DNA from: Sipunculus nudus | Taxonomy: Eukaryota > Annelida > Sipuncula > Golfingiida > Sipunculidae | Length of the DNA stretch: 64,000 nt | Direction of reading: 5' to 3' | NCBI GenBank assembly: GCA_026874595.1 | Contig: CM049307.1 | Location: 52,263,370 to 52,327,369 of the forward strand | Part shown: piece after piece, positions 1 to 64,000 of the stretch | How positions within the stretch are numbered: the stretch's first letter is position 1 | How the letters are laid out: each line of letters starts with the position of its first letter | Position numbers and translations under genes: made by a program | Notes under the pieces: generated by a model | The model's input: the letters and a program-made list of their open reading frames with translations, nothing else | What the model was told of the DNA's origin: nothing | The model's database searches: none

Positions 1-2250
1 GTTATCAACCTCCCACATGTCATATCGGTAAGTAATCCGCAACAAAACAAGTGTATGTATTCGAAAAGAAATATTATGTCATAATTAGCCATGTAATCCT
101 AATAATAGATGTAATTGTAATAAGCTATGCAAACGTAAACCACAGGGCAAATTCAAGCATATTTTTAACACGCCTATATTTGTTTTAGCGTGTAGGGATG
201 GTTCATTTGGTATGGATTGCAAAAACAGTTGTAGATGTCTCGATAGTTCTGAAGTTTGTCAGAAAACGGACGGCAACTGTACACAAAGTGGATGTGCAGC
301 GGGATTCCATGGCCCAGGTTGCCAAAAAGGTGCTGTCAACATTCAAAAATCATATGTAGATTAGACCAAACATAACAGTATTTAGGTTTATAGTATTTAG
401 CCTGAAGAATGTGCTTCAGCTATACTATAAAGCTGGTAGAAGGCGATAATGTACCGTTTCATTTAAGGCAGGCCTTAGGACAATCCCCCTTCGCCGGATG
501 GGAGGTACTGATGCTTAATGGCAACCCTGTGTTGGAACATAGATGTTATACCTTTACTGACAGCCTGGCTGTATGCGTACACTTTAATTGATTATATAAT
601 ATTTATATAAATATATTGTTATTCAATATATGCTAGTTCAATTTAAGATATTTTAAATATATTCCTTTCATTTATGCTGGAAAGAATGCACACAAGGAAA
701 TTATGGTCCAAACTGTGCTGAAGCCTGCTCCAGCTATTGCAAAATACCTGGAGAATGTAGCAAGGCGTCAGGAGACTGTGTTTGTCAAGTTGGCTATCAA
801 CCCCCTACCTGTCACGCTGGTGAGTTGTACTAAAAAACACCTCCCTGCCGGCCTTAAAATCACTAATCGTCACTAAGCTGAGCAGATCTCTGCTTTATAT
901 ATGCTTTCTGCGAGGTGAACTTCCTCCTCTCCCTTTGATTCACTGAACACGTTTAGGAGCTCTCCTTGAGCAGTAATAATATTCCCGGTGTCAAATTTTC
1001 AATGTACTGACGTACTGGACCTCTTGAAAAGAAACAGGCTTCTCTTTCAATTCCTACTATGAACGAAACATCTCCTTCATTTAATATGTTTGTTACAATA
1101 TATTAGTATTACTGCTGATTGTTAAGCATGTTTGGTAGTCTTGCATATAAATGTAGATAAAAGAGCAGAAAATGACACCCTTTTTTCACTTGAAAACACA
1201 CTGGAGTCCTGTGAATTCCTGTATTGTGCCGGATACTTAGTTATTTCCATGAACTGGGTTATTTTAACTGTAACAAGGCCTGCGTGGCTATTGTGCCTGT
1301 GCCGGTTAAATAGTCATTGCAATTGAAATACAAAAGGGAATTTCGGGTTTATCTCTTCCTGTCCTAAAAGACCAGACATGATTATTGTCATGTTAGGGCC
1401 GGATGGTGGTGCTTGAATGATTTCCAACATCTTGAGGAACCAAGCAACTTTGATAAACAATATCAAATTTTAGATCAGAAAAACTAGAACATGTTTACAA
1501 CTATCACATAATTACAACTGTATTAAATGACTTCTGTCATGGTTTTTCAAAAGCATGCAAGGATGGTTCTTTTGGTATGAACTGCTCTGTGACATGCAGA
1601 TGCTTACAAAATGCTGAAGTGTGTGACAAGAAAAACGGCACATGTGCCGAGAGTGGATGCGCTGCTGGATATCATGGATATGACTGCCAGAGAGGTTTGA
1701 TCTCGTTTATGCAATTACTTCAGTCATAAGTGCATAATTTAAAAATCCAGTTGTACTAAAATACCAGTATTATGAAATAAAAATAAGCCGTTTGTATCAA
1801 ATATATGGTCAACCCTGTGAACATTCGTGATTACTTTTTATAATAATTCTATCCGATGAGAAAATTTCAGCAGAGTGTAATCAAATTGTTTTTTATCCAC
1901 GACCCGGTACGGTGTGCCTCAAATATCAAATTACGTTACTGAGGATTACCTTGGTATTACTGTATCATATACGTTTCATATTTTTCTGTTTCCTACACCT
2001 TCCTACATGTACTGTGGGTAAGCCTTTAAATTGATTATTTACCGTTTTATATACGTAAGTATACTCAAATTGTTTATCTACATTTACGGTTTATATGTCT
2101 TTCATCTCCTATCAGAATGTGAAGAGGGACAGTATGGTCCAAATTGTGCGCTTAACTGTTCTAATAACTGTCAAGAACCAGGGAAATGTAACAGATTGTC
2201 CGGTGTATGTGTTTGTAAGGTGGGATATGAACCTCCTACATGCCACAACG
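1..2250 (+). CDS. EGF-like exons of the receptor PTP ectodomain
   Basis: Exons 1-27 (only the tail of a module), 189-329, 685-819, 1554-1694 and 2116-2250. Full modules alternate between a 141-nt type (47 codons, ends like [11 protein letters not shown], eight cysteines) and a 135-nt type (45 codons, ends like GYQPPTC). Each starts in phase 1 and ends in phase 1, so the modules can be duplicated or skipped without a frameshift. The spacing is that of MEGF/SREC-type EGF-like domains, which are extracellular and disulphide-bonded. The strict A-B-A-B alternation suggests past duplication of a two-exon unit. Binding partner unknown. Confidence 0.88.
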
Positions 2251-4553
2251 GTGAGAAAAATATATTAGTGAATGAATTATATTGCACAATCAATGACTAG
2301 CTAGATGTATTAGGGCAGTGTACATATGCCATTTATATTGCAAAATGGCATATCATCAGGTAAAATGAATATATGCAGTTCTGAAGGAAAACCAATCGTG
2401 GAAACGTCAAATGAATAATAAGTGGTGGCTATCATAATATAGCAGAAACATTAAAGCTTGTACTTTATATTTCGGTTACGATTCCTTGAATTATGTATTC
2501 CGATAAAGAGCTATAAAAGTAGGTAGATCAAATGTGAGTACATATTCCATGTGTGCTATTGAAAAGTCGCAGACAAACAGAACAATCAGCAAACACTGGT
2601 CGGAGCGATTGCAGGAGTTGTAACGGCATGTGTCGTCGTCATCATCATCGTTACTTTGGCTGTGTTGCTGATAAGGTAAATAATTAAAGGTTTCTATATG
2701 CTTTTGTTTAAAACGCTTCGTTCCCATATAACTAGCATAAAAATATAATAATATATACATGTATACATAATCATTAATCAATCTATCATTGTACATTATC
2801 TCCACATCCATGTCACCAGGCGTCGAAATGGAGAGTTACCAAAAATTAGATCATTCTACCGCAGTAAATCGAAAAAAGGTAGGGAATGCTGAACATAAAT
2901 ATTAAACCAGTATTCACGTATTATTCATCCCTAATACTTCAGAAATGCTATTATTCGTTCGGTGTTAATATTATAATGCTGACTAATTTGTGGATTCAAG
3001 AGGAAGGGCTACAAACAAGAACCGATACACTGTCTAATGCGTGTAGTAGTCGCAGTAAAAGAACCGATCCTAAAAGACCAGAAAAAGGAGGTGTCAATCC
3101 TTCCGGCAAAACAACTATTGACGACAACACTGTTTATTGTAACATAGAATCGACCTTTGATAAAACCGATATAGACGCTGCCATACTCCCAGATTACATC
3201 AGGTTTATGACAGAAAAGGAAAACGGATTTCAGGAAGAGTACAAGGTAAAACTTACTTTTATATTCCTTTATTTTCGGTTTATCGGAAATTATTATTATA
3301 GTTCATCGTTAGTACTATTGTTTTAATATATTATCATATATTATTAAACTGTTCTCCTCATATCATGATGATAGGTCAATTATTTATTATAGGCGTATTT
3401 TTTAACACGCGCGAATGTAACATTGTTAAAAGAATGAGGAAATAGAAAAGTATTTCGCAAATTTGGAATTTGGTAGACAAATATTTGACCACAGTAAATG
3501 TAACATTTACTTATTTTCTAGAACTGTGTAACCGCTAACGAAAAATAATTTTCATTCATTACCACAATTACAGACTATTTCAAGTGATCCTGTTGCCAAT
3601 ATAGATGTGGGCAAAATAACAGAGAATCGTTCGAAAAATCGGTTTCGCAACATTATTCCATGTGAGAGCACTTTTTATTAGATACCAATGCATCAGCAGA
3701 AACATCCAATTTTAAATGAATAAAACCTCTGTCACTAAACTACTTAAAATACGTTCGTGCTTAATTACATAATCATGTGATGGATTTTAAAATTTACGTA
3801 AATCCAGGGTTTTTTATATGTATTTTGATGACCATCAATTTGCTTAATTCTCCAGATGACCATAATAGGGTGGAACTCCAGAAATACGACGGTCATCCAG
3901 TAAATGGGTATATTAATGCTAGTTACGTACCGGTAAGTTATCATGCATCAATAGACAATTATCAGTCCCGACTGATAGATAACATTATTACAAACTGATA
4001 TGAGCGCTCCTAGCAGTTCGTCATGCTTACGAATAAAATTCACTTTTTTTTTATTTAGGGCTACGAAAACTCCGTCAGATTCATAGCTTCTCAGGGTAAG
4101 GTATCTTAAATAATTACATAATTCTCAAAAAACAACCATATGAGGAATAGCAAATAATATATACTATATGCACGTAGAAACCAAATCTGGCTTTGAGGTA
4201 TTATAGGAAATATAATGACATCTATAATGGTGTAATCATGTGGTGGATTTGAATATGTGCTTCATGTCCCTAGGTCCTTTGGCAGAAACGCTTGACGATT
4301 TTGTCCTGATGCTATGGGAAAATGATGTCCCCCTTGTTGTCATGGTTACTTCCTTTAAAGAGGACAATAAGGTATATGCTTTATTTAAGCCGTTGAGTTG
4401 TCTCTAATTTGGTGAAATACACTCAGACGTTTAGAATCTTATATTTATGATCATTTGCCGAGGTAACGGAGGTTACATACTTTCCGATTGTCATTATCTG
4501 GAACAACCAGACCTATTGAATCTATTTTCTCAGTTCAATGAAATATCAGGACC

Positions 4554-4616
<63 letters not shown>

Positions 4617-7600
4617 ATATGGAATCGAACCCAGAATCTCCCGATTTCCGATGCCGCCTCAATAGATCCCCAGCCCCTCTGTGTATTTGCACATTTTTAT
4701 AGGAACCTCCGAAGTGACATCATCTATATTGGTGCACAAAAAGTTGTTTTTTTTAAAGGCAAAGTGTGAAAAGTACTGGCCAAATGGGAAGCAGCTGTCC
4801 AGGTTTGGCGATGTAACCCTGGCTCTGACTACAACAGAACAACGTCCACATTATGTTAAACGGGAAATCGTTTTATCCAAGGTACATACTAGCTGCTTGA
4901 AAAGACAAAAATGTTATACCCAGCTAAGTCATAAAACCTTTAAAATTGATTCATATATTCCCATATATAATTTATTTTTCTTTGAATCACTAATTCTATA
5001 TATTCTAGTTGGGAATTTAATAGATACTTTTGAAACCACGAAAACGACAAGAGAAATTTTCTCATATTTGTGCCTACCGTATTATGCGCGTTTGGTATGA
5101 TTTGATTAATATATAAATTGTGTCCTCAAAGAATGGTGAAAAGAAGCATCTGACGCATATGCAGTTTACTTCATGGCCAGACCATGGTACCCCTCAAAGT
5201 CCTACAGCATTCCTGGCCTACCACAGAGAGGCAAAACAATTCTACGACAACAAAAGGGGCCCGGTGCTCGTACATGGCAGGTATGGTGTTTGACGTCATG
5301 TTGTATTAATTTTGCGAAAGATTTCATAATAAATTTTACACATGAACTTAAAATCATGTCGGCTCTTGTCCTATTAAAAGTGCTGGAGTTGGTCGGACGG
5401 GGACTTTCATGGCCATGGACTACCTCCTGAAACAAGCGGAACGGGAAGGAAGGATTAGTGTGTACAACTGTGTTATGGACATGAGAACACATCGCGTAGG
5501 AATGGTCCAGAGTCTGGTATGTTAAATTCAACACTTCTTCCAGTACAATTATGGCTACAAAGCTATTTTATGTCGTATAAGTTTCTCGGTTTTGTTTGTT
5601 TGCCAACAGCTAGATGTTGTTTAACATACGCATAAAGAAACAATTTAACAGACACATACCGATTTCAAGTGTTTCTCTCAATAGTACAACTGGTAATATG
5701 GAATAGTATTTTCCCAATATGTTTTTATATTAGACGTAGACTAACGTTTCTAATTTCACTTCTGTTTTGGAAATAATCCAAGGTTATACTTTTTTCTTGA
5801 AGGACCAGTATAAATTTATCCACGAAGCTCTTCTGGAAGCAATACATTGTGGAAAGATTGTTCATGACGTCACACAATTTGAAGGTTGGATAACTGGAAC
5901 CTGTGGGAGAGAACTAAAGAAACAGTTGTTGGTTTGTTTACACCTTAACATGATAAATATATATCAGTTGTACAAGTTAATATTTTTTTAAATCTACCAG
6001 TGGTTTAATTAATTGTCCCCTGACGAATCTATCCCCCACAGATGCTAGAGAAGATGCGACGCGTTCTAACACCGGATGCAACCAAGGCAGGCAGACTCGA
6101 GGAGAACCAAAGGAAGAACCGAAATGCCCAGCTGATTCCACTCGACGAATGGCGTCCCCTGCTCATGACACCCGTCCAAGGTTCAAACGACTACATTAAT
6201 GCTGTCCTTGTGAAGGTACATGTTAATCTTTACTTTTATTGTAAATACCCTTTGAATGAAATAATGCCTTAAGATTGCGTAGCACATTACTTGTGCCGGT
6301 TCCTCTCTGCACATAGGATGTAATACTTTTATTTCAAGTATGCCCAGGAATTTATATTGCCTAGGAAAATCCCTGTACTAATGGAATCCGATCAATAGCA
6401 GGTTAATAAAAGTGTTAAGAAGTTTTTTCTTTAAATTTCTTACATCTTATGGCTTTGTGTGACGCTTTTGTAAATCACAATGGATTCTTAAGGTACCTGT
6501 ATTATCTAAGAAAGGCTGCCTGCTCTTTTTTAATTGTTTTCATTCCACCGCTTCTTCTACCACCCGAAATAAAATAACTATCGACAGATATTTAAAGCCT
6601 TTCAGTTTATATCTTTCAGTCTAACCGGAGAAGTGATGGTATAGTGGTGTGCCAGTCACCAGTTGCGGACACTGTCAATGACATGTGGCGCTTGATTTAC
6701 GATTACGAATGTTCTGTGGTTGTGGCCCTAAACGTGTGCGGAACTGAGGTAAGTTATATTGTTACAAAGGTTTCAATGCACAAGATTCGATTATAAGTTA
6801 CCTATGAAAAACAACAAAGAGGACCAAAACTGTAACTTTTGCCATTCACTGCAAGAACGGGATATAATAATTATATGACCTCTTTTTTTCTCAGGAATAC
6901 ATTGAAAAGTAGTATGTCCTTCGGCATTGTCGTATTTTGACCAGGCTACAATAAATGTGTGGTGTGTAGTCCAACTGAACAATAGCTGATTAACGGATTC
7001 ATCTGTTCTTCAGAGATGGATATACTGAAAAATAATTTACACGTATACAACGGATGATAGGGCATGTAATAATAGCTCTTAGGCTATTTCACTGTGATGA
7101 GCTCTTAAAGTCCTGTTTTCTGTGTTTTAAGAATTATCCAGATTATTTAGGTGGACCGACTTACGGACCCTTCAACGTGACGCTCAAATCAACAACAAAA
7201 AGTGATGACTACGTTAAGTCTGTTCTCACGTACTCCTTACAGGTAGGCTTCAAAAAGTAATTTCTTGACCATTCATGAAGTTAATAGCAAAGTTTCAACG
7301 ATGTAACCAGTCAAGACAAACATATTAACAATTCAAAAGCACCTTTAGTACTGAAAAAAACGAAAACAGTTGTTTCACTAACTCCCGTATATAGACCCCG
7401 ATTATTATTTATAATAATACTAGTGGTTAAACAATTCTACCGTATGGAGATCGAACTTATTTGTGCAAAATTAATGTCCGCTGACAATGATTCTCAAATG
7501 CGTATGTATGCAAATGTATGTGGAAAAAAATAAGGCCCTAGTCCAGTCCAGCAATTTGTTGTTATATGAAATAATGGTAACGATATGGTAAAAACGGTTA

Positions 7601-10249
7601 TTACAGCGTAGAGAGACATTTGAAGCCGTCCACCTAGCGATCTCCGACGAACCAACTGAAGGCAGTCTACCTGACATCGCGACGTTCCTGTCTCTGGTGG
7701 AGGCAACATACCAAGCCCAGCAGGAGGATAGAGCGGGACGGACCCTTATTCACTGCAGGTACGGGTCGACGATTATGTATACAAGCGCAACCAGATCTAT
7801 CATAATGTTACATTTTAACTATATCATTGATTCATTGATTGTTTTAATGACTGATTGATTTGTAATTTATAAAATTTCTATTCAGAACAAAGTTATTATT
7901 ATACATATGCACTTCAAATTTTAAATGAATGTATCCAGATATCGAGAATTAGCAAGCATTTAGGAATCCATCTTATCAATATCTCGTCCTGAAATTTTAC
8001 TTTTCGAAATCCAAGCTGAATGTGTCATGAAGGCACATGTACCATCAAGTAACGACCTGTAGTTACATTCTTGTGTCGTTTTAAGTATAAGTTGAATATT
8101 CTCATGCGAATAACTGAATCGATTCACAACAGATATACAATAAACTAATGACGCATCTTTTAACAGAACCGGTTTGAACCACAGCGGCTTATTCTGCGCA
8201 CTGAGTCAGATTTGTCAGAAAATCAAGGACGAGCAGGAGGTGGACGTGTTTCATGCCGTGAAACAGATCAGGATCAGCCGACCAGAGTTCATCACGTCAC
8301 TGGTCAGTACAGATCTGTTTACCTCTCCATTCCCTACTGGGCCATCAGAGCCCCTCAGTGATTTACTTCTCAAATGATAGCAACAATCGCACATTTTTCA
8401 CATTCACATAACAATAAAACATGACTAGTACATCTTAAATTCAAAGAATGATAAAATATAGTGCATGTCATCTATTATACTTGTATTATTTTATGCTTTT
8501 TTCTTATATAAGCCGTTACGTCATATTGGTCACTAGCACTACACATTCAGCGGTATAGTTTTATTATTTTTCCTATTACACATTGTTATAAGCCTATACC
8601 TGTTATGCGCTTAATTGTTACCTTTTTTACACTGATCATCAATTAATGTGCACACGTTTTCTGTTAAGAATGATTTAATGCATAAGAACGCATGGTAAAC
8701 GATTTTATTTTCTCAGAGGTAGCATAATTGATGAAATTAAAAAAAAATAATCCTTCTCATACTGGTGTCATGATATCTCCCCCGAGTTCCAGGTATCTGT
8801 GTCTTTGAATCATCTAAATCTGCGTTATGCGACCATGAGCATGATTATGTAACCAGTTATCACTGGATCATGTAAAATAGATTTCATTTGTACTGAAAGA
8901 GAACCGTAGCAGGGAAACCATTTAGTCTTCACTCCGTCCAGTCAATAACGTTCATGTTGGTATTTTTAGATGTTGCTCAATATGAAAAACAGGAATTACA
9001 TAAACATGCTCTCCCATGATTTTTGACATTATCTTTTATTAAAGGCTGCGCACAACTCATCAAAGCGTTTCAAGTCGCAAGTGGGTGCCGGCTCTTTAGC
9101 CTGTGGACTAAACTGAGCACCGACCTTGCCCTTGAGTCTACTGTATAACTGGTGGCAAATTAATGTAACATTGTCTGCTCTACTTCAGTGTGATTCTCTG
9201 TACTTTCCATTATATTTTGACAATGAGCTGACAATATATTGCCGAATTACCACAAAAGATATTTTGATAGCTTTTTTTTTAGAAATGCCATTTGGTGTGG
9301 ATATTCCTTGCATCATCACACATAACAATAGCTAGGCTCAGCAGCTTTAACTGGGTGTGGTGTAAGATTTTTTTATTATACCTTTGATCAAGTTATTAGC
9401 TGATCCTTTGGCCATTTATTTGACATATCCTGAGTTTGTTTTCACACACTAATTATTTGTGCTCATAAGCAAATTAGTGTATAAACTTTAAACAATCTCT
9501 GGACACATGTTCACATTTCTGGTATATTTTTATGACAAAACCTATAAACTATCCTGTAAATATTACAATTTTTATCAGAAAATTTTTATAAAAGTACCCT
9601 GTAAATATAAAAAATGTACACTTTTAATACCTACTCATTACTACTCAACATACTTATTACATATAGACCAGCAAAATAGATAATTTGGTAAGTCATCACT
9701 ATATTGTCAGCTGATTGTCCAAATAATAATGGAATGTACAGAATATAACACTGAAATAGACTGAAATAGACCATACATTAATTTGCCGGCTGTTTAGTCT
9801 GGGGACTAAACCGCTGGCACCTAGCTGGTTGTTTAGCCACTGCCTTTCAAGTCACCGGTGAACAAGCACACACATATAAACAATTATCATCATGTCACTT
9901 CTGTATGAGGCTCATACGATAAGCGTGCATGCGCATTCTGAGGTTCAGTCATCGCTTCGGGTTCAAAAATGGAAGAGGATATGTTTGTAGCTACAGACGG
10001 ACCCTGTGACACTCGCCCAAAGATGTATCAATCAACAGATACAAATACTTCCTCATAATCATGTAATTTGTCGGTCCCTCTATTAATATTTCTGTACTAC
10101 AGAAATATCCCTGTAATATATTACCCCCCTAACCTGCAATTCAGTCAAGCCTACTCCTGTCTTGTTTTTCACAGGAGGAGTACCAATGGCTCCACCAAGC
10201 GGCCATGCAGTACATCCAGTCCTTCAGCACGTATGCCAATTTTCGGTGA
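1..10249 (+). CDS. Receptor-type tyrosine phosphatase with EGF repeats, 5' partial, predicted catalytically inactive
   Basis: Single-pass membrane receptor of the tandem-domain PTP family. Exons I reconstruct: 1-27, 189-329, 685-819, 1554-1694, 2116-2250, 2573-2675, 2820-2878, 3001-3245, 3574-3661, 3856-3932, 4059-4095, 4274-4371, 4759-4881, 5132-5280, 5381-5516, 5803-5931, 6042-6215, 6620-6748, 7132-7242, 7607-7758, 8167-8302, 10175-10249. Every junction is GT-AG and in phase, giving 865 codons plus TGA. Order: EGF-like modules, transmembrane helix, basic juxtamembrane stretch, PTP domain D1, PTP domain D2. The N-terminus and any further ectodomain lie upstream of the window. The final TGA overlaps a consensus donor (GTGAGT at 10,246), so a further 3' exon cannot be excluded. 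Introns over 300 bp show no extra coding exon; those at 4,372-4,758 and 8,303-10,174 hold repeats. Confidence 0.9.
2573..2878 (+). CDS. Transmembrane and juxtamembrane exons of the receptor PTP
   Basis: Exon 2573-2675 encodes a polar lead-in followed by a hydrophobic run ([19 protein letters not shown] and on to LAVLLI), a clear single transmembrane helix. Exon 2820-2878 begins with RRRNGELPK and is rich in Arg/Lys, as expected for the cytoplasmic side of a type I membrane protein. The phases (1-2, then 2-1) join these exons cleanly to the EGF exon before and the PTP exon after. Confidence 0.88.
3001..5931 (+). CDS. PTP domain D1 with Cys-to-Gly P-loop substitution
   Basis: Nine exons encode a full-length classical PTP domain. 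Recognisable landmarks in order: GFQEEYK at the N-terminal helix; the pTyr loop as [15 protein letters not shown] (Phe in the usual Tyr position of KNRY); [34 protein letters not shown]; the WPD loop intact as TSWPDHGTP (TGG-CCA-GAC at 5,174-5,182); the P-loop as [13 protein letters not shown]; the Q-loop region MVQSLDQYKFIH. The nucleophile codon at 5,276-5,278 is GGC (Gly) instead of a Cys codon, two bases before the usual intron position inside the motif. Known family chemistry needs this Cys for the thiophosphate intermediate, so D1 should bind but not hydrolyse phosphotyrosine. Confidence 0.9.
4555..4740 (-). mobile_element. tRNA-derived SINE copy with (TA)n tail inside a PTP intron
   Basis: A (TA)n run (4,555-4,612) is followed by an element whose reverse strand carries a pol III B-box-like GGGTTCGATTCC (4,621-4,632). 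The next stretch (GTGTATTTGCACA and GAAGTGA) is nearly identical to the copy at about 12.41-12.56 kb. Two independent copies sharing head and body identify a family. This copy ends about 20-30 bp before the splice acceptor of the D1 exon at 4,759. Confidence 0.6.
6042..10249 (+). CDS. PTP domain D2, degenerate
   Basis: Exons 6042-6215, 6620-6748, 7132-7242, 7607-7758, 8167-8302 and 10175-10249. The domain starts [20 protein letters not shown] and keeps the fold markers NDYINAVLV and YGPFNVTL. The pTyr loop is replaced by [13 protein letters not shown]. The WPD loop position (about 7,637-7,663) reads AISDEPTEG. The P-loop reads [10 protein letters not shown]: the Cys is kept (7,754-7,756) but the essential Arg is His (8,180-8,182). 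Inactive D2 domains are normal in tandem receptor PTPs and usually serve binding or stability. The protein ends in STYANFR. Confidence 0.88.
9079..9850. mobile_element. Long inverted-repeat (fold-back) element in the last PTP intron
   Basis: The segment around 9,079-9,290 is matched in reverse complement by about 9,640-9,850. Shared blocks include GGCAAATTAATGTA, GTACATTCCAT-like, ACAATGAGCTGACAATATA-like and the end motif TTTAGCCTGTGGACTAAA, which is itself nearly palindromic. Arms are about 200 bp and diverged, around a roughly 350-bp AT-rich middle. No transposase reading frame is seen, so this is probably a non-autonomous DNA transposon. It accounts for much of the 1.9-kb intron. Confidence 0.6.
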
Positions 10250-10461
10250 GTCTACCCAGACCGTCTTAGCAAACAAAGGTAAATATGACAGTGACAAAGT
10301 CCTTGCTTGCGCAGACACGACCTAATTTAATAATTGAGTTATAATTGTTTTACCTTCATGGCTGTCCATTTTTATGTAAGAAAAATCGGTATTTTTACAT
10401 ATTTTGTTGGTCATAGTAATTTTTGCCGTGAAACCTTACATAATAATCTAAGTAATAATCT

Positions 10462-10467
10462 AATAAA
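10462..10467 (+). promoter_or_regulatory. Possible polyadenylation signal of the PTP gene
   Basis: AATAAA about 210 bp after the TGA stop at 10,249, in an AT-rich stretch. The hexamer is common by chance at this base composition. Confidence 0.3.
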
Positions 10468-10755
10468 CTGTAAATTATAGTTTCACTAGCTGTATGGTGT
10501 TCATTTTGATCAAATAATCTGTTCTTATCTTAGGATCTTTCATTTAAAATTAAATTTTGAACGTGTATAGATCTACGAATAGTGTCTGGAAAACATTTCT
10601 CATGTTGTAAACTGTAGTGGATAATATATATGGATATACACAACAAACAATATTCAGTGCCTTGGTCGGAGGCGCGCGTCATTTTTTATATTTTTAAACC
10701 TAAAATAGTTTTACATGTTATGCTGTTGTTACATCAGTAATCGTTTTTATACGCT

Positions 10756-11770
10756 ACGTAAAGCCACGGTCACACAAGAGATATACGACCAGGTTACGAC
10801 ATGTCCACGACTGAAAAGTGGAGGAAACGCCAGACAATCGTAAAAAGAACGTGCTACCGATCGCGGAGGTCGTGGCTGATCACTAGGTGAAAAATCGGTC
10901 GCAGGTGGGTTTTTTTCAAAATCCAGTTGCGACTGATTTGTAAATTTTGAGTTCGTAGGAGCTCCAAGAAGGTTGTACCATCAGTCTTTGGTCATCGCAC
11001 GACAAGTCGTGCATCATCGTGGGAAAACTTGTTGCACGATTGGTCATGCCGCTGCTCGTACCAACTCGCGATTGGTGGCGCCACTGTTCAAACGACCTTG
11101 TTATCAGAATGGCGAATTGCCAAGATCTCTCTTGAATTGTGGCACGACCATACGACTGGTCGTGCTATCAGCTCGGCAAACGTTATAAAATTTTGGGATC
11201 TAGGGCAAAGATCTGTCACCCGTATTTACCTGCAATTGTCAGTATGGATCAGCTGAAGCCACCCTGTAGACTCGAGTTATTCTGTTTCAGCCACAGCTCG
11301 AGCAATAACAACAATTTGGCACTACTGCCGCAGCTGCACTAATGCACCGAAGAAGCCAGCGAAGACAAAGAAGAAAACGTATATATCATATCACTGTTCT
11401 GTACGGGATCTAGCGAAAGAATGACTAGGGCTGATATCGAGTCCAGAAATATATATCCCGAGCAGTTGAACGAATGGTCGCAGTTCATTAGGACAAGTCG
11501 TACGATTGGTCACTAAGATTTGTCGTACGATCAATATTAATCGCAACGACTTGTCGCACGACTGATCTTGCGACTGATCGTCAGTAGTTCTGGTTGATCG
11601 TGCAACCGAGCGAGCCATCAGTCGTACGATTACCTACCACCAGTAACAAGTACTCACGACCATTTCAGAATCAGGGCATATGTGTGAAGACTGGTCGTGC
11701 GACTCACTGTTCGTGAGTCAGTTGAACGATTAAACAGTCGTACGATTTAGTGTGATCGTGGCTTAACTGG
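10756..11770. mobile_element. Terminal-inverted-repeat element filled with GTCGTACGA-like motifs
   Basis: The left end AAGCCACGGTCACACAA and right end (reverse complement) AAGCCACGATCACACTAA form terminal inverted repeats about 1 kb apart. The interior holds many variants of GTCGTACGA/GTCGTGCGAC in both orientations and is more GC-rich than its surroundings. The open frames inside (for example 10,973-11,188) are low-complexity by-products. No transposase is visible, so this is best read as a non-autonomous DNA transposon. Confidence 0.6.
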
Positions 11771-12340
11771 CAGCAACATTTTACTTGCGGCTATAAACAT
11801 AATAATGTTAACCCTTTAAACCTTATCCTTACTTCAGTTCAATAGTATAATAAAGAACAAAGTGTTACTGTCGTTTATGTCGGCTTGGCTTATTCGTATC
11901 CCCTGCTCCCATGCATCATGTGCGTATACTTAAAAAAACCATTCGGGATATGGTCATCGAGGGTATTTATATATAGAGAGGACTTATATTGAGCTTAGTA
12001 TTATCAATCATACACAACAACAACAAAGTTCTCGCTACACGTCGCGAGGATTCAAGTGTAACAGGGTCTAGGTGTATACTCAGTCTGGTACCAATGACAC
12101 TAAACCTTATATCTTTCAGTCAACAGATATAAATACTTCCTCATCGATAGATAAACTCTCTCTGTCTTTCTCTTTCTTTTTCTCTTTTTCTAATAAATAT
12201 GTATATATAAATATTTATACATATGTATAAGCATACATTCCATGGCTTATAGATTTCTCTGTGAATTTTTGTTTCATGCTATAAATCATTTTTATTGGGA
12301 GATCGATAAACTCTGTCTGTCTGTCTGTCCCTCACTCTGT
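11771..12340. other. Intergenic, no gene seen
   Basis: AT-rich sequence with a pyrimidine-rich stretch near 12,150-12,195. No exon-like cysteine module, splice pair or RNA gene was recognised. Confidence 0.4.
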
Positions 12341-12566
12341 CTCTCTCTCTCTCTAAGTATATATATATAGAGAGAGAGAGAGGGAGAGAGAGAGAGAAAT
12401 AGAACATGAATACACAGAAAGGTCGGTTCACTGCCTATTGGAATCGAACCCATGACCTTCGGATTGCCGGTCGTCTGGTCTATCCACTGAGCTACAGATC
12501 TTTGACCCCTCTGTGTATTTGCACACTTTTCTAAGAACAACAGAAGTGAAGTCAGAGTGATATATA
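12310..12566 (-). mobile_element. tRNA-derived SINE with flanking (CT)n/(GA)n
   Basis: On the reverse strand the head reads like a tRNA: A-box GTAGCTCAGTGGATAGA (plus-strand complement about 12,479-12,495) and B-box GGGTTCGATTCC (complement 12,440-12,451). Spacing is tRNA-like. The sequence beyond the head matches the copy in the PTP intron at 4.6-4.7 kb. It is flanked by CTGTCTGT, CT, TA and GA simple repeats. The acceptor-stem ends do not pair well, so it is read as a SINE rather than a working tRNA gene. Confidence 0.6.
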
Positions 12567-12575
12567 TATATATAT

Positions 12576-12716
12576 ATCAAATAGAGGTTTTCTCTCTATT
12601 AGGTACATGCTGAAAAATCAGATCGAAGGGTCAGCCGTTATATATAGTATATAATGGCTGACCCTTCGATCTGATTTTTCAGCATGTACCTAATAGAGAG
12701 AAAACCTCTATTTGAT
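12576..12716. repeat. Near-perfect 141-bp palindrome
   Basis: The left arm, from ATCAAATAGAGGTTTTCTC through GGTCAGCC, is repeated as an exact reverse complement on the right, ending GAGAAAACCTCTATTTGAT. I see one mismatch, near the centre (GCCGTT against GCCATT), and a minimal spacer in TATATATAGTATATA. It would extrude as one long hairpin. Confidence 0.85.
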
Positions 12717-12719
12717 GTT

Positions 12720-15700
12720 GCATAAACAATATATTCTTTATGTCGAGTAAGTTTGCATTTAACAAGGGTGACCTATCAGGCATCGGGAGAAATATCGCGC
12801 TCATGTCGTGCTTAAATCTAAATCGTGACACCAGAGATGTTAGGATCGACATATTTATTACAGGAGAACAAGGGGCTCTACAAGCCGCCTTCCAGAATGT
12901 CCAGCCCCTAAGCACGTACGCAAAATTCTGATGAAACTTCCTTGAACGTCAAGGGACAGGAAATTTGACGTCATGAAGAGGATATTATTTAGAGTGTTAC
13001 TTATCGAATTATATAAGGGTCTCCATTAAAATAAATGGGAATGGGACATGTATGTGTCCATCTCATGTCAATTTTTGTTTAATCCTTATATTTAAGTAAT
13101 AATTGAACATATTGTATACTGTGCTTTCACAACCAGCATGGTGTTAATATTGACGAAATATTATTTTATTTAGTTAAATGTATGATTCAAAACTGGTCAA
13201 AGTGTAACCATGAATTATAATAGGATATATACCTTTCGAGTTGTTAAGTAGTATTGGAAAATACAGGAATATATAGTGTATAATACGTTTTAATACATGT
13301 AGATCTTTATGTACTTTCTACTGAACCACATATTTCTGTCAGTTCACAACAACTCCTTGCCCTTGGTATTGGTCAAGCTTATGTTCACTGCATGTAATAT
13401 GTTTTTGAATTTCAACGTCAGAACACGTATATCTAAAGGGTTTATATTTGACTGACATTAAATGTTTATGTATGTATGTATATTTGACTGACATTAAATG
13501 TTTATGTATGTATGTAAATATAACAGTGTAATCACTTGACACCATGTGTTTTTGTGTTTGCATCTTAATATCAAAATCTAGTTGGATAAACGCTTACTTA
13601 CATACAATGCTCGTACGAAACTCTTGAGATCTAAGAAATAATCCCTTCTCTCAAACTTATTGGGCCAAAGGTGCTCAATTGTCCAAATAATGCACGGGTG
13701 TGGTATGTCTGTGTGTCTGACGCAAGTTATTTGTTGTTAACACCCACAGCAGCACCTCGGGATCAGCCACGTCATGGCCCGTACAAACGCACTTGAAAAA
13801 AACGACAAAATAGCTCTTGAAAATGACCGAAGCCACTTATCCTGTTTAAACAACAGGTTATAAAAATAGCGTTCAGGAGGAACTGTCATGATTAATACTT
13901 CAGATACAGGGTTAACTAGAGGATATAAATAATACGCACATGATGGGAAAAACTGATTTTTATGCAAATAGACAATGCCTCTTCAGTTTAATGTTCAACA
14001 GGACAATATGTTATAAGCGATATGATCCATTCCCCGGCTCTCTGTCTTTATTGTCGGTATCCGCTTTATCCGGCTTTGACACAACAGATGGGCTACAGTT
14101 ATTAAAAGTTAAGAACAATAAGTGATTGAATAGGGGCATGGGAGGTATTCTTGTACGTGAAGAGGACAAAGGTCAGGTTTCATTTTATCAGTTATATACT
14201 TCATTAGATTTATATTTTGTTATGTCTCGGCTGCGTATATCGGGCATAGCGGGATATGGCAGGTCTTGTGGGCTCTTATTTTGGATGGAGAGTTTCTCTT
14301 TTTTTTTTTTTCACTGAACATTACGTTTTTACTATGGCATTCGAGAAGGTGAATTTTTCTATCATAGGGTACTCCAATGTTATTTCCAAAAATAAGTATG
14401 TCGGGGATATTATATGTCAGACCTACACTCTGTCTTTATATACTTTTATCTTTTAACAATACACTCGACTAACAAATAAATTCTCTATTACACAGGTTTG
14501 ACCTCACTTTCATGTCTAAAACAAGAACCCTGTGATCCAAACAAAACTCAAGCTTCATGGGCCTCCCGTAATAAAGAGATCCTATCCTCTGTTATCTGGC
14601 GAACTCGTCATACGTGTCTCATTACTTCACGCTCATGGTTATGATCATGAGAATACCGCCTCTGTGTGTCACTAACACGTATTATTGCCCAGACGCGGAT
14701 CCCCCCCCCCCCCCCCCGCTCTCAACCAACGACCTTTTTAAGACAAATCATGAGCAAGCCACCCGTTGACCTCTCCCTGCAAAATATACTGAATCAGCGC
14801 CGGTGGCCTATGCGTGCACAAAGCATAAGCCAACGCATGCTTCCCCATTTGTTACTCGAGGTTAGAGTTCACCTATATACAACTTTAACTCAAACAACAT
14901 TGATCAAAGATCGATAGTTAGTTCAAAATCGTTTCTTTATACCAGAAAAAAATTCTTATCAAATATTTAAACTGGAATTGGCCGACAGTGTTTCTACTTT
15001 AACAGCATTTAACACACTTTTTTACGTATGCGTTTGGACAAGGAACGGATACAGAATCATTGAATGAAAGGGGCATATCGTCTCGCTCGATCACGAATCG
15101 AGGGAGGGGGTGTGGAGGAGGGTGTTCCCCTCTCCCAAACAGGCGATTTTTTTTTAATCTATTGTGTAATGGTATTCTATGGGTTAGTTTCGACAAAGTT
15201 TTAAGCGTACTAAGTGTGGATTCCAAGATATTTGCTCGTATACTACAAAGGGGGCGAGCGCCCCCTGCGCTCCCAAAAACCACCACTGTGTAAGAAGACT
15301 AAATAATAATCCGTTTAGCTCAATGTAAACATTTATCTATGGTTTCTTACTGTGGCCAAACTTCAGGAATGATCTTGGTGGAATTTGACAGCTTACGGGT
15401 ATATGAATTTATATTGTACTTTTGTATTGCAATTTTATTGTACCCCTACACGATACCTATATTTCAACGTATAGATAAACCTGACATTGCTCAAGCAGTC
15501 GTAAGGTCAGCTCATACCTCTTATAGAAGCAGATTAATGATGACGCATTAGATTTATACACCTTGCCAGTTCCCTGATGGCCCCTTGTGGTTCAATGTAA
15601 AGGACGCCGGGCAATTAAAATTTTGAAGATGTTTGGAACATAACACTTCATCATGATTCCTGTCGTCGTTATCTACTTTATTCACAGGATACGCCGACAA

Positions 15701-18215
15701 AACAAACTAGACGGATGAGTGAAACATAAAAACTTAATTGATTAATTGTTTTACTTACACAACGTGGGATAACAGCAGTTTCTATTTAGGTCGACTGCTT
15801 CAGTTTTTTGTAACCCTTAAACTCCCTTCTTCTGTGCGCCCTGTGGTTATTGGCAGAGCGTCCGTAGATGCATTAATATTGTTAAAGTCCAAGTATATAT
15901 CTCATATATACATATAGTACACCTATTACTTGTTCAGTAGTAGAATAAGGGTGAATTAATACAGAAAATTCACAAATATTTTTCACATAAAACTTTCTTT
16001 GTCATTTATCCATGTTGGGCAGTTAAACATACAGTAGACCATTGAATGGCTAACTGCAATTTTTTACCCACGATCAGCAGATGTCTTAAGTGTCCACAAG
16101 TACATGAGCGCCTGAAATTAAAGACATCATGCATTTCTAGCCCCACATAATGTGATAACCTGCACATTCTTGTCTGTAATGGATTGTCTGTAAAGATTCA
16201 TATATGCTCTTTATTTATATCATGATTACGTAAAATGTATGTGTATGAATAAGGCCTCTATATTATAATGGCGGGTAAAGGAATTTGCCTCGACATTAAA
16301 AGCACTGAAGTACATAGCATAAAAACTATCACGTGATAACGTTGGATGTGATTGATGATGCTGCCCTCTGTAGGTGGTTGAAGTAACAATACTTACATAG
16401 ATTAACAGATTTAACGGAAATTACGGTGAGTATACTGCAGGGGATTCGTTATAAGATCATTGTTATTTGTGATGTCTGACTGGTTCGTTGAGATTTTCAG
16501 TGCCATTTCCAATATTACAAATTTGACACTTCGACAATTTCTCAGACTCTCTTATTCGATAAGGCCGAAACTGACGCACAACACTGCAACTATGTTTAAG
16601 GCTGAAATGAGTTATGGATTGCTAAAACAGTTGCCCTAGTCCCCTTTGAAAAAGAACATTTAATTAAGTTACCTAAAGCGTTGTTGCAGTCGACCAACAG
16701 ACAAATCTGTGTCATGATAAAATCATCCATCCGTCTTAAAAAAAAATCCATCCAAGATATGTTCCATTTTTGCTTCAGACAGCCCAGGCGGCATTCGTTA
16801 TTAACAACCATTCGAGAAAAAGTAATTTTGGTTAAACTGATCAATACTTAGGCCAAGTTATATTAGTTTCACGGGTAAAAAATATCCGCTGGATCGACAG
16901 AAATGGGAAAAAAGATCATTTCTTTATAAATCTTTGTGTTTGTACATATTCATTTTATGCAGATCAGGTAGAGTAAGTGTTGAGTTTATTCTATTCATGG
17001 TCACCCAATTTTCAAAGAGAGAGAGAGAGATGTAGGAATAGCCAAGCTGGTTCATTGGAACACAGAAAATAGTTTCACCTGTTCTAATTATATAATAAAC
17101 TTTGATTTCTGACCATAGAGACAGTGGTGGAATATTTGGTTAAATGATCGATCAAACGAAATATAAATAGATAAGAATAAGAGTAAGGAGATTACTTATA
17201 AAATATAGATTTTAAGTGATTCAATGACCGATCAGGGGATTTCTTAGCATAAATTCTGTACAAAATCAGTTTGATTCTAGCAAATAAAAAATGTATGTGT
17301 ATATGTTTATGAATATATGTTATCTTTCACTATATTTTTGTCCCTGTATTTTCCCCCTTTATAGGATATATTATCAGATCGCCGGCATGAACTCGGCTGC
17401 AGACGTTTGATCTGTTGGAGGATCATTAGAGGGTAAATGTGTAACGGCCGAACGCAAAATTTCGACCGCTGACTTAAAATGTAGAACTATAAGATAAGTT
17501 TCACCTGTTATCCATTGTGGTGACGAATTTTACAACAGCCATTCCTTTGTTCCAAGCCGACTAACGTTACACCATGGCAAAGCCTGGTTTGTGCAAAAAA
17601 ACAAAGGAAGTGAGCCAGCGAGAATCAGCCCTGTCACAAGGTTATCTTGTACCCGTGTCATATCGAGTTTTGCAGCTCGTGATTGCATGGAAGGTGGGAG
17701 GCGGTTATGTGATTGTCTGTGTCCGAGTCTTATCTTCAGAAATTCTGAATGAAATTTTGTATTATTTTTTTAAGGATGGGATATGGGTGAGAGAAGAAAA
17801 CATATTTTTGGGACGTATCGGTAGAATTAATATGCATATCTGGATCCAGATCCATCCAAATTGTGCTTGCTCTCTTTTTTCTGTATAACATTCCCGAAAC
17901 TAAATCGATCCAACCTGAAATTTAATAACATTTTTCTTATTCTATGCCCTCCCCCCCCCCCCCCCTTCCCCCCAGCATCCATCCCGCCTTACCCTCCCCA
18001 ACTGCGCTAGACCTAGCTGTTGATTTCTTTAAAACAGTACATTTTTTAATTATGGCATTATAAGGCACTTGTCCCCCCCTCCCCACAAATGTAAGTTTAA
18101 TATAAAATCAATATTTGCGCCCGAATCTAGCAAATAAAATATATATTACAGCATATAAAAATGTTGCATAAATTTGAAATTACCAATCAATCTCTTTTAG
18201 CTGGGGAATGGTCGG

Positions 18216-18220
<5 letters not shown>
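12720..18220. other. Intergenic, no convincing gene
   Basis: Contains a duplicated 40-odd-bp unit with TATGTATGTA at about 13,447-13,515, a C-run at 14,701-14,717, a C-run at about 17,948-17,966 and scattered short open frames (for example 12,740-12,931 and 17,574-17,888). None shows a recognisable domain or plausible splice partners. Confidence 0.4.

Positions 18221-18264
<44 letters not shown>
18221..18264. repeat. (CT)n microsatellite
   Basis: Uninterrupted CT dinucleotide run of about 44 bp. Confidence 0.95.
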
Positions 18265-18269
<5 letters not shown>

Positions 18270-18879
18270 AGAATTCTTCTTATTTCCAAACATTTAGATT
18301 TATACATATGTTTCTGTCACATCACTGGGGATTTGAACGTCCAGGTTCTTTTAACTGTCAGAAAATGCGTACATACGTGCCCTCCAAAGATAACTTAGTC
18401 ATGAGTTAATAAAAAAAAAAATAAATATAATTTTAAGAAAACATACACCTACATTTCTCTACAGAGGCGCTCCACACAAACAAATACTTATGATCTTAAA
18501 ATCTTAAAAGCTGATGTCTTCTGGATTCAATCAGTTCTATGTAACCGAATATGACAGAGATATCCAGTATCTCAACAGTTACGCGTTCAAATTAAGTCCA
18601 GAAAAATTTGCCATAAGCCAGTTCGTCAGTAAAATGGATATACGGATATTTCCGATTCCAACATCCAACGCGTCGTATTTCAGTTAAAACCGCTTTCTGA
18701 AATGGGACAGCCTCAGAATGGGGGATCAGCAATTCTTAGCATTCAGTGAGTTGAACGCATTCTCACAGACCTGTTTCCAATGCAGTTTGTTAGGCTGTCA
18801 TTTCCGCGTAAGGTCCGCTAGCTGAACCACCATCTCAGCAGGGTTAAGAACTTTAAAGGCCTAGAAAGGCTCGCAAGGC

Positions 18880-19510
18880 TATCTTAGTTTTCGGTCTTTC
18901 TGTTCTCGGGATTTTTTAAGAAGCGACGGATTTGTAGCTAAGAATTCAGTGCCCACAAGGTGGCTCAAAACTTTCAGACTGCGATAACCTTCAAATGTTT
19001 TTTGCTGGTTTAGACGCAAGGTTGGCTCGCTGTAGTCCAGCTAGCACTTCTCTGGGTGTTTTACATGTTCGTCCCACGATTCTGCGTGTATTAAGACGTC
19101 GTCTATGTAGCAGATCATGTTCGGCATGACGCTGAACAGCTTTCGCATTATGCTGGTAAATACTGCCCCTGCCGTCACTAATCCGAATGGCATTACCCTG
19201 AACTGGTAATGTCCATCAGGCTTGACTAATTCCGTTTGGTTTTGTCCCTTGATTCCTCTGACATCGGAATCTGTCAGTAGCATTTCGTCCGATCAATCTT
19301 GGTAAGGTATCGGCTTTTGGCTAATTTCGTGAACAGTGTGTCAGGCTCCGGCATCGGTTCTGGGTCGACTACGACCGAATGGTTTAATTTACGGTAATCG
19401 ATCACGAAAATGATCTCTCCGTCTGGTTTACGCAGCATAATACAAGGTGACGCAAAACTCGACTCCGAATTCAGGAGTTCCGTGTTTAAATAAAGTTTTC
19501 GATCTGTTTT
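18880..19510 (-). mobile_element. Degenerate Ty3/gypsy reverse transcriptase fragment
   Basis: Reverse-strand translation gives RT landmarks in the right order: SPCIMLRKPDGEIIFVIDYR and KLNHSVVV (about 19,370-19,480), LAKSRYLTKID, then TELVKPDGHYQFRVMPFGL, AGAVFTSIMRKLF and the catalytic box YIDDVLIHA (longest intact stretch 19,041-19,283). Breaks in frame separate the blocks and no gag, integrase or LTR pair is evident, so this is a dead fragment. Sequence on both sides (about 18.5-18.9 and 19.5-19.9 kb) may be further decayed parts of the element. Confidence 0.8.
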
Positions 19511-22500
19511 TCGAGGCGCTCACAACATACATAAATTCGCCAGAATGCCAGTCCGTCGGCAAAATGCAACACTCGCGCTGAAGTCCGTTACAGAGTATAC
19601 GCCGTGGCCTTCCCCAGACATCGATTTTCTACTCTTTTATACATCATCTTTCAGCTGTTTCCACTGTGATTCACGCAAACCTGCCCCTGGACTGTAGACA
19701 TCATATGTATAACAGTATGAACTCTAATAATTCCTCAGGAGATACACTCTGAAAAATACACAGACTAAACAGCTGCTATGCCTTTGAAATCTACAACAAA
19801 CACTTGTTACTATACAAACCGCCAAACAGAGACGGCTCCGACGGAATCAGACTGTATCATCGAATGAGACACGAGTGTTCTCACGCTAATATCCAAACAT
19901 GATGCATGAAACAGGGATCGTCTACTCTAGGAACAGCGAGAAATTGCCTATTACATTTTTCACTGGCTGGCAATTCTTTCCTTGTATAAGGCTTAAACAA
20001 GTTAATTCGCCGTCGATTTATATATATATATATATATATACTAGTATATGATTAATTATATATCGGATATCATATTATCGGAACCAAAAATATATAAAAT
20101 ATTATTCGGTTACACACATTTCATAATCCTCAGAACAATGTCTATGGAGTCGCTTCTGTTGACGTATTGGTGTCTATGTTTGTTTCAGCAGGGAGCACGT
20201 TCTATTTTTCTGTAGAACGCAAAACACATTGCACGAAAAGACCAGGTTGTCGGCACATGATGAACATTTATCAAGCAATTGTTTATAAAATGTGTCTGCC
20301 TTTCTTTTCTGTGTTCGTAAATGAGTCTCACTGAGGGTTTTTTAAGCGACGCCAAGGCTTTAGTCTTTTTGTTTGCTACTAAATGCATAAAATAAGGCAT
20401 GGTTCCATGTAACTCAGTGTAGTTTCGGCTTTTATGAATAAAGCCTTGTAGGGAATGGTGAAAGCCATGTCTGTTGTGACCACATGAAAATTCAATGTAA
20501 ACACTCTCGGAACGATTTTGTGACGACAGGTGGAGGATCATCTGACCATATGACAGACGCCAGTATTTGTGTGACACCGTGTTTTGGGTCCCTGATTCTC
20601 CTATGACTCGATTGCTTCAGGCAGCGGGTACATGCATCACAATTATGACAGCTAACATTGTGACCAAGAGACCTGGAGAGAAAATTATGGCGTATCACTT
20701 TAATACCTCCCTTGCAGCCATGCTGACAAAATTGACGGTTTAAAATTGATTAGCGATTGTCTATAAAGGGTTAATTGTCACCCCTGGTGCGGGTTACAAG
20801 AGCATTGTTTATCAATGTGTGGTTTGTTGTACGAGGGTTATATTGACAAAGTTCTAATTGAATGGCCATCGGACTCAACATAATAAAGGACATTATTCTA
20901 TTACGAACGATTTAATGGGGATATTAGTAGCCAGCGGGAAGCGATGACTTAATAAACCGCGGTGGCAGCCCTAATTTTGAAATAGGTTTACCAACGACCA
21001 CAAGGCCAACTTCAGCTATCTATGACTCTACCAAAAATCAATAACCCAATTCAATCTGACGCTGAAAGAGGCTAATATTATGTAAATTTTGTCCGTAAAA
21101 ACAGGTGGATGTAGGTGGCCCAAAAAACCTCAATTTCAAACATGAGTCCTTTGAATAAACAATTGCACAAAACTTTGCGATGCTAGCTCCTGTCCTATTT
21201 TTAGATAGTTTGTGTTAACATTCAGACGATGGACGACAAACACCAGAACACGGGCGACGCCACACCATCGCATAAGCTCACAGGTTTGCAAGAAAATAAT
21301 ATTGGAAACTTCATTATTCTAACATAAGTTCGTTACCCTGATAAAAAAGCAATTTGACAGACCCGGATTTTGAAAACAGATATTATTGACCTGGTTACAA
21401 CATTAACAAACTCTTATAAACAGTAGAGTTGTTTGAACTTCATGAAAAGATTCTAATACCTGTAAGTGTTAGTATTATCAGTAAGTTTTTTTCAAGATTT
21501 TTAATTTATGTCATTTATTCATTTATTTACAATAAATATTTCACCAAGATAACGTATTTAGCCTAAGATATTTCCTATAGGCTCATTGGCTAAATTAACA
21601 ATCACAGAATACATAATTCAAAATTCAAAATCGTACTTGGTCCATTCGTGAGTTATACTGACAGGTAAGGTGAACTCAGAGGGCCTTTTCTTTACATTAG
21701 GTGGAACACATTCTGCCAAAGTAATAAAGTGATCGGACCTACAGCTATAACATATATGTCTAAAATTGTCGAGTTTGCTTAATTACTTCTGACTCTGACT
21801 TTTTACAAAGTGCAGCTCAGAATAACTGCAATTTTATATTAAGCGTTTTATATTATTTCAGATATATATTCAGGTATATATATCTACGCGTCTACTCCTG
21901 TCGGCTACATTTACCATACAGACAAACTAATACAACTAAAACTCATCACGCGACAGATTATCATCGTAAAGCCAAGAGACATATTTAATTAAAATTAAAT
22001 TTTAATTATTTTTTATTTGTTTTTAGATATAAGAATACGAAAACACGTATAATATGATAATTAATTGGAAACGCTGTTTTCTTTTGTATACAGGTGCAAC
22101 AAATCACACCTCTTGAGAAAAAAACCTTGAAAACAGGAATTTCATTTGATAACCAGAACAAAACTCGGGAAAGTTCTTGGTGTGTGGATCATGTGCCTAT
22201 CATTTTTTTCTGACAATCTTGTGACTATTTTCAATACCAACATACCCTGGCATTTTCATTTTCTACTCTCCTCAATATATACGACCCTTTGAATATCGAG
22301 TCATCATGCAATGTCAAAGGCAGACCAGACTGGAGTCAAGTTATCATATGTTTTGTTGTGTAATTCAAAAGAGCTGGAGTCATTATGGGCATCAATAATT
22401 CCTGTGAATTTGTGAAATATCAAAAATATTTGCTTTGAGAAAATGATAACGAAAGAAAGCATCACTGAGGGACGGAAGCACCGACGGAGGGAAAAGGCTA

Positions 22501-22800
22501 TCACTTTAGTGCACCGTTAATCAAGGGGGCAATCATAAATGATACATAATATACACCGTCCTTTAGAATACTAGGGCTAAAAGGCTCAAAATGTCCCTGC
22601 CACGTAGATGGCTCGATATGACCGGCATCGCCGATGATTATAATATACCCAGACTTCAGCAAACAATAAATTTAGATGCACAATACATCTTAACAAGTGG
22701 TGCCAGCGGCCGTGGATCAATCACATTCCAGTCATGTGATCAAGATGCCTGAACAAAACTTTTTTAACCCTATCTGATACCATCTGTCTTACTGAAATTG
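19511..22800. other. Intergenic; one unassigned 130-codon open frame
   Basis: The reverse-strand frame 20,185-20,577 (130 codons) overlaps another (20,492-20,698) containing closely spaced Cys/His residues (CHNCDACTRC). I do not recognise either and they may be relics of a transposon. The rest is AT-rich, with a short (TA)n at about 20,020-20,042. Confidence 0.3.
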
Positions 22801-23963
22801 TGTTTAAAGTATATCAATATTTGCCTATAAACTCTGCGTTGAGCTCAGGTTATTTGATTAGATACAGTGGAAGTAGTCTATGTAATAAATACATATACCT
22901 ATATACAAAAAAAATCATATTTAGCGTGATCATTATCTTATATGTGTATATAAGCATATGTAATAAAATATATGGCATTGTACTAAAAATTAATTACACC
23001 AACCGTAACAGCTAAACATAACTAGCAAGTCTGTAGTCAAAATAACATATTTATAAACATGTGTAAGGTAATATATAGAGTTTTATCATGTATTATTCTC
23101 ACTTAAAATACATGGTTTAATGAATGAATCAAAAGTAAAGATACACAATTTCAGATTAAGACGTGTGATCCTAACCCGCTGTACATTCATTCAAGCAGAT
23201 TTTTACATTGTGTCCTTTTGCGAGTAATATATTTACTGTACGAATATCTAAAAAGAAAACATACGTTTATACATTTCATGACAGATGGTGCTGTACTGTT
23301 GTATTGTTAACGCGCTGTTGTAAAGAGTTGCTAAATTACAAATCTTGCTTTATAAAGTAAGAACAGATACATATGTGACAACTGCCTTTAGCCTGTTTTT
23401 TTTCATATTCTAATTCATATTCCATCCACTTCCTTTTTCGTGGTCTGCTTTACAAAAGATAAAATATCATACTACTCAATTTTCACTATCTATATATAGT
23501 ACTTACAGATAGAAATCGACAACATTAAGATAATTTCATGAGCACGTATCTTCAATGTTATAACATATGTAACATTAATACTAAATCCATATTGACAAGT
23601 GGACAGTTCTCTCTATTGAAACAAAAAATAAATGAAAAAAAATATGGCTGTCCGTTTGAGCATTACTATATATTATAATGGTTGTATGGAATAGAATTAT
23701 TTATTCTAAAGATGTTCGAAAAAAATATTCATTCCGGCAAATATATCTATCAGAACATGGTACTCTTATATATTTGTACTGTATTCGCATTTATACTAAT
23801 ATTGCTGTATGTCCGTCTGTAACAGCCATTCAAATCGGTGCTATAACATATTTCTGGCGAAAGGTGCTTGATAAGGACGACACAATTCAGGATTCAAGAT
23901 AAGGACCGAGGGAAGCTCTGTAAAAATTAATTACATTTTGTTGTATACATCTCTGTATACTTG

Positions 23964-24024
23964 TTAGTTGTGTTGCAGGCTCTGGTAGGTATTACCATCA
24001 ACTTGGGTATCTAAAAAAGAACAC

Positions 24025-24088
<64 letters not shown>

Positions 24089-25208
24089 ATATATATTTAT
24101 AGAAGGTAGTCTTACCCTCCGATGTAAAGTGCTCTAAAGTTCAGTGTCAGTCTTTCACATGCCCCCCCCTCCCCCCCCCGACCCGAATCGCACAAAGCAT
24201 AATCTCGTAATCTCGTAAAGTCTCGGCTTTTCAAGCCATGGCGTTAGCTTCATTTTAACCACATTCACATGATGATCTGGTCGCATCCCGTGAAACAGAC
24301 TGTTGTGAATTAGCAGTGTTGTTTTTCTTCTGAGTTCACACATAATAAGGATGTGTGTTTATTTGTCTACAGGGCATGATGAAATTTTGTGGGCAATTAT
24401 ATCAAATAAAAGATTTTAATTCATTTTCTAACATAACACGGAGAGCAAGTTCGGTCGTCCTATGGGAACAGAGGTGTGTTAATACTAATAATCGGGCTTT
24501 GCATAAATACAATAAATGAGAAAGATAAACAAAAGATATAGTAATACTGTTCATACCTTGAATTTCTCTGGTCGTCTGAGCATCCAGCGATTCGTAAGTT
24601 GTTGGTGACACATTGTAGTAATCTAAATGAAACATTTTCCATTTCATGAGAATATTCATTGATATACATATATTAAAGTATGGTTCATTACCCCTTGTAT
24701 ATCTTACTAGAACTGTCCATGCAAGGGTTTATTTAGGGACAAGAGTTTTGGCGTGGGAGCTTAAGGTTATGCACAAGAGTAAAACCGTCGCAATATGTGA
24801 TCTGTATGATCATTTTTTTTATAAAAATTTACTCTGTTTGAAAAAAAAAGTTTAGTACATAAAAACCTTTTCAATTGTTTTCTGCTAATTCACTATAAAC
24901 TTTCTTTATACATTTAAAAGTACATTCTTGAACTGTTCTATTAAAATATCTAAATGTATGTAAACATATGTGAGCATGTGTGTGCAAATACCTGCATGGG
25001 ACCCATCATTCAATTCTCGAACCTACAACCAATTTTTCTTAGTTACAAAGAAGGAATAATGGCGGGATATTTTAACAAATATATGTGATTGACCACTGTG
25101 GTACAACCTGAAATTATCAAATGTGAAATTAAGTCACACATGAGGGAACATTATTCACAAAACATTCGGAATTATTCCCCTAGTTAGGCCCTATCTTTTA
25201 GCAGTAAC

Positions 25209-25248
<40 letters not shown>

Positions 25249-26174
25249 ATACTTTGAAAACTCCGAAAATTACAAATTAAACCAGAAATTCTTAAATTTA
25301 TTTTCCAATTATAAATTATAAATTATATTGTTCAAATGTTTTTATTATGAAGGATTTATGATTGATAAACATATACGGTCCTGTTATATATTATATGTAT
25401 AAAGTGCACATATGAATGAAGTAAATGACTATTCTTTGAGCATCGAAATATTACATTTTCTAAATAAGGTTCCGTGATTTTTATTATTTTTAACTTATTT
25501 TACTTATTTATTATAAATTATTATTATTATTTTACTTATTTTTATTATCTGATGAATCTGTCCATTATGTTTAGTTATTTAACTGATAGTAACGAACTTG
25601 TTTGCTTTGATTCCGTTTGTCCTCTTCCACGACGGTCATACTTGTCTGATGATTTGCAGCTGAAATACTCAGATAAAATGTTATGGAAACAATCTATATA
25701 ATACGGGTCAGAAATAAAGCTTACATAGTCTGCCTTCTCAGCAATGCTACCACCTATCAGATACTCACTAATCCAGTTTTAACAACCTTTAAAAAGCCTG
25801 TGTCATTTATCTGTTGGTTAAACTTATTGGTTATGCCACATGATAATTGAGCTGACTCGGTAACTCTGCATTTTGTCTATTTTGATTTTCTGACAGAGAA
25901 GGGTTGTTAAACAGCCCCATGCAATTATGAGACAGATTCCTGACATAGGGTAAGTTATTTCTATTAAGTTATTTAAGTTAATTTTTCACTCTTGAGGTAT
26001 CTTTACTACTAAGAATATGTAACATATATCTGTATAGCAATTACTATAGTATAAAGGGTCAAGACCATATGCCTTCAAAAAACGACTTGATGGAATGTTT
26101 ATATTATTTATGTTCTTAAACCCATATTCCATCATAAACCGAGTTCTCCACTTCATAAACCAACCCAGCTTTTG

Positions 26175-26241
<67 letters not shown>

Positions 26242-26551
26242 CTCCATAAAGGTTTAAAATGATATACCATTGATCAAATGATTCGATAAAAAATGTTGAT
26301 AATGGCATCCGCGTAGTCTCTTGCAATCTTGAATTATTTTGGAAACATATTCTTTTTCTTCAACCCTCGAGTAGTCCGGTTCAACTGGGATATCCGCGTG
26401 AAAGGTCGTCCATCAAGGCACACACCTTAATGTTGTGGTTATACTCATATGATGTTACTAGATATATTTCAAACATAATAAACATTCCCGGACGTATGGT
26501 AAAGTACTATGTGAATCACCTTTCAAATTACTCTTCTTGTTCCGCATAGAC
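23964..26551 (-). CDS. Receptor B cytoplasmic tail exons with YxxL motifs
   Basis: Five small exons: 26551-26520 (RSMRNKKSNLK, basic stop-transfer), 25659-25598 (TSMTVVEEDKRNQSKQ, donor GTTCGT), 25022-24992 (VRELNDGSHA), 24622-24557 (DYYNVSPTTYESLDAQTTRE) and 24010-23964 (NTYQSLQHN then TAA). Tyrosine motifs: YYNV (pYxN-like), YESL and YQSL, the last two 17 residues apart. Each exon has a counterpart in receptor A with identical length and phase, apart from the final one (47 against 50 nt). There is no kinase or phosphatase domain. Confidence 0.75.
24025..24080. repeat. (TA)n microsatellite
   Basis: About 56 bp of TA, in the last intron of receptor B. Confidence 0.95.
25210..25245. repeat. 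(TA)n microsatellite
   Basis: About 36 bp of TA, in an intron of receptor B. Confidence 0.95.
26179..26238. repeat. (TA)n microsatellite
   Basis: About 60 bp of TA, in an intron of receptor B. A (TA)n also occurs at 57,811-57,867 in the corresponding intron of receptor A, so the tract may predate the duplication. Confidence 0.95.
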
Positions 26552-26674
26552 CTGAAAGGGCAAGAAACAAAATCATTAAAATTGATTAACATTATTTTCA
26601 TCTTTAATCCGTTCATGAATTTTGTGTTCAAGCAGTAACATGTCCGTAGTCACGAAAATGATTTTGATTCCTAC

Positions 26675-26792
26675 CTGATGAAGAACGCAATTAGGAGGCC
26701 GGTCACAAGTAGGAACAGGATAGCAAACACCACTGCCAAAATACAGGCAATACTGCACGTTTCCTTCTGTCCGGAAGTGTCATCCAATGTTT
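26675..26792 (-). CDS. Receptor B transmembrane exon
   Basis: Reads TLDDTSGQKETC followed by a hydrophobic helix (ILAVVFAILFLLVTGLLIAF). 118 nt, phase 1 in and 2 out, closely matching 58,324-58,441 of receptor A. A single type I membrane segment. Confidence 0.85.
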
Positions 26793-27114
26793 CTGTGGAA
26801 ACATTTTACAAAATTTTCATAATGAAACATGCACGTCTGCTAAATGTTTACATTGTATGTTCCTCATGTGACATTATATTATACGCTTTATACATTCCAT
26901 TTACAATTTTGTTAGAGGATAGGTCCGTGGCCTGATCAAGCACAGTCTCTTGAATTGGAGGCGAAGGTCTCCATATGATAAGAATAATATGTTATTTTAA
27001 AACCTTCTGGATCTCAAGTTTTTATATGCAAGGACTCAGTAATAATCCAGTAGTCAGAACCTGTAGTTAAGACATTAGAGTGAATCTCTGAGGTTATGTA
27101 ACGAGATTTCATCA

Positions 27115-27205
27115 CTCTGTTGTTAAGGCCTTGGCGGGGTTAGAACAAGGGTCCTTCAGCTCCGAAGTACAACGCCTTAACCTCAAGGCTATAGCCTACA
27201 AATTT
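27115..27205 (-). mobile_element. Possible tRNA-derived SINE fragment
   Basis: Reverse strand reads TAGCCTTGAGGTTAAGGCG, then a GTTCTAACCCC element at tRNA-like A-box/B-box spacing. Resembles SINE heads with a TGGTTAAGGCG-type A-box; the B-box is degraded. Confidence 0.4.
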
Positions 27206-27259
27206 CAGTGCATACAAATATGGTGCCAAGTATTTCAGCACACTAGACTTCTAGGGTAC

Positions 27260-27445
27260 CACCAGGGGAGGTTACAACAAAAAATCGACCAAACACCGCT
27301 TTAGCTCAGATGGGTCTTTTGGAATTCGTACGGATGCCATTCGGCTTGTTAAATGCACCAAGCAACTGAACTCAACTGATGTCGAATGTTTTCCAGGTGG
27401 TAATTTTGACATTTTACTGATTTACTTTGACGATATAAAATGTTT
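27260..27445 (+). mobile_element. Degenerate Ty3/gypsy reverse transcriptase fragment
   Basis: Forward translation gives LLGYHQGRLQQKIDQTPL, then EFVRMPFGLLNAPSN, stop, TQLMSNVF, and in a shifted frame IYFDDI. This is the RT palm order (substrate loop, MPFGL, YxDD) with stops and frameshifts. It lies inside the long receptor B intron, opposite in strand to the gene. Confidence 0.7.
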
Positions 27446-29964
27446 TAATTGATATGGTATGCTTTGTATTGAAATTTAAGATATAATTTCAAGCTCAAGC
27501 AAGACAAAATATGGCATAGGAAAATCAAAACAAAGAACAGTGTTTTTCTTAATATTGCCAAATGCTGCATCATTTTGTTTAAAAAAACATATAAATAATA
27601 TAAGGGTGATACTATGAATTTTATATCGTTTTATTTTGTAATGATTTGGTTTATGAAGATTTTAACCTGAAATAGATAAAATCCGTTGTTTTAATTTCAT
27701 TCATCCAATGAATGCATTATACCCTCACTACACCACATCAGAGATATTTACTGCAGGCGTCATTTTTATGTACCGGTAAAAGTGGATCAGATTTCTTCCT
27801 GGCCATGTATTGGGGCTCAAAGCTATGGCAGGGTCCATAGAGCGAATAAATAAGTGACGTCAAAGCCAATTTTCGAGGCAATACAGCAAATGTGATCTAG
27901 GATCTTGTTCATTTGTCCCTAAATCCTCTAGATTCTTATAGATTCAGGGAGGAAATGTGCACTTTGAACCAAACCTATCACATAATCATCCTTAAGAAGA
28001 CTTAATCATCGGAAACAAACCTTACAATAACCTATCACCTTGCCCTTTCGACAAAGAAATCAATAGGGTGCTCCTCTAATGTTTGGTAAGACATACACAC
28101 CAAAGTCGAAAGGGGGGGGGTCCTTTATTGAGCAGGGGTATATATGTAAAAAATGAATCTTATGAATCAACTAAAAGACTTTCAACGTGCATATGCAGGT
28201 TGTCCAAGAGAGAAATACTCAGCTGAAAAATATGACCGGTGACATTGTGGGGTAACTTTCTTTGTCTACACTTTTAAAAACCTTGTACAATTAGAAAATT
28301 ATCTGGTTAAATTACATGACATGATTCATGACAAATTTGCAAAACGATTTTAACATGTGAAATCCCTAACCCTTAACTCAAAACAAGTACTGCCTTAGTA
28401 ATCTAATCCATTTTTGGTTAGCTCTAAATGATATTTTATTGGATTCCTAGATCATTGGAAGTATGCCTGTTCCCAAAATTATGTCGACATGTATAATATG
28501 CATATTTCATGCTGTAAAAATTAAAAAAAAACTGCAGAAATTTGAAGTGCAGCATTTGAAAAAAAAAACTATGTAAATTAAGACTTGCTAAATTAGAAGA
28601 GGAAAGAAATAGAGAAGAGAAGACATAAAAAGTTTCTGCTACTATGGAAGTCCCAAATTTTATTTGAAGAAATTTTATAAATTTACTGTGTCTCTCTCGC
28701 AGGCTACCTGTAGATCTATCTTTAATCACAAGTGCATTCTTATAAATAGTATGTAGTTTTCTGCATACAGATATCATCGTTGTATTTCACCTAATTAATT
28801 TTTCTTTGTAAATACGCATTTAATATAATATTAGGTTTTTACATAAATTTCGCTGGTTTTTAATCATGGGCGTATGCACCTTCCAGACTAAGAACTTATT
28901 TTTTCAGGGAAAACATTGATTTTGAGGGCAGATCCATGAATCATCTTGCCTTGCTTTCTTTCTGGACAATCATATTTTTTTTCAGAGCAAACTCTGACGC
29001 GTACGGACCTAAGGCATTTTTATAGCAAATCAGAATATGGATAGATATAAGGACCTGTAAATAAATTGACTTTTATAAAAAAAAAGATTTTTTATATTTG
29101 TCATTTAAATCGACTTTAATTGATTTAAATCAACTATTGATAAATAACCCCATGTCTTTTATTTTTGTCACCTTAATAACAGCTATGTTTATGTAAATAT
29201 TAGTTTAAAGTAATAAATTATATAAATGCATAAGCAAAAAATGAAAAGTTTTGGCAATTAAAATGTGACTTTGCAAATTCAATTTATGATAGAGTAAGTA
29301 GATGCCGCAAGGTAATAATATGCTGGATAACCTTTCATTTTAAGACCAAATACCAAACAACATTTAATTGAAATAATAAAATCCTGTTGAATTAAGTGCT
29401 TGAATTAACCTTCAGTCTTTTTTTTTTTATTGTTTAGTTACTTTGCATAAATGTTTTGCTAATATATATAATAATCCCATGCCATGTAATGTACACAAGT
29501 GACATGTATTTTGTTGTCTAATAGTATCTGTTAAAATACTTTAGCAGATCTTCATTCAATTTTATTAGTATATTTACAAAATAACTCCACTCTGTCTTTC
29601 GAGGACAAATAAATATCCATATTAATGAATAAGAGATGTTTACGTTGAGCATTATGTTAAAAAGTATGTATCATGGTCAATCGAAATATGATGCTTAGAA
29701 CAAAGTTTTTTTAGCTCAGCTGACTGTAAGTCATCTGACCTATAGCGGTGGTCCTTTTTCCGTCGGCTGTCAATTCGTCCGACCGTTAAACTGCCACGTT
29801 TTAGACCGTTGGACCTATAAATGCGAAATTCGGCTTACAGATAGATGTCCCACAAATCTCCAACCATACTAAAAATGGGCAACTACAACTTCGTCCCTTC
29901 CCAATTTTCCATTAAAAACAATCAGTGGCGTCAGTTTTTTCGGGGTGGGGGGGATGACTTTGTA

Positions 29965-30006
<42 letters not shown>

Positions 30007-33000
30007 CAGACACATATACCCACATATATATACCTTTTTCAGCGTCTCCGAGTGACATATTCAACTATATATATATATACTTAATGATATTTCAAATAAT
30101 TATAATGTTTTAGAAAATAAATTACTTTGTGAATTTTAAGCAAGGTTCAGATATAACATTGTTTGTTTAATTGTTTAGTTAATGGATCAAAAGTCTTTAA
30201 TTCTATTTATTAATATATTTCGTTTGCAGTATTATAATATTATTCTCTGAAAAGTGGGGGGGGGGGGGTGATTACATTGACCATCCCCCCTTGCCAAAAA
30301 GTGGGAGGTATATATACCCCCCATCTCCCCCTATATTGACGCCCCTGAAAACAATTGTTACACTTCTATACTGCCTAATATCAAAACACTGATATGTTTT
30401 TGAACATTATGATATAAATATACCTTAATATATTCCCTATGTACATGCCAGGAATTAGGTCACTATTGTGTAATTTCTTTAAGTTATAGGCCATAAAATA
30501 ATGCAGTTTGTAAATAATTGGGATAGATTTTTACTCACTTAATATGAGAATTATTGAAGCTAGAGACTTCTTTCAGGGATATATATTTTGTTAACGAAGA
30601 TTCAATTTTATGCCCAAAATAAGATCTGAATTTTCAATGTTTCAGGTTATCAGCAGAAATACAAAATGAGTACATTAAATTTGCCCTTCTTTGGCCATGC
30701 AATATTTTTCTTATAAGTACTCGGGGTTTAATTTTCACGGCATGTACACATAAGCATTTACTCTGTTCATTGTTCCTTGGAATAATTCAGAACACCTCTG
30801 CTTACCTGATTTGTAACTGGGTCACTTGAGGCGAAGGAGTCACTGGTATGCAGTTTTCTAAGACCCCCCCCCCCCCCCCCAGTTATTATTATTGTTTGAA
30901 CTTTATTTCCTTAATTGTAATGCTGTGTTCGTTCCAATGTACAAAAGTGTTGTTTCTCAGGAAGTAATCCATAAGTTTTTGTTGTGGTAATGTAGCATTT
31001 TGAATATAACTTTAGTATAATATAAAAAAGTATACATTAATAAAGCTCATTAGGAACGTTATTATGGTAATATATGTGTAAAATATTTGAAAAATAAAAG
31101 TGCAATTTAAACTTGCGAATTCTGAATAAGTTATATCTTCAGATATTTATTATTTTGCCAATTCATAAAATATATATAATGTTGTGGTAAAAAATAAATA
31201 TGTATAAATGCAAATTTTGATGTTATCTGATTTGGATATATGGGGATGCAATTTAAAATTTTGAATCAAGATATATATATAGATACATGTTATATTGCTA
31301 TAAGATTTATAAACTTGACAAAATTATGTAATGAAAAGAACGAGGATCTTATACAAACATTGGTTCATTATTTTTTCCATCCTCAGCAGAGTAATTGATT
31401 GGCTTTGTTTGTTTATATCACTGTCTATTTTAAATATTTAATAATTTTTTATCCGGTATGCACTGTTGAATTACTTTTCATAGTTTGTGTGTATATACAT
31501 ATATATGTATATATGTAACTCCTACCATTAACAACCATCCCCCATCCAACCCCCATTATATATCTGTATGTTAGTAGCATATAAATGTGAAATCATTACC
31601 CTTATATTTGGCTTTCTCTAGCCAGGCCATTTTTTTACGTGAGCACTGTTGATTTCATATTTACATGATGGAAAGATAAGGTTATAAGCTTTTATTATCT
31701 GCAATTTTTAAATAGTTTATTAAAAGTTGCAGCTTTATCCAAGTTTGAGAAAACCATGTCATATGAAAAACTTACATCAGGCAAGGTAAATATCTAGGTG
31801 TTGCAGCCATTCACCCTGCTTGGCTTTTTATGTAATTACCTTTGGCTGAGACTAGGTCAGGCTACCTGTAGTAACCACCACTGAGAGCTAGTCCCATATA
31901 TTTTAAGGTTTTAAGACATTTATAGTCAATAACAATTAACATTTTTGGTGTATAATTCATGCGTGTGTTCTTCAATCTAAATCTTAAGTATATAGCTGTA
32001 AATTTAATATCTTAAGTCTTATAAATAATATATTAAAAAGCTGATAGGATGTACTTTTTGCCAGGCTTAAATTGTTTTTAATTTGCAATTTGAAATATGT
32101 TTAATTAAGAATTATTGATAACATAAACAATTTTTGTTGGTCATATGTATCCTTTCATATAAGTCTGAGGCATATCATATGTTTTTCCTTATTGCATTAT
32201 TGAATAGTCTCAAGCCATCATTTTCATGTATTACACAGTCCAATATATATTTATAAAATTTGCTTTGTGCATATTTGAAAATGGGAAACAAAAATTCCAT
32301 AATAGTACATGAAATCATAATCATATGTAATATTTGATTATCACCAAATGGCAGGGCCATTTCTACTTGTTTTTTATCATCTAATACATATAAAAACAAC
32401 AGAAACATTTAATTTTGCATTTGCTAAACTTTTTCAAAATACAGCTGATCGACGTGACCCATTGGTCCTATGTTTTATGTAAGCAATTTTTAATTAATTT
32501 CATATCCTGTATATATATGCAGAGGTGTTTTAACTTCATAACCCTTACCCCCCCCCCCCCCCCCCCACCGCCATTGGGCCATAGCCCTGTAGAGTAGGGA
32601 CGCTTATTGTATTTTGTATTGCAACTGTGTAAAATTTGTAACATGCCTGGTGTAAAAACAAAACGAGGATCTCGCTGAAGATATGAGTCACCTGCTACAT
32701 ATGTCAGCAATTTGTCAAGAGCCAACCCATGACAGTGGTTAATCCAGAAGGATATACTATATATAGATGATATACACAGGGCAATCAGCATAATATACCA
32801 AGGAACAGAGAGAGATAACCAAATAATATGTTATCTATCTCAGCCGTCGGTTTTATTTATAGTTACCGGATTTTTTAGTCAAATATATCATGCATTAAAA
32901 AGATAGCCAGATATACATCTCAGCCGTCGATTTTTTACAGTTACCACAGAAAACTAAAGGGTTAAAGGTTGTTATGATGTTTTCCTGTTCTCTTTAGGGT

Positions 33001-33805
33001 GGTACCATAACAATATTTTATGATAAGGGGACTCAATCATGAATAAAAATGTAAGTAGGAAAAAAATAAATATATGACAGCAATAACTATATTGAAAACT
33101 CTTAAACATTAGGGGCATTATCTTTCAATTCAAATAAAGCATTATTTTAAAAACTTAAACACTAAATGCTGATCGGATTTTGAAAAAAAAATTAAAATTC
33201 CATATAGATTTAGATGAATTTATTACTTGTGTCTTTTATCTCTTGTTGACTTTTTATTCGGCCAGATTTGGGTTTCGATAGTCCTGATTAACCTATTGAT
33301 TGTTTAGTGTGAAATATTTAATAAACAGACTGTAATATGATTACAGAATAGAGGATTTATGGATTCGTGTGTTATGTGCTCACTGCTTTGTTCTTTTAAG
33401 TTATAATGATGCTTTACCCGTTCACCTCCTTGTGACTGGCATTAAATATGCACATTCAATGATTAACCTCTAATGTAAAGCAACATATTAAATGCTTATT
33501 TACACCTAAATGAATGGCTCCACTACTCTGAGACATCAACTGTCATAAAACGCGATGGGTCGGACCCGGGATTGGGGAAAATGAGGGGTCCAACCCAGGA
33601 GTAATGGCGAATCTATAAAAGCGTTCCGAAGAGGGATGTCCAGGCCGCAGAAATTGGCCTGAAACCCTTAAGATAGTTTGCTGCGGCTGAAAAGGGAAGG
33701 GGGTGTATCTGGGAACCCCCCCCCCCCCCGGATCCGCTTATGATTCAGGAATATGGTATGGCCCACTTGAATGATTTCAAGCAAGGTATATTATGTGTGG
33801 CTCAC

Positions 33806-33949
33806 CATGTCCCGAGTATACCTCACAAAGTGGACCGCTGTAACTATCCTTACATATACAAGATCCCGTCTCCTTATTACATGCAGAGTTGGCACAGTTT
33901 GTCGGACAGGTCTTATTACAGTAGTACCCGTAGGTCCCGCCAGGACATG
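33806..33949 (-). CDS. Receptor B EGF module 5
   Basis: 47 codons reading CPGGTYGYYCNKTCPTNC and ending GPLCEVYSGH. The downstream donor GTGAGC (ending at 33,806) leaves phase 1, which joins the transmembrane exon in frame. The upstream alternative GTATAC would leave phase 0 and break the frame. Intact, with eight cysteines. Confidence 0.7.
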
Positions 33950-34479
33950 CTGCAATGAAGTGCCAGAACAGATGCGTTACAAGCATGTGTAAACCATATA
34001 AAGCACAATCATTATTGCCCAGGTCATTCGCTGATTATTTATGCTGTTTCTTCTAAAATGCGAACATGTCAAAACGATTTCAACAATATAAACCACAATT
34101 TTCAGTGCACCATGCAAATGCTTTAAAAATTAAAATTTATATAATGGTAAGAAGATTTATAAAGCGACATATGACAATTTGCACAAAGGTTTTAACGTGT
34201 AAAATTCCTAGCCCCAACTTCGGATGTAGTGCTGCAACAGTACTTTAATAATTTATATTGATCCTCAGGTCACGGGAAATATGCCCGATACCGAAATTAT
34301 GTCGATATGTATAACATACATATTTTATTCTGTGTTAATGAAAAAAAAATCACAATGAAATAATTAATAGCAGAAGTTTAAGGTCCTTGAACAAACAATG
34401 TAGTTTAATACATGCAGAAGTACAGGTGGAAGATATGAAGTAGACGCAATACTTAAATTTAAAAAAAAGTGGATAATTT

Positions 34480-34480
<1 letters not shown>

Positions 34481-34516
<36 letters not shown>
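34481..34516. repeat. (CT)n microsatellite
   Basis: About 36 bp of CT. Confidence 0.95.
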
Positions 34517-34519
<3 letters not shown>

Positions 34520-34853
34520 CTAATATAAGTCTACCCTCAGGCGTATAATTTTGAATAATAACTAACTGCATAAAGATATTAACGTTGTGCTTTACCCCTT
34601 TTTATAATATCTTATTTATGTCTTTGTATATTCCTGCATCTAAGACTTTATTATATTACATCGTTTTTTCCTATACATTTTTACTTAATTTTCATTTGTA
34701 AAAGGTCACCACAGTATTAAGGATAATTTTCATCAAATATAACTGCAATAATTATATATTAAATTCACAGGTTTTCGTTTGTGCTCAATTTGTTACTGAT
34801 TAAACTTTTACCACAGACAAACTATATCGCTTTTTATGCTTTTCAAGGCTAAC

Positions 34854-34982
34854 CTTCTGAACATCTAGAACCCATGAAACCGAACCGGCAGGTGCACGTT
34901 CCACCCACGTGATCACATGGTCCGTCTCATCCTGAGCTGCAGAGCGAAGTACAATTCTCACCGTAGGTACCAGGATAGCACT
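34854..34982 (-). pseudogene. Receptor B EGF module 4 with in-frame TGA
   Basis: 42-codon, 1-1 phase EGF exon starting CYPGTYGENCTSLC. The codon at 34,927-34,929 is TGA where receptor A (59,000-59,128) has TGT (Cys). The donor is the weaker GTTAGC, against GTAAGT in A, which fits reduced inclusion. Confidence 0.78.
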
Positions 34983-35371
34983 CTGTACGATATACACATG
35001 GTAATTAATATAATACATTGCACAACAATCACTTATTGCTCCATGAATTAATTAACATTTTTATTCTCTAGGCGATTTATTTGATATGAAATATAGCTTG
35101 GGTTTCTTCCGGCCTTTGACTAGAATTTTGTTTTACCCTGTCAAACATGTGGTTCTCATGATCCATTTAGATTTTAACCAACTTAATTTATGACTGAAAG
35201 ATATGTTATCTTCCGAATAGTATATGTCATCACTACGTATATTAAACAGGGTTGATTTCAAAGCTATTGGAAAAATTAATATCTTCAGTAATTAAAAAAG
35301 GATTGTAAAAGAGTTGTTCTGCATTAAATAGATTTTAATCAATAACGATCATATGTATGCTCTCTTCTCAC

Positions 35372-35509
35372 CTGTTTGACAGTCCGCCCCTACCCATCCT
35401 GCAGCACACCCTTGCTAACACCAGCCGGTAGTTTTATCACAGATTTCACTATGGTCATAACACCGACATGTAGCGTTACAGTACAATCCAAAATAACCAT
35501 CCTTGCAAT
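35372..35509 (-). pseudogene. Receptor B EGF module 3 with in-frame TAG
   Basis: 46-codon, 1-1 phase EGF exon beginning CKDGYFGLYCNATCRC. The codon at 35,415-35,417 is TAG where receptor A has CAG (Gln). Splice sites (AG before 35,509, GTGAG after 35,372) and all cysteine codons are kept, so decay is recent or the exon is simply skipped. Confidence 0.8.
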
Positions 35510-36309
35510 CTGATAAATAATAAATATATATGCCTTATTTGATCTGAAATAAGTGAATTTGACATAAAAGTGGCATCAATCACCAGGGTATGCATTTCTT
35601 GTGTTCCCAATTTGCCGGACAATGTTCCTGTATGTCTAGTGTCACGGTTCACCAGCCCGGTTCATCGGTGATTCCTGTTTTCAAAGCCAGCCCGTCATAA
35701 TAATGAACGCTCATAAACAGAAAAAAAATCGTTTAAATTAAACATATATAAATATGATTCAGATTATCACCAAATTTTAATAGACTGTTTCATCGATGTT
35801 AACTTAACCCTCACCAAAATTTCAAAGAAATTTCTACTTTTTGTTTGAAATTGATGTCAAACTAAGGTGAAAGTATTATACGTTGACACCCAGCGAATAG
35901 CTTGAAGGTTATCTAGTTGTAGTTGTAAGAATATGATAGTAATCTAATTGTAATTCATTCTGAGCCCATAAAACACATATTAGAAAAAAATTCAAGTATA
36001 ATGATTCTTCTACACGAGATGCAAATTATTTTGCAGTAAGCGGTTGTTTTAAACAGTGAATTCCTCCATAAACCTATTGCTAAATTTATCCAAGATAAAC
36101 CAGGAGACTTAAGATTATGTTTAGATTACGTTCGACGATAAAACACGGATGAAATAATTTAAAAGTTCTAAGAAATTTCAATGAAGGCATGGTTATCCCT
36201 TTAAAAAGAATAAATCTTTTTCCTAAAGTTTACTTTTTCAAACTTTGTAATTTATTGGCCGATACATCTAACTTTCTCAGAAAATATTTGTATATAGAAT
36301 CACACTCAC

Positions 36310-36444
36310 TCTGACACGCGTCACCCTGAAACCTTTCATGGCAACCCTTTTCACACCGGCCTGTGTCAGATGAACATCTGTTTGACTGGTCCTTACAGTG
36401 GCATTCATTCCTGCAGTTAACACCAAACCTTCCTTCGGGGCAAT
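36310..36444 (-). CDS. Receptor B EGF module 2
   Basis: 45 codons, phase 1-1: CPEGRFGVNCRNECHC at the start, GCHERFQGDAC at the end. Intact, and matches 61,388-61,522 of receptor A. Confidence 0.8.
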
Positions 36445-36690
36445 CTGGATGGTACACATAACGTTTAGTCTATTTTTGTTGCAGAGGCATGACATTTTAT
36501 AGCTAGTGGTTTATTCAGTAAGGTACTAAATACAACATTACAAGAGTACCTAATAGCACCGTGACATAATACCTATATACTAGTAATATAAACATATTTT
36601 GGGATTTAATACTGAGGCAGTATTTAAGTTATATTACCCACTTTAGATGGAGAGCATATCATCCTGACAGCCAAGAACGAGGAAAGAGGC

Positions 36691-36966
36691 TTGGCTCCCA
36701 GGAAGATGGGAGAGCAAGGTGTACTCTCGTTTCAGCATTCATATATTAAGGAATGGAGTTTGATCAGCTGTGAGGAAGGGTTTCTCCGTCTGATTCGAAA
36801 CAATCCCAAACGCAATCTCATGCATATTGAAAGGGGGATTTATGCAAATTACTTAAAACATCCGAAAGATAGTGGTTTCCTCCTAGATCAAGACGAAGTC
36901 ACCCAAGAACAGATTCTCTTAAGCCTGCCCAGCATGCCTTGCCAGGGTGTTAACAAAAGCCAATGA
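36691..36966 (+). other. Unassigned 91-codon open frame within receptor B
   Basis: Begins MAPRKMGEQGVLSFQHSY and is rich in charged residues. The frame is open a little further upstream (DGEHIILTAKNEERGL). It lies antisense in the intron between the kringle and EGF 2 exons. I recognise no domain; it could be a relic of a mobile element or chance. Confidence 0.25.
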
Positions 36967-37807
36967 AGGTAATAGTTATCTGATTTTCTCTAGGGTTAAG
37001 TGCCAATAGTTTCATACATACTGAATTTTAAGTTCCAACTGAGGTCCATACAGAGTCAAGACAACTGTGTTATAAGCGTTTTATGAAGGCGTTTTTGCCT
37101 GTCCTCACTATGAACACCCCTGATCTGAACCAAATTTTACTGTGTAAACTATCCATCTAAGGACCTGTAACGCAAACAATGATAAACAAAGATTGTCTGC
37201 GTAGTAGGCCTATTGCTATCGCTTGAGGAGAAAGCAATGATGGGGAACTGTATTGATGGTGAAGGTGAACTGTAACAAATTTTTTACTCGCTAATAAGAC
37301 TATATAAGACAACCTAATACTCGAGATCAAATTATTATATATACAAAAAAGTAAGGTTTACAGAAGAGGACAACATCACAAACACACACTCAAAGTTTTT
37401 AGGAGTGTAGGGCCTACCGTTTCACGACTGCAGGCATTGACCATGTTCATTTCAGATGACATTTCCCATATGGCAAGGGACAAACCCTTTCGACTGTAAA
37501 CAACATTGATTATTTTTTTACTGTTAATCTTAATTAATTATACTTTTCATAATTAATTATACTTTTCACCTGGTTAGGCCTAGAAGCTATCTCTAATATA
37601 TGTTACAGCAAGCCTATATATTAGTTTGCAGGCACATCCCATGATATAGGTGTGTGTTATAAATATTATATCTCCGTTGGACCTGATATAATGTTAACTC
37701 TATTAAATATGAAAATAAACAATGCCCTTTGAGCTAGGTGTGATGTGTTCATCACACAAACACATAAGCCAACTTATAAGCCACATTACATCGTTTCGCT
37801 CAGTACA

Positions 37808-37974
37808 TACCACAGGGACGGACCTAACGTGTAAATTCAGTATAAGTCAGTATTTTTGTAAAACATAAACGAAATATATGCCTCCTCCGAGTAACCTACT
37901 CAGAGGATGCATATATAGCTTGTTTTGAAAAACAACTGATTTATTCTTAATTTACACGTCGGTTGCCTGTGGTA
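37808..37974. mobile_element. Fold-back MITE-like element
   Basis: Terminal inverted repeats TACCACAGG...CCTGTGGTA continue inward (ACGTGTAAATT against AATTTACACGT; ATATGCCTCCTC against GAGGATGCATAT), so nearly the whole 167 bp folds into one hairpin with a short loop near GAGTAACCTACTC. A TA at each end would fit a TA target duplication (Tc1/mariner-type). It sits in the kringle-EGF 2 intron of receptor B. Confidence 0.7.
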
Positions 37975-38478
37975 CAGTAACCTATCTGTTGTTCACGTCT
38001 GACAATTGCATGTTAATGCACAGTCGAAAATATAACAACCTGTACCCTCATTTAAAAAAAAATCTTGGATTGTGACCATAATGGGCTAAAAATTATATTA
38101 TTCATAGTGGAAACTCTGATGCCTTTCGTTTTCCACTAAGCATGCTAATACTTGCATTTATCCCGAGTGATTCCGGGCAATGGTGGCCTTGTATGCTACG
38201 GTAACAAAGATGTCATTAACTTAAAAAAATTGCTGTTAAATGTTTCTAATGAATATATTTACTAAAGTTTCTTTTAAATGTATATGATTCTGTCATCGTA
38301 GTCTTTTCATTTATGGTATAGTCATTGTTATTCGTCGATATGTCATATGCATCATGGCAGTACAATTTAAAAAAGCAAGTGCACTGAACCCTCTGAAGTA
38401 GTAACCCATAAAAGAACATATTGTATCCCATGAGAAGAACTGGAAGCACAAACACCATCAATAATAATAATAATAATA

Positions 38479-38512
38479 GGTAGATAGATAGATAGATAGA
38501 TAGATAGATATA
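38479..38512. repeat. (TAGA)n microsatellite
   Basis: About eight TAGA units preceded by (TAA)n. Confidence 0.9.
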
Positions 38513-38632
38513 TACATGTACATATTTATGAATTGAATATCCCTCATTCTTATACAAAGTTGCTCTTGTAATCATTACCAACACGTTTTGGTGATAGTTT
38601 TGTCATTGTTTATTATAAGTGTCTAAACTAAC

Positions 38633-38908
38633 CACATAGTTGAACTTGATCACATCTCCCCCAGTCACGGACAGGAGGGTTGTCTTTTGGAAAACACAAG
38701 AGGTACCCACTCCGACTGGGGTCACGACAGTAGTTGGACGCTTTACGCAAGTCTCCCTCAGGGAAACGGTCCGCTGAATAATCGCGTAACTGTGGATACC
38801 AGTAGATACACGGCGTGTCATTAACTGTACCTCGCACTGCTTTATCAATCCTTGAACGCTTCCCCTGATACCACTTCCCTGTCGGGTCATTATACCTGCA
38901 GGAGGAAT
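38633..38908 (-). CDS. Receptor B kringle domain
   Basis: A single 276-nt exon encodes a whole kringle: six cysteines, core YQGKRSRIDK, PCIYWYPQ, NYCRDPSRSGYLLCF, and closing WGRCDQVQLC. Kringles are triple-disulphide loops that bind proteins, lysine side chains or membranes. The usual WCYT-like box reads LCFP here, so it is less canonical than that of receptor A (WCFT). The frame is intact. Confidence 0.85.
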
Positions 38909-39321
38909 CTGTAACAAGACACAATGGACGCATAGTAAGAAAGGAGCAGGCTTCACATGCTAAGAGCGGCTGTCGAAAAGCTAATATTTCAAAGGTCTAT
39001 CAGGTTTGTGAAATATGATTAAATATTTATACTAAATATGATAAAACATTGATACTAAATCGTGAGCAGATACTGTTATGTTAGAAAATATATATACATA
39101 TTTACATCTTAGTGTATGTTCTTTTAAATTTTAAAAGTGTTTCATATGGCAGAGTTCAAAAATAATATGGGTTCAGTCTATTCTTAAACGTATCAAGGAC
39201 TGATGCCTCGCACTTCTGTTGCAAAATAAATGTTTCGAGTACGCTGAGAATGCAACACTACATGGGATTGACGTAGAAAAGTATAAACACACTTAAGACC
39301 ATTATAAAATAGTCGGCATAC

Positions 39322-39447
39322 CAAGTAGACATCCTGGTCCCCACTTCTCCCACACACACGCGTCACATTCTCCGGTGACTGGGTCACATTGCCAGGGACA
39401 GTCACAGTCATATCGACACTGCCAGCCAAATTTTCCTGATGAACATG
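39322..39447 (-). CDS. Receptor B EGF module 1
   Basis: 41 codons, phase 1-1, opening CSSGKFGWQCRYDCDC and ending CVWEKWGPGCLL. Eight cysteines in the laminin/MEGF-type EGF pattern. Nearly identical to the matching exon of receptor A. Confidence 0.8.
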
Positions 39448-39797
39448 CTGGATTCAATGATAAAATATTTACTCACGCTGAAGGATATCAACATCAGTCC
39501 ATGAAACAAAGAAACAGGGATACCGGGATTGCGACTGCATACACATTAACCGAACTCATCACCAACTATAACGTGGAGGAACAAGTTCATCGTTTTGATT
39601 AACAACAGAGAGAAATTGTAACCATATCAAATTGTCTAACAATAGTGTATTGGAGGCATGAAGATTAGTTTGAACATATTTTTTATACAATAATTTGTTC
39701 TAGTGTCAATGACTTTATTTTATTTTCGCCTTTGGGATTAGGTGAAATGGTCTAAACCGATTTGTAAAAGACTGATGGATGAAAGGTTATGCCTCAC

Positions 39798-39850
39798 CAT
39801 GCATTTGTATGGCTCCTCCTGTGAATTTGATGAACACCAAAGCCACAAAC
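39798..39850 (-). CDS. Receptor B signal-peptide exon
   Basis: 53-nt exon, read FVALVFIKFTGGAIQMH, hydrophobic then small/polar as for a signal peptide. It matches the exon at 63,745-63,803 of receptor A in sequence and phase (enters phase 2, leaves phase 1). There is no Met before the hydrophobic core, so the start codon must lie on an earlier exon. Confidence 0.65.
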
Positions 39851-40276
39851 CTGCAAAGTTATCAGTCAACATTAACAAACAACTAGTAAACTGTTGTCGG
39901 AATATCAACGTTGTACTTGCTAGGCGGTACAAAGCGGTGGCTAATTTGAAGCCAAAATAACGTCATATAGCATATGTACACGATTTGCTGCTGTCTATTT
40001 GAATGAACACTTTTTATTCTCTTTTAAAGTCGAGTCTTATTATGGTCTAAGCAGTGTTTGTCCGCCAGTACATTACAAGCATAAATCGTCAGTACGTCAA
40101 AAAAGAATCCCAACTTGTAGCCCACATTATCTCTCATCCCATCTGACTTGTAGGTACGGTATGTCAATTAGCGGGATAACCGCTAGAGTCTGAGGACTTC
40201 CGCTATATTACAAGTGCCAATTATTGCTATGAGGGAGGTTTGTAGATATGATCATTTACGAGAATAACTTTCTCAC

Positions 40277-40402
40277 TTTATAAAGTATAGTCCAGAACTG
40301 GACTATTTGGGGCCTATTAAAATCTGATAGTATGTGGGGCAACATATACTATCAGATTATAAATACGCCCCGATCAGTGCAGTTCTGGACTATATAAAGT
40401 CA
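40277..40402. repeat. Fold-back inverted repeat
   Basis: TATAGTCCAGAACTG at the left is matched in reverse by CAGTTCTGGACTATA at the right. The inner blocks AATCTGATAGTAT and ATACTATCAGATT also pair around a loop near GTGGGGCAACA. About 125 bp with a few mismatches. It lies just upstream of the receptor B signal-peptide exon, the region where its first exon or promoter would be expected. Confidence 0.75.
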
Positions 40403-40894
40403 TGCAAAGACGGTTCACTAACGAAGATCGGCGGCGGCTGCAGATACACTCTGCTCTACTTGACAGTGTCTCGGCTGGGTGGCGGCGCGAAATGCCGACA
40501 GCGCTTGGCTCTAATGCTTGTTGTGTCTAATGCTGGTCGTGTGTAACTTTAGAACCTGCTTAGTGCTTCGTACATGATTCGTACCAACATCGTTGGACTT
40601 GCATAGTCCCAGTCATGTTATCAGAGTCTAATCGCCTGTAATGTCACGTCTTTCCTCTCCGTAGCGCAATGGGGAGATCAATTAGTGGATGTGGGATTGC
40701 CCCTAAACGGTTCCTTATACTTTATGCCAATACTCTGTTTACACTTACCATATTTCGCATTGTGACACTAACTTTAATTAAGAAAGGCCTTATTAACCAG
40801 ATAGAAAATAAAAATACATGCCTGTGTGATTCTGTGTTGGGTTTAGGACAACAAGAATCCCAACGTATATTCTAGAATGAATACATGAGACAGA

Positions 40895-41480
40895 GGTTAC
40901 AGTGTGCATGCAACACACGACAACAGGAGATAGCACATAAATATTGGTCACGGTCACATGATTTTGGGGTATACTAGAAGAGTTTACTAGAACCCGTCTA
41001 CCACTGTCCAGAACTAATAATTTAACATTTAACATAATTTAAACAGGCATGTACACCTAATGCGAATCTGTGCAATGGAATATACATCAGGTATAATGCT
41101 TACATGATAATATGCTTGACCATTATTTGAAAAGTACTTGATTACTTTTTCAAGTACATGTGAGACACGTACATATACAAAGTAAGTACTTAACATTTTG
41201 AACCCAAGTACAAACACCTGTTACACAAACGTCACTCCTGAATTACTGGCATGGACGTACACAACGGGAAAAATAATTGTAGGTTGCATCACCAGATATG
41301 TGTATAAGAAAGCCATCGAATATGCAAAATTTTAGGCACATACTTTTTGCACAAATTCATGAACCTAAAACCTATAGTGGGTGGCCCATAAGCCAAGTAT
41401 ACGGCGAGGCTGTACAAGATGGGCAGACATGCACAATTTATATCAAATCCCTCCTGAATAATAAGCAGAGACACAATGTT
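40895..41480. repeat. Dispersed repeat, copy 1
   Basis: About 580 bp strongly similar in the same orientation to 52,020-52,590. Shared blocks include ACCCGTCTACCACT, ATATACATCAGGTATAATGC, AAGCCATCGAATAT and AAGCAGAGACACA. The open frame starting at 41,298 begins inside this repeat and is probably not a gene. Confidence 0.75.
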
Positions 41481-41814
41481 CCAGTACGACGCAGATCGAT
41501 ACCACGCATGTGTTTTCAGAACACCCTCAGAGATGCAGCTTTGTCAGACGCGGTTCATTGGTTATGCCTAGAACGCCCTAAGAGACCGGGTACAGTACGA
41601 CGTGGTTCAGTGCTTGTGGTTGTGTATGTTGAGGACAGACTGTATTATTTTGTTATTGTTAAACCACTGTATTTATCCCCCCCCCCCCGGGTTTGTTTCT
41701 GCACACCGTAACGTGCTGCCATATATTAACCATTCCCGTACTATTTAATGATGCTCTCGTATGTTAGAGGTATTAAAAAACGGTCCAGCTATTGTTTCAT
41801 CACAAGAAGTTGTT

Positions 41815-42600
41815 CAGCTTTTAGCCCTCAGCCCTTAAGCTGAGAACCATTGGGTCGATTTTTACAAAACTTACTATGGTCATCTGGACTGAAAGTTTCT
41901 ACCTGCTCCACAAATTTGGTGGCGCCACCTACAATTTCTGATTTTTTTCAAATTTTTATCGGATATTTCAACTTTTGCCTTGTGATCAGGATATATCTAA
42001 AAGGAATCACAACAGAAATTTTCATTCTTTGGTGATGATATATAATCGAAAAAATCTTGGTCAAGTTCGAAGATGGGTGACGACCTAATTTTCTACGTTT
42101 TAGCGCTGATTATTGACAAATACTTAGAAGCTAATTTCTCAGGAACCATTGGATCTTACTATGATCATTCGGACTGATGGTCTGTACCTGCTGCACAAGT
42201 TTTGGGGCAGCATCCTATTTCTGATTTTTAATGAATTTTTATCGGATTTTAAACTTTGGCCTTTTGTGCGGGATATCTCTAAAGGTATTCAACACAGGAA
42301 CTTCATTTTTTCAGTGCTATAGCATATTTACAATATCTTGGTAAAATTCAAAGATGGGTGTTCTTGACTGACTTATTAAGGTCACCGAACTTAGAATAGA
42401 AAATAACTTAGGAGCTTATTTCTCAGGAAGCAATCGGTGAACTGTTATGAAACACGGTATATACCTATCCAATTTAAATTTATAACTCAGACATGTACAG
42501 TTATACATCCGAATGACAACAAATATTTTTTACTTGTTACTGTAACCACCTATAAACACTGTTCTTTTGGCTGAGGGCTTTTTTCAGCTTTTGCTGATAT
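41815..42600. repeat. Element with two internal 290-bp repeats and inverted ends
   Basis: Two diverged units (about 41,836-42,075 and 42,129-42,365) share GAACCATTGG, ACTATG(G/A)TCAT, CTGATTTTT, TTTTTATCGGAT and AAGATGGGTG. The outer ends are inverted relative to each other (AGCCCTCAGCC at 41,823 against GGCTGAGGGCT at about 42,570). No coding capacity recognised; possibly a non-autonomous DNA element. Confidence 0.55.
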
Positions 42601-43899
42601 TCTAGTTTTCTTTGTGTTTGTGTGACTTCCACGGTGTTGAGCTTGTCTTTGGTCCTCAACAGTGTAAACGCACCTCGAGGCACGTTGGGCAAGATATATC
42701 CTTCTCATGATTTACTCAAGTTATTCTCACTGTAAATTTGTTAATAGAATATAACACTGTGGTTTATTAAGTTGCATAATTTATTCATGTTTGACTTGAA
42801 ATTAACTACGTTTTGTCGCAAGTCTCCGGAAAACGGGTATTGTCGTTTATGGAATTTGATAGAATTAAGGCATGATACTACATGCAACTAATATAAAATA
42901 TGTTTACCAAGATAAGTCACATGACACCTTAATTCAGATAGAACTAAAATTGATTCAAAACGTGTTGAAACGTGTGGGCCAGAATCTGAAAACACAGAAA
43001 CAATTATGAGAGAGATGCAAACGAACTGGACGACTTCGGTATGGACGACTTCGGCCAGGGACGACATTCCGAATAGAAGACATTTTTAATCGTCGACAAT
43101 TTAAGGTGAAGTTAAAGTGAAGGCGATTGTGGCCAACTACCATAAAGTGAAACTGTTTCATATTTTTTTTTTTTTTTGCAAAATTCCAGATATTTGCAAA
43201 CACGTTTGGGTATGGTTAGTGTCGGCCTCGGATTCACGGCCGACCTTTTGGGACGACGCGCGTGATGGGTGGCCAGCTTTTAACCATACGGATTGACGCT
43301 GTGGATGGCGGAATAAATTTAAATTGTACCATTAACGATTTTACCACAATTGTATATTTGTTTTTGTGTATGTGTATGGTTGCGTGTTTAACCTGCCGAT
43401 ATGTACATTGTGCTAAATAATTGATGCCGACAAATCTCCGTTTCAGGACGACACATTTACTTTAACTTTGTTTATTTAAAAAGGGAATGTATACCGACAG
43501 AATTAGATTTGGTATACACTTCATATATTTAATTCCTTGATTTCATGCATAGTTTGTTTGATAATTTAATTCCTCTCTGCGGTAGATATTTTTCTGAAGC
43601 GAAATTTAATATAGTGATATTTCGAACATGAACCATTATAGCAGTGTTCATATGTGTTAAGAAGGACAATATGTACCGTTCAAGCTTAATCTTTTATATT
43701 AATTAAATATGAAACAATATCATTGGTAGTGTCACCATTCTTTTTGATTTGTAATCAAAGACTATTTGCCTTCTTTGTTGACCCATTGATGAGATTAATG
43801 TGGTATTAATAAAAACTATTGACTTCTCAGTCGCCAGGCCTCTGCTAATTTAGCAGATCCATAATCAACCCATCATAAAGCTAATATAAAGTCGGACTT
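42601..43899. other. Intergenic, nothing recognised
   Basis: AT-rich with a small GC-richer patch at about 43,020-43,290 (GACGACTTCGG repeated). No gene or repeat family assigned. Confidence 0.35.
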
Positions 43900-44310
43900 A
43901 AGGGTTGGCAGGAAGAATGAGAGAAAAAGAAAACAAGAAAAGGAATGATAGAAAGAACGGAAGAAGGAAACTTATATATTATGGATAGTTGAATTTAAAG
44001 GAGAGAATGACTTGGAAAGAAAGAGAAAAGAAGAAAGAACGGGAGATGGATAGAAAGAGAGAAGGGCAGAATGACAAAAGGGGAGAAAATGAGCGAGAAA
44101 GAAAGAAAGATGAAAAGAAAGAGTAAGAACAGTTAAAACACAGAAAAAAGATGAATAAGGAAATTATAAGAACAGTAAAAAAAACTAAAGGGATAAATAA
44201 GAAAAATATGGGAAAAAGATGCAATTACAAGAGAAATAAAAAAAAAAATTAAAAAAATAGGTCGTGCGTGGTCATCCATAGGGAGGGAAAGAGGGAGAAA
44301 ACAATATATA
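43900..44310. repeat. Long polypurine tract
   Basis: About 400 bp in which the plus strand is mostly A and G (GAAAGAAAGA, GAGAAAAAGAAAAC and similar) and the complement is pyrimidine. The antisense open frame at 43,979-44,224 is a low-complexity Phe/Ser/Leu by-product. Confidence 0.75.
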
Positions 44311-46850
44311 TTGAAAGTTAATGATTTATCGAAATGAAAGAGAAAATTACACTATATTAATAATAAAAATGAAACTAGATATATCTTTGACCGATGTTCT
44401 ATTCAATTATAAAATTTTAGAAGAACGAGACCGGTTCATATATATGGACAGAATGGATCGAGACACATTAGTGACAATTTATAAGTCTAATATTTTGTCT
44501 TTTAGAAATGCTGGTAATTTTTCTACAAAAGCTATACTAGACTTGAATGTGAAACAGCTGCCGTATTCGGTTTCATTTTGGCGAAGAGAGTGTATACCAT
44601 TAAATACAGCATAAAATTGAGGTCAAAAATGAAATGATTATACATATTCCTTAATTTTATTATTATTATTTTTGCGACCTACATATGTTAACGGGGTATC
44701 TTTCATCACAGGGCATCAAGTTAACCTGGGGAAACCTCGCTTGTGTGATATAATTGAGCTGTTTCGTGCAGCCGAAAACCGCTCTGCCGCGAAGGGTTCT
44801 CTTAAAGTGTTATACAAACATTACTCCAGCCCGGATCATGTAACCTCTGATGTGATTATTTAGGCACGTACAACCATAACTATCTAAATAAACATTACAA
44901 CATTTGCATTGTCCATAATTATTATACGCAACATTTTTTATTTTAAGTGGAAATAAAATGACTCCTCCTTGGTACAGACTGAATGTTCTCATTCTTGAAC
45001 CACGCTTTCTCAAATTTACATGCAAGATGATAATTTGATGTTTGCTTAATTTCTTTTTAAATTTGAATAAATGACCTTGATAGTGTACTGGTACTACAGA
45101 ATACAGCATAATATCGGTTAAAATATCTTAACCGCATGGTGTACATATCCGATTAATGTTTCATTTTACTCTTTTACTGTTCAGAATAGCATGCACTTCT
45201 GCTCTTTATTTGACTTTAAATATAAATGAAATTTGTATAATTTTAGCAAAGGTAAATGAGCTTAGTCACATATTTATATATTTTTATATATTAGTATTTA
45301 AATGATACTTTCAAATGCCCCATATATTTGAAATGGTAAAATACAGTATGCATATTGTTGAATAAAACAGGGCCTTGAATGCTCATTATAATTCTAAAAA
45401 TTAATTATCAGTCCAGATTAAAAAGGTAATAATAATATCTACCATTATCATAACATGGATAAGGCCAATAATTTTTACCATGCACAGCTAAAACCGGGAC
45501 GTTTCATGCTTTTGTATATGAGACCTATGTGCTTTCACCAAACCTAAAAAAGTGGCATTGAATGGCACCGGTTGCGGAGATTTCAAAATTTCGTTTCAAT
45601 ATTCTTTTACCTTATTTGGTTCAAACTAATTATCTTAAACACTATGAGGGAATTACATTAAACTGTCTCTCAAGATGTTTTTGACGTATTTTTTTCTGAC
45701 TGATGAATACGTATAATTATTCAAGTTTAACATGCTAGATATTAACATTGGTTACAATGACGTTATATGGGCAATACTAGTGGAATTAATAGAAAATAGG
45801 CTCTGTTAGCCATAATAATTTCTTGGAATCACCTTGTTGTTAAGTTAAACTCTCTGGTTATCTTTTAGAAATGTACTTTTTTCCTATGTTAATCGAGGTT
45901 TGTAAATGATTTACTAAAAATAAAACATTCTTGTTTCATTTTAAAATTTTTACTTCTGCTTTACTCTCTTTCTCTCTCTCTTTGTCTGTCTGTCTCTCTG
46001 TCTCTCTGTGCCTCTCTCTCAATCTATCATGTTTATGGATCTGCTCAATTAGCACAGGCAGCGAATACACCATGCAATTCAGGTCAACGTTATTGCAGGA
46101 CTTATCTCATGAATGGTCTAACACAGACCTTTGATCCCGAGTAAATCAGTGGTAAATTTGTAGAATAAGTCAGGTTTTATAGTGTTTATAAATCAAAATA
46201 CGTTCACCCATGTCCTTAAGACGTTATATTTTTCATTTAAGGAAACACATTAACATGTAGATGTGCAAACAAAAAAAACAGTAAATAACAGACATACGTG
46301 TTTAAGTATAAAATAGTTAAATGTGCATTTAAGGTATATATGAAACGTCGTCAAGCCGAGATGTGGTGAAACCCGAAATCGTCCAGCTCAATTATAATTC
46401 TGTCATAATCAGGCATGTCATTTATGCGAAATCAATTATATTATGTTTGTTTGGCATATTTACGTGATTAATTTATACAATTTAAAATATTCCCCCACCG
46501 TGCGAATTTGTTTGAAATAGCGGGTCAGTAATACCTGTCTATCAGAAGGTATTGAAACTCATATGAAAACATCGGTATCCGGACAGTTTTTTTTTTTTTT
46601 TCATACATCTACAAATTGTAAAGAATGTTTAAATTATAGTTTTATACACGTTTATACGATTGAATTGAACCTCTTTATCGTTCTAATGGACAGGCGATAC
46701 ACATCCTGGCCGGATGCTGTCTCGCCGGGCTACGTCTCAAAGGCGCCGCTGCGGTTAAGTAGGCGGGGCGTCTCAGGGAACTGCGTCGTAGCGAGCAATG
46801 GAATCAGTCATACGTCCTATCGAGATGCGTCGTACTGAGATGAACCTTTT
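44311..46850. other. Intergenic; one unassigned 97-codon frame
   Basis: Frame 44,321-44,614 (+) reads MIYRNERENYTILIIK and continues with charged residues; no family recognised. A small CT/GT-rich patch lies at about 45,965-46,020. Otherwise AT-rich without evident genes. Confidence 0.3.
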
Positions 46851-46854
46851 CATC

Positions 46855-47135
46855 CATGGGTGGGTGAGCCATATTTGCAAGATGAAAGGTTTTGGTCAAA
46901 AGGTTTTGGTTAAATTGGGTCTACAAACTTTTTCTAGAAGTGGGCCCTGTGGCCGTGACCTTTGACCCGTGACCTCAAAATCAAAAAGGTTCTTAATCTA
47001 TAGTTGAGTGAGCTATATGTGCAAGATGAAAGATTTTGGTCAAACGGTTTGGCTTGAAAATGATCCACAATCTAATTCTGAATGGACAGACAGACGCACG
47101 AACGGAGGCGTTACTATATTCCCAATATCGTTGTG
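46855..47135. repeat. Dispersed mollusc-style repeat
   Basis: Internally repeated phrases GAGCCATATTTGCAAGATGAAAGG and GAGCTATATGTGCAAGATGAAAG with GTGACCTTTGACCC, ending near GGACAGACAGACGCACG. The wording of this sequence is typical of high-copy repeats in bivalve genomes (from general knowledge, not searched). Confidence 0.5.
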
Positions 47136-47789
47136 AGGGGATAATAAGCTTTCAATGTTCATGCAAATCTCGCAAATTCATAAGCCTACTAGTCACGTGA
47201 AGTCTTGACGCGTTTCTTTGAGGGAAGCAGTGAGACGGTGGTTTGTAACGTTGTAACATACACTATCATACACATCTGCAGTGTACCAAAGGGCATTCGA
47301 GATTTGCCTCGTTGGCCCATAGTATTTTCGATTGTTATGTACGTAATATTTAGATGTTCTAATATTGACAGCATGAATATCAAGACGTTTATTTATTTAT
47401 TTAAATATCTTTCAGGGTAGCCTTTATCATAATAAAATTATGTTTACATAAGGGCCCTGTAATACATATATACATCACAATAAAATACAAAATTCAATAA
47501 GTCCATGAACTAAAATTACATCATACAGTCACAGAATTTTATGCGAAAACACGTCGACGTAAACACAGCTAAATGTGAAGTACAAATATATGTGGTCGAG
47601 TTTCGTTATGAAAAGTATGCAACAGAGTTGCTAAATACATAAAACGAAGTTAAAATACAAATTAAGCACAATTGTGTACAATATAAATGAAATGTATATA
47701 TAAAAGTCTACATAAGATGCGCATAAGTACGATAATGTAATATTAGATGACGCTCAAATATTAGTATTATTTAGCTATACAAGTAGAAA

Positions 47790-49330
47790 ATGAAAGGTGA
47801 TTATTCTACCTTGGTATTATATGCAAGGAAATATGTGCGCACAAGCCTTTTAAAGCTCTTTAGGTTGTTGGCATTTTTTAGTTTTGTCGGAAGGCTATTC
47901 CATAGAACACTGCTTGCGTTAAAGGATGAGGTTTTAAGGATTTCTGTGCGTGGTTTCGGAATATTAACATTGGAATTAACTGATAAACGGGTGTTATACT
48001 GATAAACATCATAGGTAAAAGTAAAATTCTTATTAAGATAAGAATTGCGAGTCCATTGATACATTTATATGTCAATATCGATAAAAAATGCATGTATCGT
48101 TGCTCTATGTTCATCCATCCATTGTCATGGATAATTGCCAAGCTGCTGTGCGAGTGATCATAAATGCCTGAAATAATTCTGGCTGCATGGCCCTGAAGCT
48201 GCTGAATCGGAAGACGAAATGTATGAGCACAATTTCCCAAACAGTAAGGCCATAGTCAATATTTGGTTGAATGAACGCATGATAATATGTATTTAAGTAT
48301 TTATTTGGCAGTAATATGCTAATTCGGTGCAGTAGTCCAATCTTCGAGCATAATTTCTTTATTACTTCTTTTGTCCGATTCTTCCATGAAAGATGACGGT
48401 CAATTTCAATGCCCAAATGGCGAACATCATCAACACTCACTATAATACAATTACCTACACTAATTGATAGGTTAAATCAGACCTACGTTGTTTGGTGTGT
48501 ATTAACATCGAAGCTGATTTTTGGGCATTTATTGAAAGCTTATTATTACGCATCCAATTAACTACATGGGATAGGCCAGTCTGAAGTTAGTTTTGGGCAG
48601 TAATAACGTCAGGGCCGTTTACATATATCGTGATATCATCGGCATAGATAGAGCATTTTGCTCAAGGGACATTAGCAGGTAAGTCGTTCAGATTTATTAA
48701 AAAGAGTATTGGACCGAGGACTGTGCCTTGAGGTACACCTGTTGTTATAGTTTTTACATCCGAAATAGTATTTGCGAAGGTTACATATTGTTTGCGATCA
48801 TTTAAATATGAATGAAAACACTTTAGAGAGGTCTTATAAACTCCATATTGTTCTAATTTGTTCAAAAGAATACTGTGTGTTAGTGAATCAAAGCCCTTTT
48901 TAACATCGAGAAAACACGCGGTATTAACATTGCCCTGATTAATAATAGTGAGCCAGTTGTCAACTAAATGATGAAGAGCAGTTTGAGTGCAGTTATTTGA
49001 CAGGAAAGCAGTTTGTTCAGTTGAGAGGAGATCATGATTCCGTAAATAAGCAATAAAAGAAATTTTGACGTGTTTTTCAAGAACTTTGGCAATATTACAC
49101 GTAACAGATATAGGACGGTAATTACCTATTTTGCTTAATTTACTCTTACCTTTATATATTGGGACTACTCGTGCAAATTTCCAGTCATGGGGAACTACTC
49201 CAGTAGTAAGAGACTGGTCAAAAATATGCTTAAGAGAATTAGCGAGAAGATCTGCGGAATCACAAAGCAAAATGCCAGAAATATTTAAAAGGTCAAGGCC
49301 AGGTTTGCTTTTCAGTTGCAGTTGCAGATG
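47790..49330 (-). mobile_element. 5'-truncated non-LTR (LINE) retrotransposon, reverse transcriptase
   Basis: Reverse-strand translation gives the LINE RT order: SGILLCDSADLLANSL, GVVPHDWKFARVVPIYKG, IGNYRPISVTCNIAKVLEK, LDVKKGFDSLTHSILL, TGVPQGTVLGPILFLI, then after an in-frame TGA (about 48,662) the catalytic SIYADDITIYVNG (YADD at 48,635-48,646). C-terminal parts (HLGIEIDRHLSWKNRTKEV; LWNSLPTKLKNANNLKSF) follow in other frames. Nonsense and frameshift breaks show it is dead. No endonuclease domain upstream, so it is 5' truncated; 47.39-47.79 kb may be its 3' UTR. Confidence 0.85.
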
Positions 49331-49509
49331 ATTAAGAACAGTAAGGCTATTAATTGGTGCAAACTCATATTTAAAATTGTCTTTGTTTTACTTAGGATTT
49401 TTTTTTTAATATACTGTTTTGTAGTTCATGCAAAGTCAGCGAAGCCTGAAGAAGTGACACTGATAGCAGTGACATTGCCTATTCCTCCTCCATCGCCATC
49501 CCAGAATTC

Positions 49510-50600
49510 CAATTCCAATGCCAGCCCAGACTTATTTGAGCATGATGTCTTCGCCTCCAGGCCCAGAATTTTCTGAGCATGTTGTCCCGGCCTCGAGCCG
49601 AGACTTCGAGCATGCTGTAATTTTCCAGACCGAGACTTCGAGCGTGCCGTCTCTGCCTAAAGGCCAGAATTTTCTGAGCATGCTGTCTCTACCTCAAACC
49701 CAGACATCGAGCATGCTGTCTCCGCCTCCAGCCCAGACTTCGAGCTTGCTGTCTCCTCCTCGAGCCTAGACATATCTGAGCATGTGTCACCGCCTCCAGC
49801 CCAGACTTCGAACATGCTCTCCCTGTTTCGAGCCCAGAATTTGAGCATGCTGTCTCCCCCTCCAGCCAAGACTTCTCTGAGCATGCTGTCTCCACCTCAA
49901 GCCCAGACATCGAGCATGCTGTCTCCGCCTCCAGCCCAGACTTCCAGCATGCTGTCGCCATTTTGAGCCCAGACTTTGAGCATGCTGTCTCCGCCTCCAG
50001 CCCAGACTTCTCTGAGCATGCTGTCTCCAGCATAAGCCCAGACTTCGAGCATGCCGTTGCCGTATCGAGCCAAGACTTCGAGCATGCTGTCTCCGTCTCC
50101 AGCCCAGACTTTGAACATGCTGTCGCCGTTTCGAGCAAAGACTCTAGGCATGCTGTCTCCGCCTCCAGCCCAGACTTCTCTGAGCATGCTGTCTCATCCA
50201 TCAGCCCAGACTTCGAGCTTGCTGTCGCCATTTCGAGCCCAGACTTTGAGCATGCTGTCTAGCTCCGCCTCCAGCCCAGACTTCTCTGAGCATGCTGTCC
50301 CAACCTCCAGTCCAGACTTCGAGCATGCTGTCTCCGTCTCCAGCCCAGACTATGAGCATGCTGTCGCTGTTTCGAGCCCAGACTCTAGGCATGCTGGCTC
50401 CGCCTCTAGCCCAGACTTCTCTGAGCATGCTGTCTCCTCCTCCAGCCCAGACTTCGAGCATGTTGTCTCCAGCCTACAGCTTAGACTTCCAGAATAATTT
50501 CTCCGAACCCAGCCCAGACTTCCAGCATACTGTCTCTGCCTCCAGCCCAGACGTCTCTGAGTATGCTGCCTCCGACTCTAGCCCAGACTTTGGGCAAGCT
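49510..50600. repeat. 33/36-bp minisatellite
   Basis: About 1.1 kb of tandem units around GAGCATGCTGTCTCCGCCTC + CAGCCCAGACTTC. Units are 33 bp, or 36 bp where CTCTGAGCATG replaces CGAGCATG. I count at least 18 exact GCATGCTG cores. Because both lengths are multiples of three and units rarely contain stops, long frames open on both strands (up to 180 codons at 49,689-50,231, reading ETACSKSGLE; others reading SSPDFEHAVS or PPAQTSSMLS). These frames are a repeat artefact unless transcription evidence says otherwise. GC-rich relative to the surroundings. Confidence 0.9.
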
Positions 50601-50649
50601 GTCTCCGACTCCAGTCATAAAAGGGACATTTGCCCACAACAGCTTTAAT

Positions 50650-52019
50650 GAGCAATAGCATTTGTCTAACCTGTATGATAAGCATGGATTTTTTTACAAA
50701 TAAATGTACTAAAGTATAAAAATGCTCTGTATTGGATATATCACAGTTATATCACAGTGACATCATTTCTGTGATATCACTATGTGAGGTCAGTGTGACA
50801 TAAATTTGTGGTTACACTTTGAGGTCGTGATGAGATGTTAAATTTGATGGTAGTAAGATATAATGGTGAGGTCACTGTGTTGGCTGGGTCAGGCATTAGT
50901 TATATAACTATTTGTATGATCAATGTTAAACTTAGTCTTAATGTTATTCACTTAACGTGATTCATGCACTCTGTGCATTGTAATCTTAGTACGTACTCTG
51001 TTATTACATATTCAGCTTAATACTGATAGCTCTTAGAACCCCTAACAGCAAGCAAAAACCTAACCGAGAGACAAAACTGCCACTTATAAACACGAGGAAT
51101 GAGGCACCACGGCTATGGGTACTATTACATAATCACCTACCATATCCGAGCTCTTCTTGTCATCACGCTAGTTGAAGTCAAATAAACATTCGAGCCTGTA
51201 AACATTAGATATACTACTGCGAATGCTTATGGACAAAGAGGTTTGTTACACGACACATCTTCGTGACGTGTTATGAAAGGAATCCTTGTATGTCTTGTGG
51301 ACTTTTTATGCGTAAATATATGAGTCAGAGGTTACAGGCCAATAAATTGCGAGTTCTTATGAAAAGGTACGAAACAAGGAAATATCTGGTACAGTGAGTT
51401 ACTTATGAGCCAAATTGTTATGTAAACATTGTTTCCACACCACTGTGTGATTCTGCGAGTGTACATGCATTGATAGAGAGAAAGAAAGCATTGATAAAAA
51501 CCACATTGGTTAACTCGGGTCAGTGCGTGATCTTTCAATTCTAATGTACCTCGGTTACTGCATTAATGGCACTGATTATTCATCGCACGAGGCTTTAATG
51601 GTACCTGACAGCATTATATTAAATTATGAATAATACACAGCCTTGTCCTACGGGTTTTAGATAGCATGTTCGGATATTTTATGAACCAATTGGTAACTCA
51701 TAATAAATCCTGATATTTTCTTAAACCATATTTTCTGAAAGTCATAGTGATCAACTTGTTTTCATTTTGTTATTTCATTAGTTCTCATTAGTGTGGCAAT
51801 TGTTCCAAACTGCAGTGATTTTTATTTTAAAGAACTGAAAATTATTTTGAAAATTGATGAGCAAGTGACCGTATAAATCAATTTATACTTGGATGAATAT
51901 ACCATAAGGAAAGATTAATTAGCGAGATGTGCGTCTGTTCTCATACAAGCAGGATAATTACTACAAAAGGTTACATGCTGTCGATGTTTTAGGTCGCGGA
52001 TACTTACGAACTCGTCACA
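50650..52019. other. Intergenic, nothing recognised
   Basis: AT-rich sequence with repeated TGTGATATCAC-like phrases at about 50,730-50,790. No gene seen. Confidence 0.35.
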
Positions 52020-52590
52020 GTCAGCTGCATGTAAACACACATCAAAAGGAGATAGCACCTTATATGGACCACGGTCACAAGATTCGGGGTATACAAGAAG
52101 GGTTTTATAAAAACCCGTCTACCACTCTCAAGAACTAGGCCTACATAATAATTTAACAAGGCCTCTACACCTAAGGCGAATCTGTGCAATGGGATATACA
52201 TCAGGTATAATGCTTACATGATAATATGCTTGACCATTATTGGAAAAGGTACTTGATTTCTTGTGACACGTATACATGTACCAAAAAAGTACTAAATATT
52301 TTGAACCCGAGTATAAGCACCAATTACACACACATTACGCCTGAAATACTGGCATGGATTAACAACACAAAAATGATCGTTGTTGGCACCACCAAATTAT
52401 GTATGAGAAAGCCATCGAATATCCAAACTTTTAGGCACATACGTGTTGCAAAGAAGCATGACACCCAAAACCTATTGTAGGTGGCGCCATAAGTCTTGTA
52501 TACCACGATGCTGTACAAGATGGACAAACATGCACAATTTCAGGCTGATATATCAAATCCCTCCAGAGAAATAAGCAGAGACACACTGTT
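52020..52590. repeat. Dispersed repeat, copy 2
   Basis: Same-orientation relative of 40,895-41,480 (see that entry). The two copies are about 11.1 kb apart along their whole length, with small indels. Confidence 0.75.
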
Positions 52591-54996
52591 AAAACCATGT
52601 TTAAATGGGAAAACAGGAATGTGACATATTGGCTTGTAGAAATTTGGTCAATGCAAGCGCTGCCACATACAGGTTACATACCAGTCACATGATGTGACAC
52701 TCTGAGCTGGCCGTTGTAGGCGTTCCGTGGCTGTGATACATACATTATATTGTCTGTTTGCATAGATAATAATCTCGCATATAGCTACCATTCGTCTCAC
52801 AACTCGAGAATATAAGTAAAGTGCTTGCAAAAGTTGCTTGTTGGTTGTCTGAATGGTGTAGACGAGACGTGTTATTTAAATGTTATGCACCAACATGGAA
52901 TATTTTCTCAGCAACTCTCACAATCAGAGAGCAAAAAATTATGTATTTGCCATATAGCTCGCAACATATAGGTAACCTTATCGTTTCCATAAAGATGTCC
53001 GAAGGGCAATCCTAGATTTATGTTTTGAAGATTAAAGTCGGTATAAACCAACCAACGATAGACGACAGGCAATGATCCTTCTTTATAGCACAGATGACAT
53101 TCAATCGACTAAGCTTAAATGATCTTTATTACTGTATACATGTATGCGCAGACGAATGTGTGTAGGATGCCCATTTAAAAAGAAAGATGTCCTCAGGCAC
53201 CCTAAGAGAAGCATTGGCTTATAGCGGTCAATTTTCATTAAAATTACGCAGATATTAAGACATTTTAAAATTAAAATAGTAACTTTCTCAAACCAAACTG
53301 ATAGTTTAAACAACAATCTGTTATCTGTTTTGGCAATGGTGTAAGCAAAACAATACGAATATAACACACACAAAAACTGCATACCGGTTCCTCTGATGGT
53401 GTTAACTTTATAACCTGAGGTCACGACCATTAGTATGATAATGACCATGACTTAGTTGTCACCAGAGAGTTGTGACTTAGTTGTTTTATTGTATATTCAA
53501 GTTAGAAGAGTAGTACCAGATGATTGTTTTTATAATTTGTTGTATCATTTATGGATTTTAGGGTGAGAACTTAGTTTAGAGAACCCAGATGTCCTATTTG
53601 ATGTTAGTTTCAGTACGAGTATAATTTCGTTTGAATCGGTTCATGTAGTTACATTGCTGACTATAGACTTCAAAGGCAACGCACCTGCATACTTGATTTT
53701 TTCCCCACGTTTTGCTCTCTGGGGGCATGTTCATTGTAGCATTTATGCATTTAATTACAGGCTGCAAAATAATGTGAGACAATTGGCCAAAAAGCGTTCA
53801 GGATGTGTGACGTCAGCAGGCGTGTATAAGCAGTGGGTGATGGAAGGGCTTCACAAATTCCTAGGTCAAAACTCCGCCCCAGAGAGTGTTGACTTACCGT
53901 TTATCACCGGTCTAGAATAAGGTCCGGTATTGTCTGATCAGCTGAGAGACTAAATGTTTCTTAGCGTAGAACGTCAATGTCTGCGGACAGCAACGTAGAA
54001 TCTCTAACGGACTTGAGAGTAGAATCGTGTTTTACAGAAAGGACTTTTAAACCGTCGTTGTTTTTCTACCGTTGTGAAGTCCAGTAACAGGCCAGGGCAA
54101 TTTATACGATAACCAGAAGGCTGTGAGCCTATCTGTCAGTGACCAAGGGTTTTCGCCTTGTATGGCGTGCGCGTACTTCAGTGGAAAACGATTTCGTCCC
54201 AGATTTTTTTAGCGGTGTGAAGCGCTAGTGATCGCCTGTGTATACACAGTGTAAGCGGCATGGACTAGTAGCTGGCGTTCGAATCTCACAAGTGCGTCGT
54301 TCATGTTATCAGCTGCCGTGTAAACAAGTGGAACTCTCGTGTGAGGTGTTCATACAGGGGTAAATAAAAAAAAAAGTTATTTTGTGTGATTATATGGACT
54401 CTAGTATTTATCGATACATTAGAGTGGAACGCGACTCTAGAGAAGTGTAAATGTACTTTTGATATATTTTTGTTTTGTTTACTCAACTTTTTCATCTTAT
54501 TGATTGTATGCGTGAGTTTCAGCCAGTTTAGTTCACCGTTTAAGAGCTGGAGTGTCCAATCTTTCGGGGGTGTGACATTTGTGGTCTTGGAGGTCTTTAT
54601 CTTGCGACAGAAGAATTGATTCTTTTAAATAGGTTATAACAAAGCTCCGTGGGTACTATGGTTTATCTGATACTTGCCATCTCATGTGGATTATGCAACG
54701 ATATGTTAACTGTGAACTGTAAAGACTTAGTTTCTAACCAAGATACGTATGGATTATATTCGTTAAATATAAAGAAAGATCAAAATGTGTATTCAAGAAA
54801 GGATCGGTTTGCGAATTAATCCAAATCCTTCCAATTTCGAATCAGCGTCTTGAATGATTATGTTAGCCATGATAAGCATAACATTGATAATTGTAATGTG
54901 TTATTATCAAAAGTTGACCAAAAGTTTTCGAAACCAAAGTAAGCTTTAAAGTGTTTCAAAGTGTGTATATAGTCAGGTGCTTTCCATGGTAAGTAG

Positions 54997-55000
<4 letters not shown>
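52591..55000. other. Intergenic, nothing recognised
   Basis: Short frames such as 53,654-53,920 (+, 88 codons) show no recognisable family. No RNA gene or repeat family assigned. Confidence 0.35.

Positions 55001-55042
<42 letters not shown>
55000..55042. repeat. (TA)n microsatellite
   Basis: About 43 bp of TA. Confidence 0.95.
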
Positions 55043-55044
<2 letters not shown>

Positions 55045-56196
55045 TTGAAGATGAAATCACTTTTAAATGTTTGTCTGTTTTCATATTCTTTACAGAAGAA
55101 GGACAGAAAAATTATCTTTCAGACCTTTAATCCCCTTTGTATGTGGCATTATATGTTGCCATCTTAATACAAAAAAAAATCAAATCTAAACTATGTTAAT
55201 CCAAGAAAATGAAACCTAAACTATGTGTATAATATGTATCAATATTTGCCCAAATTAGCTACATAAAGCTAAGCTGAAACCTTATTTTTCTTATTAAATA
55301 CAATAGATGTCGTTTTTTAGAGCATACGCCTGCGCCTATAAAATAACTTATCAGTGCTATTGTAATGTAAATTGTGCATATAAACATAACAATAAAATAT
55401 ATGGCAGTATAATAATAGTTTTATCTCACAAATGGCAGCACAAGTCGGTCTGTATACCACATATCTGTGCACCCAAGAACATGCTAAGCATGGTATGATG
55501 GTAGTCCGAATTTTGTATAGAAACATTTGTAACAAAATGTATAAAGCATGTATCATTCTGACTCGAATTGAACTGAAATGGACTTCGCAGATGTTGCTTT
55601 TGTATATTAATCAACAATTCTTCTCACGATAAATGGCATCGGACTCCTGCCGAGCATAAGACAGGTCATGATCCAAGCAGCTGCTTCCAATATGTTCTCT
55701 GGCGTTCAATATATTTACTGTAACCACATAAACAAAACAAACAATTATACATTTTACAACAAATTATGCCACATTGTAATTATCGAAAGGTATTCTTATC
55801 TAAGGGTTACAAAAACACAAGTCTGATGTATCTATGTAAAGTCGGAATCATCTGGAAGCAGTGCATTGAGCCTGTGTCTGTTTTCTGCATATTTCGGTCC
55901 AAACTCCATGCATTCCTTTTTACTCCGGTGCTGATCAACAAAGTAAGAAAACCCTGCTATTTAATTTAATTTCCAAAGATACCCGAGAAATTCTCTTTGC
56001 GGGCAAAAGATATCTATCAGAACATGACCATCTCACATATTTGTACAGGAACTGCAGGTATAGCAATTTACTTATTCTGTCTATAACCACTCTCAGAAAC
56101 AAATATGACTTAATATTTTAAGCGAAAGGTGATTTCAGTGATCCCTAAATGATTCATAATTCATGTTCAGGATCATGATGAACTGGAAAATACTTT

Positions 56197-56202
56197 TTAT
56201 TT
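56197..56202 (-). promoter_or_regulatory. Possible polyadenylation signal of receptor A
   Basis: Reverse-strand AATAAA 14 nt after the stop codon. This is unusually close to the stop. Sequence similarity to receptor B continues well past it, so the true 3' end may be further downstream. Confidence 0.3.
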
Positions 56203-56215
56203 AGTCTCTACTTAC

Positions 56216-56891
56216 TCATTGTTTTTGTTGAAGACTTTGGTAGTAATTTCCTTCATTTTCGGTGTCTGAAATAAGCAAACAAAACACACAAATACATGCA
56301 CATATAATAAGGGTGTGTCCGTTGCTAAGGCAAAATGAATATCTGTTGATAAATATATTTAAAAAAAGTCATTCAAAACTTAAGTTCTATTATACAGCAC
56401 AGAGCTTAAGTTCTATGTTACCAGAAGTTTTACTGATATTGATCGCGGGCTTATAATCCAGGTGGACAGTCAATGCAACAGATATAATAAAGCTTTCACG
56501 GAAAGATAATGAGTGATATTGCTCATACTTTGATAGTCTCTGGTTGTCTGAACATCCAGCTCTTCGTAAGGAGGTGATACCACATTGTAGTAATCTAAAT
56601 GAAACATTTTGCATCACATGAGAATAATCACTGAACTTTTACTCTTGTATATGATGTTAGTATTGTGCATGTTTAATGAAATTACAGACCTTTTTAGTGT
56701 CGGAAATTTAGTTTAAGTTCACGAGCAAAAATGTTATTTGTGATCTGTATGAACAATGTACTATACAAAAATCTACTCCATTTTAACATAATAAAGTATA
56801 TGCATATAATCCTTCCCATCTTTGCTCTCTCACTTTTTCTATACGTTTACATGTACACGCATATTTAAAGAAAACGATTCTCACGATATTA

Positions 56892-56939
<48 letters not shown>

Positions 56940-57810
56940 TTCATCTTAAATAACAATAATATTATGTTTATGTGGCGTGTGAATGTTTGTGAGAAAATAC
57001 CTCCATCTGATCCATCATTTCCCCCTCGGACCTACAATCATATGTTATTATATTGCTTATTAATTTCTTAGTTACACAGCAGGGTGTCTTTTATTCATGG
57101 GATTTACCAATGTGGTAGAACCTGAACGGGTCACATATGTAATAAGGTCAGTATTCAGAAGACTGTTCGAATTGTTACGACCGTTGTTAATTCCCATACA
57201 TAATCGATCAATTATGCTTCATTATTTTACCAAAGGCTCATTCTACATGCAAATATTAATTCAAATGTGTGCTTATACTTTAAGCACAGCGTATACATAT
57301 ACATAAAATAATTGCTACTCCTTAAAATATCGAAAATATGACTAATTAAATCAAAAAGTTGATAAGAATATACTTCCAGTATGTTTAAATTACCATCGAT
57401 TAATGAATTGATCCCTTATCCCTTTCTATTATATTATTTCATTACGTTTTCACATATATGAAAGAAAAAAATACTCTTTAAACATCGATATATATGCAGT
57501 TTTGCTTGATACAATTACGTGACTTCGAATATGTATTACTTATGTTATGTTCATTAACTGATAAAACTGTCCAGTCTGTTTATATTTTAACCAATATGAA
57601 CGAACATGTTTGGTTTGATTCCGCTTGTTCTTTTCCACGACGGTCATATTCCTCTGAAGATTTTCAGCTGAAATAATAAAAAATGAATCTATTTAATGGC
57701 AATCTATTGAATTTCGAATAAGAAATCAAGCATGGTGAGTTGATAACAGAATTTACTCTAAACCATTAAAGGATAACATAACCTAATATATGTTAGGTTT
57801 TAATGGTATA

Positions 57811-57868
<58 letters not shown>

Positions 57869-58202
57869 CAAGCTACAGATAGGTTTCAAAATGATAAAAT
57901 ATAGGCCAAATTATTATTTTCCAAAATATCTTATACTGGCCTCCTACACTTTTGCGAACTATTTTTTTTTTTTCTTCAACCCTCGAGTATAGTTCTTTTC
58001 TGTCGTATATCCGTGTGAAACGTCGGTCCACAAAGGCATATGTCGTACTGTACAAGCATTCTTTCACCAGTGTTATTTTTTTCTCGTATGATGTAATTGG
58101 ATATATTTCCATGATAATAAACAATGCTGTAGGTAAAATACATAAATGGTACAAGTATTGTATGGATCACCTTTCGAAGCAGTATTCCTGTTATGCCAAA
58201 AC
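56216..58202 (-). CDS. Receptor A cytoplasmic tail exons with YxxL motifs
   Basis: Exons 58202-58171 (RFWHNRNTASK), 57667-57606 (NMTVVEKNKRNQTKH), 57031-57001 (VRGGNDGSDG), 56594-56529 (DYYNVVSPPYEELDVQTTRD then YQ) and 56265-56216 (NTENEGNYYQSLQQKQ, TGA). Tyrosine sites: YYNV and YQNT (pYxN-like, the Grb2-type consensus), YEEL and YQSL. The two YxxL motifs are 17 residues apart, wider than a classical ITAM. The same two motifs at the same spacing occur in receptor B, which argues for function. Confidence 0.8.
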
Positions 58203-61200
58203 CTGAAAAGGGAAGAGATGATATTATTTACATTGATTAATATTAATCTTGATAATAAAACTGAACACGAATTTAGTTTTAGCAGTGGCATATCCATTAT
58301 TATGAAAATGATTTCATACCCACCTGATGAAGAAAGCAATTAGGAGTCCGGTCACCAGCAGGAAGAGGATAGCAAATACTACTGCCATAATACAGCCAAT
58401 GCTGCATGTTTCTTTCTGTCCGGAAGTTTGGTCCAATATTCCTGTCGAAACATATAAAAAATAGTAAGTCTGTTAGCATATATTCTATCCTATTTTTTAC
58501 CTTATCTGTTCTTCATGTAAAATCATGACAACCTTATACATTGAACTTACAAATACTTGATCTTCGTTCAGTTCCAGATTCATCCAATAATCGCCCTGTC
58601 ATGAGATGGATACAATAATATACAGTGAAATCTGTATTATATGGGCAACATGGGGACAGGGTCATACTCCCCACTTTATAGAGGTACCCACGAGATGGAG
58701 GTAGTTCCCGTAGCATAAATAATGAAGAGAAAAACTGGGACTGTCAAAAACTGCCCACTATATGGCGCTGCCGGCTATCCAGAGGTGCCCATTAGGAGAG
58801 GATCCTCTGTATTGGTATTTCACGTCATTATATTTTTACATTTAATTCCAATAAGTTGATATGTGGCATATAAAACATCAAAATTAGTTTCACATAAAGT
58901 TTCACGGACATCTATGCATTATTATAAAGACGCCATGTTGGCTACTCTCGTTGCCAAGTCCGGAGAGTAAATGGGCATTTTGTTGTTCTTTAAACTTACG
59001 TTCAGAACACGAGGGTCCCCCGAAGCCGTCTTTGCAGGTGCACGCTCCGTTCACATGATAACATGGTCCGTTACATCCTTGGCTGCAGAAGGACGAACAG
59101 TTCGTACCGTAAGTACCGGGAGGACACTCTGTTAATATGTGCACCAGAAAAGACTATGAAGTTCAACATATATTGTCTAATGGAGTATCTTTAATTGGTA
59201 GATTTCGTCTGTTTAAATCTAAACGGCCTTCCTGTCTGCTGAAATATATAATCAATATAGAATTTGTGCGCCTTGGAGGAAAAGGGTTTATCTTATTGTG
59301 ATCCTATTTCACCATTCACGCCTTTCAGAATTTACTAACAAAGTCTGTAATTTAAAATAGCCATCAACTCACTGTTTTCACAATAACACAGTTGGAACGT
59401 CGCTTTGCACATAAAGAATTCCTTCATTCTGTCGCACTTGTGTCTATTCTTATAATTTATTGAACAATTGCTCAGGCATGAGGGTCAATATAACCCAGGA
59501 CTGCATTATAAATAATAAAATGTATCCCGTTAAGAATTGTCAGACTTACAAATCCATTGATTTACAAGTTTTTCATACCACTGAATGCTACAATATGAAT
59601 TTCTGTCAGAGGTTTTTTTCACCGTAATATTATTATTTTCCTTTCAGTGACTTTGAAAGTCCATGAGCACTAAATTTATAATAAAAGACGAACAATTCAA
59701 AGCTAACGTTTTGTAAATATTAAATATGAGACCGCCCTGTTATTAAACCAAGGGTAAAGTATCACAAAGAAAAATGTGTTTCAGCTCATCCAAGGGACTA
59801 AACTTTGGTTATCCTGATATATGTCTGGACAGAGTTATACAAGAGAACAGGCGAATAACCAATACATGACAAATTTGACGCAACTCAAGGTTTTGCCGAG
59901 CTCAGTGTTATTGTTAGATTTCAAATGAATGTGGCCTTGTATTAACATTTTGTATGGTCATTAATTTAAAATGTGGTGGTTAGATGGTTGAGGAACGCTT
60001 GATACATATCTAATATTAAAATATGTACGAGAAAGGACTGTATAGTTTGAAAAATGAAACAAATGATTTGCTTATAATAATATCCTTCAAAAAGGTAAAT
60101 GTGTATTTACTTAAACGGCATCCTATTCCGTGCCGAACAGCTGCACACCCACTGGTTACGCATGAGCCGTTTGATTTATTAGACATCTCCTGCTCATCCA
60201 AACATTGACATAGTTTACTACAATCGCGACCAAACATACCATCTGCACATTCTAAAATATCATTAGGGTGGACAATATATATTTTGTAAACATGAACAGT
60301 TTACAAATGACTTGAAATAATGACGCTAGTCATGTGTTCTGTGCTTACGAGATAAAACGTGGCTGTACTCTTGCATATACTTATAGATATACGCTGCCAT
60401 TGCCGTAGTGTAGAGGGCTGAATGTTAACAGTATGGTTTACAAGGGTGGAGGCTAAACTTATCACAGATATATTGAAATACATATGAGTGAGGAGTAGTT
60501 TGCATTATGATACAATTGACTCATGAAAGTCATATTACAGATATACGATCATAATGATAAACGGTTTATTTACTTGAAAGACATTCCGGCCCGTGCCAGC
60601 CTGCTGCACAACCACTGGTTGCGCATGCGCCGTTAGATTTATTACACACCTCCTTATCATCAAAACAGTTACAGCGATTCCTACATTCACGACCAAACGT
60701 ACCGTCTGCACATTCTGCAATTTCATTAATATGCACAGACTGATATGTTGTATATATAAATCAACGAATGTATCGATAAAGATTAGCATAATTTATGCCA
60801 AAAAAACAGTAACATGTTGATTCACAGCGGCCAAACTAATTATTTTAAACAATCGGGGAGCCATTAATCGTCAAATCTCTGATATTAGAATCATCTTTAG
60901 CCATAATATATAAGTGTGCCTAACACTACGTTTTCAAATTAAGGACATATATTTATGGCCTAAAATTAGAATCGTTCATGTGCATACCAGTATGACAGTC
61001 CGCTCCTGTCCAACCCGCTGCACAGCCATGCTGACACCTGCCAGTCGTTTTATCACATACGTCACATTTTTCAAAACATCGGCAGGTGGCGTTACAGTAT
61101 AAGCCAAAGTAACCGTTCACACAGTCTGATAACCAGGAAAACGTATGTATACTTGAGTAAAACATGAATATGAAAAATTATTTGAACTAAAAGTATAATA

Positions 61201-63803
61201 ACTGGCCGCTTGAAAGTTTTTTACTAATAAGATATAGTTTATTGAAAAATGTTAGTCATACTAAATCCGTAGCAGATTATCTTGAAAGTTTTAAGAATTT
61301 TCATTTAATATATATTAATCATTCTGAAGCGAAGAACTCGCTTACCTTATATTTATTTTCTGTTTGATACGATAGGATTACACTCACCCTGACACGATTT
61401 ACCTTGAAACCTTTCATGACAGCCCTGGTAGCACAATCCAGACTCAGATGAACAGTTGTTTGATTGATCTTGACAATGACATTCATCCTTGCAGTTGATA
61501 CCAAACCTTCCATCCGGGCAAACTGAGTGGTGCATAGAAAGTGTACTTCATTTTCCTGGTAGTAGTTGTATGACAATTGTAACTTACTTGATTGTAAGCT
61601 AGTCGCTTGTTCATGTTGTATTTTCATTCATATGTATAGAAAATTGTAAATGCACTTGTATTTGATATTTTGATTTGCATTTCATGATATGCTGACGCAT
61701 TGGCACATAAATATTCTCATTTGCTAACCTTTCACATAAATTAAGTTTTCACTTATAAATATAAATGTGGGCATGTAGGCACTAGGGCTAGGAATCTAAT
61801 TAACTGATCGAAAAGTTAAGATATATACTTGTGGTGGTTTCGTAATTATTGATTTGAAGTATCCAAACTAACCACACGGTTGAACTTGATCACATTTCCC
61901 CCAGTCACGGACAGGCGGGTTGTCATTTGTAAAACACCAAAGGTATCCATCCTTACTGGGATCACGGCAGTAGTTGGAGGCTTTACGCAGATCTCCCTCA
62001 GGGAAAAGGTCCGCAGAGTAATGACGTATCTGTGGATACCAGGGAATACACGGCTTGTCATTTCCTTCACCATGAACAATTTTATCAACCCGTGAACGCT
62101 TCCCCTGATACCACCTTCCTCTCGGGTCATTATACTTGCACGAGGATTCTGTAACAAGACGAAAATCATGAATCTGACATGTATGCATTTTGAACTACAT
62201 AATGCGTAAACAGAAGCTGAGATAATTATATAGCCTGATTATGATATCGACGGGGAATTTGGGATCTAGTTTAGTGACTTTCCTGATATTTGTGAATTTA
62301 AATACAGATAATAAAATACAAGTAATATAAGCATATACTTGAACAGTATAAATACCAAACATTTAGGAATTCGGGAATATATTCCATTAAATATATTAAA
62401 TAAATTTACCTCGAGAAGGATTTTCTTCAAAATGAGTAACATCCATTCCTATGTGTTGGTATTTTACAAAGTTTTTAGTTCCAATAGCTCGGGAAACATT
62501 TTTCTTTGTTTCATTTATTTTATTGTATCATACGGATATTTTGTGTAAAATGAGTACATGAATATCCACAATAATCATGGTTATATCCTAAATGTATAAC
62601 TAGAATATTATAGTAAAAAATAACACATGCGATGTATCATTGTCCCGCAGTAGTCACACACATGAATAACAAAACCTTGAATAATCAAATCCGTTTTTGA
62701 ATGAAAACTTGAAATGTTTGTGTTGAAGATGTGTCTGCGGAAACATTTAAATTGTCAAATGTAACTACTTTGTTTTCCTGTTTATTGTTCTATAAGTTAT
62801 TCATGACCATTTTCATTGACTGGCCTTCTTCCATAGCTATTATAGCCACGTTGCTAATAAGCGCGAAATACAACTGTTTATAAGGATGATTTGGAAAAGT
62901 ATGAGTACAAAATCAAATGATCAAAATGATAACATAGCGAAGAGTTGCCGTACTCAGCAGACATCCTGGTCCCCACTTCTCCCCCTCACACGCGTCACAT
63001 TCCCCGTTGACTGGGTCACATGGTCCGGGACAGTCACAGTCATATCGACACTGCCAGCCAAACCTTTCTGGCGGACATCCTATATATAATAATAAAGTTA
63101 CCTTCAAACCGGATAATAACATCACGAGACATGACCACAATTATATGATAAGGCATTAAATGTGGAAAAATAGGGCACACGGCAAAAAAATATTGCAATA
63201 TGGTTGTCTGGGTAAACAAATATGGAATATTGCATGCTTGAGGACCAACCGGTATATGTTGACTGCCGTTTTAACAAATTCCTTTTGAAACAAATGTTTA
63301 TTGTGACTTATAAACGACAAATGACAGGTAAACAACCATTGGGACACTTTGACTAACACATTTAGAAGAAGAAAAATATGTTCGTCAATGTTCAGTACTA
63401 GAATGTACTTAATGTTTGAAATGTTAAGTGCCGTAAGTCCCTATTAAATCCATGCAATATCAGCATTTGGAGAACATGAAGTGATTGAAATTTTTTATTA
63501 TGGTATAAATGACGTGCAAATGGTCTAAAACATATTTCATTATATTTCATTTTAGCACTTCAATCACCAGAGAGAACATGCATGCAAACTGTCAAACCAT
63601 AAAGGCGTAACGGCTGGCTTAAAATGTTTCATATTACAATATCCTGTTTCAACATCAATTATTTTTTATTATTTTTACAGATAACTTATTCATTGTTTGC
63701 CATTGTTTGTTAACACCAGGTGATGATGGCTGATGATGCTTTACCGTGAGGTCGCAAGGCAGCTTCTGTGAATCTGATGAACACAAAGATCATCACCGCA
63801 AAC
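56216..63803 (-). CDS. Receptor A: signal peptide, EGF, kringle, five EGFs, TM, YxxL tail
   Basis: Type I membrane receptor. Exons in transcript order: 63803-63745 (signal peptide), 63079-62954 (EGF 1), 62148-61873 (kringle), 61522-61388, 61125-60988, 60714-60574, 60251-60111, 59128-59000 (EGF 2-6), 58441-58324 (TM), 58202-58171, 57667-57606, 57031-57001, 56594-56529, 56265-56216 (tail, TGA). All junctions are GT-AG and phase-consistent, giving about 500 codons with no stop. The first exon (phase 2 out) is not seen and probably lies past the window end; an ATG at 63,791-63,793 is an alternative start. Ligand unknown. The tail has tyrosine motifs but no enzyme domain, so it would need partner kinases. 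Gene B at 24-40 kb is its tandem paralogue. Confidence 0.87.
56892..56936. repeat. (TA)n microsatellite
   Basis: About 45 bp of TA, intronic in receptor A. Confidence 0.95.
57811..57867. repeat. (TA)n microsatellite
   Basis: About 57 bp of TA, intronic in receptor A, at a position equivalent to 26,179-26,238 in receptor B. Confidence 0.95.
58324..58441 (-). CDS. Receptor A transmembrane exon
   Basis: LDQTSGQKETCSIGC followed by a hydrophobic helix (MAVVFAILFLLVTGLLIAF) and a basic FFIR boundary. Phase 1 in, 2 out. Confidence 0.88.
59000..59128 (-). CDS. Receptor A EGF module 6
   Basis: 42 codons: CPPGTYGTNCSSFCSQGC ... CKDGFGGPSC. Intact counterpart of the TGA-bearing exon in receptor B. 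Joins the transmembrane exon in phase 1. Confidence 0.83.
60111..60251 (-). CDS. Receptor A EGF module 5, one cysteine missing
   Basis: A close copy of module 4 (CADGMFGRDCSKLCQC ... SGCAAVRHGIGC). The fifth cysteine is Ser (TCT, 60,181-60,183) and the GW near the end is VR. The frame and splice sites are intact. One disulphide should be unpaired, so the module may be losing its fold or have a free thiol. Confidence 0.75.
60574..60714 (-). CDS. Receptor A EGF module 4
   Basis: 47 codons: CADGTFGRECRNRCNC ... GCAAGWHGPEC. Strikingly like the 141-nt EGF exons of the phosphatase gene at 189-329 and 1,554-1,694 (same length, phase and end motif). No counterpart in receptor B. Confidence 0.85.
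60988..61522 (-). CDS. Receptor A EGF modules 2 and 3
   Basis: Exon 61522-61388 (CPDGRFGINCKDECHC ... GCHERFQGKSC) and exon 61125-60988 (CVNGYFGLYCNATCRC ... GCAAGWTGADC). Both are 1-1 phase with complete cysteine sets. They match the B exons at 36.4 and 35.4 kb, where the second carries a stop. Confidence 0.85.
61873..62148 (-). CDS. Receptor A kringle domain
   Basis: One 276-nt exon, 91 codons. Six cysteines in kringle spacing: CKYNDPRGRWYQGKRSR, PCIPWYPQIRHYSADLFPEG, NYCRDPSKDGYLWCFTND, WGKCDQVQPC. The conserved NYCR and WCFT boxes and the central PW are present. Kringles are typical of plasma proteases, ROR receptors and some invertebrate receptors; there is no protease or kinase domain in this gene. 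Confidence 0.9.
62954..63079 (-). CDS. Receptor A EGF module 1
   Basis: GCPPERFGWQCRYDCDC at the start, CEGEKWGPGCLL at the end; 41 codons, eight cysteines, phase 1-1. Confidence 0.85.
   Translation of the reverse strand, partial: DVRQKGLAGSVDMTVTVPDHVTQSTGNVTRVRGRSGDQDVC
63745..63803 (-). CDS. Receptor A signal-peptide exon
   Basis: Reads FAVMIFVFIRFTEAALRPH: a hydrophobic core, then a small-residue cleavage-like end. Joins EGF 1 in phase 1. Conserved with 39,798-39,850. Confidence 0.68.
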
Positions 63804-64000
63804 CTGTAAAACATTCAGCAACATCATCACAACCCTACTATATTCCTGTCAGAAAATCACCTTTTATTCATGATCGCAGATCCATAAAAACAATGACTTC
63901 TGCAAGAACGATTGGGACGACACGGGAAGTGGGTTAGGACATTCCTTGTGTCATTAGTTTGACTGATCAAGATAGCTAATCTCCCACACCTTCATGCATT

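Follow-up and report, generated by a model that had tools for sequence, protein, structure and literature searches.

A receptor tyrosine phosphatase gene of Sipunculus nudus encodes Gly instead of Cys at the nucleophile position of its first phosphatase domain (D1). This difference is more than chance variation between copies, because 52 of the 53 PTP P-loops that we read in the same genome, a sample of copies that are not fully independent of each other, carry the Cys. The gene lies on the forward strand within the first 8.4 kb of the window, by which we mean the whole 64,000-nucleotide stretch that was analysed (C2:52263370-52327369; the assembly spans 1.43 Gb and has 153 contigs). Its second phosphatase domain (D2) appears to be disabled as well, as in the rest of the family.

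Gene structure

The 14 intracellular exons (3001-8379) join into a single open frame, and each of the 13 introns between them has GT-AG ends (Table 1). Behind an EGF-like part come a hydrophobic segment of 25 residues, a juxtamembrane exon and the PTP domains D1 and D2. When the four EGF-like segments are joined, Pfam EGF_2 recognises the last one only (25.1 bits; cut-off 22.1); the other three are EGF-like by eye. Upstream of the window (locus L064) there are further EGF-like segments and a kringle about 1.5 kb before the window start (Pfam, 39.4 bits; cut-off 34.3), all of which may or may not be part of the gene. The last D2 exon may end near 8305 instead, followed by a further splice.

Table 1. 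Features of the receptor phosphatase gene (positions in the window).
Feature	Position	Strand	Basis
Four cysteine-rich EGF-like segments	190..2250 (about 190-329, 685-820, 1553-1694, 2117-2250)	+	frame translation
Hydrophobic, presumed transmembrane segment	2599..2673	+	read by eye in translation
Juxtamembrane exon	3001..3245	+	spliced frame
D1 phosphatase domain, 8 exons	3574..5931	+	AG/GT borders, open; Pfam PF00102
D1 exons	3574-3661, 3856-3932, 4059-4095, 4274-4371, 4759-4881, 5132-5280, 5381-5516, 5803-5931	+	
D1 exon with WPDHG (WPD loop) and VHG-S (P-loop, first half)	5132..5280	+	
D1 exon with SAGVGRTG (P-loop, second half) and VQS (Q-loop, start)	5381..5516	+	
Nucleophile codon GGC (Gly), not TGC/TGT (Cys)	5276..5278	+	
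D2 phosphatase-like domain, 5 exons	6042..8379 (6042-6215, 6620-6748, 7132-7242, 7607-7758, 8167 to about 8379)	+	

On a splice version with one extra residue at 3661/3856 and the same Cys region, PF00102 scores 243.5 bits for D1 (its best family, E 3e-72) and 128.3 bits for D2 (cut-off 20.9), and DSPc stays below its cut-off for D1 (25.7 bits; cut-off 33.5). On the same version, the alignment of D1 to the first domain of RPTP-sigma (2fh7) covers residues 1-235 of 247 and scores 207.7 bits; the value of 4.6e-112 refers to the whole two-domain 2fh7 chain and not to D1 alone. Tandem D1-D2 domains of PF00102 behind a presumed membrane segment are the layout of a classical receptor PTP. The nucleophile Cys of CX5R, which such a receptor has in D1, is missing.

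The remainder of the window holds a kringle-like exon at 38628-38996 on the reverse strand, which scores 24.5 bits in Pfam, short of the 34.3 cut-off, and perhaps belongs to another receptor gene. A LINE-like reverse-transcriptase fragment lies at 48662-49384 on the reverse strand (RVT_1, 64 bits). The reverse-strand stretch 48114-48476 has no Pfam match and may be linked to this fragment. At 49521-50614 a 33-base minisatellite repeats about 32 times, and several of its frames are open.

The missing nucleophile

Positions 5270-5280 read GTA CAT GGC AG, followed by GT, and the exon at 5381 opens with T GCT GGA GTT GGT CGG. Both exons have AG/GT borders, and splicing them yields a D1 P-loop of 11 residues with Gly at the nucleophile position. 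The initial annotation had reported this Gly codon in the spliced P-loop, and direct reading bears it out. It was also right that the domain is open and that the WPD loop, the Q-loop and the P-loop Arg are kept. The spliced open frame contains KNRF...YDHNRV, WPDHG, GVGRTG with its Arg and VQSLDQ with its Gln, which we take to be the pTyr, WPD, P- and Q-loops, respectively. The pTyr loop (15 residues) is spliced at 3661/3856, which yields PYDHNRV and no additional Cys; its Phe is common to each paralogue in which exon b was found.

A tblastn search across the window for a second WPD/P-loop exon that could supply the Cys returned a weak chance match at 46683 alone (E 0.59). Hence, we reject an alternative Cys-bearing D1 exon in the window. 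The signature of D1 is HGX5R, an alteration of HCX5R of the kind that marks a pseudophosphatase, and the combination of Gly at the nucleophile with a kept Arg is the STYX-type (Cys-to-Gly) pattern.

PTPs turn over their substrates through a cysteinyl-phosphate, and without the Cys none forms. The loss of turnover claimed for D1 when the Gly was first noticed follows from this chemistry. It is reasonable to infer that D1 may bind phosphotyrosine without turnover, because the P-loop backbone, the Arg and the loops that frame the phosphotyrosine are unchanged in sequence.

The second domain

The D2 P-loop of the window gene (10 residues) keeps its Cys, has His in place of the CX5R Arg and is accompanied by no WPD motif. 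We examined 19 paralogues for the same residues. The Cys is kept in all 17 in which exon m was found, and the Arg is absent from all 15 in which exon n was found, its position being taken by His, Asn or Glu. D1 should then be the only candidate enzyme in the receptors of this family. Because D2 is already disabled across the family, the loss of the D1 Cys should silence the whole receptor. The initial annotation missed the disabled D2, which should extend the predicted inactivity from D1 to the entire receptor.

Copies in the genome

The gene is one of many receptor tyrosine phosphatases in this genome, a large family that is clustered in part. Since 150 of 496 candidate PTP places were scored, the P-loop tally is a sample of the genome; some of its copies are near-identical and some come from other subfamilies. 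There were 59 sources, the window and 58 of 63 loci, the others (L005, L007, L008, L029, L030) having been excluded at the outset because they overlapped or were irrelevant. A PTP P-loop was obtained from 53 of these: 47 have TGC, five have TGT and one, the window gene, has GGC. The six sources without a PTP reading are L004, L006, L023, L024, L056 and L063. For four of them tblastn shows a Cys that stands outside the tally (L004, L006 as VLVMC, L023 and L024), and L056 and L063 are unread.

A genome-wide search for the exact pattern P-[V/I/M]-x-V-H-G-S followed directly by gt, which misses Gly copies of the form P-T-x-V-H-G that is common in this family, found two places: the window gene and C8:51817241 (L030). 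The latter has no PTP frame around the match, and we reject it as a second Gly P-loop; the match is due to chance.

Several other copies have unusual loops. In L016 the exon 3648-3785 reads WPDSG for WPDHG in a D1 that otherwise bears its Cys. L006 (C3:50478927-50482601) is a PTP pair in which the D1 P-loop is VLVMC, the His before the Cys being lost, and W-S-E replaces WPD; this locus is another candidate pseudophosphatase. L001-L008, at five places on C3, C5, C9 and C10, have paired PTP matches in or beside one another in an intronless open frame of 902-1347 aa. These places lack the multi-exon structure of the family and could be retrocopies; atypical loops, for example WPE, occur in some of them.

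Origin of the glycine

Among the paralogues that were fetched, the nearest is L065 on C10 (74% identical in D1), followed by L013, L016 and L014 on C2 (67-68%). These four and seven further paralogues, all 11 that were compared, carry TGC. Because the nearest paralogues all have TGC, the simplest account would be one transversion (T to G) in the lineage that leads to the window gene alone. The window branch is placed beside L065 with weak support (51) and it is long: in one paralogue set, its four nearest copies lie at a dS of 1.36-1.66. For the pair with L013, dN is 0.18 and dS is 1.46.

Paralogue DNA matches (66-94% identity) are centred on exons and most introns are unaligned; the exceptions are the short introns 5281-5380 and 5932-6041, which paralogue matches cross. 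We reject gene conversion as the source of the Gly. No other P-loop that was read has Gly, and the P-loop exons are at most 84% identical to those of other copies, the highest value being that of the last D2 exon (94%, L011). There, window positions 8156-8304 match L011 2811-2959, with the other aligned exons at 59-76%. A small gene conversion confined to this last exon is possible.

Constraint or decay

To compare branches we used a custom codon model (MG94-type, F3x4) on an IQ-TREE codon tree. For D1 with ten sequences, the window omega is 0.219 versus 0.165 with all codons (LRT 1.21; neutrality LRT 26.3) and 0.213 versus 0.165 with the nucleophile codon removed (LRT 0.97; neutrality LRT 27.0). 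With 12 sequences and the nucleophile codon removed it is 0.234 against a background of 0.166, which is not significant (LRT 1.98); an omega of 1 is rejected (LRT 28.0) and the profile limits are about 0.15-0.37. For D2 the values are 0.255 and 0.188 (LRT 1.18; neutrality LRT 19.1). The window omega thus exceeds the background in four of four fits and significantly in none. Relaxed constraint on the window D1 is not supported, as none of the three D1 fits reaches significance. Control branches in the 12-sequence D1 fit have omegas of 0.191 (L065), 0.174 (L013), 0.187 (L016) and 0.229 (L014), and none is significantly off the background.

One of these controls looks like a decaying copy. L014 (C2:52028500-52038499) is a clustered paralogue; the 10 kb examined yielded none of its D2 exons j-m, and it has five private changes at conserved D1 sites, for example W105L and F75S. 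Its branch rejects neutrality too (LRT 7.87, 12-sequence D1 fit). Therefore, the test is blind to recent loss. The fits show that the window lineage has long been constrained and say nothing on whether this constraint persists. The window gene is not a long-dead copy, and the data cannot date the Gly. By arithmetic on the 12-sequence fit, the omega is compatible with a neutral final stretch of about 8% of the branch according to the estimates, and of roughly a quarter at most. D1 sites that are otherwise invariant carry four changes in the window copy (A65S, L93F, C188G, F275L) and 0-5 in each of the 11 other sequences, hence there is no excess.

The initial annotation had argued against general decay and had named dN/dS on D1 as a check. 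An open frame, intact splice sites, an omega of about 0.2 with neutrality rejected and a single active-site change uphold the argument as far as long-standing decay is concerned. It does not extend to a recent loss, since the decayed-looking L014 rejects neutrality in the same test.

Discussion

The explanation that we propose, tentatively and as a reading that falls just short of probable, is a binding-only receptor that arose by a Cys-to-Gly change (T to G) in an EGF-like receptor PTP whose D2 was already dead. The single change on the gene's own lineage would have removed the D1 nucleophile and with it the formation of cysteinyl-phosphate. With D2 disabled beforehand in the family, no phosphatase activity would be left in the receptor. 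The ectodomain would still sense its ligand, and D1, with its pTyr loop, WPD loop, P-loop Arg and Q-loop intact, could bind the substrates of Cys-bearing sister receptors or compete for them. If the allele is fixed, the receptor may act as a decoy or adaptor that draws ligand or substrate away from these sisters. For such a receptor we infer expression, fixation, phosphotyrosine binding and a decoy role. Several observations count against a maintained receptor: the long window branch may mostly predate the Gly, the branch test does not see recent loss, the window omega lies above the background in every fit, if never significantly, and the Gly is confined to one copy instead of being clade-wide. 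A fixed, double-dead decoy within the expanded EGF-like family, with a phosphotyrosine-ready pocket that serves as a natural substrate trap against active sisters, is rather unlikely in our judgement.

The Gly could also be a recent loss of function, either a segregating allele or the first decay step of a redundant copy, without any selected role in binding. We consider this quite possible, if somewhat less than probable. It agrees with a single-base change that is unique among the 53 P-loops read and that sits in a large redundant family, and in a very young change all other active-site residues are expected to be kept, as they are. The clustered L014, with its missing D2 exons and altered D1 sites, passes the same neutrality test. 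The intact frame, splice sites and other catalytic motifs speak against such a loss, as does an omega that is not significantly raised, but all of these are compatible with a young change, too.

An error in base calling or assembly is improbable. GGC and TGC are one base apart and there is a single assembly; however, a chance error would rarely strike the nucleophile codon, and neither the frame nor the splice sites near it are disrupted. An error in the form of a mosaic with another copy is opposed by the lack of Gly in every other P-loop read. PTP turnover in the absence of a nucleophile at this position is not known to us. A D1 that is still active through another nucleophile or a changed chemistry is hardly credible: the remaining catalytic loops are kept, but Gly has no side chain, and STYX with its Gly is inactive (PMC8269279).

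The proposed binding-only receptor can be set beside known systems. Laboratory Cys-to-Ser substrate-trapping mutants, the kind of protein to which the initial annotation had likened D1, have the nucleophile removed and the binding loops kept. The window D1 resembles them in both respects, but its change is natural and to Gly, and trapping by it is putative. The receptor PTPs PTPRN and PTPRN2 (IA-2, IA-2beta) keep the catalytic Cys. They differ from the window gene in that their inactivity comes from altered catalytic-loop residues; inactivity as such is reported for them (PMC7320164) and predicted for the window gene. The D2 domain of an ordinary RPTP is an inactive PTP fold that has been associated with regulation as well as with substrate recognition and redox sensing (PMC7320164). 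D2 of the window gene would be another such fold, but in ordinary RPTPs D1 is usually active, whereas here both domains appear disabled.

The RPTP PTPRU still binds substrates although both of its PTP domains are inactive, and it has been proposed to compete with active paralogues for them; it is described as unique amongst RPTPs for its two pseudophosphatase domains (PMC7320164). The window gene is predicted to share this pair of inactive domains. However, D1 of PTPRU keeps its Cys and is inactive because of rearranged loops, whereas the window D1 has no Cys and normal-looking loop sequences. The ectodomains differ as well, being of the R2B type (vertebrate R2B receptor phosphatase) in PTPRU and EGF-like in the window gene. 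STYX naturally has Gly at the catalytic Cys position and is inactive, and a Gly-to-Cys change restores its activity (PMC8269279). The parallel means that a natural Gly at this site occurs, and it carries no inference to substrate trapping. STYX is a dual-specificity phosphatase, whereas the window D1 is part of a receptor, is of the classical PTP type and does not belong to the STYX family. Within open-access literature, covered by titles and the starts of abstracts, we found no title that concerns a D1 with Cys-to-Gly in an RPTP.

If the Gly is fixed, the simplest route, losing just the nucleophile, would have taken the window gene to a PTPRU-like end state. The genome also has dozens of sister copies that bear the Cys, which would allow a direct test of whether inactive receptors evolve as decoys that act against paralogues of their own. 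The same family could show how often the death of D1 is tolerated once D2 is already dead.
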